Positions 1 to 64,000 of a stretch of DNA of 64,000 nt are shown piece after piece (the first letter of the stretch is position 1; each line of letters starts with the position of its first letter). Source of the stretch: Frigoriglobus tundricola. Its GTDB lineage: Bacteria; Planctomycetota; Planctomycetia; Gemmatales; Gemmataceae. The stretch covers positions 7,378,001 to 7,442,000 of the forward strand of contig NZ_CP053452.2 in NCBI RefSeq assembly GCF_013128195.2, given 5' to 3'. The notes beneath the pieces were generated by a model that had not been told where the DNA came from, searched no databases, and was given only the letters and a program-made list of their open reading frames with translations. The position numbers and the translations under genes were made by a program.

Positions 1-839
1 CCGTGTGCAAGCTGCTCGGCACCGACCACGGGCCGCTGATCGAACTGATGCGGGAGGTGCGGAACGTCGAGGGGATTCGCAAGGTGCTGGTGTCGTCCGG
101 TATCCGGATGGACCTCGCGCAGTTGTCGCCGGAGTACGTCCGCGAGCTGGCGGAGCACCACACGGGCGGGCGCTTGAAAGTGGCGCCGGAGCACACCAGC
201 CCGAAGGTGCTGGAGCTGATGAAGAAGCCGAGCATCGACAACTTCGGGGTGTTCGTGGATCAGTTTAAGCAGGCGTCGGCCGATGCGGGTAAGCCCAAGC
301 AGCAGATCGTGCCGTACTTCATCGCCAGCCACCCGGGCACCGATCTCGCGGAGATGATCGACCTGGCGCTGTACCTCAAGCGCAACGGATACCGACCGGA
401 CCAGGTTCAGGACTTCATCCCGGCCCCCTTTGACATCGCGACGTGCATGTATTACACGGGGCTCGACCCGTTCACGAAGAAGCCGGTGCAAACGGCGAAG
501 AACCTGAACGACCGCAAGTTGCAGCGGGCGCTGATGCAGTTCTTTAAACCGGAGAACTACTTCGCGGTGCGCGAGGCGCTGATCCAGGCGGGCCGCGCCG
601 ACCTGATCGGCGGGTGCGAGGGGCTGATCCCGGCGAACCCGCCGAAGGAGGCGCTGGAGCAGCGGCGGCGGGAGGCGAACCGTGCCGTGCGCGGTGACGA
701 GGACAACGACCACTATCACACCGTCGCCAACCCGGCAAAGGGCGAGAAGCCGGGGGAACGTGGCGCCGGGCCAATCAAGACAAAGGGCTATCGACCGGGG
801 CGGAAGTCGCAGCAACGCCGGCAGGGGAAAAAAGGCTAG
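1..839 (+). CDS. ygiQ: YgiQ-family radical SAM protein, C-terminal part (runs off the left edge)
   Basis: The 278 visible residues match the C-terminal half of the YgiQ (UPF0313) radical SAM family. They include the conserved stretches around KVAPEHTS (residues about 60-67), PYFIASHPG (about 104-112) and QDFIPAP (about 136-142). The CxxxCxxC iron-sulfur motif and N-terminal domain would lie upstream of the window. The GTG at position 3 is an internal codon, not the real start. The tail ([39 protein letters not shown]) ends in a basic region. The substrate of the family is not established. Degraded copies of this 3' end recur at 1704-1772 with 3510-3827, at 6999-7216 and at 8471-8530, so this is the likely intact parent. 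Confidence 0.85.
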
Positions 840-923
840 TGGTTCGGTATTTTAAGTTCTGGCTGACGGAGCGGGTCCTCTCAAGGCCCGGCTCCTTTGG
901 AAAAGCAGAGAGGCAGACTTCGT

Positions 924-1643
924 ATGGGAAGAATTTTCGAGAAGCGCAAATACTCAATCTTCAAGACCGCCGCTCAGAACTCGAAGGTCTATTCCAAGTA
1001 CAGCAAACAACTGTACGTGGCGGCCAAGAACGGCGTGCCCGAACCGCAAGCCAACCCGGCCCTGCGGAACCTCATTGAACGAGCCAAGCGCGACAACGTG
1101 CCGAGCCACGTGATTGAAAAGGCGATTCAAAAAGCCGCCGGCGCGGGGGGCGAGAGCTACCAGTCCGCGCGTTACGAGGGCTTCGGTCCCGGCGGCTCGC
1201 TCGTCATCGTCGACTGCTTGACCGATAACAACACACGCACGATCTCCGACGTCCGCAATTGTTTCACCAAGACCGGCTCCAAGCTGTCTGCCAGCGGGTC
1301 TGTGGTGATGCTCTTCGATCATTTGGCTGTGCTTTCTTTCGCCGGTAGCAATGAGGAGAAAGTGCTGGAGGCCATGTTCGCTGCGGACGTCGCCGTCGAG
1401 GAGGTCGAGAGCAAGGACGGCACGGTAACGGTCTTCGCGCCCCCCGGCGAGTTCTACAAAGCCAAAACCGCGTTGCTCGAGGCGTTCCCGGGCCTGGAGC
1501 TGGAAGTCCAGGAAATCACGTTCCTCCCGCGGGAAACGAAACAGCTCGGCGGGGACGAAGCGGCCGTGTTCGAGAAGTTCCTGGGCATGCTAAACGATTG
1601 CGATGACGTGCAGGACGTCTACCACAACGTCTCCCTTTCGTGA
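924..1643 (+). CDS. YebC/PmpR-family regulator (TACO1 family)
   Basis: This 239-residue protein has the YebC/TACO1 layout: an N-terminal helical domain (KRKYSIFKTAAQNSKVYSKYSKQLYVAAKNG), an NPALRNLIERAKRDNVPSHVIEKAIQKA block at about 50-75, then YEGFGPGGSLVIVDCLTDNNTRT and two alpha/beta domains. Length is normal for the family. Family members act as transcriptional regulators or as ribosome-associated factors that ease translation of difficult motifs; the sequence does not say which. The start is the ATG at 924, about ten bases after an AGAGAGG ribosome-binding site; a longer reading from a TTG at 897 has no support. The N terminus differs from the usual MAGHSKWANIKHRK form, which suggests the divergent YebC branch. 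Confidence 0.88.
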   Translation: MGRIFEKRKYSIFKTAAQNSKVYSKYSKQLYVAAKNGVPEPQANPALRNLIERAKRDNVPSHVIEKAIQKAAGAGGESYQSARYEGFGPGGSLVIVDCLTDNNTRTISDVRNCFTKTGSKLSASGSVVMLFDHLAVLSFAGSNEEKVLEAMFAADVAVEEVESKDGTVTVFAPPGEFYKAKTALLEAFPGLELEVQEITFLPRETKQLGGDEAAVFEKFLGMLNDCDDVQDVYHNVSLS

Positions 1644-1703
1644 ACGTTCGTGAGATTCACGAGGGATGAGTTGTGGACTCGCTGACCGGGCGGCGTTGAG
1701 CAA

Positions 1704-1772
1704 CTTCCTGCAACGTGCGTGCACTGCACGGGTCTCGACCCGTTTACGAAGAATCCGGTGACCCCAGCGAAG
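1704..1772 (+). pseudogene. Decayed copy 2 of the ygiQ 3' end, left fragment
   Basis: This stretch reads [16 protein letters not shown] and aligns with bases 430-498 of the intact ygiQ ([16 protein letters not shown]). It breaks off exactly at the insertion sequence and resumes at 3510. With the element and one copy of the target duplication removed, the join has the same length as the parent. There is no start codon and no upstream part of the gene, so this is a remnant and not a functional gene. Confidence 0.8.
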
Positions 1773-1792
1773 GAGGTCACGCCGCGGTTTGC
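1773..1792. repeat. Left terminal inverted repeat of the ISKra4-like element
   Basis: The 20 bases match the right end (3490-3509, reverse complement) at 19 positions. The adjacent outside bases 1764-1772 are the left copy of the 9-bp target duplication. Confidence 0.9.
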
Positions 1793-3409
1793 GCCGGGAC
1801 ATCCTCTGATTCATGGCAGAGTGTATCTCGTTTGCGGAACGGGCACCCGGGCCGTTCCGCGAAGAACCGGCTCATGCGGTCGTCTTGGCTCAGCACGGCG
1901 GCACGCAGTTGCAAGATCGATTCGGCTCCCGCGGGACGGTTCCAATGCTTCTGCTTGCTCTTCACCCGAGCGTTGACCTCGCCCACCAGTGATTCGACCA
2001 AACTGCTCGTCGTTGGCAATCCCTCCCGTCGGTACCGCGGGTACGCCATGCGGTCCCGATTGTTCCCCAAGTAGCTCCGCGCCTGGGCCACCACGCGACG
2101 CGGATCTCGACGCTCCTCGGCCGTCTGTGCCTCACCCGGCGGGGACTCGCCCAGGCGCTCCTGCCAGTGGTCCAATTCGGTCAGCACGTCCCCGACGCGA
2201 CCCTGCCAACACGCGCGCATCCAGACCAAGTATTGGGACCAACCCGATGTCTCATCGGCGCTCACCGCCGTAGCCGACGAGAACACGTAACAGACCGCGT
2301 GCAGGAAATCCACGATCGGTTCGAAGGTCCCGAAGTACCCCCGATGGATCGACCAGTTGTATGCGCTACCGTCGGCCACGAACGCCCGACGCGGGGCCTC
2401 ATAAAAGTGCCGCTCTTGGGCCTCCGCACCCATCATCGGACCGAACGAGGCACTCGTCTCCAGGCTCGCCACACAGGTCCTCACCAACCGCTTCGGGGAC
2501 CAACGTTCGGACCCTTCGGATTCCCCGACCAGCGGCACCGGAGGCGTCGGTTCGTCCGGGTTTTCTTGGGCCGCCGCTTCGCCCGCCGATCCCTTCATCA
2601 GCTGCACCAGACGCTGCACGCGACGCGGACATCGGAACGATTCGGGCGGCTCGGGACACGGGTCCGCGGCGAACGCGGGACCGCTCAACGTGGCCAGACA
2701 CGCGACCTTGTCCTCCTTGTTCTGGGCCTGGTGAACACCCGGACCGGCGTCCGCGGCGCGGGTCCGAATCCGCCCCCCGTCGATCTCGACCACCACGGCC
2801 TCGGGCACCACCGCGGTCCGGGGTTCCAACTGGCGGCGCCGGTGCTCGACCACCTTCTGGTCGCGCGCGGCGATGAGTTCGCGCCCGACCTCGTGAGCCA
2901 ATCGGCGCACCTGGTTCTCGCTGATGTGGACCCCGGTCATCTGCACGGCGTCGGTGGCATCACGGAACGAGGAGAACCGTGCGGCGGCCGTGACGATGCG
3001 CTGGATGACCGAGGAACTGAAGGCGTGCTCATCCAACCCCAGAGTCGCCCGCAGGGGGAAAAAAGTCCCGTCGGCAGGCGGGACAGTGGGCGATCCGTTC
3101 GGCCTGTTGAACCGTGGCCCCTTGCGCCGCGAGTGCCCGAGTGTGCGTGCGGGTGGGGCAACGCTCGCCACACACGGGACACGGGGACTCGTCGGGCACC
3201 TTCTGGGCCTGCTGTTGGAGCATCTGTTGGAGGGCGCCCTCGGTCAGCCCTTGTGCCGCCGCGGTGGCGATCTGCTCCATCGTTCGGAAATCGACGTCCA
3301 ACCCCGGCCCGTCCTCCCCGAACGCTCGCTTGGAGACGATTTTGCCCCACTCGGCCGCCAACGCCCGCAACCGGTCGAGTTCCTCGGCTGTGAAACGCGG
3401 TGTGCTCAT
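1777..3409 (-). CDS. ISKra4-like transposase, split over two frames
   Basis: The first frame starts at the ATG at 3409 (MSTPRFTAEELDRLRALAAEW) and carries a zinc-binding region (CPVCGERCPTR, then CPACRRDFF). It then runs into a stop at 3029. The second frame continues the protein (PLRATLGLDEHAFSSSVIQ) to the stop at 1777. It holds DDE-type residues: D in EIDGGRI, D in VADGSAYNW and E in LVESLVGEVNARVKSKQKHW. The frames meet at a T6C5 run (plus-strand 3054-3064). Reading through needs a +1 shift, that is, one base skipped, which gives about 543 residues. This is either programmed frameshifting or an inactivating one-base insertion; the sequence alone cannot decide. No second copy of the element exists in the window. 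Confidence 0.8.
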
Positions 3410-3489
3410 GACTCGTCCTGCACTGCACTTGCGACGAATGCGCCCCATGCGTTTCCTATCCCGCTTGCACAGCGTCGCAAAGCCCACTG

Positions 3490-3509
3490 CAAACCGCGGC
3501 GTGGCCTCC
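3490..3509. repeat. Right terminal inverted repeat of the ISKra4-like element
   Basis: This is the partner of 1773-1792, on the promoter side of the transposase. Bases 3510-3518 just outside are the right copy of the CCAGCGAAG duplication. Confidence 0.9.
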
Positions 3510-3827
3510 CAGCGAAGAAACCGAACGACCGGAAGTTGCAGCGAGCGCGGGTGCCGTTCTTCAACATGGAGAACGACTTCGCGGTGCGTGAGGCACTGAT
3601 CCAGGCGGGTCGGTCCGACCTGATCGGCGGGTGCGAGGGACTGATCCCGTCGAACCCGCCGAAGGAGGCACTGGAGCAGCGGCGTCGGGAGGCGAATACC
3701 TCTGTTCGCAACCACCACCACTCGGTTGCCAACCGGGTGAAGGGCGAGAAGCCAGTTGCGCGCCAGACCCCCGCACGTGAAGAACAACGACTACCGCCCG
3801 GGCCGCAAGTCTATCAAGCGGCAGTAG
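3510..3827 (+). pseudogene. Decayed copy 2 of the ygiQ 3' end, right fragment
   Basis: After the insertion sequence the copy resumes with [60 protein letters not shown], close to the parent's [27 protein letters not shown] region. A frameshift follows near 3760-3780. The last part (DYRPGRKS then a TAG at 3825-3827) is in another frame and mirrors the parent's GYRPGRKS tail. The copy lacks the front three quarters of the gene and cannot encode a radical SAM enzyme. Confidence 0.85.
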
Positions 3828-4226
3828 AAAAATGGCTCGAAGCCGCCGACAGGAGAATGCGTCACGAGCCATCGCGAGGAGGCACCGAACTCGTGACGAA
3901 GACCCAAAGGGGGCAAGGGTGACATACTAACGCACCTGCAGGGGTGCCGGTGACAGCGACGGACCTGGCTTTGCCTGTGCTGGGTGGCGACCGTACACTC
4001 CGGACCAAGCACGCTGCGGGCGGCCGGTGCGGCCGCTTACCTCTGCCAGAGCCTGTCGAAACTAACGGTCTCCCCAGCGGGTCGGTCAGTTGTGCGAGGG
4101 CCGAGCATAGCGAGTCTCGCTGGTTTCTTTGTTTTCGTCGCGTTTGTGACCCGGCACAGGTGTTGCTTCTCCAGTTCCTCTGCTCGGCCGCTCGACCAGT
4201 AGTTCAACACAGAATCGGGGTGGGAC
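3828..4226. other. Intergenic, no supported gene
   Basis: About 400 bases follow the decayed ygiQ copy without a convincing gene on either strand. A short plus-strand reading near 4010-4120 (AAAYLCQSLSKLT followed by a basic stretch) faintly recalls an excisionase-type helix-turn-helix, but it is too weak to call. Confidence 0.5.
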
Positions 4227-4445
4227 GTGAACGCCGATGTCAAGAGTCTGGCCCTAGAGACATGTACCGGACGCGCGCCCTTCGACGTTGTGGACGAGGC
4301 GTCCGATGAATCGTTCCCGTGCAGCGACCCGCCCTCGTGGACGTCGGTCACCGGCACCGGGGAACCCGCCCTCTACCCGTCCTCGGAGGTGGTGGGACCG
4401 GGTGGCGCTTCCATCCCATCACCTCGGCACTTTCTCGCTCAATAG
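4227..4445 (+). CDS. Small SFPxSDPPSWT-motif protein, function unknown
   Basis: This 72-residue acidic reading starts at a GTG after a GGGGTGGG stretch. Its centre reads [29 protein letters not shown] DEASxESFPASDPPSWT-type motif is, to my knowledge, a recurrent signature of small uncharacterised bacterial proteins, common in planctomycetes, and here the usual Ala is Cys. There is no signal peptide, membrane segment or enzyme motif. It stands alone in a decayed region, so it may be a relic, but motif conservation argues that it is or recently was a gene. The start codon is uncertain. Confidence 0.45.
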
Positions 4446-4980
4446 AACAAATTCGAGGTGTTGTTAACCTTCAGCCACCCGGATAGCCGGTAGGTCCTCC
4501 TTTGTTGGGGTTCACCAGCGTGCCCGTGGCCGTCAAGTCTGCTCGCGCCTCGGCCGCTGGGTTCGGACCTTGCCCCCCTTGCTCATTTCAGACACGTCCC
4601 GCCACAGCAGTTTATGCCGGCCGAACCAGAACACCTTTCGCACTCGCTACAACTCAATGAAGGCGGCACGATTGACCGCCGCCTGTGGCGGCACGACCCA
4701 CTGCCCCGCAGGAGAGCGACACGGAACGGCGCCCCAGCCGGGGGGACTCGGCACCGGACTCGGTGTGGGTCGTCCGTTGGTCTTCGTCGGTCCGTCGGTG
4801 GCGGGCTTCGCTGCCCCCGTGTTGCTCCTCGCGAGCCGTGACCGCCCCGTTTTCGGTCGCCGGCGGTGGCGGCCGCGGCTGTTCCGGCTGCTGTAGGTGC
4901 CCGTCCCGGTCCACGCGAGTTGGATCTACCAGTGGACCGTGGTCTACTGATGATGTTCGGTCCGTCCGCGGGCGCGCCAC
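4446..4980. other. Intergenic, no supported gene
   Basis: About 535 bases lie between the small SFPxSDPPSWT gene and the convergent HdeD-like gene. Open readings exist on both strands, but they are rich in Arg, Pro and Gly and show no recognisable domain, as expected of random frames in GC-rich DNA. Confidence 0.5.
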
Positions 4981-5544
4981 CTAGACGGCCCCTACCCGAG
5001 TCGTCGGCCCGCGCGGGCCGCCTCTCAGCCGAAGGGCGACGATTAGCAGCAGCGCGCCGAATGAAATCGCGTACGCGGCAATCAGCCACGCGACGGCTAA
5101 CGCACCGGCCGCCGGTATCAGTAGGGCCATCAGCCCGAATACGATGGACAGCACGCCGGCGAGGCCGAGCGCCCACTCGCCCGCAATGTCCCGACGCAAC
5201 CGCACGGCCACGGCGATTTCCATCGCGCCGGTCGTGATGGCCCAGAACGCGATGAGGTACAGCAGTATCAGCTCGGTGACGTCCGGCCAAAGCAGGGTGA
5301 GAAAGCCGGCGGCGAGTCCGACGATGCCCTCCAGGACGAGGGCCCACCACTGACGCCCGTGGTTGTGGCCCGTGACCGCGGCGGCGATGGCGAATGCCCC
5401 GTCGAGGAGGGCGTAGCCGGCAAACAGTCCGACGATGACGACCCAGGCGAGGCCGGGCCAGAAGAGCACGGCGACCCCGAAGGCGATGGCGAGGGCGCCA
5501 CGAATGGCGAGCATCCACCAGTTCGACGCCAAGCTGCGTTCCAC
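4981..5544 (-). CDS. HdeD-like multi-pass membrane protein
   Basis: This 187-residue protein consists of six hydrophobic segments in three pairs, typical of the HdeD/DUF308 family. The N terminus reads NWWMLAIRGALAIAFGVAVLFWPGL. Conserved pieces include ALLDGAFAIAAAV (about 50-62) and WWALVLEGIVGLAAGFLTLLWP (about 72-93). HdeD of E. coli is linked to acid resistance; the molecular role is unclear and should not be transferred directly. The GTG at 5544 is preferred because GGAG lies seven bases upstream and the length then matches the family; the frame stays open further upstream. Confidence 0.82.
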   Translation of the reverse strand: MERSLASNWWMLAIRGALAIAFGVAVLFWPGLAWVVIVGLFAGYALLDGAFAIAAAVTGHNHGRQWWALVLEGIVGLAAGFLTLLWPDVTELILLYLIAFWAITTGAMEIAVAVRLRRDIAGEWALGLAGVLSIVFGLMALLIPAAGALAVAWLIAAYAISFGALLLIVALRLRGGPRGPTTRVGAV

Positions 5545-5683
5545 GTTTCGCTCCAGTAAAGGTCTGTTCAGAATAACGGGGCGAGTTAGCAAACGATGTG
5601 CCGCAGCCGGGGCAAGTTCGGCCCTCGTCGAGCTGCTCGGTTCCCGGTTAGGATGAGCGGCCCGCGAACCAACGAAGTCCCGG

Positions 5684-6195
5684 ATGAACCGTCTGCTCGT
5701 CGCCGTCATCGCGGCCGTTGGCGCCGTCCCTCTGCGCGCGGCGCCCGTCCCGAAGGACCCGCCCCTCATCCAACCTACGCGGTCATCACCATTTCCCAAC
5801 CGCTTGAGGAAGAGAAGGAGGTGCGGCTGCAAAAGTTGGCGGCGTCTCGGCGTGGCATCCACTGGCGGGAGAACTCGTCGGAGCCCTATGACACCCTTTA
5901 CTGGCTGCTGAAAGCTCCCGTTCGAGTGAGAGCGGAATGGGCGTTCACGATCACGGGGCCGGGCATTACGAACAGGAAGGGAACGATGACAGTCCTCGGA
6001 ATCGGAGATGTGGAGGTGCCGGCCGGGAGGTTCTCGGCGGCCCGTGTCGAGCAGAAGGTTACCTTCACCGGGACCGGAGACGTGCTGGACGTCGACTTCA
6101 GCCAGACGTTCTGGTACGCACCCGACGGCGGGCTCGTGAAGTGGGCCTGCGGTGAAGCCAGTAGCGTGTTAAAGACATTCACCCCGGGTCCGTGA
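5684..6195 (+). pseudogene. Frameshifted paralogue of the secreted protein at 6328
   Basis: The reading opens with a signal peptide (MNRLLVAVIAAVGAVPLRAAPVPKD) in one frame. The rest (QPLEEEKEVRLQKLAASRR to the stop at 6195) is in another frame, with the switch near 5770-5800. The C-terminal part aligns with the next gene: EVPAGRFSAARVEQKVT with DVPAGKFQAMRVDREVV, WYAPDGGLVKW with WYVVGIGLVKW, and SSVLKTFTPGP with SKVLKSFTAGK. It is therefore a tandem duplicate that lost its frame. A sequencing error is possible but cannot be tested here. Confidence 0.7.
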
Positions 6196-6327
6196 ATCCG
6201 TTCGATGCACCCTCGCGGACGGGTCGGCCCGGCTCGCCCTCTTGCTCACCGTGCGGTCGCTCCCCACGCCTCGACGTCGTCGCTCCGCTCGGTTAAGCTG
6301 CAGGTCGCCTCACAAGCGGAGACGCTC

Positions 6328-6939
6328 ATGACCCGACTGCTCGCCGCCCTCGTTTGTCTTGGCGCCCTTCCGTTGGCCCTTGCGGCACCGGTGCCGAAGG
6401 ACGCCCGCAAGCCTGTGCTCTACTATCCCACCACCGAAGCGACCTGGATTTACCGCTACTATGGGGTCAACGACCCGGTCGGCCGCGATTACTTCGAGGT
6501 GGTCATGTCTGTCTGGGAAAAGGACGGGACGCACTACGTCCGGATGGGGTGCATGTTCGACGGAAAGAAGAAGACGAGTACGGGCGGGGTCGTCGCCGTA
6601 TCCGGGAAGGGGCTCGTTGAGGGGATTGAAGTCGGGGTCAGAAATTTCGCTCCGAGTGACGAGGTGCTGAGGGTCCCGTCTCTTCCCGGTGAGAAGTGGA
6701 CGGGTGAGCTGAGCATGAGACCGGCCGACCGGGAGCGGCGGTACGTGTCGCGTGGTCCGGAGGAGGTCGATGTGCCGGCGGGGAAATTTCAGGCCATGCG
6801 CGTGGACCGAGAGGTCGTCTGTGCGAACGGGAAGTTGTGCTACCATCCCTCGTGGTACGTTGTCGGTATCGGCCTTGTGAAGTGGGAAGACGACGAGGGG
6901 CGGTCAAAGGTGTTGAAGTCGTTTACGGCGGGCAAATGA
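6328..6939 (+). CDS. Secreted protein of unknown function
   Basis: This 203-residue protein has a signal peptide (MTRLLAALVCLGALPLALA) followed by AAPVPKDARKP, a mature start often seen in Gemmata-type secreted proteins. The remainder is predicted beta-rich (TWIYRYYGVND, DVPAGKFQAMRVDREVV, WYVVGIGLVKWEDDEG) and has no recognisable catalytic motif. The start is the ATG at 6328 with GGAG nearby. It lies beside its frameshifted paralogue (5684-6195). The DVPAGKF...GIGLVKW pattern recalls repeat-lipoprotein-like periplasmic proteins, but I do not assign a function. Confidence 0.72.
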   Translation: MTRLLAALVCLGALPLALAAPVPKDARKPVLYYPTTEATWIYRYYGVNDPVGRDYFEVVMSVWEKDGTHYVRMGCMFDGKKKTSTGGVVAVSGKGLVEGIEVGVRNFAPSDEVLRVPSLPGEKWTGELSMRPADRERRYVSRGPEEVDVPAGKFQAMRVDREVVCANGKLCYHPSWYVVGIGLVKWEDDEGRSKVLKSFTAGK

Positions 6940-6998
6940 ATTGGTCTCGACAGGCGTGCGCACCCTGTACCCGCCTGTCGGTTTCATGGAGGAGCACC

Positions 6999-7216
6999 AG
7001 AATCCGGTGCGGCCGGCGAAGCAACTGAACGACCGCAAGCTCCGTCGCGCTGATGCCGTTCCTCACGCCAGAGAACGATTCCGCGGTGCGTGAGGCGTTG
7101 AGCCGGCCGGGCAGGCCCGGCCTGATCGGCGGGTGCGGGTGCTGACCCCGGCGAACCCGCCCGAAGCAGCGTTGGAGGAACCGCGACAGGAACGGCGGTC
7201 GGGCCAGAACAAGTGA
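6999..7216 (+). pseudogene. Decayed copy 3 of the ygiQ 3' end
   Basis: The DNA aligns with ygiQ bases of about 483-700: CCGGTGCGGCCGGCGAAG, CTGAACGACCGCAAGCT, GCGGTGCGTGAGGCGTTGA, GGCCTGATCGGCGGGTGC and CCGGCGAACCCGCC all have counterparts in order. Several small indels scatter the reading over three frames, so it codes for nothing. It is more degraded than copy 2, which suggests an older event. It ends against the 3' end of the minus-strand esterase. Confidence 0.75.
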
Positions 7217-7219
7217 ATC

Positions 7220-8317
7220 CTACTTCCCCTTCTTCTCCCCATACCCCTTCCAGACCCATTCAAGCGCGTGCGGCAGGAACTGCGCCTGGGCGTTGCCGAC
7301 GCTGTGCCCCTGTCCGCGACAGAAGAGGTACTGGTATTCGTACCCCTTCGCCTTCAGCACCTTGGCCATGCGGTGATTGGCCTCCACCCAGTCGTGCATG
7401 TCGTCGCGCATCACGTTCGGATTGAGCAGGTCCGCGTCGCCCACGGACAGGAAAATGCGGAGCGGCTTCTTGGGCTCTTTGGGAATGAGGGTCTCGTGGA
7501 AGCCCCAGGCCCCGTCGGGGTACTTCTCGTCGAACGGCCACGCTTGGTTCACGAACGTGCCCGAGGTCGTCAGCACGCGGTGGTACAGGTCGGTGCGGAA
7601 CCAGGCCATGATCAGCGCCGCCGAGCCGCCGGAACTGTTGCCCATCGCCGCACGGCCGTCGGGGTCTTTCGTCAGCTTCACCTTGTAGTTCTTCTCCACG
7701 CGCGGCAGCACTTCCGTTTCGATGTACTCGGCGTAGTCACCGTTCATGTTGTCGTACTCCTTGCCGCGCTCGTGCCCCTGGGCGTCGCCGCCGCCGTTGG
7801 CCACCCAGATGACGATGATCGGCGGGATCCGCTTCTGGGCGATCAGGTTGTCGAACACGTGCAGCAAGTCGGCGCCGGGCTTCCCGCCGGGGCCGTCGTG
7901 AATGACCAGGAACGGCGCGTCCTCGCCCGGTTTGTACGGCGCGGGAATGTACACGCTGATCTTGCGCTTGTAGTCGATGGGGTGCGTCTCGACGATCAGC
8001 GTCTTCGGGTTTTTCGGATCGACCTTTCCGAACTCCTTGCGGGCGATGCCGGGGTTGAAGAGCTTGGTCTCCTTCGAGTCGATCACGAACTGCTCCACCT
8101 TCCCCTCGGGAACGCCTTCGACCTTTTTGCGTTCCGGCGCGGGCACGTACTTGGGCCCGATGACGAAGTTGTCATAGGCATCGAGCGGGGGGTTCTCGCC
8201 CTCTTTCAGCACCTTGAAGGGTGGGGCGCCCTTGTCGTCGTACTTGCGCACCGGGGCTGCCAGCAAAACGGAACTTATGAGCGCTACAATCAAGGTGAGT
8301 GCGAACGGCTTGGACAT
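7220..8317 (-). CDS. Secreted esterase of the Esterase D / enterochelin-esterase type
   Basis: This 365-residue protein starts with a signal peptide (MSKPFALTLIVALISSVLLAAPV). After a roughly 90-residue N-terminal region comes an alpha/beta hydrolase domain: KISVYIPAPYKPGEDAPFLVIHDG (about 119-142), the nucleophile elbow GNSSGG (226-231, Ser about 229), the acid in SVGDADLL (about 291-298) and the His in GQGHSVGN (about 337). The layout fits the Esterase D/Fes group of carbohydrate or siderophore esterases acting outside the cytoplasm. The substrate cannot be read from sequence. The gene stands alone between two ygiQ remnants. Its distant relative is the double esterase at 9271. Confidence 0.85.
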   Translation of the reverse strand: MSKPFALTLIVALISSVLLAAPVRKYDDKGAPPFKVLKEGENPPLDAYDNFVIGPKYVPAPERKKVEGVPEGKVEQFVIDSKETKLFNPGIARKEFGKVDPKNPKTLIVETHPIDYKRKISVYIPAPYKPGEDAPFLVIHDGPGGKPGADLLHVFDNLIAQKRIPPIIVIWVANGGGDAQGHERGKEYDNMNGDYAEYIETEVLPRVEKNYKVKLTKDPDGRAAMGNSSGGSAALIMAWFRTDLYHRVLTTSGTFVNQAWPFDEKYPDGAWGFHETLIPKEPKKPLRIFLSVGDADLLNPNVMRDDMHDWVEANHRMAKVLKAKGYEYQYLFCRGQGHSVGNAQAQFLPHALEWVWKGYGEKKGK

Positions 8318-8470
8318 GAAACCCCCTTGGTGATGTCGGGAAGTTGCGGGTGCTCGGACGGCCCCCGGGTGTGCGCTGCTAACCTATTCACCCGATTCTG
8401 CATCGATCAGGCGGGATTTCCATGCCGGATGGGGAGCGAGCGGCAAGTAGGTCGCAAACTCCGCGAGCGG

Positions 8471-8530
8471 GACCCGGGCCGGTGAAGCCGATCGGCTACC
8501 GGCCCGGCCGGAAGTCACAAACGCGGCGGT
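8471..8530 (+). pseudogene. Decayed copy 4 of the ygiQ 3' end (last 20 codons)
   Basis: The reading [19 protein letters not shown] matches the extreme C terminus of the intact YgiQ protein ([19 protein letters not shown]). Only this short piece is clear; the surrounding 8318-8793 region holds no other supported gene and separates the esterase from the MarR gene. The GYRPGRKS peptide is preserved although nothing upstream remains. Confidence 0.6.
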
Positions 8531-8793
8531 TCGGCCACGCGATCGTAACGGGTCGTTCACCGGAGTCTCGAACTCCCCGGGTGGCGTCGCCGTGTTCGAC
8601 TGGCCGACCTTCTTGGTATTTGGTCGCGGCACACACTCTCACCCGTTTCTCACTGGTCGCCGGCCAACGGGGGAAGGTACGATCCCCTCAATCGTGCGTA
8701 TACGCACGAATCCCGAACAGCCGCAGTTCCTCGTGTGCTGTCACCCCCGCGATCCGCGCCGGGCGCGACCGTCCCTCATTCCGGTCCCCGCCG

Positions 8794-9267
8794 ATGGCCC
8801 AAGGACACGACATCGCGATCGCCCTCCGCGGCGCGTACCTGGCGCTCCACCGCCGGTCGGAGTCGGCGTTCGCGGCGCACGGCGTCACCGCCGATCAGTT
8901 CGTCCTCCTCGCGACCCTCTCGCGCGGCGGGCACGCGCTCACCCAGCGGGAACTCGCGCGCCGCATGTCGTCCGACCCGAGCACCGTGCGCGCGATGCTC
9001 GTCCTGCTCGAACAGCGCGGGCTGGTCGGGCGGGACGCGCACCCGACCGACGCTCGCGCGCGGGCGGTCGCGCTCACCGCACGGGGGGAGCGGGCGTTCC
9101 GGCAGCTCTGGACGGCGAGCGAACCGGTTCGCGAACAGGTGCTCGGCGCGCTTCAACCCGACGAGGCCGAAACGTTCGTCCGGCTCCTGGCGCGCGTCGC
9201 CCACAGGCTGAACCCCGAGTCGGTCCCCGTCGGCGGGCCGACCCCCTCTCACTCTCCGGAGGAATGA
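8794..9267 (+). CDS. MarR-family transcriptional regulator
   Basis: The 157-residue protein has the winged-helix layout of MarR: helices HDIAIALRGAYLALHRR, then TADQFVLLATLSRGGHALTQRELARRMSSDPSTVRAMLVLLEQRGLVGRDAHPTDARARAVALTARGE, in which the DxR wing motif appears as DARARAV. The start at 8794 gives a normal MarR length; the longer open reading upstream runs through the ygiQ remnant. The stop at 9267 is three bases before the ATG of the double esterase, so the two are almost certainly co-transcribed and the regulator probably controls its own operon. Ligand unknown. Confidence 0.88.
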   Translation: MAQGHDIAIALRGAYLALHRRSESAFAAHGVTADQFVLLATLSRGGHALTQRELARRMSSDPSTVRAMLVLLEQRGLVGRDAHPTDARARAVALTARGERAFRQLWTASEPVREQVLGALQPDEAETFVRLLARVAHRLNPESVPVGGPTPSHSPEE

Positions 9268-11328
<2,061 letters not shown>

Positions 11329-11356
11329 GAACGTCCCTTTCTCACCGGAATCGCTT

Positions 11357-11390
11357 CCGCCCTCGAACCGCCGATGCGGTTCGAGGGCGG
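11357..11390 (+). terminator. Hairpin after the double esterase
   Basis: A perfect 14-bp stem (CCGCCCTCGAACCG with its complement at 11377-11390) encloses a 6-base loop, 28 bases after the esterase stop. No clear T-run follows, so it may be a terminator or an mRNA-stabilising stem. Confidence 0.55.
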
Positions 11391-11417
11391 GGTCATTCAC
11401 TGCTCAATGGAGGTCCC

Positions 11418-12323
11418 ATGCGGACGCAGACGCGAACCGTTTGGTTGCTGGCCGGAATGTTCCTGGCGGCGCTCCTGCCGCACCCGCTCCCGGGTCAGGA
11501 CGAGGGGCCAAAGAAGCCCGAGGCGCCGAAAGGGCTGCGGGTCTTCTACGCCTCACACAGCCTCATGTGGTACGTCCCGACGCCACTCGGCGAACTGGCC
11601 GCGGCCGCGAAGATCCAGAACCACAAGCTCGCGGGGCTTCAGTCGCTGGGCGCCTCCAAAACCCTGCAACACTGGAATCTGCCCGAGGAGAAAAACAAAG
11701 CCAAGCAGGCGCTCAAGAAGGGCGAAGTGGACGTCTTCGTCATGTCGCCCATCCAGTTCCCCGACGAGGGGATCGACAACTTCGTCAAGCTCGGCCGGGA
11801 GAACAACCCGGACATGAAGTTCGTGGTGCAGGTGTCGTGGAGCGGGTGGGACATCGACAACCAGGACTTCCCCAAAGGCGCCACCGACAAGGTGGACCGG
11901 AACAAGACGCCGGAGCAACTCAAGAAGCTCTACGAGCGTAACATCAAGGCCGCCGAGGACCAGGCGGACGCGATCAACAAGAACGCGGGCAAGAGGGTTT
12001 TGTTCCTTGTCCCCAGCGCGCAGGCACTCGTGGCCTTGCGGACGAAGATAGCGAACAAGGAAATGCCCGGCTTGACCACTCAGGCCGAGCTGTTCCGGGA
12101 CGCAATCAGTCACCCGGCGCCGCCACTGGAGGCGCTCAACACGTACTTGCACTACGCGGTCATTTACGGACAAAGTCCGGTCGGGTTGCCGGCGCCCGCG
12201 TTGCTCAAGAAGGCCAAGAAGGACGCGTGGGACGACACGTTCAACCGGACGCTGCAAGAGATCGCCTGGGAGACGGCTTCGAACTACCCGTACAGCGGCG
12301 TGAAGCCCGTGCCGGACAAATGA
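11418..12323 (+). CDS. Secreted protein of unknown function, possibly SGNH-hydrolase-like
   Basis: The 301-residue protein has a signal peptide (MRTQTRTVWLLAGMFLAALLPHPLPGQ). The mature start, GLRVFYASHSLMWYVPTPLGELAAAAKI, resembles the first block of SGNH/GDSL-like proteins, in which the Ser of a G/AxHSL motif follows the first strand. Later segments (DVFVMSPIQFPDEGIDNF, LFLVPSAQALVALR, LHYAVIYGQSPVG) fit an alpha/beta fold but lack clear catalytic blocks. The start has GGAGG seven bases upstream. It is separated from the esterase by a hairpin and is convergent with the flavodoxin gene. The role is unknown. Confidence 0.7.
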   Translation: MRTQTRTVWLLAGMFLAALLPHPLPGQDEGPKKPEAPKGLRVFYASHSLMWYVPTPLGELAAAAKIQNHKLAGLQSLGASKTLQHWNLPEEKNKAKQALKKGEVDVFVMSPIQFPDEGIDNFVKLGRENNPDMKFVVQVSWSGWDIDNQDFPKGATDKVDRNKTPEQLKKLYERNIKAAEDQADAINKNAGKRVLFLVPSAQALVALRTKIANKEMPGLTTQAELFRDAISHPAPPLEALNTYLHYAVIYGQSPVGLPAPALLKKAKKDAWDDTFNRTLQEIAWETASNYPYSGVKPVPDK

Positions 12324-12345
12324 CTCCGGTTCGGGCAGACCGACC

Positions 12346-12903
12346 TCACCCCGGGAGCGTGCGCGATTCGGGCTTGTTCAGCGGGTGCTGGTCCTTGCGG
12401 CCGTCGGCCACTACCGCCACCCACTCGGCCAGGCGCCGGCCGAGCAGCCGGCAGGCGTTCCGCACTTCTCCGTCTCGTGGCTCCCGTGCGGCGATCGCGC
12501 CGTAATGACAGGTGGTCATCGTGCCGGCGTAGTCCGTGACGCCGAACACCAGGAACCCGAAGTTCATGAGCACCATCAGGAGCGACTGGCAGGCGATCTC
12601 CGCCCCGCCCCCCCACCCGCCGCTGGACGAGAACGCGCACGCCACCTTGCCGTCCACCTTCCCCCAGTGGGTGAACATGGCCTCGTCCCAGAACCGCTTC
12701 ATCTTCCAGGACAGCACACCCATGTTGGTCGGGCTGCCGACGGCCAGCCCGTCGCACCAGTGGACGTCGTCGGGCGTGGCGGCGTCCACCTCCCGGAACC
12801 GAACCTCCGTATTCGGAATGAGCCCCGCCCCCTCGGCGACCAGACGGGCCATCGTCGCGGTGTTTCCGCTTGCGGAATGGTAGAGTACCAGTACCTTCCC
12901 CAT
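12346..12903 (-). CDS. Flavodoxin-fold NAD(P)H:quinone reductase, WrbA-like
   Basis: The 185-residue protein opens with the flavodoxin FMN-binding loop (VLVLYHSASGNTATMARLVAEGA, Ser and Thr of SASGNT). It continues with GLAVGSPTNMGVLSWKMKRFWDEA (about 51-74) and FSSSGGWGGGAEIACQSLLMVLMNFGFLVFG, all typical of WrbA and related quinone reductases. The start is the ATG at 12903, where the fold begins; the open frame upstream has no domain. It lies 84 bases after the aldo/keto reductase on the same strand, and may belong to the same response to quinones and aldehydes as the neighbouring dehydrogenase. Confidence 0.83.
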   Translation of the reverse strand: MGKVLVLYHSASGNTATMARLVAEGAGLIPNTEVRFREVDAATPDDVHWCDGLAVGSPTNMGVLSWKMKRFWDEAMFTHWGKVDGKVACAFSSSGGWGGGAEIACQSLLMVLMNFGFLVFGVTDYAGTMTTCHYGAIAAREPRDGEVRNACRLLGRRLAEWVAVVADGRKDQHPLNKPESRTLPG

Positions 12904-12987
12904 CCGTTCCCCCCGGCACATCTGGGTGACGTGATGCCCCGGTGACAGGATACGGCCGCGGGGCACGACCCGGTCAAGATTCGGTAC

Positions 12988-14025
<1,038 letters not shown>

Positions 14026-14110
14026 TCAAACTCATCCGCCCCGGGACGCGAGATCCCAGTCATACGGGATCGTGTGGATTCGTAGCGGTCTCGGCGACGG
14101 TCGTGCTTCT

Positions 14111-14177
14111 GTAGCCGGCCTTTGTGAGGCCGGTGCTGTGCGCTACGTGTCGCACCGGCCTCACAAAGGCCGGCTAC
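14111..14177. repeat. Long perfect hairpin (26-bp arms)
   Basis: The arms are 14111-14136 and 14152-14177, perfectly complementary, around a 15-base loop. The core is CCGGCCTTTGTGAGGCCGG, itself nearly palindromic. It sits 26 bases after the stop of the alcohol dehydrogenase and before the aldo/keto reductase, so it could act as a terminator. The long exact arms look more like a REP- or MITE-type repeat. Confidence 0.75.
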
Positions 14178-14202
14178 GGCAAGTAATGAACACGATTCGG
14201 TA

Positions 14203-15264
14203 TCATTCGCCCTTGAGCGACGCCATGTCGATCGTGAACCGGTACTTCACGTCGGACCGGGTCATCCGCTCGTAGGCCTCGTTCACCTTCTGGATCGGGA
14301 TGACCTCGACGTCGGCGGTGATGTTGTTCCGCCCGCAGAAGTCGAGCATCTCCTGTGTTTCGGCCAGCCCGCCGATGGGCGAGCCGGAGAAGCTCCGGCG
14401 GCCGAAGATGAGCCCGAACACCGAGACCGGGAGCGGCTTCTCGGGCGCCCCGACCATCGTGAGGGTGCCGTCGCGGGTGAGGAGCTGGATGTACGCGTTG
14501 ACGTCGTGCGGGGCGGCGACGCAGTCGAGAATGAAGTCGAAGCTGCCGGTGTGCTTCTGCATCTCGTTCGCGTTCTTCGACACCACGACCTCGTTGGCCC
14601 CCAGGCGGAGTGCGTCATCGGTCTTGCCGGGCGAAGTGGTGAACACGACGGTGTGCACGCCGAACGCGTGGGCGAACTTCACGCCCATGTGGCCGAGCCC
14701 GCCGAGGCCGACCACGCCGACCTTCTTCCCCGGCCCGACCTTCCAGTGCCGCATCGGCGAATACGTGGTGATCCCGGCGCAGAGCAGCGGGGCGGCGGCG
14801 GCGAGGTCCAGGTTCGACGGGACCCGCACCACGAACCGCTCGTCGACCACGATGCTGTCGGAGTACCCGCCGTAAGTCACGGGCGCCGTTCCGTGTCGGT
14901 CCGGCGAACCGTAGGTGAGAACCGTGCCCGGACAGAACTGCTCCAGCCCGGCGCGGCAGTTGGGGCAGGTGCGGTCCGAATCCACGAGGCACCCGACGCC
15001 GACCACGTCGCCCACCTTGTATCGCGTGACCGCCGAACCGACCTTCGTGACCCGACCGACGATCTCGTGCCCCGGTACACACGGGTAGACCGCCGGCATC
15101 ACGTCGTGCCATTCGTCCCGAGCGTAGTGAAGGTCGGAATGACAGATGCCGCAGAACAGGATCTCGATCTGCACGTCCTGATCGGTCGGGTCGCGCCGCG
15201 GAATCACGGCCGGGCACAGCGGCGAGGTCCGACCGGCGGCAGAATACGCTTTCGCTTTGAACAT
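14203..15264 (-). CDS. Zinc-dependent alcohol dehydrogenase, YahK/cinnamyl-type
   Basis: The 353-residue protein has the catalytic zinc site C41-H42 (CGICHSDLHYA) and H66-E67 (PGHEIVG), the Rossmann motif GVVGLGGLGHMGVKFAHAFG (about 185-204) and the YahK-style C terminus. It probably reduces aldehydes with NADPH. The structural zinc site normally has four Cys (DSCxxCxxC...C); here the first is Asp (VDSDRTCPNC...FC), so this lobe may bind zinc differently. The start at 15264 has GAGGAG eight bases upstream. An AraC regulator is transcribed divergently from 15480, leaving a 215-base shared promoter region. Confidence 0.9.
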   Translation of the reverse strand: MFKAKAYSAAGRTSPLCPAVIPRRDPTDQDVQIEILFCGICHSDLHYARDEWHDVMPAVYPCVPGHEIVGRVTKVGSAVTRYKVGDVVGVGCLVDSDRTCPNCRAGLEQFCPGTVLTYGSPDRHGTAPVTYGGYSDSIVVDERFVVRVPSNLDLAAAAPLLCAGITTYSPMRHWKVGPGKKVGVVGLGGLGHMGVKFAHAFGVHTVVFTTSPGKTDDALRLGANEVVVSKNANEMQKHTGSFDFILDCVAAPHDVNAYIQLLTRDGTLTMVGAPEKPLPVSVFGLIFGRRSFSGSPIGGLAETQEMLDFCGRNNITADVEVIPIQKVNEAYERMTRSDVKYRFTIDMASLKGE

Positions 15265-15479
15265 GAATGGCTCCTCGGGCATCGAGCGGATCTCGGGCGC
15301 GGCAGTGAGTCGCCCCACGTGTCCGACAGAGCAATCGTAAGACCGGTCCCGCCCCGAACGGTAACCGGATCGTCCCGAACTCTTGCCCAATCCTCCACGC
15401 AATTCGGGAACAGCCGTGACGCTCTGCCTGCGCCGGGGGTACACTGAATGGGACGGAGGCCATTCGGAAGGGCGCGATC

Positions 15480-16370
15480 GTGATAACAGGTGATTTGTCG
15501 AAACTCGTGTCCGCTATCGCCCACCATGCACCCGCAGACGGTCCCCTCGACACGGCGGTACCGGCGCTCCGCCTGGCCCGGACCTCTGCACCCACGGACC
15601 TCAGCGCGGTGGTGTACGAACCGTCCCTGTGCATGGTCGTTCAGGGTGCAAAAGAGGTGATCCTCGCGGGGGAATCCTACCGGTACGATTCTGTGCAGTC
15701 GCTTCTGGTGTCGGTCGACCTCCCCGTCGCTGCCCGGGTGGTCGAGGCGTCGCCGTCGCACCCGTGCCTCATGGTCCGGATCGCACTCGATCCGGCGGTG
15801 GTCGGGGACTGGCTGACGGACGGCACCACCCCGCCACCCGGTCCGCCGGCCCGCGGGCTCACGGTCACCCCGGTCGATCCGCCGCTCCTCGAAGCGGTCT
15901 ACCGTCTGGTGTCGCTGCTCAACTCACCGAAGGATATCGCCCCGCTGGCCCCGCTCGTCCTCCGGGAAATCACCTACCGCGTGCTGACCGGGCCGCAGGG
16001 CGCCCGCCTCTGTCAGATGGCCGTGACCGGCGCGCTGGCGCAGCGGGTCGCGCGGGCGGTCCGCTGGCTGAAGGACCACTTTGCCGATCCGCTCCGGGTG
16101 GAGACCCTGGCCCGGCAGGTGCGGATGAGCCCGTCGGCCTTTCATTTGCACTTCAAGGCCGTCACCGGGCTCAGTCCGTTGCAGTACCAGAAGCAGTTGC
16201 GCCTTCAGGAGGCCCGGCGGCTGATGATGGGCGAAGGGCTGGACGCCGCTTCGGCCGCGTTTCGCGTGGGGTACGAGAGCCCGTCCCAGTTCAGCCGCGA
16301 GTACCGGCGCCTGTACGGTACGCCCCCCCGGCGGGACATGGCCGCGCTCAAGGCCGCGGCTCGGACGTAG
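15480..16370 (+). CDS. AraC-family transcriptional regulator
   Basis: At 296 residues it has an N-terminal AraC_N/cupin-like sensing domain (AVVYEPSLCMVVQGAKEVILAGESYRYD, about 43-70). The C-terminal double helix-turn-helix covers LKDHFADPLRVETLARQVRMSPSAFHLHFKAVTGLSPLQYQKQLRLQEARRLM and FRVGYESPSQFSREYRRLYGTPPRRD. This subtype commonly lies beside aldehyde reductases and dehydrogenases, such as YqhC next to YqhD. The divergent placement relative to the alcohol dehydrogenase suggests that it activates that gene and perhaps the aldo/keto reductase. It starts at a GTG. Confidence 0.9.
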   Translation: MITGDLSKLVSAIAHHAPADGPLDTAVPALRLARTSAPTDLSAVVYEPSLCMVVQGAKEVILAGESYRYDSVQSLLVSVDLPVAARVVEASPSHPCLMVRIALDPAVVGDWLTDGTTPPPGPPARGLTVTPVDPPLLEAVYRLVSLLNSPKDIAPLAPLVLREITYRVLTGPQGARLCQMAVTGALAQRVARAVRWLKDHFADPLRVETLARQVRMSPSAFHLHFKAVTGLSPLQYQKQLRLQEARRLMMGEGLDAASAAFRVGYESPSQFSREYRRLYGTPPRRDMAALKAAART

Positions 16371-16413
16371 TCCAGAACCCGAACCGTCACGATCACCCAC
16401 CCGGGAGAGCACC

Positions 16414-17484
16414 ATGCCGCCGCGGATACGAAACCGCTTCGGAGCCGGCCTTTTGCTCGTCGCAGCGATTGTGGCCGCGACGCGCTCGCACGCCGAAGCG
16501 TGTACGCGAGCGGTTTATTTCGGCAAAGAGGGCCAGGTCGTGACCGGCCGCTCGATGGACTGGCTCGAGGACATGCACTCGAACCTCTGGACCTTCCCCC
16601 GCGGGATGCGGCGGGACGGCGGGCTCGGAGCGGGGTCGGTGGAGTGGACGAGCAAGTACGGGAGCGTCGTGACCTCCGTCTACGAGGCCGGTACGGCCGA
16701 CGGGATGAACGAGAAGGGGCTGGTCGCCAATCTGCTCTACCTGGTCGAGTCCGAGTACCCGTCCGCCGACGACAAGCGGCCGCCGCTCGTCATCGCCGCT
16801 TGGACACAGTACGTACTCGATCATTTCGCGACCGTCGAGGAGGCGGTCGGTGAGTTGAAGAAGGACACGTTTCGCGTCGTTCCGACGGACGCCCCGAACG
16901 GGGCGAAAGGCACCGTCCATCTCTCGATCTCGGACGCCTCCGGTGATTCGGCCATCTTCGAGTACCTGAAGGGCAAACTGGTCGTCCACCACGGCAAGAA
17001 GTTTCAGGTGATGACGAACTCGCCGGTGTTCGACGAGCAACTCGCTCTAAACAAATACTGGGAGCAGATCGGCGGGACCGTCATGCTTCCCGGCACCAAC
17101 CGCGCCGCCGATCGGTTCGCGCGCGCGTCCTTCTACATCAACGCGTGCAAACAGTCCGCCGACCCACGGGAGGCCGTGGCCAGTGTGTTCAGCGTGATGC
17201 GGAACGTGAGTGTGCCGCGTGGGATCGGGACGAAGGAGCAGCCGAACATCTCGTCCACGCTCTGGCGCACGGTCTCGGACCACAAGAACCGGATCTACTA
17301 TTTTGAGGACACGGCGAGTCCCAGTCTGCTGTGGGTCAAATTGAACAAGATCGATTTCCGGGACGGGTCGGGCGTCCGGAAGTTGACACTCGCCGGCAAA
17401 CCCGACGTGGGCGGGGATCAAACGGCCAACTTCGAGAAGGCCGAGCCGTTCAAGTTCCTGGCCCCGCCGCCAAAAAAGAAATAG
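16414..17484 (+). CDS. Secreted linear-amide C-N hydrolase (choloylglycine hydrolase / penicillin V acylase family)
   Basis: The 356-residue protein has a signal peptide (GAGLLLVAAIVAATRSHAEA) that ends directly before Cys30 (ACTRAVYFG). Cys30 is the expected N-terminal nucleophile of this Ntn-hydrolase family, exposed by signal cleavage. Further family features are GRSMDWLEDM (about 46-55), the Asn in VMTNSPVFDEQL (about 195) and the Arg in ADRFARASFY. Substrates in the family include bile salts, penicillin V and acyl-homoserine lactones. In an environmental planctomycete, amide or N-acyl signal hydrolysis is more likely than bile salts, but that is inference. It lies 43 bases after the AraC gene; a link is unproven. 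Confidence 0.87.
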   Translation: MPPRIRNRFGAGLLLVAAIVAATRSHAEACTRAVYFGKEGQVVTGRSMDWLEDMHSNLWTFPRGMRRDGGLGAGSVEWTSKYGSVVTSVYEAGTADGMNEKGLVANLLYLVESEYPSADDKRPPLVIAAWTQYVLDHFATVEEAVGELKKDTFRVVPTDAPNGAKGTVHLSISDASGDSAIFEYLKGKLVVHHGKKFQVMTNSPVFDEQLALNKYWEQIGGTVMLPGTNRAADRFARASFYINACKQSADPREAVASVFSVMRNVSVPRGIGTKEQPNISSTLWRTVSDHKNRIYYFEDTASPSLLWVKLNKIDFRDGSGVRKLTLAGKPDVGGDQTANFEKAEPFKFLAPPPKKK

Positions 17485-17490
17485 GAACAC

Positions 17491-17522
17491 AACGGCCGCA
17501 CGCCGGTCCGGTGCGAGCCGTT
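17491..17522 (+). terminator. Hairpin after the Ntn amidase
   Basis: An 11-bp stem with one bulge (AACGGCCGCAC against GTGCGAGCCGTT) begins 7 bases after the stop codon. No T-run follows, so terminator function is tentative. Confidence 0.4.
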
Positions 17523-17691
17523 CGAGACCCCCCGCGGGTCGAACAGGAGCGGACCCGTACAACAGATCGTTCGCACCAGGGGGGCTCCACGGCCCCGAGT
17601 GAAGTCCCCGGTCATGAGGTCTGAGACCGGTGCGGTCAGGCCGTTGACTTTACGACTTGAGTCTTCGCCAGAACATTGCAGGAGACGCGTA

Positions 17692-18147
17692 ATGGCCGAT
17701 ACGGAAACCGATCCCCGTATTGTGTTCGTGGCCGAAAACGCCCGGATCGCGGACGCCGTGATTCAACTGCTCGGCGCAAGCGGAGTGCCGGCGGAACTCG
17801 TTGACGCCGGCCCGCCCATGAGTTCGGCACTGACCGGCATGACCGACGAGGCCGCGACCAGCTTCCCGATCGTGGTCACCGATCCCACCAAAGTGACCGC
17901 CGCGCGCGAACTGCTCGCCACTGCGGAGACCGTGTCGGCCGTGCGCGCCATCCGTGAGAAACGCGAGGCCCGCACCGGCACCGTGACCGCGACGTGCGAG
18001 GACTGCGGGAAGCCGTCCGTCTGGCCCGCGGCCGCGATGGGCACCACCGAGGTCTGCCCGCACTGTGCCGGCTACATGGACATACCCGATCCGGACGACG
18101 ACTGGTCCAACGTGGACTTCGGCGCCGCGGACGAAGAGGATAAGTAA
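17692..18147 (+). CDS. Small protein with DUF2007-like domain and zinc ribbon
   Basis: The 151-residue protein has two parts. The first (IVFVAENARIADAVIQLLGASGVPAELVD, then FPIVVTDPTKVTAARELLA) resembles the signal-transducing DUF2007/PII-like fold. The second is a zinc ribbon, CEDCGKPSVWPAAAMGTTEVCPHCAGYMDIPD (Cys about 102, 105, 125, 128), followed by an acidic tail. It starts at an ATG with GGAGA nine bases upstream. It ends six bases before the RluA gene, suggesting co-transcription. Similar combinations are frequent in planctomycetes; no function is known to me. Confidence 0.72.
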   Translation: MADTETDPRIVFVAENARIADAVIQLLGASGVPAELVDAGPPMSSALTGMTDEAATSFPIVVTDPTKVTAARELLATAETVSAVRAIREKREARTGTVTATCEDCGKPSVWPAAAMGTTEVCPHCAGYMDIPDPDDDWSNVDFGAADEEDK

Positions 18148-18152
18148 CAGCG

Positions 18153-19136
18153 ATGTCTTTCACCCTGGCCCCATTTACCGTCTCCCCGCAGGAGACCGGC
18201 TTCACGCTCGCGAAGGTGCTGCGGGCGCGGCTCGGCGGTCCCTCGTGGAACGACGTCCGCAAGTTGGTCGTGGCGCGGCGCGTCAAGATCGGCGACGCCG
18301 TATGCTCCGACGAAGCGCGGCGCTTGAAGGAGGGCGAGGTCGTCGTCCTCCTCGAGCACCCGAAACCGCTCCCGCGGACCGCGCACCCGGAGCGGCTGGT
18401 CGTGCGGCACCTGGACGAGCACGTTGTGGTGGTGGAGAAGCCCGCGGGGGTGAACACCGTGCGGCACCCGGCGGAACTGGAGTGGTCCGAGCAGCGCCGC
18501 GAACTCGACCCCACGCTCGAAGACCTGACGCAGTGGGCCGTCGCCCACCAGCTCGCCCGCCCGGCGCGCGAGCTCGCGCGGCTGCGGATCGTTCACCGCC
18601 TCGATAAAGAGACGAGCGGCCTGGTCGTGTTCGCGCGTTCCGTGTTGGCGGAGCGCGAACTCGGGTTGCAGTTCCGCAAGCACACGGTCGTCCGCCGCTA
18701 CCTCACCGTCGTGCCGGGCATCCTCTCAGCACAGACGATCCGCTCGAACCTGGTGGCCGACCGCGGGGACGGGCGCCGCGGCAGCACCAAGCTCCCGGAC
18801 GTGGGCAAAGAGGCAGTCACTCATGTGGCCGTCGAGGAGCGGTTCACGGGCTACACGCTCCTCTCGTGCCGGCTGGAGACCGGCCGCACGCACCAGATCC
18901 GCATTCACCTTTCGGAGGCCGGGCACCCGGTCTGTGGCGACAAGGTGTACGCGAAGCGGCCCGGTGGCGACGTCGTCGAGGACCGGAGCGGCGCCCCGCG
19001 GCTCGCCCTCCACGCGACCGAACTCGGGTTCGAGCACCCCGCCGGCGGTGAACACCTGCACTGGTCGATGCCGCTGCCGGGCGACCTGCAGAAGTTCGTT
19101 GACGGGCTGCGCACCGGGCGCGGCGCGCCGAAGTGA
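18153..19136 (+). CDS. RluA-family pseudouridine synthase
   Basis: The 327-residue protein starts with an S4-type RNA-binding region (about 15-70: LAKVLRARLGG...VRKLVVARRVKIGDAVC). The RluA catalytic domain follows, with VVEKPAGVNTV (about 93-103) and HRLDKETSGLVVF carrying the catalytic Asp at 151. The RTHQIRIHLSEAGHPVCGDKVY block is also intact. It isomerises specific uridines in 23S rRNA or tRNA; which site cannot be told. Between the KPAG and HRLD motifs is an insertion of roughly 40 residues, longer than in E. coli RluC/RluD. It is probably co-transcribed with the zinc-ribbon gene just upstream. Confidence 0.9.
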   Translation: MSFTLAPFTVSPQETGFTLAKVLRARLGGPSWNDVRKLVVARRVKIGDAVCSDEARRLKEGEVVVLLEHPKPLPRTAHPERLVVRHLDEHVVVVEKPAGVNTVRHPAELEWSEQRRELDPTLEDLTQWAVAHQLARPARELARLRIVHRLDKETSGLVVFARSVLAERELGLQFRKHTVVRRYLTVVPGILSAQTIRSNLVADRGDGRRGSTKLPDVGKEAVTHVAVEERFTGYTLLSCRLETGRTHQIRIHLSEAGHPVCGDKVYAKRPGGDVVEDRSGAPRLALHATELGFEHPAGGEHLHWSMPLPGDLQKFVDGLRTGRGAPK

Positions 19137-19164
19137 GCCCCGCGGTCGGCACCTCGGGAGGGCT

Positions 19165-20277
19165 CTACGGTAGGCACGCTTCCTGGAGCGCGGCCTTCTG
19201 GCGGATCAGGGAGAGGATCTCGGCCAGGTAAGACGCCGGCGGCAGGACCGGCAGGTCGTCTGCGGATACGACCTCACGCAGCCGGGCGTCGTCGTACACC
19301 ACGTCCATGTTCAGGAACGGCAGGTAGTGCCGGAGCGACCGGAACACGCGCCGCCGCAGCGGCGTGTTCACCGTCTCCCGGAGGTGGGTGCGCGTCCATT
19401 CGGCCGGCGGGATCAGCCGGAGCGGGGTGCGGCGGCCGTTCGCCGCGGCCACCAGTTCACGCAGGTCGCCCACCCGCACGCAGCCCCCGGTGCCGGCCGA
19501 GAGGTGATAGCAGTCGTGCGCCCGGTTCGGGCACTCCAGGAGCCGGAGGGTGGCCTCGGCCACGAACCCCACGTCCACGATGTCGAGCCGCGCTTCGGGG
19601 TCCACGGGGAGCGCCGAGAACGCCCGCGTGAGCGGCGCGAACCACAGGATCTGGCGGGCGAACACCGGGTCGGGGAGCCCGGCGCTGAGAACGATGGTCG
19701 GGCGCAGGGTGAGGACCGGCAGGCCGCAGTCGCGGAGCGCCTGCTCGCCGACCGCCTTGGACTGCGTGTACTCGTTGAAGTGGTCGTTTCCCGGCCGGCA
19801 CCCGTCGCCCTCGGCGAGACAGCGCCCCATCACCGCGCCCACGTTGGACGCGGTACTCATGTAGGCGATGAGCGGCTTGCGGCGGCACGTCCGGGCGAAC
19901 TCGATGAGGCGCCGCACCCCCTCCACGTTCGTTTTCGCCGTGTCCCGGTGCGCGGCGAACGAGGTGTCGGCGGCGTTATGGATGATCACGTCCACCGACG
20001 CGGCGATCTCGTCGCGGACCTCGGGCGCCAGCCCCCAATCGGGGCGTAAAATGTCGCCGGCGACGGCCGTCCCGTAATCTTCGGCGGAGTCGTCGCCACT
20101 TCGCACGAGCCGTTCCCGCAACCGTTCGTCCGGGGTTCGGTCGGCGGTCGGACGGATCAGCGCCCACACCTTTCCCCGGTGGTCGCGGGCGACGAGGCGC
20201 CGGAACACTTCCCCGCCGATCAGGCCGGTCACCCCGGTCACCAGCACGTTGCTCTCGGGCGTCATAGGGGTTCGCAT
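19165..20277 (-). CDS. SDR-family NAD(P)-binding protein, thioester-reductase-domain type
   Basis: The roughly 370-residue protein has the nucleotide-binding motif VLVTGVTGLIGGEVFRRL near its start, then VDVIIHNAADTSF and a catalytic Ser/Tyr/Lys set in YMSTASNVGA and NEYTQSKAVGEQAL. The pattern fits the extended SDR group related to carboxylic-acid-reductase and NRPS terminal reductase domains (Pfam NAD_binding_4). The C-terminal 100 residues (LREVVSADDLPVLPPASYLAEIL) are a substrate lid. No NRPS or acyl carrier gene is nearby, so it probably works as a stand-alone reductase or epimerase. I chose the ATG at 20277 (AGGGAG upstream); 20265 is an alternative. Confidence 0.78.
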   Translation of the reverse strand: MRTPMTPESNVLVTGVTGLIGGEVFRRLVARDHRGKVWALIRPTADRTPDERLRERLVRSGDDSAEDYGTAVAGDILRPDWGLAPEVRDEIAASVDVIIHNAADTSFAAHRDTAKTNVEGVRRLIEFARTCRRKPLIAYMSTASNVGAVMGRCLAEGDGCRPGNDHFNEYTQSKAVGEQALRDCGLPVLTLRPTIVLSAGLPDPVFARQILWFAPLTRAFSALPVDPEARLDIVDVGFVAEATLRLLECPNRAHDCYHLSAGTGGCVRVGDLRELVAAANGRRTPLRLIPPAEWTRTHLRETVNTPLRRRVFRSLRHYLPFLNMDVVYDDARLREVVSADDLPVLPPASYLAEILSLIRQKAALQEACLP

Positions 20278-20762
20278 CCTTACTACTCCCTGGAATCCGC
20301 TTCCGGTCTTGCTGAGCGGCGAGAGCGAGCCGCGGTCGCGTTCGGCCCCTGGAACCGCCCGGCGGTTGGAGCTTCCGAACGCGCGCTCATCCCAGCCAGG
20401 AACCGAACGGCGTGTGTCGCGCTCGAACCGGTCGCAACCGTGCGCCGGGTGGCCGTCCGCGTGACAGTGACGCACCGAACCAAAGAAACACACGGGCTCG
20501 ACCGGGCGGTGCCGACAGCAAATGCGTTTCCCGGTGGCAGACCGGGGCGTCGGGCAGAACACCGTACCGAGCGAATGGGAATCCTGTAACGGAACTATCG
20601 TACTAGAGCAACCCCGGAATTTACCCGAACTGGTCAAGACGGACCGTTCGCTCGGCCTTGTTCGCCGTTCTCATCATTGCTATTCAGGAACCTTGCTGCC
20701 GAGTGATCCGAACGCCGCGCACCCCAGGTGCCGGTCGAACACAAGCGAAACGAGGTGCCGCA
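20278..20762. other. Divergent intergenic region
   Basis: About 485 bases separate the minus-strand SDR gene from the plus-strand DUF6134-like gene and must hold both promoters. The stretch around 20590-20700 is less GC-rich than its surroundings. I could not place convincing -35/-10 pairs, and I see no gene. Confidence 0.5.
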
Positions 20763-21485
20763 ATGGGTCGCCTGTTCAGTTTGAAAGCGTGTGTCGGGGT
20801 GGCGGTGGCGGCGGCCGGCTGGCTCATGTGGAAGGCGCATTCGGCCCGCTCCGCAGCGTTTACGGCCGCGGCCCTGGCCGGCGCGCCGGCCCTCGCGGAG
20901 GCCGACGAGGTCCGGACGTTCGCCGTCACCGTGGACGGCAAGCCGGGCGGCACGTACACGATCACGACCGCCGCGGCCGCCGACGGGACCGAGACGATCA
21001 CCGTGGCCGCCGAGGTGAAGGTGAAGCTCGCGCTCTACACCTACGTCTACCAACTGAACAGCGCCGAGGTCTGGAAGAACGGCCAGTTGGTGTCGCTGGA
21101 CGCGAAATCGAACGACGACGGGAAAAAGCGCACCGTATCCGCTGTGGCCGGCGACCGCGGCCTGACCGTGACGGTGAACCGCGAGTCCCGGAAGACCGGC
21201 GCGGACCTGATCACGGCGACGGGCGTGCGCGCCCCGGCCGCGGACAAGGCGCGCGACGCGGTCCTGTTCGACGCCGAGGACGGCTCGGAGACCGCGGTCC
21301 GCGTCGACCCGCTCGGCGCCTGCAAGGTCACCCTCAACGGTCAGGTGGTCGAGGGCACCCGGTTCAAACTGACCGGCAAAGACGTGGCCGCCGAGTGGTG
21401 GTTCGATAAGACCGGCCGCGCGATCCGGCAGGAAATGAAGTGGGACGGCCGCAAAGTGGTGATGGAACTGACCGCCATTCGCTGA
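20763..21485 (+). CDS. Secreted DUF6134-like protein
   Basis: The 240-residue protein starts with a signal-anchor-like hydrophobic stretch (ACVGVAVAAAGWLMW) and an Ala-rich region. A beta-rich domain follows: FAVTVDGKPGGTYTIT, VKVKLALYTYVYQLNSAEVWKNGQLVSLDAKSNDDGKK, and the C-terminal EWWFDKTGRAIRQEMKWDGRKVVMELTAIR. The pattern 'bend from short-chain Tyr/Val strands, then WKNG..L..L.A..ndDGk' is that of the DUF6134 family of periplasmic proteins. The function is unknown. It is followed by a hairpin and an outer-membrane barrel gene on the same strand. Confidence 0.75.
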   Translation: MGRLFSLKACVGVAVAAAGWLMWKAHSARSAAFTAAALAGAPALAEADEVRTFAVTVDGKPGGTYTITTAAAADGTETITVAAEVKVKLALYTYVYQLNSAEVWKNGQLVSLDAKSNDDGKKRTVSAVAGDRGLTVTVNRESRKTGADLITATGVRAPAADKARDAVLFDAEDGSETAVRVDPLGACKVTLNGQVVEGTRFKLTGKDVAAEWWFDKTGRAIRQEMKWDGRKVVMELTAIR

Positions 21486-21498
21486 CCCGATTGCACCC

Positions 21499-21519
21499 GC
21501 CCCCGGTACCGCCGGGGGC
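21499..21519 (+). terminator. GC-rich hairpin after the DUF6134-like gene
   Basis: An 8-bp all-GC stem (GCCCCCGG with CCGGGGGC) with a 5-base loop lies 14 bases after the stop. There is no T-run. It partly abuts the next gene's start region and could also affect its translation. Confidence 0.4.
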
Positions 21520-21528
21520 AATCGTCCC

Positions 21529-22605
21529 GTGTGTTCTCGGACCCCGCCCGTGCCTAGATTCCGTCACTACAACGTGGCCCTTTGCGCGCTGGTTCTCTGG
21601 GCGGCTGCGGCCGCGGGACAGGAGCCGGCGGCCGATCCCAAGCCCCCCGACACCACGCCCGCCACCGGTAAGGCCGCGGGCTCGGTGCCGGAAGTCCTTC
21701 GGACCACACTTGATGCGCTCGGGGCGAGTACCGGCGTTCCGGACGGCGGCGGGCTGTCGTGGTACCCGCGCGAATCGGTCCGCGGCCAATCGGCGCAGAT
21801 GGGATTCACCAATTACCAGTTCGGGATCACCGCCCCGGTCGTGACCACCGACGCGGACCTCGTCTTCGCGAACGCATCGGGTCGCGTGCTCGCCATCCAC
21901 TCCAACGCGCGGCTCGAAACCGACAACGTCCGGTTCCCGCGCTCGTTTTCGGATTACCAGGCCGGCGGTGGGTTCGTTCACCAGTTCGGCGACGGGTGGA
22001 GCTGGGGCGCGGCGCTCAACCTCGGCTCCGCCAGCGACCGCCCGTTCAACGGTCTGGCCGAGATGACGCTCTCGGCTCTTGCCTTCGTGCGGAAGCCGGA
22101 CGGCGACCAGAACGGCTGGCTGTTCTATGTCGTGAGTGCATCGAACGGGCAGTTGGGGCGCAACATCCCGGTGCCCGGCGTGGCCTACGAGTACCACAAT
22201 TACCGGCTGACGGCGGTCCTCGGGTTCCCGTTCGTGACGATCGATTACCGGCCGACCGATAGCCTCCAGGTCGAGTTCAACTACGCGGCGATAACGGACG
22301 TGTTGTTCCGAACGAGCTACCACTTCACCGACCACGCACGCGTGTTCGCGGCGTACGAGTGGACCAACGTGGCGTGGTTCCGCGACGACCGACCGAACAA
22401 GAAGGACCAGACGTTTCTGTATCAACAACAGGTCGAAGGCGGGTTTGGCTGGCAGGCCAACCAGCGCGTGGACTTCCGGTTGACCGGCGGGTACGCGTTC
22501 AACCGGTTCTTCGTCGAGAACCCGGGGCTCGGCTTTCACGGCCGCAACCGGACGGACATCGCCCCCGGTCCGTTCCTCGCCGGGCAACTCGAGTTCAAGT
22601 ATTGA
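21529..22605 (+). CDS. Outer-membrane beta-barrel-like protein (DUF6268-like)
   Basis: The roughly 358-residue protein has a signal peptide (HYNVALCALVLWAAAAAGQ). A barrel-like series of alternating strands starts near residue 85: MGFTNYQFGITAPVV, ATGGFVHQFGDGWSWGAALNLG-type hairpins, YHNYRLTAVLGFPFVTIDYRP, RVFAAYEWTNVAWF. It ends in FLAGQLEFKY, with the aromatic C-terminal residue usual for outer-membrane barrels. It resembles the DUF6268 family. The cargo is unknown. A GTG at 21550, directly before the signal peptide, is an equally good or better start than the GTG at 21529. Confidence 0.75.
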   Translation: MCSRTPPVPRFRHYNVALCALVLWAAAAAGQEPAADPKPPDTTPATGKAAGSVPEVLRTTLDALGASTGVPDGGGLSWYPRESVRGQSAQMGFTNYQFGITAPVVTTDADLVFANASGRVLAIHSNARLETDNVRFPRSFSDYQAGGGFVHQFGDGWSWGAALNLGSASDRPFNGLAEMTLSALAFVRKPDGDQNGWLFYVVSASNGQLGRNIPVPGVAYEYHNYRLTAVLGFPFVTIDYRPTDSLQVEFNYAAITDVLFRTSYHFTDHARVFAAYEWTNVAWFRDDRPNKKDQTFLYQQQVEGGFGWQANQRVDFRLTGGYAFNRFFVENPGLGFHGRNRTDIAPGPFLAGQLEFKY

Positions 22606-22876
22606 TGGCGCAATTGTCCGTCGCGGCCAACCGACCGGGCTCGATCACTCGCGGTGAGTCGGGGCGCGGAATGGGTCTCGTCACCTTCAGGAGCCCGGGC
22701 CCGACCTCAGGGCCTGTGGATGCATTAAAGCGTCACGCACATCGAATGCCTGGTCGTTTGCGGAAAATTTTGCTATATTTATTCGTAGTTTTTTTGATAA
22801 GATCGGCCGTGCGGGCGAAGTCCGGCGCACCGGCGCCCATCGGCCGAACCGGGGCCTGAAACGGGCGCCGGGCGCA

Positions 22877-23863
22877 TCAGCGGGCCTTGTGGCACGCGCA
22901 GTTGCCCCACCGGTACAGTCGGAGGCGGTGGAGGAGCGCCTTCAGTTCCGCCCACCCGCCGTTGACGAGCACTTCGAGCGGGGTGAGCCCGAACACCGCC
23001 AAACTGATCGACGGCTCCAGCGCGACGACGGCGTGCCACGTCCCCTTCGGAATGAACAGCGCGTCCCCGGCCTCGACGCGGGCGTACTGACCGCGCACCT
23101 TCTCGAACTCGGCCCGCTCCCGCCCCTGCTCGGCCAGCCGGGTAATGTCGATCGCACTCAGCGTCGCGCCCCAGTCGAACTTCCGGCTCGGGCACATGTG
23201 CCGCGACTGCTCCGGCGTGACCAGCAGGACCTCCTTCGTGCCGCGGACCTGGCAGAACCAGTTGCTCGGGAAGTCGTAGTGCAATCCGGTCACCGTGTGC
23301 GCCGGTCCCACGAACACGTACTGCCACGTCAGCCGGAGCCCCGGCCACAACTGGCGGACGGCAAAGTCGCGGGTCAGTTCCGGAAACTCGCGGAGGATCT
23401 CCCACTGCGACAGGTACACCCGGTCGGGCACGAAGCTTTGCAGATAGGACCAGTCGAGCCGGAACCGGTCGCCGGGACGGAGGCCGGCGCGCCGGCGGTC
23501 CGAGAGCAGCCCCGCGTCGGGGCTGCGCGGGGCCGTTGTCGCGGTGCGGGCCAGGTCGCGGAGGTACGGCCCGACGGGGGCATCGAACTGTTCCCGCGTG
23601 GCCCCCTGTTCCACCACACCGGTGATGAACCGGGCCACGGCCTCCGAGCCGTCCGGCTTGCGGAGCGCGGCGAGTCGCTCGAAGGACCACCGCTCCCACG
23701 CCGGCCACATCCGCACCGCGCCCTTGACCAGCAGCGGGCGGGTGCGCCGCCCGAACCCGCCGGCCGGGAGGTCTTCGGCCGCGACCTGATCCACGAACTC
23801 GAACTCGGGTCCCCGCACGGCCGGCGCGGCGGCACGGGGAGCCGGGGAGGCAAGGGTACTCAT
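22877..23863 (-). CDS. Cupin/JmjC-like Fe(II)/2-oxoglutarate oxygenase
   Basis: The 328-residue protein has the cupin_8/JmjC layout: RPLLVKGAVRMWPAWERWSFERL near the N terminus, the metal-binding HxD in GLHYDFPSNWFCQVRGTKEVLLVTPEQ (about 218-243) and the distal His in GDALFIPKGTWHAVVAL (about 283-299). Such enzymes hydroxylate protein or small-molecule side chains. The C terminus ends in an unusual NCACHKAR tail. GGAG lies upstream of the ATG. It begins 27 bases after the SMR transporter stop on the same strand, so the two are probably one transcript. The substrate is unknown. Confidence 0.82.
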   Translation of the reverse strand: MSTLASPAPRAAAPAVRGPEFEFVDQVAAEDLPAGGFGRRTRPLLVKGAVRMWPAWERWSFERLAALRKPDGSEAVARFITGVVEQGATREQFDAPVGPYLRDLARTATTAPRSPDAGLLSDRRRAGLRPGDRFRLDWSYLQSFVPDRVYLSQWEILREFPELTRDFAVRQLWPGLRLTWQYVFVGPAHTVTGLHYDFPSNWFCQVRGTKEVLLVTPEQSRHMCPSRKFDWGATLSAIDITRLAEQGRERAEFEKVRGQYARVEAGDALFIPKGTWHAVVALEPSISLAVFGLTPLEVLVNGGWAELKALLHRLRLYRWGNCACHKAR

Positions 23864-23890
23864 CCGATCGCTCCGAGTGCGGGCCGCGGG

Positions 23891-24223
23891 TCAGTCGGCC
23901 CGGGGCAGGTAGATCGAGAGGAGGGCGACGCCGGCGACGACCAGTCCCAGGCCGAGCCAGGCCCCGGGCGGCAGGCGGTCGCCGAACGCCCAGTACCCGA
24001 CCAGGGCCGTCACCGCGGTGCCCAGGCCGGACCAGACCGCGTACACGGGGCCGACCGGCAGGGACTTGAGGACCAGCGACAGGAGGAACAGCGACGCGAC
24101 GTAGCCGACCAGCATTCCGACCGTGGGCCAGACCCGCGTCATCCCGTCGGACACCTTGAGGAGCCCGGTCGCGAGCGTTTCGCACGCGATGGCGACGAAC
24201 AGGAGCAGGCTGTGCCAGACCAT
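23891..24223 (-). CDS. SMR-family multidrug efflux protein
   Basis: The 110-residue protein has four transmembrane helices of the small multidrug resistance family. The essential Glu lies in helix 1 (IACETLATGLLKVSDGMTRVWP), followed by GYVASLFLLSLVLKSLPVGPVYAVWSGLGTAVTALVGYWAFGDRL, which matches EmrE block by block. These proteins export cationic compounds or guanidinium in exchange for protons. It starts at the ATG at 24223; the open frame upstream lacks homology. It is followed by the JmjC-like gene. Confidence 0.9.
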   Translation of the reverse strand: MVWHSLLLFVAIACETLATGLLKVSDGMTRVWPTVGMLVGYVASLFLLSLVLKSLPVGPVYAVWSGLGTAVTALVGYWAFGDRLPPGAWLGLGLVVAGVALLSIYLPRAD

Positions 24224-24381
24224 CGCGAGGCCCCTGAGAGACGCGCCACCACGGGCGCCCAAGCGACCCCTCTTACGCCTTCCGGAACGTCTTGCCAAGA
24301 CCAGTTCGATGGGCGCATCGGAGCCCGGGTCCAAGGCCGGGGAGTGACTCCCTCGAGTGTTCGAACGGGCCACCGGCCGCA

Positions 24382-25197
24382 CTACCCCGTCGCGCGCGCG
24401 AGCCGGGCCAGGGCGCCCCGAACCGCACCGGCGCTGTCCGGGCGGTGATCGGGGTTGTGGTCCAGGCACCGGTGGATGAGGTCGCACAGCCCCTGTGGGG
24501 CGTCTGGGGCCAGTGTTGCGACCGGCTTGATGCGCGCGGCGTGTGCCCGCGGGGTGAGCGGGATGCCCAGAACCATGGGCGCGAGGGCGGACCGGGTGAC
24601 GACGTGGTACATCGTCGCGCCGAGGTTGTAGATGTCGGTGCGCGCGGTGACGATCCGGGTCGCGGCGGTCTCCGGGGCCATGTACTGGGGCGTGCCTTGA
24701 ACGCGGGCCGAGCGCTCGCCCGCCACCCGCGCCAGCCCGTAGTCGATCACCTTGACCCCGGCCGCGCGGTCGTAAACGAGGTTGTCCGGCTTCAGGTCGG
24801 CGTGGAACACGCCGCGGGAGTGCATGTGCGCGAGCGCGGCGGCGGTCCGCTCGAACACGCGGAGCGCCTGCCCGAGCGGCAGCGCCGGGAGCCGGGAGAG
24901 GGCCTGACCGGGGACCAGTTCCGTGAGCAGCCGGGCCGTGCGCGGCCGGAACAGCCAGTCCCGACGGAGCTCGAAGGCGAGGACCTTGGTCAAGTTGGGG
25001 TGGTCCAGCATGGAGCCGATGCGGTACTCGTTCCGGAGCTGTTCGGTGTAGCGCCGGTCCGCGCGGCGGTCACAGGAGACCACTTTCAGCGCGTACTCGG
25101 CACCGTCGGCCCAGCGCCGGACGTGAAACACCCGGCTCCCGGCCCCGCTGCCGAGTTCGGAGAGAACGGTCAGTTCTCCGATGCCAAAGTGACTCAT
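24382..25197 (-). CDS. Serine/threonine protein kinase
   Basis: At 271 residues this is a bare Hanks-type kinase domain. It has a glycine loop (ELGSGAGSRVF, 14-24), the ATP-binding Lys38 (YALKVV), the catalytic loop HADLKPDN (132-139, Asp134), a metal-binding Asp152 in VIDYG (DYG instead of DFG), GTPQYMAPE (168-176) and the DIYNLGATMYHVV helix. There is no C-terminal sensor or membrane segment, unlike most planctomycete kinases. The gene immediately upstream (25249-25786) encodes a Cys-rich/HTH protein and ends 51 bases before it, so the two may form a regulator-kinase pair. Confidence 0.9.
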   Translation of the reverse strand: MSHFGIGELTVLSELGSGAGSRVFHVRRWADGAEYALKVVSCDRRADRRYTEQLRNEYRIGSMLDHPNLTKVLAFELRRDWLFRPRTARLLTELVPGQALSRLPALPLGQALRVFERTAAALAHMHSRGVFHADLKPDNLVYDRAAGVKVIDYGLARVAGERSARVQGTPQYMAPETAATRIVTARTDIYNLGATMYHVVTRSALAPMVLGIPLTPRAHAARIKPVATLAPDAPQGLCDLIHRCLDHNPDHRPDSAGAVRGALARLARATG

Positions 25198-25248
25198 GGG
25201 GGGGCGATCGTGCGGGCGCCGGACGGTCTCGGCTTCGCCGGGATCCCG

Positions 25249-25786
25249 TCACAACCGCTCGCGCTGTCGGGACAGCAACCGGACCACATCGGTGAGCAGT
25301 TCTTCGCCGGCGGCAATCAGCGCGCGGACGTGGCCCTGGCTCATCTTACACTCGCGCGCGACGTCTTTCAGGCCCGCGGGCGGGCGGCCGTCCAGTCCGT
25401 TCGTCCGCACCAGCACCCGCCGCACATCGGACGGGAGCTGCTCCAGCAGTGATTCCAACAGCGCCGCCGGGTTCCGGGCCGACAAGCCGGGAGCGACCCG
25501 GGCCAGGAACAGGTTGGTCGCAACGGAATCGTCCGGCGGCCGCGGACCCCGCCGGGGCCGGCGCCGCCCCCGGGGGCTCGTGGGCCGGCGCCCACTCTCC
25601 GCACCACGCGCGGGCCGCGGTCACGGGCCAGGCAGACGACGTTTCCGGCGGTGCGGCGTGCCCATTTGCGCCAACGAGTTGGGGCGCGACGACGAGACTC
25701 GGGGCCCGGCGGTGGCACTCCGACGAGTCACGCAGCCAGTACCGGCACGTCTCGCAGCGCTCCTGGTGGTCTTCAGTGGGCGTCAT
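25249..25786 (-). pseudogene. Cys-rich plus sigma-70-region-4-like protein, frame broken
   Basis: Two readings fit one gene. The first (MTPTEDHQERCETCRYWLRDSSECHRRAP...WPVTAARAWCGEW, from the ATG at 25786) has zinc-ligand-like Cys. The second, in another frame, reads DDSVATNLFLARVAPGLSARNPAALLESLLEQLPSDVRRVLVRTNGLDGRPPAGLKDVARECKMSQGHVRALIAAGEELL. That part resembles the sigma-70 region 4 helix-turn-helix. The frames overlap around 25520-25600 in a very GC-rich stretch. This may be a true frameshift, a sequencing error, or two overlapping genes. If intact, the product would be a small DNA-binding protein ahead of the kinase. Confidence 0.5.
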
Positions 25787-25848
25787 CGGTCTCGCACTCG
25801 TCGGAATCGAAAATTTGTGACGGGGCCGTGCGGGCACCGTTCGGTTGC

Positions 25849-28302
25849 TCAGCCGTTTTTCTTGTCGGGCGCGGCTTTGGGCTCGGTCTTCGGCTCCGGT
25901 TTAGGCTCCGACTTGGGTTCGGTTTTGGGCTCGGCTTCATCGGGCGAGTCGATATCGACGAGTTTCACCTCGAAGAGGGTCTGGCTCTTGCCGTTCGCGT
26001 AGTGCCGCGTGACGACCCGGCGGACCTCCCCGACTCCGTGGGTGTACGTCGTGTTCGTTTCGTCCCAGGCGCTCACGTCCGTCGGGTCTTTCATCACGCG
26101 GAGGATCTCGACGGTGTCCTTGTTGGCCTCGTCCTTGCTGAAGCCGATCACCTTGTAGGTCACGCTCCGGCCGTCGGGGGTCTTGGTCGACCACGTCTCC
26201 CCCTTCGCGTACCCGATCCTCAGCACCGGGTCCCACCACGCCTCGGCCGCCCCGGGCGCCGGGGCCGGGTCCGGCTTTTCGCGCACCTCCACGGTGCCGT
26301 CCACTTCACGGAACTCGATCTGAGTGGGTTTGGCGCCCTTTTGCTTCGTCAGGTCCCGGATCCAGGTCGGGCGGGCCGGCGGGTCCGAGGGGCCGAAGAA
26401 CGTCGGTTTGGGGAAGTTGCCCGTGCGCAGGGTCGTCCGCAACAGGGTCTGCGGCGCGCCCGCCAGGGTCATGCTGAACCGGGTGATGGGGTACGGACTC
26501 GTGTGGCCGGTGACCGTGAGCGAGTCGTACGTGAGGGTCACGTTCGAGCGGAACGGGAGGAACTCGGCCGCTGTGCGGAGGGACGTGTTCCCGGCGTCCG
26601 CGTCGTGCGGCTCCCCGTTCTCGATCCGAACGAAGTACTTCCCGCCCGGTCCGGCGCCCAGGCCGACACAGGCGCCCCGGATCGTCACCTGCTGGCGGTC
26701 CCGGAGGAGCCCGTACCGGCTCGGCGTGAGCGCCACGAGGATCTTGTACCGCTGGTGCGTCCCCGTTTCGAAGACGATGGTGTGGGCTTTGGGGTCCCGG
26801 CTCCGGGGATCGATCGTCCCGCTCACCTGGACCGCCTTGTACAGGTAGTCCGTGTTCGCTTGCCGCGGGTCCGTTCCGTACGCCGCCGCGCACTGGTCCG
26901 CGGTCAGAACCCCGACCGGGGCGGACAGGTCCGGCCGGGTGAAGGGCAACAGGCCCGTCTCGTAAACCGCGAAGAACCGGGCGGCCGGGACGCGGGCGAT
27001 CCCCGTTCCGGGGGGGTCCGTGTTCGCGAGGAGGGTACAGTTGTGGACCCGCACGACCCGGCCCGTTCGGCCCGCGCAGCGCCCGCGGATCCGCACGGGC
27101 TGGTTCGGCCGCAGGGCGGCGACCTTTTCCTGCTCCGAGGGGCGGAACAGGCAGCGGACGCTCACCGGGCTGTCGGTCGTCGGGGGGGCGAGAACGACGG
27201 TCGGAAAGGAGCCGTCGGTCTCGCTGGCGGTCAGCACGGTGCCGACGAGATCGATGTCCTTGTCGCGATACTCGGCGTCGGCCGGACCGGGCAGCGCTCC
27301 CAGAACGGTGCAGTCCGTGAGCCGGAGCTCGCCCCCGTACCACCCGCGGACGGTGACCAGTTGACCGACGGTGAGGTCCTTGGTTTCCGGGAGCGGGTCT
27401 TCGAGCGGCTTGCTGGTGATCTTGAGCGGCACACAGGTGACACCGCCGACCCCGTCCGGTCCGGCCTCCAGAAACAAGAGCCCGTTCGTCACGCGCGAGA
27501 ACGCGCCGACGAGGAGGACGGGCCGGCCGCGGTGGTTCTCGTCGAACGCGACGGGGTTCGCCGCCCGTTCCGCTATCAACTGAGTCGCCACGTACCGCGC
27601 CGGCTCGCCGCCGGTGCGCGGGCCCGGTGCAATGGGGAAGATGACGGGGGGCGGAGCCTTTTTCGGTTCCGGCGGTTTCGGGGGCGGAGCGGGTTTGGGC
27701 GTCTCCGCGACGACGGGGTCCGGCTGCGGGGGGAGCTTGGGCGGGTCGCCGCCAGAAAACGCCAGGACCAGCGTGATTACGACAGCGGCCGCGACCGAGC
27801 CGCCGATAATCAGCCGTTGGCGCTTGCGCTTCCGGGCCGCTTCCTCATCCACGGGGGGCACCCCCGGCGGCTCGTCGGGAAAGTCGTCGGCCGCGAGTTT
27901 CCCGTCGAGTTCCGAACCGGAACGTTTCGCGCCCGCGCGGCCCGTCCCCGCGTCGGCCCCTGCCGGGTCTCCACCGTCGTCCTCGTCCTCAATGACGAGG
28001 TCGTCGTCGGACCCGGTCCAATCTTCCTCTTCTTCGTCGGGATCATGGTCCCCGTCGTATTCGTAATCGTCTTCTTCGTCGCCGGGAAAGTCCGCCAGCG
28101 GGCGCGACCCGGGCGTGGGCGGGCGGGTGCCGCGGGCCGGAAAGGGGGATGCGGATGCCGGCCCGAGCGGGATGGCGACCGTGCCGGTTTCGTGGGGGAT
28201 CCGGATGAACGCGCCGCACACGAGGCAGCGCGCCTTCATCCCGCCGAACGCCTCTTCCGCAACGCACTGAGACAGACAGCCGGGGCAGGTGAACTCAATC
28301 AT
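25849..28302 (-). CDS. Large single-pass membrane protein with zinc ribbon and OB-fold (tRNA_anti-like) repeats
   Basis: The 817-residue protein begins with a zinc ribbon (MIEFTCPGCLSQCVAEEAFGGMKARCLVCGAFIRIP). A long acidic low-complexity stretch follows (about 70-150), then a basic stop (ARKRKRQR) and one membrane segment (LIIGGSVAAAVVITLVLAF, about 165-183). After a Pro/Lys linker come repeated modules of the type 'VxLVGxF...LxLTDCTVLG', 'VRIRGRCAG', 'VQVSGTID', 'VTIRGACVGLG'. These resemble tRNA_anti-like OB folds. The tail is Lys/Glu/Pro-rich. The zinc ribbon would be cytoplasmic and the OB folds outside. It follows the membrane zinc-ribbon gene by 56 bases. The function is unknown. Confidence 0.75.
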   Translation of the reverse strand: MIEFTCPGCLSQCVAEEAFGGMKARCLVCGAFIRIPHETGTVAIPLGPASASPFPARGTRPPTPGSRPLADFPGDEEDDYEYDGDHDPDEEEEDWTGSDDDLVIEDEDDGGDPAGADAGTGRAGAKRSGSELDGKLAADDFPDEPPGVPPVDEEAARKRKRQRLIIGGSVAAAVVITLVLAFSGGDPPKLPPQPDPVVAETPKPAPPPKPPEPKKAPPPVIFPIAPGPRTGGEPARYVATQLIAERAANPVAFDENHRGRPVLLVGAFSRVTNGLLFLEAGPDGVGGVTCVPLKITSKPLEDPLPETKDLTVGQLVTVRGWYGGELRLTDCTVLGALPGPADAEYRDKDIDLVGTVLTASETDGSFPTVVLAPPTTDSPVSVRCLFRPSEQEKVAALRPNQPVRIRGRCAGRTGRVVRVHNCTLLANTDPPGTGIARVPAARFFAVYETGLLPFTRPDLSAPVGVLTADQCAAAYGTDPRQANTDYLYKAVQVSGTIDPRSRDPKAHTIVFETGTHQRYKILVALTPSRYGLLRDRQQVTIRGACVGLGAGPGGKYFVRIENGEPHDADAGNTSLRTAAEFLPFRSNVTLTYDSLTVTGHTSPYPITRFSMTLAGAPQTLLRTTLRTGNFPKPTFFGPSDPPARPTWIRDLTKQKGAKPTQIEFREVDGTVEVREKPDPAPAPGAAEAWWDPVLRIGYAKGETWSTKTPDGRSVTYKVIGFSKDEANKDTVEILRVMKDPTDVSAWDETNTTYTHGVGEVRRVVTRHYANGKSQTLFEVKLVDIDSPDEAEPKTEPKSEPKPEPKTEPKAAPDKKNG

Positions 28303-28358
28303 CAGAGCGCCTCGAATCGGCGTGTGGGGTGGCGCGGTCGCGGCGCGCCGGGCCGCCC

Positions 28359-29027
28359 TCAGTGGGCGGGCCCGTCGCGCTGGGCCTCCGCTTCCGCTTC
28401 GGCTTCGGCCCGGGCCAGTTCGGCCTCGGCCCGGGCCGAGGCTTCGTCCGCGGCGTACACCTCGGCCTCGGTGACCGCGTCGTCCTCGTCCGGGAAGCGG
28501 ATCATGCGCTTGCACCGGGAACACGACCCCAGGCCGCCGTGGGAGACCGCCCGGTAGCGGAGCCGCTGGTTGCAGTACGGGCACGCGACGATAAAAAACA
28601 CGGAGTTGGGGTCGGGGACTTTGCGGTACATCAGATAGGTCACCGCGCCGAGCATGAGGACCGTATCGGTGAACAGCGCGACGTAAACCTTCGTCCACGG
28701 CGGGAGCGCCGCCTTACCAGACTTGGCCGAGGTTTCAGTGGGGACGTAGAACCCGGACTTGGGCGGCGGACACTTCGGGCACGGGCGGCTGTCGAGATCT
28801 TTGTTGTACGGAAGCTCCATGTTGCACTGATCGCAGTGCAGAAATTTAAACTTACTCGTGTCCCCTTTTTCCCCACGGACGACCGGCTTCGGGGCGAGCC
28901 GGGCGTAGAGGAGCGAACCGGTCAGCAGCCACACGAGTAGGACGAGACCGACCTGGATCCACCGTTTTCGGAAGACCCGCTTGACGGTTCGGATTCGGGT
29001 CGTCTTCGGACGGGGAACGTTTTCCAC
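28359..29027 (-). CDS. Membrane zinc-ribbon protein
   Basis: The 222-residue protein has two membrane segments (WIQVGLVLLVWLLTGSLLYA at about 24-43 and VYVALFTDTVLMLGAVTYLMY at about 114-134). It has two zinc-ribbon-like pairs: CDQCNMELPYNKDLDSRPCPKC before and CPYCNQRLRYRAVSHGGLGSCSRC after the second segment. A long Ala/Glu helix (EASARAEAELARAEAEAEAEAQ) ends the protein and probably forms a coiled coil. It starts at a GTG with GAGG upstream. With the next gene it forms a pair of membrane zinc-ribbon proteins, perhaps one complex. Confidence 0.72.
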   Translation of the reverse strand: MENVPRPKTTRIRTVKRVFRKRWIQVGLVLLVWLLTGSLLYARLAPKPVVRGEKGDTSKFKFLHCDQCNMELPYNKDLDSRPCPKCPPPKSGFYVPTETSAKSGKAALPPWTKVYVALFTDTVLMLGAVTYLMYRKVPDPNSVFFIVACPYCNQRLRYRAVSHGGLGSCSRCKRMIRFPDEDDAVTEAEVYAADEASARAEAELARAEAEAEAEAQRDGPAH

Positions 29028-29039
29028 TCTTCGCCTCGC

Positions 29040-29068
29040 GTTGGAGAGGGGGCCGCCCCCTCTCCAAC
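29040..29068 (-). terminator. Hairpin between DUF1559 protein 1 and the zinc-ribbon gene
   Basis: A perfect 13-bp stem (GTTGGAGAGGGGG with its complement) closes on a 3-base loop, 28 bases after the DUF1559 stop on the minus strand. No T-run follows. It may terminate or attenuate transcription, and it lies just ahead of the zinc-ribbon start. Confidence 0.55.
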
Positions 29069-29095
29069 GGAGCGGGGGGCGAAGGGCGCCAGAAA

Positions 29096-30106
29096 TCAGT
29101 CGAGGTAATTCGCGGCTACGCCCTCCTGGGCCGTTACCAGCCGGCGGAACGTGAGGGCGTCGATGTCGTCGCGAATGAAGGACACGTGCGCGTCCATGAA
29201 GAGGCAGTTCGTCCCGCCCCCGTGAAAGCTGAGCGGTTGGTCATTCGGGCCACAGTTTTTTTGCGTCCAGGGGCAGGTCACGCTGCCGCCGAACGGCGTG
29301 ATGGGGTTGTTCATCAGTTTGTAGGGGAAGACCACGGACGCCGACACGGGCGCCGTCAGTGGCGCGGCTGAGGCCAGTTCGCCCCAGCGCCAGGGGTTCC
29401 GGTAGCCACCGAGGCCGAGGGTGTCGGTATACGACTTGTTGTTAAAGGACTCGCTGCGGCCGACGGCTTCCGTGAGCCACATCGTGTTGCTGGCCCCGTC
29501 GAGGAGGACCTCAATCCCGGCGGCCGGGGAGCGGAGGGCGCCGAGGTCCGCGAGCCCGGGCGTCAGCCCCGACGGGTGGACGAGCCCCGTCCCGGCAGTG
29601 TTGATAATCACCGCGGGAAGCGGCATGTAGTCGGTGTACCCGTAGGTGCTGGTGTCGAGCCCGCTCCGGGGCCGGACAGGGTTTGTGGGGCAGAGGAAGA
29701 GGCTGATCGGGCTCTGCGCGGCCGCGGAGTTGGCTGCCGCGTCATAGGCCTGTGAGGGATCGGTATAGAGCAAAAACACGTCGTTGTGTTCAATGAACGG
29801 GAGCAACAGAACAAACGTCGATCGGTAGTCGTTGGTGGACGGGGAGTTGCGGGAAAAGTTACTGAAATTGATGTTGCCGCTCGAATCCCAGTACACGCCC
29901 GAGCCCGGATAGATCCGGAACGTCGTTTCGTAAGAGGCCATCGCGATCCCGAGTTGACGCATGTTGCTCGAACAGGAGAGTCGGTTGGCGACTTCCCGCG
30001 CGCGCTGGACCGCGGGAAGGAGGAGCGACACGAGAATCGAAATGATAGCGATGACCGTGAGCAACTCGATGAGTGTGAAGCCGCGTCGGGTTCGGGGGGG
30101 CCGCAT
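29096..30106 (-). CDS. DUF1559 prepilin-like protein 1
   Basis: The 336-residue protein opens with a type IV prepilin leader ([54 protein letters not shown]), with cleavage expected between G and F. A DUF1559 domain follows, ending in [49 protein letters not shown]. The 'SFHxGGxNxLFxDGxV' block is the family signature. These proteins occur in large numbers in planctomycetes and are thought to be pseudopilins or surface proteins. It is a diverged paralogue of the next gene upstream; the two are separated by about 265 bases with a terminator-like hairpin. Confidence 0.9.
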
Positions 30107-30268
30107 GGTTGGTTACCCGTAATACGCAAGGTAAGGGTGCGAAAAAGCTCCGCTACGTCTCCCACTGCGTGGAAAATTCCACACGGCGGAGTGGGCAGGA
30201 CCGTGGCTGCCCGTCTGATTCGAAGTCGTCGGTACCCAGCATCCGTGTCGGGGTAGTAACACAAACGA

Positions 30269-30302
30269 CCCGTTCACTCCGGACGCAGCCGGGGTGAACG
30301 GG
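30269..30302 (-). terminator. Rho-independent-type hairpin after DUF1559 protein 2
   Basis: A 14-bp stem (CCCGTTCACTCCGG against CCGGGGTGAACGGG, one G-T-type mismatch) with a 6-base loop lies 70 bases after the stop of the minus-strand gene. It is followed in that direction by the T-rich TCGTTTGTGTT. Confidence 0.6.
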
Positions 30303-30371
30303 CGGAGCACGAACAATTGATTCCCGGGCGACCCGTCGAACCGGGCCGCCCTGCCCAAATCGCAATGCCCC

Positions 30372-31637
<1,266 letters not shown>

Positions 31638-32031
31638 GTAACAACTCCGTGTTGCGAGAACCCGCCACCGGTCTCGTGGACAGTTACGAGAATAGACACC
31701 GGTGGGGTGTCGAAGTTATACGAGTGCAGCGCAGCGAGTCGCAAGAGATATCGGATGAATAAGGCGTGAATGTATCTACACATTCTGGGCGCCCGAACCG
31801 GAAACAAAAAGTGGCAATCTGGCGGTGCGGGGAAATCACGTTGCTTCTCGCGATGCACCACAATTTCCTCATATATCTTCAAGCTTTGCACTTCTTTTCT
31901 TCATTAATTCTGCTCGTCATTCGCTATAAGAAGATTCACTCATTTGATGGCGAATCGTACTGCTCTGGTTGGTCATTATCCCATATTATCTCTCTTGGTT
32001 AACAGCTCTGAATTGATACAGAGGGCGAGCC
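31638..32031. promoter_or_regulatory. AT-rich divergent promoter region between DUF1559 protein 2 and the TPR gene
   Basis: These 394 bases are much richer in A and T than the surrounding genome, especially 31780-32010 (for example ATATATCTTCAAGC, CTTCATTAATTC, TTATCCCATATTATC). They separate two divergent genes and hold no supported gene, so both promoters must lie here. Individual -35/-10 pairs cannot be assigned with confidence. Confidence 0.55.
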
Positions 32032-34878
32032 ATGTCCGACGCGCGAGGCCTCCTCCCCCTGCCGGCCCGGCCGACGGACGGGGCCCCGTCCGTCGATCCG
32101 TCCGCGCGTGCCGCCGAGTTGCACTTTCGTAGCGCCGACGAGGCGGCGCGGCGCGGCGAGTACGACCGCGCCGCGGCCGAATACACGTACAGTATTCAAC
32201 TCGATCCCGCCCGCGTCGAGGCGTTTGCGCGCCGCGCGGACATCCTGCGCGTGCTGGGGCGCTCCGATGCGGCGGTGGCTGACTATACGGCCTACCTCTC
32301 TGCGCGGCCGGCCGACCCGCTTGTGCTGGTGAACCGCGGCCAGTTGTACGCACTGGCCGGGTTGCATCGCCTTGCGGCGAGCGACTTCACGGCGGCGCTC
32401 GCGGTGAAGCCGGACGATCCGGGGGTCCGTCTGAGCCGCGGGCAAGCGCTCGCGAAGCTCGGCGAGTCGCACGAGGCGCTCGCCGACTTCACCCGCGTCA
32501 TCGAGTTGACGCCCGGGAACGCGTTCGCCCACTACGAGCGCGGCTCCGCGTTCCTGCTGACCGGCGACCCGGCGTCGGCCCTCGCCGACCTGACGCGGGC
32601 CGTTCAGCTCAACCCGTTCTTGTGGCTCGCGCTCCTCCGGCGGGCCGACGCGCACACCAAGCTCGGCCAACCCGACCGGGCGGTGGCCGACCTCACGGAG
32701 GCGATCCGGCTCGATCCGTCCAACCCCGAGCTGTACGTCGCGCGAGCGGAAGTGTCCGCCCGCGCGAAGCTGTCCACCGGCCTGGAGGACTTCGACGAGG
32801 CCGTCCGGCTCGACCCGACGAACCCACAGTGGCGCGTCCGGCGGGCGGGGGCGTACCTCGCCGCCGGGCGTCCCGAGCGTGCGGAGGAGGACTATAACGT
32901 CGCAGTGGCGGCGGCCCCCGACTCGGTCGCCTGGGTCTGTGCCCGGGGCGAGGCCCGGCTGTTGATGGGCCGGTTGGACGCCGCGCTGGGTGATTATGTG
33001 GAGGCGGCGCGCCTCGCGCCCACCAGTGGGATCGCGTTCCTCGGGCAGGCGATGGTGTACGTCACCCGTGGCGACTTCAGCCTGGCGCTCCCGTACCTCG
33101 AACGGGCCATCGCCCTCGCCCCCCAACTGGCCGAGGCGCATTACCAGCGGGCGCGGTGTAACGCCCGTCTGGAACAGGTGGAGGAGGCGATCGAGGACGC
33201 CACACAGGCCCTCGCCATCAGCCCCGATGCGGTTCTCCCACGGCGCCTCCGGGCCGAGATGTTCCTGAAGGCCGGTCGGGTCGAGGACGCGTACGCGGAC
33301 CTGGCCCAGCTCATCAATAAGGCCCCGGACGATCCGCAGGTGTACCACCTGCGGGGGCGGCTCGAGGCTCGGCGGGGCCGGACCGAAGCGGCCCTCGCCG
33401 ACCTGACGACCGCCCTGCGGCTCGACCCGAAGTTCACCGAGGCACTGGCCCACCGGGCCGGGGTGTACCGGGCGATGGCCAAGCACCCCGAGGCGCTGGC
33501 GGACCTCACGAGCGCCGTACACCACGACCCGAAGTACGCGGCGGAATACCTGGTTCAGCTCGGCATCGTTCGCGGGGCGAAGGGCGAGTTCAACGGCGCG
33601 ATCGCGGACTTCATTGTGGCGCTCCAGCTCGACCCGGCGAACAAGGCCGCCCAGCGGGCGAAGGAGCTGGTCGTCCAGCTCCGCGACACCCACGGCTCGC
33701 CGACCGCGGATTCGGAGGAGCGGGACCTGGACCGGGTGGCGGCCGCCGAGCGGCGCCTCGGCGGGATGGGGGACGAGCGGCGGAGCCGGCCGTGGCGCTC
33801 GACGGCGGGTGCGGACCCGCTCCCCGGCGGGATGAAGGCGCTGGGCGCTGGGTCCTCGGCGCGCACCAAGCTCCCGAGATCCGGGGTTGTCGGCGTCGTC
33901 CTGGTTCCCGAAGACGACGACGAACTGTCGGTCGCCCCGACGGACGAGAGCACGGAATTCACGGTCGGGCGTGGATCGGGCTCCCGCCCTCCGACTGTGG
34001 ATAATGCGGACGCGGGGGGCGATGACCTCGTCCTCGACACGGAGCACGAGGCCTCGGGCGCGGAGGAGCAAGACGAGCGCGCCGCGCCGCGCCCCAGGCC
34101 CTCTCCGAAGTTGAAGCCCAAGTCGAAGCCCAAGTCGCTGAGTCGGGGGGGGCGCCGGGAAGCGGCGCCCGCCTCCGTGGCATCGTCGAAGCGCACCAAA
34201 TCGGAACCCGCACCGGACGACGAGGAGCCGATGCGGGCCCCGGTGCCGCCCAAGCGCGAGACCGTTGTCGCACCCGCCACGGTCCCGCCCAAGGTCTCCC
34301 CGGCTGCTGCGCCCGCAGCGGCCCCGGCCACGAAGACGGCCGTACCGCCCGAAGTGGCCGCGCCCAAAGCGGCACCGAAACGGCGGTACGACGACGACGA
34401 CGAGGACCAGAGCAAGTTCCGCAGGCTGATCAACAGCAAGCGGGGCCAGCAGATCTTGCTCCCATTAGGCTTCATCGCCCTCTCGTATTTCATTTACGAC
34501 ACGTTCTTGAGCGAACCGTCACTGGAGTCTGCGGTCGCCCGCGGACTCGCCGCACCGTATCCGGTAGATCCGGAGTGCAAATTCACGCCGGACGCGTTCA
34601 TGACCGCTTGTACGAAGGACAACGGGGCCGGCATCAAGAAGTACCAGGAGCGTTACGTCGAGGTCACGGGGAAAATCAAAAAGATTGGCTCGCCGAACGG
34701 GCCGATCGTATTTGAGACCTCCTCGCCGGCGCCTGCACTGGCCTGTGGCCTGTTAGTACCTGAGGACGCGGCCAAAATGAAAGTGGGCGAGCAGGTGACG
34801 CTTCAGGGGGAGGTCGTAGGCATCAACAAGACCACCGACGAGCTTGTGATCGCACTTTGTAAAGTGCAGAAAAAGTGA
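32032..34878 (+). CDS. Large TPR protein with a membrane segment and C-terminal OB-fold domain
   Basis: The 948-residue protein begins with about 15 tetratricopeptide repeats (residues about 20-555; recurring patterns such as LGxxxxALADxTxAIxLDPxNxxxxxxRA). A low-complexity region follows (about 560-790; Pro, Ala, Glu, Lys), then a membrane segment (QQILLPLGFIALSYFIYDTFL, about 805-825). The last 110 residues (YVEVTGKIKKIGSPNGPIVFET...VGEQVTLQGEVVGI...LVIALCKVQKK) resemble the tRNA_anti-like OB fold also seen in the 817-residue protein at 25849. The TPR part would be cytoplasmic. GAGGGCGAG precedes the start. It is probably a scaffold protein. Confidence 0.83.
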   Translation: MSDARGLLPLPARPTDGAPSVDPSARAAELHFRSADEAARRGEYDRAAAEYTYSIQLDPARVEAFARRADILRVLGRSDAAVADYTAYLSARPADPLVLVNRGQLYALAGLHRLAASDFTAALAVKPDDPGVRLSRGQALAKLGESHEALADFTRVIELTPGNAFAHYERGSAFLLTGDPASALADLTRAVQLNPFLWLALLRRADAHTKLGQPDRAVADLTEAIRLDPSNPELYVARAEVSARAKLSTGLEDFDEAVRLDPTNPQWRVRRAGAYLAAGRPERAEEDYNVAVAAAPDSVAWVCARGEARLLMGRLDAALGDYVEAARLAPTSGIAFLGQAMVYVTRGDFSLALPYLERAIALAPQLAEAHYQRARCNARLEQVEEAIEDATQALAISPDAVLPRRLRAEMFLKAGRVEDAYADLAQLINKAPDDPQVYHLRGRLEARRGRTEAALADLTTALRLDPKFTEALAHRAGVYRAMAKHPEALADLTSAVHHDPKYAAEYLVQLGIVRGAKGEFNGAIADFIVALQLDPANKAAQRAKELVVQLRDTHGSPTADSEERDLDRVAAAERRLGGMGDERRSRPWRSTAGADPLPGGMKALGAGSSARTKLPRSGVVGVVLVPEDDDELSVAPTDESTEFTVGRGSGSRPPTVDNADAGGDDLVLDTEHEASGAEEQDERAAPRPRPSPKLKPKSKPKSLSRGGRREAAPASVASSKRTKSEPAPDDEEPMRAPVPPKRETVVAPATVPPKVSPAAAPAAAPATKTAVPPEVAAPKAAPKRRYDDDDEDQSKFRRLINSKRGQQILLPLGFIALSYFIYDTFLSEPSLESAVARGLAAPYPVDPECKFTPDAFMTACTKDNGAGIKKYQERYVEVTGKIKKIGSPNGPIVFETSSPAPALACGLLVPEDAAKMKVGEQVTLQGEVVGINKTTDELVIALCKVQKK

Positions 34879-35297
34879 GGCCGCACAGCGGTTCGCTCGA
34901 CCATTGACGGAGCTTCTCTTTCACCCCGTCGTCAGAATCGCACAATGCCCTGGTGTATGTTGAATCGACACAATTGGCTCGGCCGCGGTGGGACGCACGG
35001 TCGGGCTTCTTCGCTCCCACATTCACCTCCCCCCCGCACTCATTTGCGGTCGCGGAACCGGGCCACGCTGGGTCCGAGTCAATGTGGCCCGAGTGGCTCC
35101 TCAACCCCCGCACCGGTGACGTGACAGTCGATCGCGTTTCAGAATTCGAACCGCGGCTCGGGGTAGAAACGAGCCTTGCACCCGAAAACCTGGGCGCCGC
35201 GGACGTGGACGAAGCGGAGCGTCCCAGTTCCGTGCCAGGCGCCGGCTCACGTGGCATCCGTTGTGATGCGGGCTCACCCGCCGCGCGAGGAGGACTC
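34879..35297. other. Intergenic, no supported gene
   Basis: The glycosyltransferase frame stays open upstream of its chosen start, to 34953, but the extra residues are without hydrophobic segments or homology, and a strong ribosome-binding site lies just before 35298. I see no separate gene here. Confidence 0.5.
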
Positions 35298-37520
35298 ATG
35301 TCGTCGCCCGAATCCGTCGCAACTGTCCCGGCCAATAACTCTTTTTGGCACCGGCCGTGGCGGCGTGCCGAATTCGGGTGGGGTGTGACCGCCGTGACAC
35401 TCCTCCTCGGCCTGCCGATCTTTTTTTGTCTGCCGCCGGGCGGGGACGTCACGCTGTACGACATGGCCGCCCGCACTGTCCTGCGTGGCGGGGTGCATTA
35501 CCGGGACGTGTTCGACACGAACCCGCCCGGGATCGTTTGGGCGCAGGCCCTCATTCGGCGCACCTGCGGTTGGAGCTACGAGGTTCTGCGCGCGTGGGAT
35601 CTGCTCATCGTGGGCGGCAGCGTGGTCTTGCTCGCGCGTTGGATCCGCCGTGCCAACGGGTCCGGTTATTCCGTGGCGTGGTTCGCGGCCGGGGTCGCGC
35701 TGGTCTATCCGTTCGCTTCCCAGAACACCCACTGCCAGCGGGATCCGTGGATGCTGCTGCCGGTTCTCGTGGCACTCGGGATGAGGCTCCGGCGCCTGGA
35801 AGCCCGGTTGTCGGAGCCCAATGGGGGCACCTGCCCTCCGGCTCCATGGTGGACGGGGCCTTTCCCGGAAGGGTGCTGTTGGGGGGCGGCGGCGTGGATC
35901 AAGCCGCACGTGATCCTGCCCGCGGCGGTTGTCTGGTGGGTGTCGGTCGTCCCACTCTATCGCCGATCCCGGCTCTCACGGTGGGGGGTCGCGCGGGACT
36001 TTCTGGGCTCGTTTTCCGGTGGGTCGTTCGTCGGCGCGCTCGGGGCCGCGTGGCTGGTGGGGACGGGCACTTGGCCGTACTTCTTCAGCCAATTCGCCGA
36101 CTGGAATCCGGAATACGCGGAGCGAGCGCTGTCCCTGTTGCCCTCGCGGCTCGATGTGGTCCTGGCGTTTTTCCCGCCGTGGAGCCTGGCCCACCTTCTG
36201 GCGGTCCCGCTCGCGGTGATCGGCGTGAGAGAGTTCCTCAAGTGGCCCCACCGGCCGGCCCGATTGGAGCGGTGGCGGGTGTACAGTTGGGCGCCCACGG
36301 AGCGGGCGGCCGCCGCGCGGGCGTTGCTCGGCGCGTTGTACCTGGTTTGGCTGTTCCAGTCCTGGGTGTTTCAAAGGGAGGCGGAATACATCCACATCCC
36401 GGACACCTTCCTGATGATGGCCGTCGTGGCCGGGCAGCGCTGGGCCCTGGGCTTCTGCGGCTTGGTTTGGGTGCTCGCGGCCAATGTGTTCGTGCGCACC
36501 GCGGGGGCCGACCCCGAGATCTTTCAACTGATCCGGGAACTGGACAACTCCCCGATCCCGATCAAGCTCCCCTATCATCCCCTCGGGCGCCCGGACCTGT
36601 TCGAAACGTGGGTCCAGTGCTGGCGCGAGGGCGGGACCCCGCAGGTGCGGAACCGTGTACAACTAATGGACGGAAAGCCGATCACCTCGGACTGGGTGGA
36701 ACTGGAGCAGGTCGCCGGTTACCTGCGGGCCGTGGACCCGCCTGTGGCCGACCGGGAACTCCTCTGTTGGAACCTCAGCACGCACCCGCTGTACCTCAAA
36801 TTGGGTGTCGAACCGGCGCTCCGCTACATGCACTGGGAAACGGTGTTCGAGTTTCGATCCAAAGCGGATCAAGTGTGCCGAGAGGTCGCACGCGCCAACC
36901 CGCGGTTTGTGGTCAGCGACCTCGGGACTTTTGTCGGTTCCAAGCGCCTAGTCCACGCGCCGGGCCTGGACGGCCGCGCGGACCAGCTGCCCTATTGGTT
37001 CCCGCGGGCACAAGCGAACCGGTTCCCGTGGAACCAGCCGATCGTGGTTCGGGCGGGGCGGTACGCCGTCCATCGGGTCACCAACCCCATCCTGGCGCGC
37101 GACGTCGAACCGCCCCCTCTTGACCAGCAAGTGTTGAGGCCGGGGATCAACGAGTGGTCCGGCTCGATGAACCAGGCGATCGACCCGTCGCAGTTCGCGC
37201 CCGCCTATTTGGAAGTGTCGGGTGCCACCGCCCTCGGGCTGGTCGATAGCCCGTCCTCATGGGCGCAGTTGCAGCGGATGACAGGGTCGGTCCCGCCGCC
37301 CGGCGGGGTCGACTTCTCGCTCTTCGTGGCAGTCGTCGGCCTGTCCGCGGGAAGGGAGATGGGCCTGTCCCTTGGGGTCCAAGCGGGGGAGCTGGCGGCG
37401 CGGGTCGAGTCGAGTCGCCAGACGGCCCCCGGCCAGCGCTACCAGATCGTCGTCCTCCCCCGAGAAGGCGTGACGACGGTGAACGGGCGGCCCTTTCGCG
37501 CGAACCCCGAGGCGAAGTAG
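35298..37520 (+). CDS. GT-C-type membrane glycosyltransferase
   Basis: The 740-residue protein starts at the ATG at 35298 with GAGGAGG seven bases upstream. After one hydrophobic helix it has the acidic loop motif of the PMT/ArnT (GT39/GT83-like) fold: DVTLYDMAARTVLRGGVHYRDVFDTNPPGIVWAQAL. Roughly ten membrane helices follow to residue 400, then a large soluble C-terminal domain (about 420-740) that would lie outside. Members move sugars from polyprenyl-phosphate donors to lipids or proteins. The KPHVILPA motif after a helix is also typical. With the next two genes it forms a plus-strand envelope cluster. Confidence 0.8.
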   Translation: MSSPESVATVPANNSFWHRPWRRAEFGWGVTAVTLLLGLPIFFCLPPGGDVTLYDMAARTVLRGGVHYRDVFDTNPPGIVWAQALIRRTCGWSYEVLRAWDLLIVGGSVVLLARWIRRANGSGYSVAWFAAGVALVYPFASQNTHCQRDPWMLLPVLVALGMRLRRLEARLSEPNGGTCPPAPWWTGPFPEGCCWGAAAWIKPHVILPAAVVWWVSVVPLYRRSRLSRWGVARDFLGSFSGGSFVGALGAAWLVGTGTWPYFFSQFADWNPEYAERALSLLPSRLDVVLAFFPPWSLAHLLAVPLAVIGVREFLKWPHRPARLERWRVYSWAPTERAAAARALLGALYLVWLFQSWVFQREAEYIHIPDTFLMMAVVAGQRWALGFCGLVWVLAANVFVRTAGADPEIFQLIRELDNSPIPIKLPYHPLGRPDLFETWVQCWREGGTPQVRNRVQLMDGKPITSDWVELEQVAGYLRAVDPPVADRELLCWNLSTHPLYLKLGVEPALRYMHWETVFEFRSKADQVCREVARANPRFVVSDLGTFVGSKRLVHAPGLDGRADQLPYWFPRAQANRFPWNQPIVVRAGRYAVHRVTNPILARDVEPPPLDQQVLRPGINEWSGSMNQAIDPSQFAPAYLEVSGATALGLVDSPSSWAQLQRMTGSVPPPGGVDFSLFVAVVGLSAGREMGLSLGVQAGELAARVESSRQTAPGQRYQIVVLPREGVTTVNGRPFRANPEAK

Positions 37521-37831
37521 GCCCCCGCGAGGTGATCGACCGATCAACAACAGGTGGTTGGGCGGTCGATTTCACCGCACCCGCACGTGAACGTTATGTT
37601 CCTGACTCTGCCCCGGGCGGGGCGCATCGTTTCGGGTCGGACGTCCGCTTCTGTCCCAGAACCCGACCACTTTCGGGGGCGGTCTGGGGCGAGGAGTCGG
37701 AGCCTGGGACTATTTCGCGGCAGCGGACGGGCGTGGACCGTTGTGAGAGGGTTGTTCCCTTTTGGCGCGGGTCGCACTCTCGCACGTGTTCGGACCGCGT
37801 GGCTCGTACCAAGTGCCGCGGGAGGATGGGC
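37521..37831. other. Intergenic, no supported gene
   Basis: About 310 bases between the glycosyltransferase and the small membrane protein. No domain-bearing reading is visible on either strand. A GGGAGG at its end serves the next gene. Confidence 0.5.
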
Positions 37832-38191
37832 GTGACCCCGGTGACACGAACTCGGCTCGGTCTGTGTGTCCTGGTTTTACCCTGCCTCGCGTACAGCGTC
37901 GCGCACCTGATCAAGGTCGTGGATCACGCCCCCCGCCCCGGGTACGTGGATCGCGTCACGAAAGCGGAACGGCGGTACGACCCGGTGCGCGGGGAGCTGC
38001 CGGCGCGGGGCACGGTCGGGTACGTTCTGAAAGTTCGGTCCTTGGCCATGCTGGACTGGTACCAGCACTACGGCCTCGTGTTCGCCCAGTACACGTTGGC
38101 CCCGTTGCAGGTGGCGGCCGGCGACGGGTACGACGTGGTTCTTGAGGAACACGACGAGGGCGTGCGCGTCACCCGGAGGGCGGCACGGTGA
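37832..38191 (+). CDS. Small signal-anchored protein of unknown function
   Basis: The 119-residue protein has one N-terminal hydrophobic segment (LGLCVLVLPCLAYSVAHLI) and a soluble rest (ERRYDPVRGELPARGTVGYVLKV...LDWYQHYGLVFAQYTLAPLQVAAGDGYDVVLEEH). It looks like a short relative of periplasmic domains attached to membrane glycosyltransferases. The GTG at 37832 is chosen because GGAGG ends six bases before it; the ATG at 37826 would leave no spacing. Its stop overlaps the GTG of the next gene by four bases (GTGA), indicating translational coupling. Confidence 0.7.
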   Translation: MTPVTRTRLGLCVLVLPCLAYSVAHLIKVVDHAPRPGYVDRVTKAERRYDPVRGELPARGTVGYVLKVRSLAMLDWYQHYGLVFAQYTLAPLQVAAGDGYDVVLEEHDEGVRVTRRAAR

Positions 38192-39678
38192 TCGGCCCGC
38201 TCATCGCCCTCGTCTTACCGGCCGTGTCCGGCTCGCTGGCGTGCCGCCTGCTCTGGCCGGCGGCGCCGAGGAGCTATCCCGCGGCGGTCCTCCACGCGTC
38301 TTTGGGCACCGGCTTCGGTTTAGGAGCGGCGTCCTGTGTCTACTTCGCGGCGCTGCTGGTCGGCGGGTCCCCCGGGGCCAGCTATCCGTGGGTCGAGGGT
38401 GCGGGGTTCGTGCTCGTGTCGGCGGGGCTCGGGGTCGCGCTCCGCAGGCGCGGGGGAGCGAACCTTGACCCGCCGGCCGCGGGTGCGGCCGACGGGTTCC
38501 AGTTGATCTGGGTGGTCGCGGCGGTCGCCCTGGCTTGCTTTTTGATCGGGTACCCGATCTATTACAGCATGGTGCCCCACGGCATCAACGACTCGGTCAT
38601 GTTTTGGAACCTCCGTGCGCGGTTCCTCTTCCGGGGCGAGGACAGGTGGCGAGACGGTTTCGGGGACATGTACATCGCCCCCGACTATCCCCTGCTGCTC
38701 CCGTCCGTGGTCGCGCGGTGCTGGACGTATCAGGGGCACGAATCCACCCTCGCCCCTGCTCTCGTCGCGTTAACCTTCGGGCTCGCGTGCGTGGCGACTC
38801 TGGTCGCGGGGCTCGCGCTGCTCCGCGGGCCGACCCAGGGGTTCCTCGCCGGCCTGGTCTTGTTGGGCACGAGCTACTATTTCGAAACGACCGCCATGCA
38901 GGTCTGCGACGTGCCCGTCGCGTTCTTCTACCTGGCCAGCGCGGTTGCATTGTGCTGCGCGGACCGCTGCGGGGCCTCCCGCACGCTCCCGGTGCTCGCG
39001 GGAGCGATGGCGGGGTTCGCCGCGTGGACCAAGAACGACGGTCAACTCTTCTTCGTTGCGCTTCTAGCCGTGCGAGCGGGCCAGGCCGTTGCCACCGGAA
39101 CTGTACGCCGGTTCGCCCACGAGTTCGGGGGGCTCCTCGCCGGCGCCGCACCCGCGCTCCTGGCGCTCCTGGTCTTCAAGTACGGCGTCGCCCCCACGAG
39201 CGACTTCGTTACCGGGCAGGGCGAAGCGGTCACACTCGGTCGCCTCCAGGATCCCGAGCGGTACCTGCTGATCGTTCAGACGTTCGTCGGCGACCTCCTG
39301 GGGATCGGTCCGGGGCTGATTCCGGTTCTCGCCCTTTATGCGATCCTGGTTGGCAGCGCCCCCCCGGCCCGCCGCCAGAACGTCAAGCAGTTTTTTGTGC
39401 TCACGATTCTGATGCTCATCGGGTACGCGGCCGTCTACCTCATTACGCCCCACGACCTCCGCTGGCGCCTGGAGACGTCTTTCGATCGGCTCCGGATGCA
39501 ACTTTGGCCCCTGGCACTGTTCGCATTCTTCCTCTGGGTCGCGGCTCCGGCCGAGGCGGTTACCCGTGCGGACCCGGTGCCCCGCCCCGAGCCCCCCGTC
39601 GGCCCGCGCCCATCCGCCACGGACCCGGCCGGCGGCTCCCCCTCAATGATGCCGCGGTACCGTGGCGGACGAGAATGA
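38188..39678 (+). CDS. Multi-pass membrane protein, probable GT-C glycosyltransferase
   Basis: The 496-residue protein has about eleven hydrophobic segments. After the third is an extended loop with GINDSVMFWNLRARFLFRGEDRWRDGFGDMYIAPDYPLLLPSVVARCW, which resembles the acceptor/donor loop of GT-C enzymes. The AGFAAWTKNDGQLFF segment matches the WTKxEG pattern of that superfamily. It is translationally coupled to the small protein upstream, so both probably act in one complex at the cytoplasmic membrane. The sugar and acceptor cannot be read from the sequence. The C terminus is Pro-rich. Confidence 0.75.
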   Translation: MIGPLIALVLPAVSGSLACRLLWPAAPRSYPAAVLHASLGTGFGLGAASCVYFAALLVGGSPGASYPWVEGAGFVLVSAGLGVALRRRGGANLDPPAAGAADGFQLIWVVAAVALACFLIGYPIYYSMVPHGINDSVMFWNLRARFLFRGEDRWRDGFGDMYIAPDYPLLLPSVVARCWTYQGHESTLAPALVALTFGLACVATLVAGLALLRGPTQGFLAGLVLLGTSYYFETTAMQVCDVPVAFFYLASAVALCCADRCGASRTLPVLAGAMAGFAAWTKNDGQLFFVALLAVRAGQAVATGTVRRFAHEFGGLLAGAAPALLALLVFKYGVAPTSDFVTGQGEAVTLGRLQDPERYLLIVQTFVGDLLGIGPGLIPVLALYAILVGSAPPARRQNVKQFFVLTILMLIGYAAVYLITPHDLRWRLETSFDRLRMQLWPLALFAFFLWVAAPAEAVTRADPVPRPEPPVGPRPSATDPAGGSPSMMPRYRGGRE

Positions 39679-39859
39679 GCCGTTCGGCGCCGAAATGGTG
39701 AGGCGGGCCACGGGTGGCTGCGTGCTCTGGGGCTATCGGTTCCCCGGTCGCAGTCCAATGCTGCCACGGCCGACTTCTTCGTCGCGCCCTCACCTCGATG
39801 AACAAGGCGGCCCAGCGGGCGACGGAACCGGTAGCACACCCGACCCCGCCGAATCAATT

Positions 39860-40402
39860 CTAATTGAGAAACTGTGCCACGTGGGTCACGGTCGGTGTGG
39901 TCCGGCGCAGCTCCTCGACCCCCGCGCTGGTAACGCGACTACTGATCACGTTCACCTGTTCGAGGCGCGGCATGCCGTGGAAACGAGCGAGCCCGGCGTC
40001 CGAAATCTGGGTGTCACGGACGTGGAGGTAGCGGAGCGTCCGGATCCGCGCCAGGTGCGACATTCCTTCGTCCGTGACCTGGGTTTTGCAGACACTCACC
40101 CACTCGAGTTCCTCGATTCCCTCCAGGTGAACCAGCCCGGCGTCCGTCACTTTCGTGCCGTCCAGCAGCAGCCGGTGGATCGGCCGAATGTCCCGCAGCA
40201 GCATCAGGTCGTCGTTGGTAGCGGGCTGACCCATCATCGACACGATCGATAACATCCGACCATCGTAGTCCGGTTCTTCAATGTAGATGCCGTTCACGGA
40301 CTCGAGTTTCTCGATCGCGCGGCGCCGCGGCGTGGGCCAGAAGAGGACCGCGGCCACTGCCGCGAGGAGCAGAACCACTAGGATCGCGTGACGCGTTCGC
40401 AT
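39860..40402 (-). CDS. Membrane-anchored leucine-rich-repeat protein
   Basis: The 180-residue protein has an N-terminal membrane anchor (HAILVVLLLAAVAAVLFWPTP). Four leucine-rich repeats of the planctomycete type follow: IHRLLLDGTKVTDAGLVHLEGI, LEWVSVCKTQVTDEGMSHLARI, LRYLHVRDTQISDAGLARFHGM and LEQVNVISSRVTSAGVEEL. The 'T-x-V/I-T/S-D-A/E-G-L' signature is that of the GALA/internalin-like repeats common in this phylum. They are binding surfaces without catalytic function. The gene is convergent with the glycosyltransferase and divergent from the first TMTC-like gene. Confidence 0.8.
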   Translation of the reverse strand: MRTRHAILVVLLLAAVAAVLFWPTPRRRAIEKLESVNGIYIEEPDYDGRMLSIVSMMGQPATNDDLMLLRDIRPIHRLLLDGTKVTDAGLVHLEGIEELEWVSVCKTQVTDEGMSHLARIRTLRYLHVRDTQISDAGLARFHGMPRLEQVNVISSRVTSAGVEELRRTTPTVTHVAQFLN

Positions 40403-40866
40403 GTTGCCTTTTTGGTAAGAGTGAGGGCTCGTCCGGTTGCATTTCCGTGAACTCGAATCGACAGGTGCGGAACGAACTGCCGGGCGGGCGGGTCCGGGGT
40501 GGGGCGCCCGTGACAGCGGCACCGAAGGACGCGAGTCGGCTCACCACGAATCGGGACGCACGCGGGCAGAATCGAACGCAGACCGATGCGGCCCCGGAGA
40601 AAAGTAACAATGGAGGTTCGGGAAGCGCGTCGGAACCGATTCGGGGGCGGGGACGTTTTAGTGCGGGTGGAAGCAGAGTCGAAAGAAGAACGAGTGAAGA
40701 GTAGGGTCTTCGAGCGATCGTCGGCCTCCGCACGAACCGCGCAACGAGCACTGTCAATCCGAGCCTGCGGCGGGTGCCCGCTCTTCTGCAAATCTTCACG
40801 CGGGCCATCGAGCGGGCAAATATACCATTCCCCGAACAACGTGAGATCTGGGGAGCGAGACCGCGA
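40403..40866. other. Divergent intergenic region
   Basis: About 460 bases between the leucine-rich-repeat gene and the first TMTC-like gene must contain both promoters. Open readings exist but are rich in Arg, Gly and Ser and have no domain. Confidence 0.5.
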
Positions 40867-43149
40867 ATGTCCGGACGTGCGGAACGCCTTGATCGCCCGG
40901 GACCGGTGGAGCGGTACGGTTGGGCACTCGTCGTCGCGGCCGGGCTCCTGGCGTATTCGAATTGCTTCGAGGGCCAACTGTACCTGGACGACGACAACGT
41001 CATCACATCGGCTACGAATCAGGTCGCTCAACCGGACGCGCTCGTTCCGCACCCGTTCGCCCAGCGGTGGGTCGGGACCTGGTCGTTCGTGGCCGGGGCG
41101 GCCGCGTTCGGGACGTCGCTGTCCGCCTTCCACGCGGTCAACCTCGGCATCCATCTACTGGCCGGCGTGTTCCTGAGGGCGATCGTTGCCCGCACACTGT
41201 CGCACCCGCGATTCGGCCACCGGTTCGCGGGCCGGGCCGGGTGGCTGGCGACGGCCGTGGCCGTACTCTGGGTCGTTCACCCGCTCACGACCCAAGCGGT
41301 CACGTACCTGTGCCAGCGGTACGAGTCCCAGATGGGCTTGTTCGTATTGATCTCGATCTGGGGCGGGATCCGGGGGGCGGGGGCGACGCACGGGCGGTTC
41401 TGGTGGTACGCGCTCTCCGTTGCGGCGGCCAACGCCGCCACGGCCAGCAAAGAGCCGGCGATCGTTCTTCCGTTCGTCCTCTTCGTCTACGACCGGCTCT
41501 TTCTCGCCGGGTCGTGGCGGGGGGCGGTCCGCAGGTGGCCGCTGTACTTCTGCCTCCTAGCGAGCCAGGCGCCGGGCGTCGTCGCCGCCCTGGAGGCCGT
41601 GTCGCCGCCGCCGGTGCCGGTCGCGGAACGAGTCGATTCGGCCGGTCCCGAGGGGGGCACCCCGTACGTGTCGGCGGGTTTTTCGGCGACGGGTGTGACG
41701 GCGTGGGCGTACCTGCGTTCGCAGCCGGGCGTGATCCTGCACTACCTGCGGCTGTCGGTGGTGCCGTGGCCGCTGGTGCTGGACTACGCGTGGCCGGTGG
41801 CGACGGGGTGGTGGTCGATCTGGCCCCCGGGCGCGGTGGTGGTGGGGCTGTTGGGGGTGACCATGTGGGGCGTGGTGCGGGGCGCCGGGTGGAGCGTGCT
41901 GGGGGTCTGGTTCTTCGGGTTCCTGGCGGTCACGTCCTCGTTCGTACCGATCGCCGACCTGGCGTTCGAGCACCGGATGTACCTTCCGCTGGCGGCGGTG
42001 GTGGCGGGTGTGGTGCTGCTGGGGGACCGGGTGCTCGACGGGATCTCCGCTCGCACCGGGTGGCAGACGGGGCGGATCGGAGCTGTGGCGCTGATCGGCG
42101 CCGCGGGCGCCCTGGCGGCGCTGACCGCGGCCCGGAACGAGGACTACCGGGATCCGGTCCGCATGCACCAGCAGATGCTCGGCGTGGCGCCCGGGAACGG
42201 CCGCGCGTGGTTCAACCTGGGCATCGCGTACCTCCGGCAGGACCGGTCCGAGGAAGCGGTCGGGGCGTTCCGCGAGGGGTTCCAGTATCCGAGCGATGTA
42301 ACCCGTGATGCCCAACGCGTGATCTTCGAGTACTACGGCAAGGCACTCGGGGATACCGGGGACCTGGAGGGCGCGATCGCCGCGTACCGCCAAGCGGTCG
42401 CCCTCGGCTGCGACGCCCCGGTCGTTCACAATCAGTTGGGCCAGTTGCTGACACGGGTCGGGCGGGGTGAAGAGGCCGAGGTCGAGCTGCGGACCGCGGC
42501 CCGGCGGCAGCCCGAGAAGCCCAACGGGTCCCACAACCTGGCGGTGCTGCGGATGCACCAGGGGCGGCCGGCGGAAGCGGTCCCGCTGTTCGAGGCCGCG
42601 CTCCAACGCGACCCGCAGTTCCTCCCGGCGGTGCTCGGGCTGGCGCACGCGCTGTTCGAGTCGGGGCGCCCGGCCGAGGCCCGGCAGGTCTTCGCGGCGG
42701 CCCGGCGGGTCTCCCCGGACTGGGTCCAGAAGCCGATCGATCTCTCCTGGCGGATGTGTACGCACGGGGACCCCCGCGCGCGGTACCCTGCGGAGGGGCT
42801 GCGCCTCGCCCGCTTGGCGGCGGCCGGGATCGGGGACAACGATCCCGGAGTGCTCGACGTCCTCGCGGCGGCGCTGGCCGCGAACGGCCGGTTCGAGGAG
42901 GCGGAGCGCACCGCCGGGCGCGCCGTCCGGATCGCCCGGGCCGGCGGGCACGGCGCTGGCCAACGAAATCGAGCAGCGGCGCGTCCTGTACGGGCACGGA
43001 CAGGCGTACCACGAGCCGGCCCCGGCGTCCCGTTGACGCCCGGACCGGGAGCCGATTCGAATGACGGTCGGGTGCGTCGGTCCTCGAACAACACGGGCGC
43101 TGCGGGGGGCGGAGAATGGGCGGGTGGCTCGATCGGCGGGGCTGGGTGA
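40867..43149 (+). CDS. TMTC-like membrane protein with TPR tail, copy 1 (C terminus frameshifted)
   Basis: The roughly 760-residue protein has a multi-pass N-terminal half in the style of TMTC/PMT-like GT-C proteins: GLLAYSNCFEGQLYLDDDNVIT after helix 1, HAVNLGIHLLAGVFL, HPLTTQAVTYLCQRYESQMGLFVL, SKEPAIVLPFVLFVYDRLFLAGSW, HYLRLSVVPWPLVLDYAW. The C-terminal half has TPRs (from about residue 430). Compared with copy 2, two bases are missing near 42950, so the original end (ALANEIEQRRVLYGHGQAYHEPAPASR, stop 43034-43036) is out of frame. The reading runs on to 43149, 34 bases into copy 2. Probable role: O-mannosylation-type transfer or envelope scaffold. Confidence 0.8.
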   Translation: MSGRAERLDRPGPVERYGWALVVAAGLLAYSNCFEGQLYLDDDNVITSATNQVAQPDALVPHPFAQRWVGTWSFVAGAAAFGTSLSAFHAVNLGIHLLAGVFLRAIVARTLSHPRFGHRFAGRAGWLATAVAVLWVVHPLTTQAVTYLCQRYESQMGLFVLISIWGGIRGAGATHGRFWWYALSVAAANAATASKEPAIVLPFVLFVYDRLFLAGSWRGAVRRWPLYFCLLASQAPGVVAALEAVSPPPVPVAERVDSAGPEGGTPYVSAGFSATGVTAWAYLRSQPGVILHYLRLSVVPWPLVLDYAWPVATGWWSIWPPGAVVVGLLGVTMWGVVRGAGWSVLGVWFFGFLAVTSSFVPIADLAFEHRMYLPLAAVVAGVVLLGDRVLDGISARTGWQTGRIGAVALIGAAGALAALTAARNEDYRDPVRMHQQMLGVAPGNGRAWFNLGIAYLRQDRSEEAVGAFREGFQYPSDVTRDAQRVIFEYYGKALGDTGDLEGAIAAYRQAVALGCDAPVVHNQLGQLLTRVGRGEEAEVELRTAARRQPEKPNGSHNLAVLRMHQGRPAEAVPLFEAALQRDPQFLPAVLGLAHALFESGRPAEARQVFAAARRVSPDWVQKPIDLSWRMCTHGDPRARYPAEGLRLARLAAAGIGDNDPGVLDVLAAALAANGRFEEAERTAGRAVRIARAGGHGAGQRNRAAARPVRARTGVPRAGPGVPLTPGPGADSNDGRVRRSSNNTGAAGGGEWAGGSIGGAG
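41668..42075 (+). repeat. Homogenised block, copy A
   Basis: These 408 bases match 43908-44315 with about a dozen substitutions and no indel (constant offset 2,240). The flanking parts of the two genes are far more diverged. The block encodes GFSATGVTAWAYLRSQPG through the last membrane helices. Confidence 0.9.
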
Positions 43150-45497
43150 TCGTTGCGGCAGCCGGGCTGGTGGCGTATTCCAACTGCTATCAGGGCCAGC
43201 CCTTCCTCGACGACTTCCGCGTCCTCGGTGACCTCGCGACCGAGGCCGTAGGGCCGGACGGGTGGGTCCCGCGCCTGCTGGACCGGCGCTGGCTGGGGAA
43301 CTGGTCGTTCGTGATCGGGTTCGTCGCGTTCGGCGACGGCCTCCCCGCCGTCCACGCGGTGAACGTCGCGGTTCACATTGCGGCCGCGATTGTCCTCTGG
43401 GCCCTGGTCGTCCGGACCCTGCGTCTGCCGGTCTTCCGCGGCCGGTTCGCCGACCGCGCCGGGGGCCTTGCGACCGCCGTGGCAGCGCTCTGGGTGGTCC
43501 ACCCGTTGACCACCTCGGCGGTCACCTACCTGACCCAGCGGTACGAGTCGCAAATGGGTCTGTTCGTCCTGGTCGCGGTGTGGTGCGTCCTCCGCGGGGC
43601 GACCGCGACTTACGGGCGGGTCGGGTGGTACGCGGCGGCTGTGGCGTCCGCCTACGCGGCGTCGGTGACCAAGGAACCCGCGGTCGTCGTCCCCGCGGTG
43701 GTCGCGGTGTACGACCGGCTGTTCCTCGCCGGGTCGTGGCGGGCCGTCGTTCGCGAGCGGTGGCCGGTCCATTTGGGCCTGCTCGCGGTACAGGCGGTCT
43801 TCCTTCCGTTTGCACTCTCGACCCGGGGCGCGCCGCCCCCGACGGCACCGGAGGCGGCCCCGCTCGTTTCGGGCTCGGAGGGGACGGGCCGGCCCGACGC
43901 GGCGGTCGTGTCGGCGGGCTTTTCGGCGACGGGTGTGACGGCGTGGGCGTACCTGCGTTCGCAGCCGGGCGTGATCCTGCACTACCTGCGGTTGTCGGTG
44001 GTGCCGCGGCCGCTGGTGCTGGACTACGCGTGGCCGGTGGCGACGGGGTGGTGGTCGATCTGGCCCCCGGGCGCGGTGGTGGTGGGGCTGTTGGGGGTGA
44101 CCATGTGGGGCGTGGTGCGGGGCGCCGGGTGGAGCGTGCTGGGGGTCTGGTTCTTCGGGTTCCTGGCGGTCACGTCCTCGTTCGTACCGATCATCGACCT
44201 GGCGTTCGAGCACCGGATGTACCTTCCGCTGGCGGCGGTGGTGGCGGGTGTGGTGCTGCTGGGGGATTGGGTGCTCGATGGGGTCGCCGCTTGCACCGGG
44301 TGGCAGACGGGGCGGTTGAAGTTCGGTGCCCTCGGCGCCGCTGTTCTCGTCCTCACGGCGCTGACATATGCCCGCAACGAGGATTACCATGACGAGGTCC
44401 GGATGTATCAGAAGACGCTGGAATCGGTGCCCGATAATGATCGGGTGTGGAACAATTTGGGCGCCGCGCATCTCGTGAGGGGACGGGACAACGAAGCGGC
44501 CGCGGCGTTCCGCGAAGCGACCCGGCACCCGAGTCCACTCAAGCCCTTTATCCACGATCTGGCCTGGCGTAACTGGCTCACAGTTCTGGAACGCAGCCGG
44601 CGCGAGGAGCTGGTTTTGGCGCTGACCGAGTACGTCGCCGAGGAGCCGGAGGACCTGAGCCGCCGCTTCAAGCTGGCGCAAGCTCGGGTCGAATCGCGGG
44701 ACGCCGCCGGGGCAGTCGCGGAATACCGGGCGGCGATCGGGACCGCGACCCGGACCGGCACCCCGCTCCGGGACCCGATGGTGTTCGCGCACTACGCGCA
44801 AGCGCTGAGCGACTCCGGCGACCCCGAGGCGGCGCTCGCGGCGGCCGGCCGCGCCCTGGACCTCCGGCCCGACCTTCCGGCCGCCCACAACCGGATGGGG
44901 CAGGACCTGATGCGGCTCGGCCGGTACGCGGAGGCGGACCCGCACTTCCGGACCGCGGCCGAGCGGCAACCGCAGGCGCCCAACGGTCCCCAGAACCTGG
45001 CGGTACTTCGGATGTACCAGGGCAGACCGGCGGAAGCGGTCCCGATGTTCCGGGAGGCGCTCCGGCGGGACCAGAAATCCGTTCCGGCCCTACTCGGTCT
45101 GGCCCACGCGCTCGGCGAATCGGGTCAGCCGGTCGAGGCCCGTCGGGCGTTCGGGGCGGCGGGGCAACTGGCCCCAGACTGGCCCCAGAAGACGGTCGAA
45201 CGCGCCTGGCGCATGTCCACGCACGGGGACCCCCGCGCGCGGTACGCGGCGGAGGGCCTGCGGCTGGCCCGTCAAGTTGTCGCGGGGGTCGGGGACCGGG
45301 ACCCGGGGGCGCTCGACACGCTAGCGGCGGCGCTGGCCGAGAACGGCCAGTTCGAGGGAGCGGAACGGACCGCACGGCAGGCCGTAGAAATCGCTCGTGC
45401 CGACGGGCACATCGAACTGGCGAACGAAATCGAGGGGCGACGTGCCCTGTACGCGCGCCGGCAGCCGTACCGGCAGCCCGAGCCCGCATCTCGCTGA
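43116..45497 (+). CDS. TMTC-like membrane protein with TPR tail, copy 2
   Basis: The 793-residue paralogue of the preceding gene has the same architecture: YSNCYQGQPFLDDFRVL after helix 1, HAVNVAVHIAAAIVLW, HPLTTSAVTYLTQRYESQMGLFVLV, TKEPAVVVPAVVAVYDRLFLAGSW, HYLRLSVVPRPLVLDYAW. TPRs follow from about residue 430 (VWNNLGAAHLVRGRDNEAAAAFREA, PAAHNRMGQDLMRLGRYAEADPHFRTA, PNGPQNLAVLRMYQGRPAEAVPMFREAL). The first-loop acidic motif is LDDF instead of LDDDN, which may matter for catalysis. Its start is preceded by GGGGGGCGGAGA, inside the frameshifted tail of copy 1, so the genes are probably co-transcribed. Residues about 265-400 are almost identical to copy 1. Confidence 0.83.
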   Translation: MGGWLDRRGWVIVAAAGLVAYSNCYQGQPFLDDFRVLGDLATEAVGPDGWVPRLLDRRWLGNWSFVIGFVAFGDGLPAVHAVNVAVHIAAAIVLWALVVRTLRLPVFRGRFADRAGGLATAVAALWVVHPLTTSAVTYLTQRYESQMGLFVLVAVWCVLRGATATYGRVGWYAAAVASAYAASVTKEPAVVVPAVVAVYDRLFLAGSWRAVVRERWPVHLGLLAVQAVFLPFALSTRGAPPPTAPEAAPLVSGSEGTGRPDAAVVSAGFSATGVTAWAYLRSQPGVILHYLRLSVVPRPLVLDYAWPVATGWWSIWPPGAVVVGLLGVTMWGVVRGAGWSVLGVWFFGFLAVTSSFVPIIDLAFEHRMYLPLAAVVAGVVLLGDWVLDGVAACTGWQTGRLKFGALGAAVLVLTALTYARNEDYHDEVRMYQKTLESVPDNDRVWNNLGAAHLVRGRDNEAAAAFREATRHPSPLKPFIHDLAWRNWLTVLERSRREELVLALTEYVAEEPEDLSRRFKLAQARVESRDAAGAVAEYRAAIGTATRTGTPLRDPMVFAHYAQALSDSGDPEAALAAAGRALDLRPDLPAAHNRMGQDLMRLGRYAEADPHFRTAAERQPQAPNGPQNLAVLRMYQGRPAEAVPMFREALRRDQKSVPALLGLAHALGESGQPVEARRAFGAAGQLAPDWPQKTVERAWRMSTHGDPRARYAAEGLRLARQVVAGVGDRDPGALDTLAAALAENGQFEGAERTARQAVEIARADGHIELANEIEGRRALYARRQPYRQPEPASR
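43908..44315 (+). repeat. Homogenised block, copy B
   Basis: This is the partner of 41668-42075. Differences are scattered single substitutions, several at third codon positions. The block's valine and leucine codons lean to GTG and CTG, unlike the GTC/CTC-leaning flanks in both genes. Confidence 0.9.
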
Positions 45498-45892
45498 GGA
45501 CGGTCCGGTCGCCCCGTTTCCCGTTCGCTCCCCGCCAATCGGTAGAGCTTCTCACGGGCCGGGGGCGGGGCGCGGGACAGATGGCTCATCTCTTTCGCCC
45601 TTTCCTGAAGGCAGTCGGGGGCTCGGTTTCGGTTCGGGCCGCTTCGTACTGAGCGATCGGCCGTGGCTACGCACGAAGATTGAGCGGGCGCCAGGTGCCG
45701 GCAAGCCCGGTGAACGTGCGAACCTTTCCTGTGATGCGTTCGTTGGTGACCGGGCGGTCTGCGCGGCTGTGACTGTGTGAAAAATACGAGCAACTCGCGG
45801 GGATGGGGTGTGGATTGAGAAGTCGATAACTTGGGTCTTGGAACTTCTCGCGACACCAGGTACCGTTTCCACACCCACCCGGAGACCCCCCA
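45498..45892. other. Intergenic, no supported gene
   Basis: About 395 bases between copy 2 and the secreted hydrolase. No domain-bearing reading is visible. A more AT-rich patch at 45775-45850 (TGTGTGAAAAATACG, GAAGTCGATAACTTGG) is the likely promoter area of the hydrolase, without a clear hexamer pair. Confidence 0.5.
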
Positions 45893-47902
45893 ATGCGCTC
45901 GCTCGTTCCCGTCTCCCTTCTGGCCGCGCTCGCCGCACTGGTTGCGGCCCCGCCCGCCACCACGACGGGCCAGGACAAAAAAAACGATGTGAAAGAGCCG
46001 TCGGCGTTCGACCCGCCCAAGGTGACGAAGCCGAGCGAGGAGGCGCTGTCACAGATCAAAGAAAAAACGGAGCACCTGCGGAAAGTGGTCGCGGGGCTCG
46101 CGGGAAAGGTGCCCGACGATGTGGTGATCGAGATCGCGGTGTTTCTGAAAGCCGCCGAGCAGGTCGTTCGTCTCGGGGAGTGGTACGGACCGGACAGCGG
46201 CAAAGGGGTGCTGGCGGCCCTGGACGAGGGGCTCGCGCGCGCGAAACAGCTGGACGGCGTCCGGCCCGCGTGGCGCGACGCACCGGGGAAGTGGGTCGTC
46301 CGCGCGTACCGGTCCGAAATCGACGGCTCGGTCCAGCCCTACGCGGTCCTCTTGCCCCGCGCCTACGGTAAGGACCCGAAGCGCAAGTGGCGGCTCGACA
46401 TCGTCCTCCACGGGCGCGACCCGGCCCTCACCGAGGCCCGGTTCCTCGCCACGCACGCGGGGGCCGCGCCGGAGGAGCTGGGGTACGTTCAACTCGACGT
46501 GTACGGGCGCGGGAACAACGCGTACCGCTGGGCGGGGGAGACCGACGTGTTCGAGGCGCGCGACGCGTTCACGCGGGCGGCGCCGGACACCATCGACCGC
46601 AACCGGATCGTGCTCCGCGGGTTCTCGATGGGCGGGGCCGGGACGTGGCACATCGGGCTCCACCACCCGAGCGAGTTCTGCGTCATCGGCCCCGGCGCCG
46701 GGTTCACCGCGACCCACGGGTACGTCGGGAACCTGCCCAAAGAACTGCCGCCGCACCAGGAAAAGTGCTTGCGGATCTACGACGCGGTGGACTACGCCGA
46801 GAACGCCTTCGGGGTGCCCGTTGTGGCGTACAGCGGCGAGAACGACCCGCAGAAACGGGCCACGGACAATATCGAACGGGCGCTCAAGTCTTTCAAAGAG
46901 CCGGTCCGGTTCACCGCCCTCGTCGCGCCGGGCGTGGGCCACCAGATGCCGAAGGAGTGGCGGGACCGGGCGGAGGGCGAGTACAAGAAGTACGCCGAGC
47001 CGGGCCGCACCACGGACCCGGCCCGCGTGCGGTTCGTCACGTACACGCCCCAGTACGCTACGTGCAACTGGGTGACCGTTCGCGCACTGGACGAGACCTA
47101 CACCCGGGCCGTTATCGATGCGGAGTACACGAACAAGACCTTTGTCGTGAAGACGAGCAACGTCCGGCGGTTCGACCTCAAGGACCACCCCGGCGCGTTC
47201 GTGGTTTCGGAGGTCACAATCGACGGCACGAAGGTGCGCTGTTTGCGAACGGCCGACCAGACGGCGTTCGAGAAGCGGGGCGGAACGTGGGGGGCGGTGC
47301 GGCTCGCGGACGCGCTCTCGACCCGGTTCAGTCCCGACAAACGCGGCGGCCTTCAGGGGCCGATCGACGACGCGTTCCGGTCGTCGTTCCGGGTCGTGCG
47401 GGCGGCTCGCGAGGGGTACTCGCCGGCTGTGGACACGTACGCCGCGGCCGCCGTGGATCAGTTCTCGGCCGTTTGGGACCGCCACTTCCGCGGGGCGCTC
47501 CCGTTCGCCGCGACCGTGAAGGACGTTCCGCGCTACCCGCGGTGCAACGTCGTGTTGTTCGGCGATCCGCGGAGCAACACGGTGCTCGGGCAAGTCATCG
47601 ACAAGATCCCGGTCACGTGGACACCGGACCGCCTCGTGATGAACGGGGTCGAGTACGACGCCCGGACGCACGTTCCGGTATTCATCTACCCGAACCCACT
47701 CGACAACGCTTCATACGTCGTGGTCAACAGCGGGCACACGTTCAAGGAGGCGGACCTGAAGGGCACTAACGCACTACTGTATCCGCGGCTGGGGGACTGG
47801 GCCGTTATCAAGCTGGCGCCCGGCGATAAGGACCCGACCGCGGGTGAAGTCGTCGCCGCCGGGATCTTCGACGAAAACTGGCAGTTCACCAAGAAGAAGT
47901 GA
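45893..47902 (+). CDS. Secreted alpha/beta hydrolase, prolyl-oligopeptidase/esterase-like
   Basis: The 669-residue protein has a signal peptide (SLLAALAALVAAPPATTTG) and a helical N-terminal region (about 30-130). An alpha/beta hydrolase domain follows: YAVLLPRAYGKDPKRKWRLDIVLHGRDP (about 148-175), nucleophile elbow GFSMGGAGTWHIG (about 242-254, Ser about 244), an acid in YSGENDPQ and a His in APGVGHQMP (about 345-353). The C-terminal 280 residues (RVRFVTYTPQYATCNWVTVRALD onward) form a beta-rich domain found with such hydrolases in planctomycetes and are a possible sugar-binding module. The gene stands alone. The substrate is unknown; peptide or ester cleavage outside the cytoplasm is likely. 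Confidence 0.82.
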   Translation: MRSLVPVSLLAALAALVAAPPATTTGQDKKNDVKEPSAFDPPKVTKPSEEALSQIKEKTEHLRKVVAGLAGKVPDDVVIEIAVFLKAAEQVVRLGEWYGPDSGKGVLAALDEGLARAKQLDGVRPAWRDAPGKWVVRAYRSEIDGSVQPYAVLLPRAYGKDPKRKWRLDIVLHGRDPALTEARFLATHAGAAPEELGYVQLDVYGRGNNAYRWAGETDVFEARDAFTRAAPDTIDRNRIVLRGFSMGGAGTWHIGLHHPSEFCVIGPGAGFTATHGYVGNLPKELPPHQEKCLRIYDAVDYAENAFGVPVVAYSGENDPQKRATDNIERALKSFKEPVRFTALVAPGVGHQMPKEWRDRAEGEYKKYAEPGRTTDPARVRFVTYTPQYATCNWVTVRALDETYTRAVIDAEYTNKTFVVKTSNVRRFDLKDHPGAFVVSEVTIDGTKVRCLRTADQTAFEKRGGTWGAVRLADALSTRFSPDKRGGLQGPIDDAFRSSFRVVRAAREGYSPAVDTYAAAAVDQFSAVWDRHFRGALPFAATVKDVPRYPRCNVVLFGDPRSNTVLGQVIDKIPVTWTPDRLVMNGVEYDARTHVPVFIYPNPLDNASYVVVNSGHTFKEADLKGTNALLYPRLGDWAVIKLAPGDKDPTAGEVVAAGIFDENWQFTKKK

Positions 47903-48146
47903 CGCCCGCGTCCGGCCCTCTCCGGTCACTTGGCCCGGGGCGCGTCGCTCGTGATAAGGAGTCGTGACGGCATGGAGTTGTCTCGATTTCGAGTGCGCGG
48001 CAAAGGGTGTGACGAGAGGGGACACCCTTTTGCCTCACGGCGCGGTTGAAGGCCACGTATCAACTGTGTCGAAGCCTGGTCCGGCTGGTTTGCCCCTTTA
48101 CCGTCCGGCACCGTGAAATTGGGTCGGTCCGCCGCCGGCTGTGGCG

Positions 48147-49892
48147 TCACATTTCGACGAAACCGTCCTCGTTACCGTGTGCCGCGTGGTGCCCGTTCGC
48201 CGACACGCCGACGAGGTCTAGTGACGGGACGGGGCGCGCGGGCTTGACCGCCTTGACCGGCTTGGACGGCTTGGCCGCGGGCCGGGCCACCGGTTTGGCC
48301 GGCCGCGGCGCGGGAGCGGCCGGCCGGGCCGGTTCGTCCGCGGACCCGTCGTCCAGTTTGAACCGGGCGACCAGGCCCCGCAACTGGTCCGCCTGGCCCG
48401 TCAGGCCCTGCGCCGTACCGCTCAGCTCCTCCGTCTGCGCCGCGTTCGCCTGCGTCACCTGGTCCATCTGCGCCACCGCCTTCGACACCTGCTCCACCCC
48501 CGCCGCCTGCTCCTTCGAAGCCGCCGCGATCTCCGTCACGATGTCCGCCGCACGCTTCACCGCCGACACGATCTCCGCCAGCGACTGGCCCGACTGGTTC
48601 ACCAGCTCCGAGCCGCCCTCCACCTTCCGCAGCGAGTCCTGGATCAGACCCTTGATCTCCTTCGCCGACGCCGCCGCGCGCTGCGCCAGCGAACGCACCT
48701 CCGCCGCCACCACCGCGAACCCCCGGCCCTGGTCCCCCGCACGCGCCGCCTCCACCGCCGCGTTCAGCGCCAACAGGTTCGTCTGGAACGCGATCTCGTC
48801 GATCGTCGTGATGATGTCCGCGATCCGCTTGGACGACTGGTTGATCCCACTCATCGCCGTCACCGCCTGCGTCACCACCTTGCCACCCTTCTCCGCCGCG
48901 TCCCGCGCCCCCTCCGCCAGCTGACGCGCCTGCTGCGCGTTGTCCGCGTTCTGCCGCACCGCGCTCGTCATCTCCTCCAGGCTGCTCGCGCACTCCTCCA
49001 GGCTCGACGCCTGCTCCTGGGCCCCGCTGCTGATCTCCTCGCTCGCCGCCGCCAGCTGCGTGCTCGCCTCCGCCACCGCCCCCGACGACGCACGCACCTC
49101 ACGCATCGCCGAGCCCATCTTGTCCAGCGCCGCGTTCAGCGCCTCCGCCATCTTCCGCACCTCGTCGGTGGATTCGACTTCGACGCGCTGGCTCAAATCC
49201 CCCGCGGCCACGCTTTGCAGCACCAGCATCGTCCGGTTGAGTGGGCGCGCGACGAGCCGGGCCGTGAACCAGCCCAAAAAGACGGCCAGTACGGAAACCC
49301 CGATCGTGGCCAGGATGATCGTCGACCGCGTGCCCGCCGCGTTTTCCATCGTCCGGGCGGTGGCCTGTTCGGCGGACGCGGACTTGGCGTTGATAAACAC
49401 GGACAAGCTCGCGTCAACGTTTTTTGTCCAGGTGGCGAGCGCGTCGATCGCGCCAATCGCCTCGTCATTTTTTTGGGCGATGGTCAGCCGCACGGCCTCC
49501 TTGGCGCCCCTCTGGTACTCGGTGAAGTCCCGTTTCACCGCGGCCAGTGCGGCCCGGTCCTCGTCCGTCGAGCTCGTTTCCTCCATCTTTTCCAGGAAGG
49601 TCAGAAAGGCCACGGTTTGTTCATCGACCTGTGCCGCGAACCGCTGCTTATCGGCCGGGGCTTTGACGAGGACCGTGTGCCGGACGACCCGGCCCAGGCG
49701 GGCGAACGCGGTGGCCGCCTCGCGGGCCGCGCCGCGGCTCGCCAGGTCGCGCTCCATTAAGGTCTTAATGGTGTCGCTGGTTCTGGCGGTTCCCGCGGCG
49801 CCCAGGTAGCCGATCCCGGCCATCAAACCGGACGTCAGGAGGAATGCGAGCATCAGCTTCGTTGTGATGCTGCGATTCAGATACCACGACAT
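48147..49892 (-). CDS. Methyl-accepting chemotaxis protein
   Basis: The 581-residue receptor has transmembrane segment 1 ([25 protein letters not shown]), a four-helix-bundle ligand domain (about 32-190), transmembrane segment 2 ([20 protein letters not shown]), HAMP ([44 protein letters not shown]) and a signalling domain. The conserved hairpin tip reads [38 protein letters not shown]. An Ala/Pro/Lys linker and GNEDGFVEM end the chain, without the NWETF-type CheR tether. No che genes are in the window, so it is an orphan receptor. The signalling part has unusually C-heavy codon choice compared with its own N terminus. Confidence 0.93.
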
Positions 49893-50461
49893 TGTCGACG
49901 ATCTCTCATTTGGAGTTGGTGGAATGAGATGAATGGCTCATCGTTCAGTTTGGAGAAAAGTTGCCCTCGGTATCTGATTTTTCTTCTCAGCAGGAACACG
50001 AAATGAAATGGCTTCTGCGTGAAGTCAATATTCGGATTGATGATGAATTCGGCCGTCTCATTGCATCTTCCTTCCCCTTAACCTGTGTGCATGACGCGCC
50101 TTCTCACGGGGGCATGCACGGCCCGCTTTCACACGCGCCGTCGGGGTAAGAAACGCACCAGGTGCCTTTGGCCGAGGCTTGTGTTGATGAATGTGGTGGT
50201 GCACCGTGCGCGGTGAAGTGTCGCAACCGAGAGGGGAACGGCGGCGCACGACGAGCCGTCGCGTCACCTTGCGCACGGGGGCGGGTCGTTCGCGCTCGCG
50301 CCGCCACCGGTCCGCTCCGGATAGGCGCACCACAGGTGGTGTACCGTTCGACGGGTCCGTCCGCCGCGGTAGTCAGCACGGGGGCGCTGTGAGCCGGGAA
50401 CCTTCTCGGCCTGTGCCCTGAGACCGCCCGCACCGACCTAAAGCGGGAACCGCGGTCAGCC
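49893..50461. other. Intergenic, no supported gene
   Basis: The first 200 bases (about 49900-50100) are AT-rich and probably carry the promoter of the minus-strand chemotaxis receptor. The rest up to the IS630 element is GC-rich without a recognisable gene. Confidence 0.5.
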
Positions 50462-51631
50462 TAGTGGAGTCTCATTTGGTTTCTTGTCGTAGAGGTTGTG
50501 CGGGCGAATAATGGTTCATGAGACCACCTCTATTCGTCCGCGCGCTTACCGGGCCGGAGCGTCAGGAACTTCACACGGGACTCCGTAGCCGCGAGGCGTT
50601 CACCCTGCGGCGTGCCCAGATTCTCCTGGCGAGTGCCGAGGGCCAACGACCGTCTCGGATCGCCGCGCGGGTCGGGTGTTCCATCGGAACCGTCCGCAAC
50701 ACGATCCACGCCTTCGAGAAGGAAGGGGCCACGTGTCTGGGGGAGAAGAAGCGCGGACCCAAGGACGCACCGCCCATCCTCGATGAGACGAAAGGGGATC
50801 CGCTCAAGGGCATCCTGCACCAATCCCCGCGGCGCTTTGGCAAGGCCCGGAGTACCTGGACGTTGGATCTGTTGGCCGATGTCGCCTTCGAGCAGGACTT
50901 GACCCCGCGACGGCTGTCCCACGAAGCGGTTCGGCAGGCGATCAAGCGCCTGGGCTGCGGGTGGAAGCGGGCCAAGACGTGGATCACCAGTCCCGACCCC
51001 GCGTACGCGCGGAAAAAACATGCGCGGGACCGGCTGATCCGGTTGGCGGCGGCGCACCCGGAGTGGGTGCTGGGGTACCAGGACGAGTGCTGGTGGAGTC
51101 GGCTGGCGTTGCCGGCGATGCACGCCGGGACCGCCGACGGCGAACCGTTGCGATTGGTCGAGCAGACGGTGCCGAAAGGTGACACGGGCCCCAAGGCGCT
51201 GTCGTGCTACGGGCTGTTGCGTGCGGACACGGGCCGGATGATGTTGCGGTTCGTGTCGGGCCGTCCGGTCAGCCAAGTGACCGAGGACTACTTGGCCTGG
51301 GTCTGTGAGCGGCTGAAGGAGGAAGGGAAGAAGGCGCTGTTGCTGGTGTGGGACAACGCGGCGTGGCACGTGAGTAAGCGGGTGCGGGCGTGGATTCGGG
51401 TTCACAACCGGAAGGCGCGTGCGGAGGGCGGGGTTCGGATCGTGGCGTGCTTCCTGCCGGTGAAGAGCCCGTGGCTCAACCCGATCGAGCCGAAATGGGC
51501 GCACGGCAAGAAGGCGATCGTCGAACCGGAACGACTGCTCGCGGCGAACGAGGTCCGAACACGGGTGTGCGACTACTACGGCTGCGAACAACTGGAACCC
51601 CTTGCACAACTATCCGCCTGAAACTGCACTA
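50462..51631 (+). mobile_element. IS630-family insertion sequence
   Basis: The element is bounded by TA on both sides (50462-50463 and 51630-51631), as expected for IS630, which duplicates TA. Its ends form an imperfect inverted repeat: TAGTGGAGTCTCA at the left and the reverse complement of TAGTGCAGTTTCA at the right, 11 of 13 matching. It contains a single intact transposase gene. Length is about 1.17 kb. The ends are inferred from the repeats. Confidence 0.75.
50518..51621 (+). CDS. IS630-family transposase
   Basis: The 367-residue protein has an N-terminal helix-turn-helix (RRAQILLASAEGQRPSRIAARVGCSIGTVRNTIHAFEKEG) and a second HTH_32/33-like region (WTLDLLADVAFEQDLTPRRLSHEAVRQAIKRLGCGWKRAKTW). 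A DDE catalytic domain follows with D in VLGYQDECWW, D in LLVWDNAAWHVS and E in SPWLNPIEPKWAHGKKAIVEP. All three catalytic residues are present and the frame is uninterrupted, so the transposase may be active. It inserts at TA dinucleotides by cut and paste. Confidence 0.92.
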   Translation: MRPPLFVRALTGPERQELHTGLRSREAFTLRRAQILLASAEGQRPSRIAARVGCSIGTVRNTIHAFEKEGATCLGEKKRGPKDAPPILDETKGDPLKGILHQSPRRFGKARSTWTLDLLADVAFEQDLTPRRLSHEAVRQAIKRLGCGWKRAKTWITSPDPAYARKKHARDRLIRLAAAHPEWVLGYQDECWWSRLALPAMHAGTADGEPLRLVEQTVPKGDTGPKALSCYGLLRADTGRMMLRFVSGRPVSQVTEDYLAWVCERLKEEGKKALLLVWDNAAWHVSKRVRAWIRVHNRKARAEGGVRIVACFLPVKSPWLNPIEPKWAHGKKAIVEPERLLAANEVRTRVCDYYGCEQLEPLAQLSA

Positions 51632-51929
51632 GACCCGGCTGGCAATGTGCTGGTGAAGTTTTTTGGGGCGGACAAGGTACTCGGCGGTGACGGAAGCCGA
51701 TGCGGAGAACGCCTACCGGTTGCCGCTCGCCAACGGGCTATGGCCTCACGGCCGCCTGCCAAATCGACCTGTCGGACCAGTTCACGGCACACGTTGTTTG
51801 CGAGTGGTTGGGGACCAGTCTGGCGGTGGCACGGGAACACCAACGATAAACGAACGAGGAGCAGTACCAGAATCCGGCGCAAAATGCGACGCAGAATCTG
51901 ACGCAGTCGGGAGCATACGGAAACAGACG

Positions 51930-51992
51930 GGGCCGGACAGGCTCGACCTAAATGCTTGATTTGCAAGCATTTAGGTCGAGCCTGTCCGGCCC
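51930..51992 (-). repeat. Long perfect hairpin downstream of tRNA-Glu (29-bp arms)
   Basis: The arms 51930-51958 and 51964-51992 are perfectly complementary around a 5-base loop. The structure begins 25 bases past the 3' end of tRNA-Glu on the minus strand. On position it could be the tRNA terminator, but it is much longer than needed and not followed by a strong T-run. A small mobile palindrome is an alternative. The 51632-51929 stretch beside it holds no supported gene. Confidence 0.75.
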
Positions 51993-52017
51993 ATCTCTTC
52001 TTGTCCCGACTTTCAGA

Positions 52018-52090
52018 TGACCCTATCGGGATTTGAACCCGAGTTTTGGCCTTGAGAGGGCCACGTCCTAGGCCACTAGACGATAGGGCC
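52018..52090 (-). tRNA. tRNA-Glu (anticodon CTC)
   Basis: The 73-base gene folds as a cloverleaf. The acceptor GGCCCTA pairs with TAGGGTC (one G-T pair) and the discriminator is A. The D arm is GTCTAGTGGCCTAGGAC. The anticodon stem TGGCC/GGCCA holds the loop CTCTCAA with anticodon CTC. The T arm is CGGGTTCAAATCCCG. The CCA end is not encoded; TCTG follows. It reads GAG codons, frequent in this GC-rich genome. Confidence 0.95.
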
Positions 52091-52103
52091 GCTTTCTGAA
52101 GAT

Positions 52104-52132
52104 TTTGTAAGCAGAAGGGGTAACAATGTCAA
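52104..52132 (-). promoter_or_regulatory. Sigma-70-type promoter of tRNA-Glu
   Basis: On the minus strand a consensus TTGACA (52132-52127) and TACAAA (52109-52104) are separated by exactly 17 bases. The -10 element ends 13 bases before the tRNA 5' end. This is the clearest housekeeping promoter in the window. Confidence 0.85.
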
Positions 52133-52273
52133 GACACGAGGTGGGGAAGCCCGGACGGCTGGCCCGGGCTGACAGAGACGTTCGTCTACTTACACGGCTG
52201 ATCGTTCCCCTTGGGAGTGTCGTCTGGTAGGTTAGATCCGTCGAGAGCGAGAGTGCGGCTGACGGGAGCGGAC

Positions 52274-53185
52274 ATGGGGATCCAGGACCGGGATTACTAC
52301 CGTGAAGGCCCGAGCTTCCTGGACCGGGTGGGGGAACAGGGCGCGACCGTCTGGCTCATCGCGATCACCTGCGGAGTGTTCGCGGGTCAGTTGTTCAGCG
52401 GGGTGGTGAGGAGCCCTCTCGTCCAGATCGGCGAGTACGATCCGGAACGCATCCTTGAGGGGGAGGTCTGGCGGTTGCTCACGGCCGTCTTCCTGCACGG
52501 GGGGCTCTGGCACCTTTTCTTCAACATGCTCGCGCTGTACTGGGCCGGACTCCGAATTGAGGAACTCCGCGGCGCGAGGGAGTTCACGCTCTTTTACCTG
52601 GGCAGCGGGATCGGTGCGAACCTCATTTACCTCGCTGTGTATCTGGCCGGACTGTGCCCGTGGACACAGGCGATCGGCGCCAGCGGGGCCGTTGTCGCGG
52701 TTCTGGTGCTGTTCGCGTGTTATTACCCCCGCCAGCGCCTGTTGCTGTTCCTGGTGATCCCGATCCCGGCGTGGGGGCTCGTGGCCCTGTTCGTCGCCCT
52801 CGACTTGTACGGTGCGCTCGGCGGGAACGGGCGCATCGTTGGTAAAAACGTCGCTTTTATCGTCCACCTCGGTGGCGCCGCGCTCGGTCTGCTATACTAT
52901 CAATCGGGCATCCAGTTCAGTCGCCTGTTCACTCGGACCGCGGTGCCGCGCGTCCGGCCGAAGCTCCGTGTCCACACGCCGCCGGTGGAACAACAGGTTC
53001 CGGAGCCGGTCGGCGTGCCGGCCGAGCCCGTGGCCCGACCGGCCAAACCCGCGGACGAGCAGCTCGAGGCCAAACTCGACGCCGTGCTGGAGAAGGTCTC
53101 CCGGTACGGACAGGAGAGCCTGTCCGCGGAAGAGCGGGAGATCCTGTTCAGGGCCAGCGAGCTGTACAAGAAGCGCCGTAAGTAG
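52274..53185 (+). CDS. Rhomboid-family intramembrane serine protease
   Basis: The 303-residue protein has six membrane helices. The rhomboid motifs are GEVWRLLTAVFLHGGLWHLFFNMLALYWAG (H80, N84), the catalytic Ser137 in AIGASGAVVAV and the catalytic His198 in VHLGGAALGLLYY. All active-site residues are present. The cytoplasmic C-terminal extension (about 215-303) ends in LDAVLEKVSRYGQESLSAEEREILFRASELYKKRRK, a short helical domain common in planctomycete rhomboids. GGGAG lies upstream of the ATG. The FmdB-type gene follows after eight bases, so they are co-transcribed. Confidence 0.9.
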   Translation: MGIQDRDYYREGPSFLDRVGEQGATVWLIAITCGVFAGQLFSGVVRSPLVQIGEYDPERILEGEVWRLLTAVFLHGGLWHLFFNMLALYWAGLRIEELRGAREFTLFYLGSGIGANLIYLAVYLAGLCPWTQAIGASGAVVAVLVLFACYYPRQRLLLFLVIPIPAWGLVALFVALDLYGALGGNGRIVGKNVAFIVHLGGAALGLLYYQSGIQFSRLFTRTAVPRVRPKLRVHTPPVEQQVPEPVGVPAEPVARPAKPADEQLEAKLDAVLEKVSRYGQESLSAEEREILFRASELYKKRRK

Positions 53186-53193
53186 AGGGACCG

Positions 53194-53427
53194 ATGCCGC
53201 TGTACGAATACACCTGCCGGACGTGTGAGCACACCTTCGAGACGCTCGTTTCGACGCGCGTCACGGTCGCGGTGGCCTGCCCCCAGTGCGGCGGCGCGGA
53301 ACTCGATCAGCTCATCGGGCTCCCCGCCCCCGGGCGCGTCACGGAGGGCAAACCGGCCACGAACTGCCGCGGCGACGGTCCGCCGTGCGGCGCCCCGTGG
53401 TGCGGCCGGAAAGGTGAACCGAAGTGA
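53194..53427 (+). CDS. FmdB-family zinc-ribbon protein
   Basis: The 77-residue protein begins MPLYEYTCRTCEHTFETLVSTR and has a second pair, CPQCGG, giving the CxxC...CxxC ribbon of the FmdB/CxxC_CxxC_SSSS family. The tail contains three more Cys (NCRGDGPPCGAPWCG). The family is described as putative regulatory; a biochemical role is not established. It is part of the rhomboid transcript. Confidence 0.87.
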   Translation: MPLYEYTCRTCEHTFETLVSTRVTVAVACPQCGGAELDQLIGLPAPGRVTEGKPATNCRGDGPPCGAPWCGRKGEPK

Positions 53428-53681
53428 ACCCCTCTCGTTAGTGGATTCTTCGACCAAGCATGTCGATTTTTCTGATCGTGCACACTCGCCTCCTCGAAAA
53501 AAAGAATTAACGAGCGGTCTTGCCCCCATGCAGGGGACGCGTATAACTATAATGATCGGATAACTCTGCGGGGTATGCCCATCTCTAGACAGGGTTTCCA
53601 GTTACGCCCGAGCCACGGGCGCCCGCTCCTTCAAAAGGGCTCCCCAATCTCCTCTTCACCCCATAATGGGGAATCGCACCC

Positions 53682-53993
53682 ATGACCGACGAAGAACAAG
53701 CGAAAAAGTGCGCGAAGATGCTCCAGGCGATCGCCGAGCCGAACCGCATCCGCATTATCGAGTGCCTCCGCACCGGCCAAATGAACGTGACCCAACTGGC
53801 GCGGGCACTGGACGTGGAGATCGTGAACGTGTCGCACCACCTCGGCGTGCTCCGCACGGCCGGTCTGGTCGAAGACGTTAAGGACGGGCGCTTCGTGGTG
53901 TACTCGCTGCACCCGAAGATCTTTCACAACGACACCAACAAGGCCACCTACCTCGACCTCGGCTGGTGCCGCGTCGAGATCCCGCACAACTGA
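53682..53993 (+). CDS. ArsR-type helix-turn-helix regulator
   Basis: The 103-residue winged-helix protein reads CAKMLQAIAEPNRIRIIECLRTGQMNVTQLARALDVEIVNVSHHLGVLRTAGLVEDVKDGRFVVYSLHP, a complete ArsR domain with the recognition helix at VNVSHHLGVLRTAGLV. The metal-binding ELCVCDL motif in helix 3 is absent (here VTQLARAL), so it probably senses something other than As/Cd/Pb. The tail DLGWCRVEIPHN is distinctive. A TATAAT at 53548-53553 lies upstream without a good -35 partner. No obvious target gene is adjacent on the same strand. Confidence 0.88.
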   Translation: MTDEEQAKKCAKMLQAIAEPNRIRIIECLRTGQMNVTQLARALDVEIVNVSHHLGVLRTAGLVEDVKDGRFVVYSLHPKIFHNDTNKATYLDLGWCRVEIPHN

Positions 53994-54011
53994 GTACGCC
54001 CGGCCGCCGCG

Positions 54012-54037
54012 AGCGCCCGGCCGACCGGCCGGGCGTT
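54012..54037. terminator. Bidirectional terminator-like hairpin
   Basis: A 9-bp perfect GC stem (CGCCCGGCC/GGCCGGGCG, extendable by two pairs) with a 4-base loop lies between the convergent ArsR and diacylglycerol-kinase genes. TTCCT follows on the plus strand. Confidence 0.6.
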
Positions 54038-54039
54038 CC

Positions 54040-54966
54040 TCATTTCCGGCCGCCGTACAGTGCCGGGGGGTAAACTTCGACCCGCAATCGTGCCGGGAGC
54101 ACCTCCGCCACGACCTCCCGGAAGCCGTCTTCGGGGACGCAGACGAATTCGCCGTCCGCGTGGACGCAGAGCGGCCGTTCCGACCGCACCGCGATCCGGC
54201 TCGCGCGGCCGAGCGTCACGAGCTTGTGGTTCTCCGGGAGCGTGCCCCGGACCATCGCCGGCAGGAAGCGCAACAGGTGCCAGCGGGTCAGGCGGGTCGC
54301 GTGCATGTAATCCAAGAGGCCGTCGGTCAGTTTGGCGTCCGGGCGCAGCGGGAAGTTGCCCTCGCGCTGGCCGTTCAGGACGGAAAGAGCCAGGGTGGGC
54401 ACCGTCACCTCGCGGGCATCGAACCGGACCGTCATGGTCGGCTCGTCGAAGTGCTTGACCATCGCCTTGACGAACGCCCAGGCGTAGAGGGGGAGCCCTT
54501 TCATCCACCGCGTTCGGCGGGCCTCCCCGTTCACCATGCCGTTGAAGCCGATGCCGAGGTTGCACACGAAGTACACTTCGCGGCCGGCCCCCGTGACGCG
54601 TCCGACGTCGATCGCGAGCGTGTCCGTCGGCGGGTTTCGGTCGTGCACCTGCCACCACCGGTCCATGCCGAGCGTGAACGCGAAGTCGTTCGCGGAGCCG
54701 AGGGGCCAAACGCCGAACACCACGTCGCGCCGGCCGCTCTGGAGCACGCCGTTGGCGACCTCGTGTACGGTGCCGTCGCCGCCCGCCGCGATCACTTTCG
54801 CGAACCCCTCGGCGCTCGCCTGCCGCGCGAGACCGATCGCGTGACCGGCGCGAACGGTCGGGCGCAGTTCGACCCCGGCCGCGAGCGCCGGCGGGAGCGA
54901 TTTCAGGAGCCGTTCGGCCCTCCCGCGCCCGGCCGCGGGGTTATAAATCACACAAATGGTGTTCAT
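54040..54966 (-). CDS. Diacylglycerol/lipid kinase family protein
   Basis: The 308-residue protein starts MNTICVIYNPAAGRGRAERLL and has the catalytic-domain motif VIAAGGDGTVHEVANGVLQ (GGDGT 62-66) and FGVWPLGSANDFAFTLGM. The C-terminal beta-sandwich (NFPLRPDAKLTDGLLDYMHATRLTRW, ERPLCVHADGEFV) is typical of the YegS/DgkB group. It phosphorylates a lipid such as diacylglycerol with ATP. The ATG at 54966 is fixed by homology. It is divergent from the GNAT gene at 54989, with only 22 bases between the two start codons, so the promoters must overlap the opposite gene. Confidence 0.88.
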   Translation of the reverse strand: MNTICVIYNPAAGRGRAERLLKSLPPALAAGVELRPTVRAGHAIGLARQASAEGFAKVIAAGGDGTVHEVANGVLQSGRRDVVFGVWPLGSANDFAFTLGMDRWWQVHDRNPPTDTLAIDVGRVTGAGREVYFVCNLGIGFNGMVNGEARRTRWMKGLPLYAWAFVKAMVKHFDEPTMTVRFDAREVTVPTLALSVLNGQREGNFPLRPDAKLTDGLLDYMHATRLTRWHLLRFLPAMVRGTLPENHKLVTLGRASRIAVRSERPLCVHADGEFVCVPEDGFREVVAEVLPARLRVEVYPPALYGGRK

Positions 54967-54988
54967 CCGACCTCGCGGACGTAACGCG

Positions 54989-55426
54989 ATGTTCACACTG
55001 CGCCCGATGCTGGAGGAAGACATACCCGCCGCGCTCGCGTTGTGGCAAGGCCTGCCCGGGATCGGGCTGCGCGACGCGGACAGCCCGCCGGCGCTCGCGC
55101 GGTACCTCCGGCGCAACCCGGGGTGCAGTTTCGTCGCCCTAACGGACCGGGGGGAACTCGCGGGCGTCGCTCTCGCGGGCCACGACGGGCGCCGCGGCTA
55201 TTTGCACCACGTGGCCGTGGCCGGGGCGCACCGGAGGGCGGGGCTCGGGCGCGAACTGGTGCGGTGCTGCGCCGCGGCGCTGAAGGCGGAAGGCATCGAG
55301 AAAATCAACCTGTGGGTGAAGGCGGACAACGGGGCGGGGCGCGCGTTCTGGGACCGCATCGGCGGGCGCGAACGCGACGACATCCTGATGGTGTCCCTCA
55401 TCACGGGCGACAATCCGAACGCGTGA
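54989..55426 (+). CDS. GNAT-family N-acetyltransferase
   Basis: The 145-residue protein has the GNAT fold: FTLRPMLEEDIPAALALWQ, GELAGVALAGHDGRRGYLHHVAVAGAHRRAGLGRELVRCCAAALKAEGIEKINLWVKADNGAGRAFWDRIGG. The acetyl-CoA loop RRAGLG matches the R/Q-x-x-G-x-G/A motif. The resemblance to YpeA-type acetyltransferases is close; the substrate is unknown. The TruB gene starts about 30 bases after its stop, and co-transcription is likely. Confidence 0.85.
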   Translation: MFTLRPMLEEDIPAALALWQGLPGIGLRDADSPPALARYLRRNPGCSFVALTDRGELAGVALAGHDGRRGYLHHVAVAGAHRRAGLGRELVRCCAAALKAEGIEKINLWVKADNGAGRAFWDRIGGRERDDILMVSLITGDNPNA

Positions 55427-55461
55427 CCCGGGTGGAGCCGGGCTCCGGCTCCTTGATGCAC

Positions 55462-56352
55462 ATGAACGGCCTTCTTGTTATCGACAAACCGGGCGGGATG
55501 ACCTCACGTGACGCCGTGAACCGCGTCCAGGGGCTGTTCCCGCGGAAGACGAAAATCGGGCACACCGGGACGCTCGACCCGCTGGCAACGGGCGTGCTGG
55601 TCGTGTGCATCGGCGCGGCCACGCGCCTGGCCGACTACGTCCAGGCGATGGGGAAGAGTTACGCGTCGCGCTTTCGCCTCGGCGCGCGGAGCGACACCGA
55701 CGACGCCGATGGGGTCGTTTCGGAGGTGGCCACCGCGCCCGGGCCGACCCGCGAACAGATCGACGCGGCGCTCGCGACCTTCGTTGGCACCATCGAGCAG
55801 ACGCCGCCGGCCGTCTCGGCGCTCAAAGTGGGCGGTCGGCGGGCGCACGATCTCGTTAGGAAGGGGGCACACGTCGCGCTCGCGGCCCGAACCGTGCGCA
55901 TCGACGCGCTCCGCGTGACCGGATACGCGTGGCCGTTTCTCGATGTGGAAGTGGAGTGCGGGAAGGGCACCTACATTCGCTCCATTGCCCGCGACCTGGG
56001 CCACGCGCTCGGCTGCGGCGGGTTGGTGCACACGCTGCGGCGCACGCGGGTCGGTCCGTTCACGGCGGAGCAGGGGTACGCCCCCGACGTGGACCCGTCG
56101 AGCGTGAAACTGTTGCCGATGGAGACCGTCCTCGCGGGCATGGAGCAGGTGCGCGCCGACGCCGCTGACGCGCGCCGGCTCAGACAGGGGCAATGGGTGT
56201 CGTTCACTTCGGCGAGCGGCGGGCGTCAGCCCGCGGAGGCGACCGAGGTGTGCGTGCTTGACGAGAAGGGCGAGTTGATCGGAATCGGTGCCGTCGAACG
56301 CGGCCTCATCAAACCGCAGATCATGTTTGCGACGGGCGATCGGCCGGCATGA
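55462..56352 (+). CDS. truB: tRNA pseudouridine(55) synthase TruB
   Basis: The 296-residue protein begins MNGLLVIDKPGGMTSRDAVNRVQGLF and has the catalytic motif KIGHTGTLDPLATGVLVVCIGAATR (Asp39). The YxSRFRLGxxSDTDDADG, TIEQTPPAVSALKVGGRRAHDLVR and GTYIRSIARDLG blocks are all intact. It makes pseudouridine at position 55 of tRNAs. A short PUA-like end (LDEKGELIGIGAVERGLIKPQIMF) closes it. The start may also be the ATG two codons earlier (55456). It is usually found with rbfA and infB, which are absent here. Confidence 0.93.
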   Translation: MNGLLVIDKPGGMTSRDAVNRVQGLFPRKTKIGHTGTLDPLATGVLVVCIGAATRLADYVQAMGKSYASRFRLGARSDTDDADGVVSEVATAPGPTREQIDAALATFVGTIEQTPPAVSALKVGGRRAHDLVRKGAHVALAARTVRIDALRVTGYAWPFLDVEVECGKGTYIRSIARDLGHALGCGGLVHTLRRTRVGPFTAEQGYAPDVDPSSVKLLPMETVLAGMEQVRADAADARRLRQGQWVSFTSASGGRQPAEATEVCVLDEKGELIGIGAVERGLIKPQIMFATGDRPA

Positions 56353-56477
56353 GTCGGCCAGTCGGCCCGGCTCACGAATCTCCAAAACGAACAAAATCTG
56401 CGCTCGCGGGGCGGGCATCGGTGGGTATACTCGGTGTTCCCACCGACTGCGCATACCGACTCGACAGGGCTCTCCCG

Positions 56478-59400
56478 ATGGATACGCCGAAGGCTCGTTC
56501 GCCGTGGCTAGCACGGCTGTGCCCGCTCATGGTCGTGTCCGGGCTACTGGTCTGGGCGTTCATCGGGACCGGCAGCGCCCAAAAGCCGACCGCGGACGAC
56601 AGAGACGGTTACCCGGTCCGGCCGATCGTGCAGAAATATTGCACCAGTTGCCACTCCACAAAGGCGAAAAAGGGGAGCCTTGATCTGGAACGGTTCGGCA
56701 CCCGAGACGACATCCGAAACGACGTCAAGATCTGGCAGGGCGTCATCGAGCAAATCGAAACTGGTGAGATGCCCCCGAAGGACAAACCGCAGCCGAGTGC
56801 GGAGGAGAAGAAGCAACTCGTCGCGTGGATTCGTGACTTCCTCGACACGGAAGCGAAGGCCCGCTCCGGCGACCCGGGCCGCGTCCCGCTCCGGCGCCTG
56901 AGCAACGCGGAATACAACTACACGGTCCGCGACCTGACCGGCGTGGACCTCCAGCCCACTCGCGAGTTCCCGGCGGACGGGGCCGCGGGCGAAGGGTTCA
57001 CCAACGCCGCCGAAGCGCTCACCGATATCTCGCCGGCACTGTTCACGAAGTACCTCAACGCGGCGAAGGACGTTGCGGACCGCGTCGTTCTTCTCCCAGA
57101 CGGTTTCCGGTTCTCCACTTCCAAGACGCGCCGCGACTGGACCGACGAGGGTACCGCCGCGCTGCGCGCGTTCTATGCCGGTTACGTGCCAACTGACGGG
57201 AAGCTCCCGGCGCTGCCGTACCTGCTCGCGACCGTGCGCCACCGCGCCGCGCTCTCAGCCGGGAGGGCCGCTGAGGTTGCGGCTAAGGAGAAGCTGAACG
57301 AAAAGTACCTCGGGGTCCTGTGGCAGACGCTCTCGGACACGCCGCCGTCGCAACCGCTCGACGCGATCCGGGCGAAGTGGCGCGGCGCCACCGAAAAGGA
57401 CGTTCCGGCACTCGCGGCGGAGGTGACCGCGTGGCAAAACGAGTTGTGGCGGACGGCCCGCATCGGGAGCTATGTGCGAACCCGCTGGGGCGAAGGTGCG
57501 GGCGCGGGTGCGCCCATCGAGAGCCTGACGCGGCAGGTGCCGGTCGATCCCACGGTGTCGGGTTCGGTTCCGCTGCGGATCGCAGTCAAACCGGCGCCGG
57601 GGCAGTCAGAAGTGGTGGTGTACCTCGCGGCGCGCGAACCGGGCGCCCGGGGGCCAGTCGAGTGGAACCGTCCCCGCTTCGAGGGGGCGGGTAAGCCCTC
57701 GCTCCTGCTGAGCGATTACGACAAGTACGGTGCGGCCTTCGAGGTCGATTATCCGTCCGTGTTCGTCCACACGGCCGAGTACCTGAGTGCCGCCGTGGAA
57801 CTGGCCAACGACAAGACGTTGACGCCCGAAGACGCAGCGAAGAAGCACGGCATCGATGCGGCGTTCCTGAAACGGTGGAGCGAGGCGCTCGCCGTCGAAC
57901 CCTTCGCAAAGGGTGCCGAGGCGATCGGTCGGATCGTTCCCGCCGTGCCACTGACCGTCCTGGCGGAAAAGACCGCGAAGAACGATGCGCGGCCCGCAAT
58001 CAACGGATGGCACAAGACGGGCACCGACCTGCCCGTGCTGGTGACGAACGCGTCGGACACGCCGCTGGAAATTCCCGGCCGCGTGCCGGCGCGGGGCGTT
58101 GGTGTCCACCCCATGCCGAAGGAGTTCGTCGCGGTCACGTGGGCGGCGCCCGTTGCGACCAGCGTCCGGGTGAGCGCGAAGATCGTTCACGCGCACCCGG
58201 CGTGCGGCAACGGCGTGGCGTGGTGGCTCGAACACCGCCGCGGGAACCGGGCGGCGGTGTTCGGTGAGGGTGCGGTCGATCTCGGCGGCACGGTCGAGCC
58301 GAACCCGAAGACGATCAAAGTGGAGAAGGGCGATGTCATCATTCTCGCGGTGGACGCGAAGAACGGAGACCACGTTTGCGACATGACCGCGATCGAGTTC
58401 GCCGTCCGTGAGACGGAGAAACCGGCCCGTGTGTGGGATCTCGCCGCCGACATCGCGACCACGGTCCAGGCTGGCAACCCGCACGCGGACCAGCACGGCA
58501 ACAGGGACGTGTGGGGCTTCGTTTTTGGCCCGTCGCGGCCGTTGGGGAAGGGCATCAGCAACGTGATTCCGCCCGCGTCCCTGCTGGGCAAGTGGCGCGA
58601 TCTGGCGTCCGATCCGAAACGGCAGGAGGACGCGCAGAAACTCGCGGCGCAAGTTCAAGCGCTGCTGTCCGGTTCGCGGCCGACTCAGGACACGTCTCCC
58701 GACCGCGTGCTGTACGACAACCTCGTGTCGGTCGATAGCACGCTGTTCGCTGGCGTCGATGTGGCGAAACTCGGCACGCGGAAGGGCACCGGTATCGGGG
58801 TGCCGAAGGACCGGTTCACCGCCGCGAACCTCGTGACGACCGCAAACGGGGTCATTGAAGTGAAGCTCCCGGCGGCGCTGTTCGCCGGCCGCGAGTTCGT
58901 CGTGGACGCGAAGCTCGGCGCCGGCGCGGGTGACCGGCTCGTGCGTCCGCGCGTCGCCACCACTGCGCCCACGCCCGAAACGCGGTGGGACGGGCCGCTC
59001 CTCGGGTCCTCGACCGGGGCGGCCTACCAACAGCTCGTGGCCGGGTACGCCGAGTTCCGCAAGGTGTTCCCGCTCTACGTCTGCTTCCCGGAGGTCGTCC
59101 CGACGGACGAGGTCGTGTCGCTCAAGATGTTCCACCGCGAGGACGAACCGCTCGTGCGGCTGTTCCTCACGGACGCGCAGACGCGGCGGCTCGACCGGCT
59201 CTGGACCGAACAGCGGTTCATCAGCCGCCAGCCGGTCGCGGAGTACGACTACCTGCCCCAGTTCATGGGCTTCACTACGCAGGACACGCCGAAGGAGTTC
59301 CAGCAGTTCTTCATCGACCGCAAGCCGCTGTTCAAAAAGCTCGCGGACGAACTCGTAAAGGACGAAGGGGCCGCGATCCCGAAGCAGCTCGATGCCCTGC

Positions 59401-60632
59401 TCGAATTCGCCGCGCGGGCCTATCGTCGGCCGCTCCAAGAGAAGGAAAAGTCGGAGCTTCTCGCGCTGTACAAGGCTGTGCGCGCGAAGGGCGCGGAACA
59501 CCCCGAAGCGTTTCGCGGGGTGCTGGCGCGGGTGCTGGTCGCGCCGGCGTTCCTGTTCCGCATCGAGGGCGCGCCGCGGGGGAAGGAGCCCGGCCCGGTG
59601 AACGACTGGGAACTCGCGACGCGGCTCAGTTACTTTCTGTGGGCAACGGCCCCGGACGCGGAACTCCGTGCGCTCGCGGCCTCCGGACAGCTCCGCGACC
59701 CGAAGGTGGTCGCGTCCCAAACCCGGCGCATGTTGCAGGACGGCAAGACGCGCGCTCTCGCGATCGAGTTCGGGACACAGTGGATTCACGTCCGCGGGTT
59801 CGACGAGCTGAAGGAGAAGAACGAGACGCTGTTCCCGACCTTCAACCCCGAACTACGGAAAGCGATCTACGAGGAGTCGATCCTGTTCTTCCAGGACGTG
59901 TTCCAGAACGACCGGACGGTGACTTCGCTCCTCGACGCGGACCACACCTACCTCAACGAAACCCTCGCGAAGCACTACGGCATCCCCGGCGTGACCGGGC
60001 CGCAGTGGCGGAAGGTCGAAGGCGTGCGCAAGTACGGCCGAGGCGGAGTCCTGGGCCTCGCGAGCGTCCAGGCAAAGGAAGCGGGCGCGTCGCGCACCAG
60101 TCCGGTGTTGCGCGGGAACTGGGTGGTGGAAACGCTCCTCGGGGAGAAGCTCCCGCGCCCGCCCGCGAACGTGCCGCAGTTGCCGGAAGAGGAGGGGGCC
60201 GACAAACTCACGGTCCGGCAACTCGTGGAGAAGCACGCCTCGGTGCCGGAGTGTGCGGTGTGCCACGTGCGGATCGATGCGTTCGGCTTCGCGCTGGAGA
60301 AGTACGACCCCATCGGTCGGCTGCGCGAGAAGGATCTCGGCGGCCTCCCGGTCGATACGAGGGCCAAACTGAAGGACGGCACCGAGTTCGACGGTATCGA
60401 CGGCCTCCGCACCTATCTGCTCACCAAAAAGAAGGACGTGGTCGTGAGGCTGTTCTGCCGCCGGCTGCTCGGTTACGCCCTGGGTCGGGCCGTGACGCTG
60501 TCCGACACCGCGCTCGTCGACGAGATGGTGTCCGAACTGAACAAGAGCGACGGGAAGATTTCCGCCGTGGTGCAGGTGATCGTCCGGAGCCCACAGTTCC
60601 GGATGGTCCGTGGCAGTGATTTCGTGGAGTAA
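56478..60632 (+). CDS. DUF1587/DUF1592/DUF1588/DUF1585 planctomycete cytochrome-type protein
   Basis: The 1,384-residue secreted protein begins with a signal anchor (LCPLMVVSGLLVWAFIGTGSAQ). A cytochrome-c-like module follows with CTSCHS (55-60; single CxxCH haem site) and a PPKDKPQPSAEEKKQLVAWI end. The planctomycete blocks come next: RVPLRRLSNAEYNYTVRDLTGVDL (DUF1587), FAARAYRRPL (DUF1595), VNDWELATRLSYFLWATAPD (DUF1592), VTSLLDADHTYLNETLAKHYGI and SPVLRGNWVVETLLGEKLPRPPANVP (DUF1588), and RVIDAFGFALEKYD with LLGYALGR (DUF1585). CAVCH near 1258 is a second CxxCH. The family acts with DUF1552 proteins; its function is unproven. The middle third is a beta-rich insert. Confidence 0.9.
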   Translation: MDTPKARSPWLARLCPLMVVSGLLVWAFIGTGSAQKPTADDRDGYPVRPIVQKYCTSCHSTKAKKGSLDLERFGTRDDIRNDVKIWQGVIEQIETGEMPPKDKPQPSAEEKKQLVAWIRDFLDTEAKARSGDPGRVPLRRLSNAEYNYTVRDLTGVDLQPTREFPADGAAGEGFTNAAEALTDISPALFTKYLNAAKDVADRVVLLPDGFRFSTSKTRRDWTDEGTAALRAFYAGYVPTDGKLPALPYLLATVRHRAALSAGRAAEVAAKEKLNEKYLGVLWQTLSDTPPSQPLDAIRAKWRGATEKDVPALAAEVTAWQNELWRTARIGSYVRTRWGEGAGAGAPIESLTRQVPVDPTVSGSVPLRIAVKPAPGQSEVVVYLAAREPGARGPVEWNRPRFEGAGKPSLLLSDYDKYGAAFEVDYPSVFVHTAEYLSAAVELANDKTLTPEDAAKKHGIDAAFLKRWSEALAVEPFAKGAEAIGRIVPAVPLTVLAEKTAKNDARPAINGWHKTGTDLPVLVTNASDTPLEIPGRVPARGVGVHPMPKEFVAVTWAAPVATSVRVSAKIVHAHPACGNGVAWWLEHRRGNRAAVFGEGAVDLGGTVEPNPKTIKVEKGDVIILAVDAKNGDHVCDMTAIEFAVRETEKPARVWDLAADIATTVQAGNPHADQHGNRDVWGFVFGPSRPLGKGISNVIPPASLLGKWRDLASDPKRQEDAQKLAAQVQALLSGSRPTQDTSPDRVLYDNLVSVDSTLFAGVDVAKLGTRKGTGIGVPKDRFTAANLVTTANGVIEVKLPAALFAGREFVVDAKLGAGAGDRLVRPRVATTAPTPETRWDGPLLGSSTGAAYQQLVAGYAEFRKVFPLYVCFPEVVPTDEVVSLKMFHREDEPLVRLFLTDAQTRRLDRLWTEQRFISRQPVAEYDYLPQFMGFTTQDTPKEFQQFFIDRKPLFKKLADELVKDEGAAIPKQLDALLEFAARAYRRPLQEKEKSELLALYKAVRAKGAEHPEAFRGVLARVLVAPAFLFRIEGAPRGKEPGPVNDWELATRLSYFLWATAPDAELRALAASGQLRDPKVVASQTRRMLQDGKTRALAIEFGTQWIHVRGFDELKEKNETLFPTFNPELRKAIYEESILFFQDVFQNDRTVTSLLDADHTYLNETLAKHYGIPGVTGPQWRKVEGVRKYGRGGVLGLASVQAKEAGASRTSPVLRGNWVVETLLGEKLPRPPANVPQLPEEEGADKLTVRQLVEKHASVPECAVCHVRIDAFGFALEKYDPIGRLREKDLGGLPVDTRAKLKDGTEFDGIDGLRTYLLTKKKDVVVRLFCRRLLGYALGRAVTLSDTALVDEMVSELNKSDGKISAVVQVIVRSPQFRMVRGSDFVE
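60563..60620 (+). repeat. Parent 3' end of the DUF1592-type gene that recurs at 61358
   Basis: These bases encode AVVQVIVRSPQFRMVRGSD. A degraded copy of the same stretch lies at 61358-61421 on the same strand, beyond the toxin-antitoxin pair. Confidence 0.7.
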
Positions 60633-60672
60633 GACTTAGGCATGGGCGGAGAAAAAATGTACCGCTCGTTCG

Positions 60673-60733
60673 TGTTGTGGTGCCGGCGTCTCGCCTGCCA
60701 AAGTGAGGGAGGCGAGACGCCGGCACCACAACA
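60673..60733. repeat. Long perfect hairpin (24-bp arms) between convergent genes
   Basis: The arms 60673-60696 and 60710-60733 are fully complementary around a 13-base loop. It lies between the 3' ends of the DUF1592-type gene and the minus-strand toxin gene, where a bidirectional terminator is expected. The exact arms resemble the hairpins at 14111 and 51930 in form but not in sequence. Confidence 0.75.
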
Positions 60734-60773
60734 GGATCGAACCTTAGCGGTCGAGCATTTTCTCGCTTCTGCC

Positions 60774-61034
60774 TTAGCGCGGCGAGCGACGGAGTCGTAC
60801 AACGCGAACGGTTCGGTCTTTCTCCGAAACGTGGAACAGGATTGCGAGTCGCGAAACGAACTCGACGCGAAACCCGCCGACGCGCGATTCGCCGACCGCA
60901 AGTGGGTCGGCACGAAGTCGTGCGTTAAGCGATTCGACGCCAGCCGCCATTCGCTCTCGGTCGTCGGGAGTGGCGGCGACGTACGCATCGGCCAACTGAT
61001 CGAGGGCTGTGCTCTCCCAGGTCAGGGTGAACAA
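60774..61034 (-). CDS. RelE/ParE-type toxin
   Basis: The 86-residue basic protein has the RelE/ParE fold: an N-terminal strand FTLTWESTALDQLADAYVAATPDDRERMAAGVESLNARL, then DPLAVGESRVGGFRVEFVSRLAILFHVSEKDRTVRVVRLRR. This pattern of helix pair followed by 'G.RVxxVxxLxIxFxVxxxxxxVxVxxxR' is typical. RelE members cut mRNA at the ribosome and ParE members poison gyrase; which applies is unclear. It overlaps the antitoxin by 13 bases and is translated after it. Confidence 0.78.
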   Translation of the reverse strand: MFTLTWESTALDQLADAYVAATPDDRERMAAGVESLNARLRADPLAVGESRVGGFRVEFVSRLAILFHVSEKDRTVRVVRLRRSPR

Positions 61035-61273
61035 TGGTCGATCTCCCGTAACCGCGTCATCACCTCCTCGGGCGTGTGCCAGCGCGCGTTCGGGTCGTTC
61101 AGTTGTCGTTCGAGTTCTTCGTCGGTGACACCGAATTCGGGGAAAGATACTTTCGGTAGCGAGGCCGGGATGAACTGACCGAGTAGGGTGCCGTTCGGCC
61201 CGCGAACGTCTTGCGGAGTTGACGCACTGGCAAGTGCGGAGGCGGTCGGCTCATCGTGAATCGTTATGCACAT
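61022..61273 (-). CDS. Antitoxin partner of the RelE/ParE-type toxin
   Basis: The 83-residue acidic protein (MCITIHDEPTASALASASTPQDVRGPNGTLLGQFIPASLPKVSFPEFGVTDEELERQLNDPNARWHTPEEVMTRLREI) is upstream of and overlaps the toxin, the usual order. The N-terminal part (VRGPNGTLLGQF) and the TDEELERQLNDPNARWHTPEEVMTRLRE helix are seen in planctomycete antitoxin-like proteins. It has no obvious DNA-binding domain, so autoregulation may differ from classical pairs. Confidence 0.7.
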   Translation of the reverse strand: MCITIHDEPTASALASASTPQDVRGPNGTLLGQFIPASLPKVSFPEFGVTDEELERQLNDPNARWHTPEEVMTRLREIDHCSP

Positions 61274-61357
61274 GGCGATTCCTCTTTGTCAAACACCATG
61301 TTATCGTACTTGAAGATTTGAGAAAAGGTGTGTCGAAAACGCTGGCTTCGGCGCTAC

Positions 61358-61421
61358 GGCCGCGGTGCAGGTGACCGGTGATCGTCCGGAGCCCACAGTC
61401 CCGGATGGTGAGAGGCAGTGA
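61358..61421 (+). repeat. Degraded copy of the DUF1592-type gene 3' end
   Basis: The stretch CGCGGTGCAGGTGA, a 7-base insertion, then TCGTCCGGAGCCCACAG and CCGGATGG and GGCAGTGA, repeats 60563-60620 in order with few changes. It has no start codon and is out of frame. It sits just before the TPR-like gene. Confidence 0.7.
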
Positions 61422-61437
61422 ATTGGGAGAGTGATTG

Positions 61438-61878
61438 ATGGCGTCGTTATCCGAAGAGACCCACAACCGCATTCGATTTCTTTGTGCGCAAGGGGACGAG
61501 TTCGCGGGCATGGACGATTACCCGGCCGCGTTAGAGCAGTACTGGGCAGCTTGGGATCTGCTCCCCGAACCTCAGACCGATTGGGAAGCGGGTACCTGGA
61601 TTCTCGGTGCGGTGGGTGACGCCAACTTCCTGTCGGAAGACTACGCCGCTGGGGTGGACAACCTGTTGCTGGCCATGCACTGCCCGAATGCCATCGGTAA
61701 CCCGTTTCTCCACCTGCGGCTGGGCCAGTGTCAGTTTGAACTGAACGCCTTGGATCGCGCCGCCGATGAGTTGGCCCGGGCGTACATGGGGGCCGGAAGC
61801 GAGCTCTTCGACGACGAGGAGCCGAAGTATTTCGCCTTCCTGAAGACGCGGCTCGAGCCACCACCTGGCGGTTGGTAA
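61438..61878 (+). CDS. TPR-like cytoplasmic protein of unknown function
   Basis: The 146-residue acidic protein has helix pairs of the tetratricopeptide type: NRIRFLCAQGDEFAGMDDYPAALEQYWAAWDLLP, then WILGAVGDANFLSEDYAAGVDNLLLAMHCP and PFLHLRLGQCQFELNALDRAADELARAYMGAG. It ends EEPKYFAFLKTRLEPPPGGW. The start is the ATG at 61438 with GGGAGAG upstream. Similar proteins occur as immunity-like or accessory genes in mobile cassettes, but I do not assign a role. It sits between the toxin-antitoxin pair and the DUF1552 gene. Confidence 0.78.
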   Translation: MASLSEETHNRIRFLCAQGDEFAGMDDYPAALEQYWAAWDLLPEPQTDWEAGTWILGAVGDANFLSEDYAAGVDNLLLAMHCPNAIGNPFLHLRLGQCQFELNALDRAADELARAYMGAGSELFDDEEPKYFAFLKTRLEPPPGGW

Positions 61879-61925
61879 CCGGTAAGCCGCTCCCGATTCT
61901 CCGTAATTACAAAGGAATCGACGCG

Positions 61926-63236
61926 ATGACCTCTCGCATCACCCAACCCCTCTCTCGCCGCACGTTCCTCCGCGGCGTCGGCGTCACAATGGCCCTGCCG
62001 TGGTTGGAGTCGGTCCCCGTGTGGGGCGACGACAAGCCCAGGAACACCTCCTCCGAGCCGCCGGTGCGGTTCGCAGTGCTGTTCTCCGGCAACGGCTACC
62101 ACAGCAAGGAGTGGTGGGCCAAGGGCGAAGGCAAGGCGATGGAGTTGGGCAAGGTCCTCGACCCGCTCAAGCCGCACCGCGAGAAGCTGCTGTTCCTCCG
62201 CGGCCTGTACAACCAGGAGGCCCTCATCGGCGGCATCCACAGTTGCCAGACCGGGAACCTGCTTACGGGCGCGCACCTCGCTCCAGCCGGTGAGATCAAG
62301 TCCGGGATCAGTTGCGATCAACTCCTCGCCGAGAAGACGAAGGGGCAAACGAAGGTGCCGAGCCTGGTACTCGGGACAGAGCCGTCGATCGCAGCGATCC
62401 ACAAGAACTACTCGATGATCTATAGTTCCCACATCTCGTGGAGCTCGCCCACCACGCCCACGCCGCTCGAACTGTACCCGGCGCTCGCGTTCGATCGCCT
62501 GTTCCGTGACGAGGTCGGCAAGGCCGATAAGAGCGTCCTCGACGCCGTCCGCGAGGACGCCACCAGCTACAAGAACAAGGTGAGCACGGCCGATCAGCGC
62601 CGGCTCGACGAGTACCTCTCCAGCGTGCGCGAGGTGGAGCAGCGCATCGAACAGGCCGGGAAGAACGGGCGGCTCCAGGGCTGGCGGCCCACGCTCGAAA
62701 AGCCCGACATGAAGCGCCCGGCCGACGGTATCCCGCAGGACATCGATCAGCACATGCGGCTCATGTGCGACATCCTCGTCCTCGCGTTCCGCACGGACAC
62801 CACCCGCGTCTGCACCCTCAAGCTGAACAACGACCACTCGTCGCTGCGGTTCCCGCACCTGAAAGTGGACTACATGATCCACCACCTGCTCTCGCACACC
62901 GACGGCGCGGACTGGTTGAAGGTGAATCAATTCTTCACGCAGCAACTCGCCTACATCGCGGACAAACTCGACGCGGTGAACGAGGGCGGGCGCACGCTCC
63001 TCGACAACAGCATGATCCTGTTCTGTTCCAGTATGATGACCGGCAATCACAACAACGACCAGTTACCGGTGGTGATGGTCGGCCGCGGCGGCGGGCAGAT
63101 CAAGACCGGCCGCGTCCTCGACTACCTCGGCAAGCCGAACCGCAAGATGTGCAGCCTGTACCTCTCGCTGATGGAGAAGGCCGGGGTGCGACTGAAGGAG
63201 TTCGGCGACTCGAAGGAGCAACTCGCCGAGATTTGA
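61926..63236 (+). CDS. DUF1552 Tat-exported protein, partner of the DUF1592-type protein
   Basis: The 436-residue protein starts with a twin-arginine signal (LSRRTFLRGVGVTMALPWLES). A DUF1552 domain follows: RFAVLFSGNGYHSKEWWAKGEG, LLFLRGLYNQEALIGGIHSCQTGNLLTGA, GISCDQLLAEKTKGQTKVPSLVLGTEPS, YSSHISWSSPTTPTPLELYPALAFDRLF, HMRLMCDILVLAFRTDTTRVCTLKLNNDHS and MILFCSSMMTGNHNNDQLPVVMVGRGGG. The fold resembles alkaline-phosphatase-like sulfatases (DUF1501 group). It normally lies directly after the DUF1592 gene; here about 1.3 kb with three genes intervenes. AAAGGAA precedes the start. Confidence 0.9.
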   Translation: MTSRITQPLSRRTFLRGVGVTMALPWLESVPVWGDDKPRNTSSEPPVRFAVLFSGNGYHSKEWWAKGEGKAMELGKVLDPLKPHREKLLFLRGLYNQEALIGGIHSCQTGNLLTGAHLAPAGEIKSGISCDQLLAEKTKGQTKVPSLVLGTEPSIAAIHKNYSMIYSSHISWSSPTTPTPLELYPALAFDRLFRDEVGKADKSVLDAVREDATSYKNKVSTADQRRLDEYLSSVREVEQRIEQAGKNGRLQGWRPTLEKPDMKRPADGIPQDIDQHMRLMCDILVLAFRTDTTRVCTLKLNNDHSSLRFPHLKVDYMIHHLLSHTDGADWLKVNQFFTQQLAYIADKLDAVNEGGRTLLDNSMILFCSSMMTGNHNNDQLPVVMVGRGGGQIKTGRVLDYLGKPNRKMCSLYLSLMEKAGVRLKEFGDSKEQLAEI

Positions 63237-63249
63237 CGGCGTTCCGGGT

Positions 63250-63386
63250 GCGAGCGGCGCGGCGTAAGCCCGCCGGTGCTTCCCAACTCGATGTGCCTTC
63301 GTCGTTCGTAGTCAGCGCCCGTTTTTTGTGAGCCCGCCGGTGCATGGCACACCGAAGCACCGGCGGGCTCACGCCGCGCCGCTCGC
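63250..63386. repeat. Compound inverted repeat between convergent genes
   Basis: The outer arms 63250-63282 and 63354-63386 match over 33 bases with one mismatch. Inside, 63328-63343 pairs perfectly with 63357-63372 (16 bp, 13-base loop), so the unit AGCCCGCCGGTGC occurs twice directly and once inverted. It lies between the 3' ends of the DUF1552 and DinB-like genes. It could be a terminator, but its nested form suggests an interspersed repeat. Confidence 0.75.
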
Positions 63387-63393
63387 TGTGCCC

Positions 63394-63873
63394 TCACGCC
63401 GTTGGGAGCGGCTTCCCGAGGTTGGCGCGCTTGCCGATGATGAATTTCAGGTGGTCGTCGATGTGATCGATATAGCCCGCAACGTATTCGCCGACCGTGA
63501 CCGTCCCGCGGCGGTTGTGCTGTCCGGTGCTGGCGAAGGCCGCGTCCGGGAGCCGGCGCAGCACCCGCGCCCATTGCCGGCGGCCGACTTCGAGAAGCGT
63601 CAGGGCATCCTCGATGTCCTGGTCGTGAGTGTGGAGGCGCTCGACGTAGGCAGTTTCGTCCGCGTAGAGCAGCGGCGGGTTGTCCTCGGTCAGCATCCGC
63701 TTCATCCGATCGATGCTGATGTCGTCGCTGTCGGCGAGGTGGACGACGACTTCGAGGATCGACCACGCCCCCGGTCCCGGCCGCGCCCGCAACTCGTCTG
63801 GCGTCAGCCCGGCGACGGCAGCGCGGAGCTTCGCCGGTCCGGCGACATAAGCTTCAATCACTGAGCGGTCCAT
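63394..63873 (-). CDS. DinB-like four-helix protein
   Basis: The 159-residue protein has the DinB_2/YfiT-type layout: IEAYVAGPAKLRAAVAGLTPDELRARPGPGAWSILEVVVHLADSDDISIDRMKRML, with metal-ligand His in VVHLADSD (about 45) and two further His in GYIDHIDDHLKFIIGK (about 140-144). The three-His pattern fits thiol-dependent metal-binding members. The family includes damage-inducible and bacillithiol-linked transferases, but the function is not predictable here. It starts at an ATG at 63873; the last 127 bases of the window hold nothing I can call. Confidence 0.85.
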   Translation of the reverse strand: MDRSVIEAYVAGPAKLRAAVAGLTPDELRARPGPGAWSILEVVVHLADSDDISIDRMKRMLTEDNPPLLYADETAYVERLHTHDQDIEDALTLLEVGRRQWARVLRRLPDAAFASTGQHNRRGTVTVGEYVAGYIDHIDDHLKFIIGKRANLGKPLPTA

Positions 63874-64000
63874 TTTTGGCTCTCGTATCAGAGGGGGTTG
63901 GGGTACGTGGTGTTATTGGTTTGAGTGGACACCGGTGCTCGCGTTCGGGTTCGCAGGATCCGCGTCCGTTCTTCGCCCCCTCATCACGAGCCGAGTAACC

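What the first reader, a model, noticed from the sequence alone, without database searches (positions are those of the whole stretch)
41668..44315. Gene conversion between tandem TMTC-like proteins
A 408-base block is nearly identical in the two genes (about a dozen substitutions, no indels, constant offset of 2,240), while the parts before and after have diverged strongly. Codon style changes inside the block in both genes (GTG- and CTG-heavy). Homogenisation of just this membrane segment, or import of the block from a third gene, explains the pattern. The conserved segment may carry a shared catalytic or partner-binding surface.
Basis: seen in the sequence. Interest (0 to 1): 0.62.

Follow-up and report, generated by a model that had tools for sequence, protein, structure and literature searches.

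The report
Gene-conversion patch with skewed codon style
Two neighbouring membrane-protein genes in a planctomycete share a 408-base stretch that was copied from one to the other, and this stretch, like most similar copied stretches found in the genome, carries an unusual one-sided bias for G (or C) at silent sites, which may be a fingerprint of repeated copying.

Summary
Window 41668-42075 and 43908-44315 are 97.3% identical (11 differences, no gaps) inside two tandem homologous genes whose flanks are about 66% identical. Identical residues use the same codon 115/119 times in the block and 183/307 times outside (p~1e-16), so ectopic gene conversion, not protein constraint, explains it. The genome has no third copy and no relative has a close one.

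The codon-style change is also real: G is 0.78 of four-fold sites in the block, 0.49 outside. It is not a family trait. In a 2.55-Mb sample of the genome, 8 gene families have a long near-identical tract in otherwise diverged paralogues. Five of them, and a sixth found separately (chemotaxis receptors), are strongly G- or C-polarised inside the tract; comparable single-copy segments are so polarised in 0.1-2% of cases. Two-fold sites in the tracts are also GC-enriched, as known GC-biased conversion predicts. The G/C polarity I have not found described.

I read the style as a footprint of recurrent, biased, strand-polar conversion. Cause versus consequence is unresolved, and there are counterexamples. 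Import from a third gene is not supported. The proteins are probably GT-C/PMT-like membrane proteins with TPRs; functional claims are inference.

The parts
40867..43149 (+). Gene A: multi-spanning membrane domain plus TPR repeats (ORF open from GTG 40774; ATG at 40867 more likely)
43116..45497 (+). Gene B: tandem paralogue of A, same architecture
41668..42075 (+). Converted block in gene A (136 codons, 97.3% identical to the block in B, G-polarised synonymous sites)
43908..44315 (+). Converted block in gene B
48147..49164 (-). C-terminal half of an MCP gene: second polarised conversion tract in the window (98% and 95% identical to MCP genes at 6.3097 and 6.3077 Mb; N-terminal halves unrelated; G about 0.85 of four-fold sites in the signalling domain)

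Best explanation
Two old tandem paralogues exchanged one segment by intragenomic (ectopic) gene conversion, recently enough that only 11 of 408 bases differ now. Shown: the sharp block of near-identity at synonymous as well as amino-acid sites, with homologous, diverged flanks on both sides. The altered codon style is not a donor signature. It belongs to a class of conversion tracts in this genome whose silent sites have (i) gained GC on both strands and (ii) become polarised to G on one strand. Shown: that association, in this genome. Inferred: that repeated conversion produces it through biased handling of heteroduplex mismatches, adding a strand-polar part to GC-biased conversion. One possible source, from general knowledge and not tested: C:C mismatches are poorly seen by MutS while G:G are seen well, so with a fixed invading strand that strand would drift towards C and its complement towards G.
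For: Block against flank identity and same-codon counts. No third copy. Homologues and the distant paralogue lack the style. Polarity borders fall at or near the identity borders in 4 independent families. Listing without regard to composition: 5 of 8 families with a tract of at least 100 codons and a diverged remainder have |z| >= 6.2, with a sixth in the MCP genes; single-copy segments of like length reach 6 in 0.1-1.8% of cases. Dose response: windows with |z| >= 2.5 rise from about 3% at low to 38% at highest same-codon identity. Two-fold sites: G/(G+A) 0.98 against 0.75 and C/(C+T) 0.94 against 0.83 in G-polarised tracts (p = 1e-11 and 2e-4), 0.90 against 0.65 and 0.98 against 0.85 in C-polarised ones. 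Relatives: 3 of 4 MCP groups with a paralogue at least 93% identical are polarised, against none of about 21 others (p = 0.002, classes set after seeing the data). MutS is encoded.
Against: Not every tract is polarised: the CheA-like 100% tract, the FG-GAP tract, a kinase-like pair and transposases are neutral, and one MCP pair of a relative, 94.6% identical, is neutral. Diverged paralogues (about 75-88% identical) share the polarity, so it is older than the last conversion and might precede conversion. Recent differences between A and B are mostly C/T transitions, not C/G. Only 26% of the genome was sampled, and the families are few.
Confidence: 0.68

Rival explanations
1. Polarity first: coding segments that are G-rich on one strand are recombination-prone (Chi-like sites, R-loops or other G-rich structures), so tandem genes carrying such a segment convert there.
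For: The G-rich strand is the presumed leading strand in all 6 tract families by their majority of copies (dnaA at 3.906 Mb; strand skew). GGTGG-type words are common in the tracts. Diverged paralogues share the polarity.
Against: No word clearly exceeds a codon-shuffled null. Canonical quadruplex motifs are almost absent. A hotspot would let identity extend past the G-rich core, but the borders nearly coincide. The leading-strand trend holds for polarised genes in general (54 against 22).
Confidence: 0.17
2. Import: a foreign segment with another codon style entered one gene by homologous recombination and was then copied to the other.
For: The style differs from the genome average. Some other polarised genes look mobile, such as an integrase-like gene and transposases.
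Against: No donor-like sequence above about 70% identity in the own genome or the phylum sample. Several unrelated families would each need a partial import, some G-polarised and some C-polarised.
Confidence: 0.1
3. Purifying selection on the segment (protein or RNA level) keeps the two copies alike without exchange.
For: The block covers conserved motifs of the family.
Against: Homologues in relatives are only about 36-49% identical to A or B at the protein level in this segment, and synonymous sites are as conserved as amino acids between A and B.
Confidence: 0.02

Closest known systems
Intragenomic gene conversion between paralogues in bacteria (tufA/tufB of Salmonella, PMC5485169; concerted evolution in prokaryotes, PMC6053082)
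   Same: Continuous conversion tract within duplicated genes of one chromosome
   Different: Here the remainder of the genes is about 35% diverged, and the tract bears a distinct silent-site composition
GC-biased gene conversion in bacteria (PMC4450053)
   Same: Recombining sequence has raised GC at third positions; two-fold sites in the tracts do
   Different: Known GC-biased conversion is symmetric between strands; here G and C part company at four-fold sites, to G in some tracts and to C in others
TMTC1-4 O-mannosyltransferases, GT-C/PMT clan (PMC7801869)
   Same: Multi-spanning N-terminal domain followed by TPRs; 6 of 9 aligned family members hit Pfam PMT_2
   Different: No hit to DUF1736 (PF08409); the membrane domains of A and B themselves have no Pfam hit

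Membership tests
Ectopic gene conversion tract | Near-identity, silent sites included, in a bounded block between paralogues with homologous diverged flanks on both sides | tested here: met
Ectopic gene conversion tract | Block groups by genome while flanks group by orthology in related species | not testable with these tools
   No orthologues of the pair in 95 genomes of the family; best homologue about 46% identical
GC-biased gene conversion | Strand-symmetric GC gain at silent sites of recombining sequence | tested here: met
   Two-fold sites pooled over tracts; the A/B block alone has too few such sites
GC-biased gene conversion | No preference between G and C | tested here: not met
   Four-fold G:C 0.77:0.14 in G-polarised and 0.26:0.69 in C-polarised tracts
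TMTC family | DUF1736 (PF08409) segment | tested here: not met
   No match in A, B or relatives
TMTC family | GT-C/PMT membrane domain followed by TPRs | tested here: inconclusive
   TPRs clear; PMT_2 in 6 of 9 aligned members but not in B or A; structure model unusable, pLDDT 34

The most novel reading that the evidence does not exclude
Recurrent ectopic gene conversion in these bacteria has a strand-polar bias between G and C, beyond GC-bias, and leaves long-lived footprints that mark conversion tracts from a single genome sequence.
Probability: 0.35. Interest if true: 0.78.

Novelty: new variant of a known kind. Interest (0 to 1): 0.52.

Why it matters
Codon-style islands inside genes are commonly read as horizontal transfer. 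If repeated conversion between paralogues produces them, that reading needs care, and conversion-prone tracts could be listed from composition alone. A G-versus-C bias would also say which strand invades and which mismatches escape repair, which is testable in ordinary laboratory strains.

Tried and rejected
Third-copy search in the own genome and the phylum: none. Intrinsic codon style of the family: rejected with 19 homologues and the distant paralogue. Chi-like or quadruplex motif: no clear excess over codon-shuffled tracts, canonical quadruplex motifs nearly absent. An overlapping antisense ORF as cause of the composition was considered only from the ORF list and set aside. Genome-contig scans: nothing for B; the MCP scan returned almost no planctomycetes and only one pair over 85%. 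AlphaFold on A+B: pLDDT 34, not used. The first tract listings missed A/B because the identity filter was applied to HSPs that run into the flanks (inferred reason); redone on all pairs. The dose response on averaged z partly reflects the lower variance of averages of unlike pairs; it was repeated on one copy only.

Full report
Observation. The block exists as described: window 41668-42075 and 43908-44315, constant offset 2240, no gaps, 11 differences in 408 bases. It lies in two tandem ORFs on the + strand, A (40774 or more likely 40867 to 43149) and B (43116-45497), which are homologous over their whole length. Outside the block they are 65.6% (upstream) and 65.9% (downstream) identical in DNA and about 55-56% in protein; at identical residues the same codon is used in 76/134 and 107/173 cases, against 115/119 in the block (Fisher p = 8e-17). 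Silent sites are as alike as amino acids and the borders are sharp, which is the signature of sequence exchange and not of protein constraint.

Third copy. A DNA search of the own genome (9.86 Mb, 2 contigs) finds only these two full copies; the third hit is 40 bases. In 392 genomes of the phylum the best matches are about 70% identical over at most about 320 bases. No close orthologue of the pair exists in 95 genomes of the family; the best homologue is about 46% identical in protein. The pair is therefore specific to this lineage as far as the held genomes show, and the direction of copying cannot be decided.

Codon style. In the block G makes 0.78 of four-fold third positions and C 0.15; in the flanks about 0.49 and 0.37-0.39. 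Given the amino acids, this is z = 6.5 against the genome, while flanks are about 1. A change-point fit that ignores identity places the G-rich segment almost on the identity block in both genes. Homologous genes from relatives show no consistent enrichment at this place (19 genes), nor does the distant paralogue at 6.37 Mb, so it is no trait of the protein segment.

The style goes with conversion tracts. The most G-rich region in the first genome sample was the MCP gene in the same window (48147-49892, minus strand), whose C-terminal half is 98% and 95% identical to two MCP genes at 6.31 Mb although the N-terminal parts are unrelated. I then took 2.55 Mb (26%) of the genome and listed paralogue pairs. 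Eight families have a tract of at least 100 codons at 92% identity or more with a homologous remainder below 80%. Five have |z| of 6.2 or more: A/B (+6.2), 308869/315751 (+8.8), 4102610/4105122 (+7.3), 6042295/6314201 (-8.9) and 7355535/7375284 (-6.3); three are neutral. The MCP genes add a sixth (+9.9). Single-copy segments of like length reach |z| of 6 in 0.1% (136 codons) to 1.8% (650 codons) of cases. In 40-codon windows of paralogue pairs the share with |z| of 2.5 or more rises from about 3% to 38% with same-codon identity, counted on one copy only and without one large transposase family. Polarity borders lie at or near the identity borders in four G-polarised families.

Two components. 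Pooled two-fold sites in the tracts are GC-richer in both classes: G/(G+A) 0.98 against 0.75 and C/(C+T) 0.94 against 0.83 in G-polarised tracts, 0.90 against 0.65 and 0.98 against 0.85 in C-polarised ones (p = 1e-11 and 2e-4 for the first two). This fits GC-biased gene conversion, known in bacteria (PMC4450053, read). The split between G and C at four-fold sites is additional; it goes to G in four families and to C in two. By coordinates and the presumed origin (dnaA at 3.906 Mb; skew), the G-rich strand is the leading strand in all six by their majority of copies. This is suggestive only, since polarised genes in general lean that way (54 against 22 at |z| of 4).

Other species. Among MCP genes of congeners, ordinary copies have G about equal to C. 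Three of four MCP groups with a paralogue at least 93% identical are polarised: the own trio; a tandem pair in G002 (C 0.68-0.71); and a G013 gene (G 0.71) with a 93% neighbour. The exception is a G002 tandem pair, 94.6% identical and neutral. None of about 21 others is strongly polarised (Fisher p = 0.002; the classes were set after seeing the data).

Mechanism. Best reading: repeated ectopic conversion with biased resolution of heteroduplex. GC-bias accounts for the two-fold sites. For the G/C split I propose, as inference from general knowledge not tested here, unequal recognition of C:C and G:G mismatches combined with a fixed invading strand; MutS is encoded, and the tuf work shows that mismatch type affects tract shape (PMC5485169). 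The main alternative is that G-rich segments attract recombination; no motif beyond codon polarity was found. Diverged paralogues (75-88% identical) that share the polarity show it is long-lived but do not decide between cause and consequence. The 11 recent A/B differences are mostly C/T, so no ongoing C-to-G process is visible there.

Literature. Searches for gene conversion with codon usage, strand asymmetry, GC skew or Chi sites returned GC-biased conversion and concerted evolution but no report of a G-versus-C polarity of conversion tracts in bacteria. The library holds open-licence papers only, so this is weak evidence of novelty.

Proteins. A and B have an N-terminal multi-spanning domain and C-terminal TPRs. 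The membrane domain of A and B alone has no Pfam hit, but 6 of 9 aligned family members match PMT_2, so the GT-C/PMT clan is likely. The block holds invariant residues of the family, such as the LDYxWP and FEHRMYLPL regions. [quoted passage not shown] this is a resemblance, as DUF1736 itself is not detected.

Limits. One genome, 26% sampled, six polarised families, several choices made after seeing data, simple gene calling by GC pattern, and counterexamples. Gene conversion in A/B is near certain; the general claim is a hypothesis with a strong association in one genome.

Noticed in passing
window 42940-43036: Gene A seems frame-shifted near its 3' end: the B-like C-terminus (ALANEIEQRRVLYGHGQAYHEPAPASR, stop at 43036) lies in the +1 frame while the ORF runs on to 43149. 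Assembly error or real shift unknown.
   Followed up: partly
window 48147-49892 (minus): MCP gene whose C-terminal half is shared at 95-98% with two tandem MCP genes 1.1 Mb away while N-terminal halves are unrelated; strongest G-polarised segment of the first genome sample.
   Followed up: yes
G000:C1 6042295-6046912 and 6314201-6319579 (outside window): Two chemosensory loci share a 651-codon C-polarised tract next to a CheA-like tract that is 100% identical over 266 codons and not polarised.
   Followed up: partly
G013:C2 336-343 kb, G010:C13 146-158 kb, G008:C1 7.203-7.214 Mb: Tandem MCP arrays in G008 and G010 resemble the G-polarised G013 copy more (84-88%) than other MCPs of those genomes do (82% or less); maybe one orthologous, conversion-prone array.
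   Followed up: no
G000:C1 118255-118929 and copies: A transposon-type ORF present in at least four identical copies is G-polarised (0.70) while the ORF just upstream of it is G-poor (0.33).
   Followed up: no
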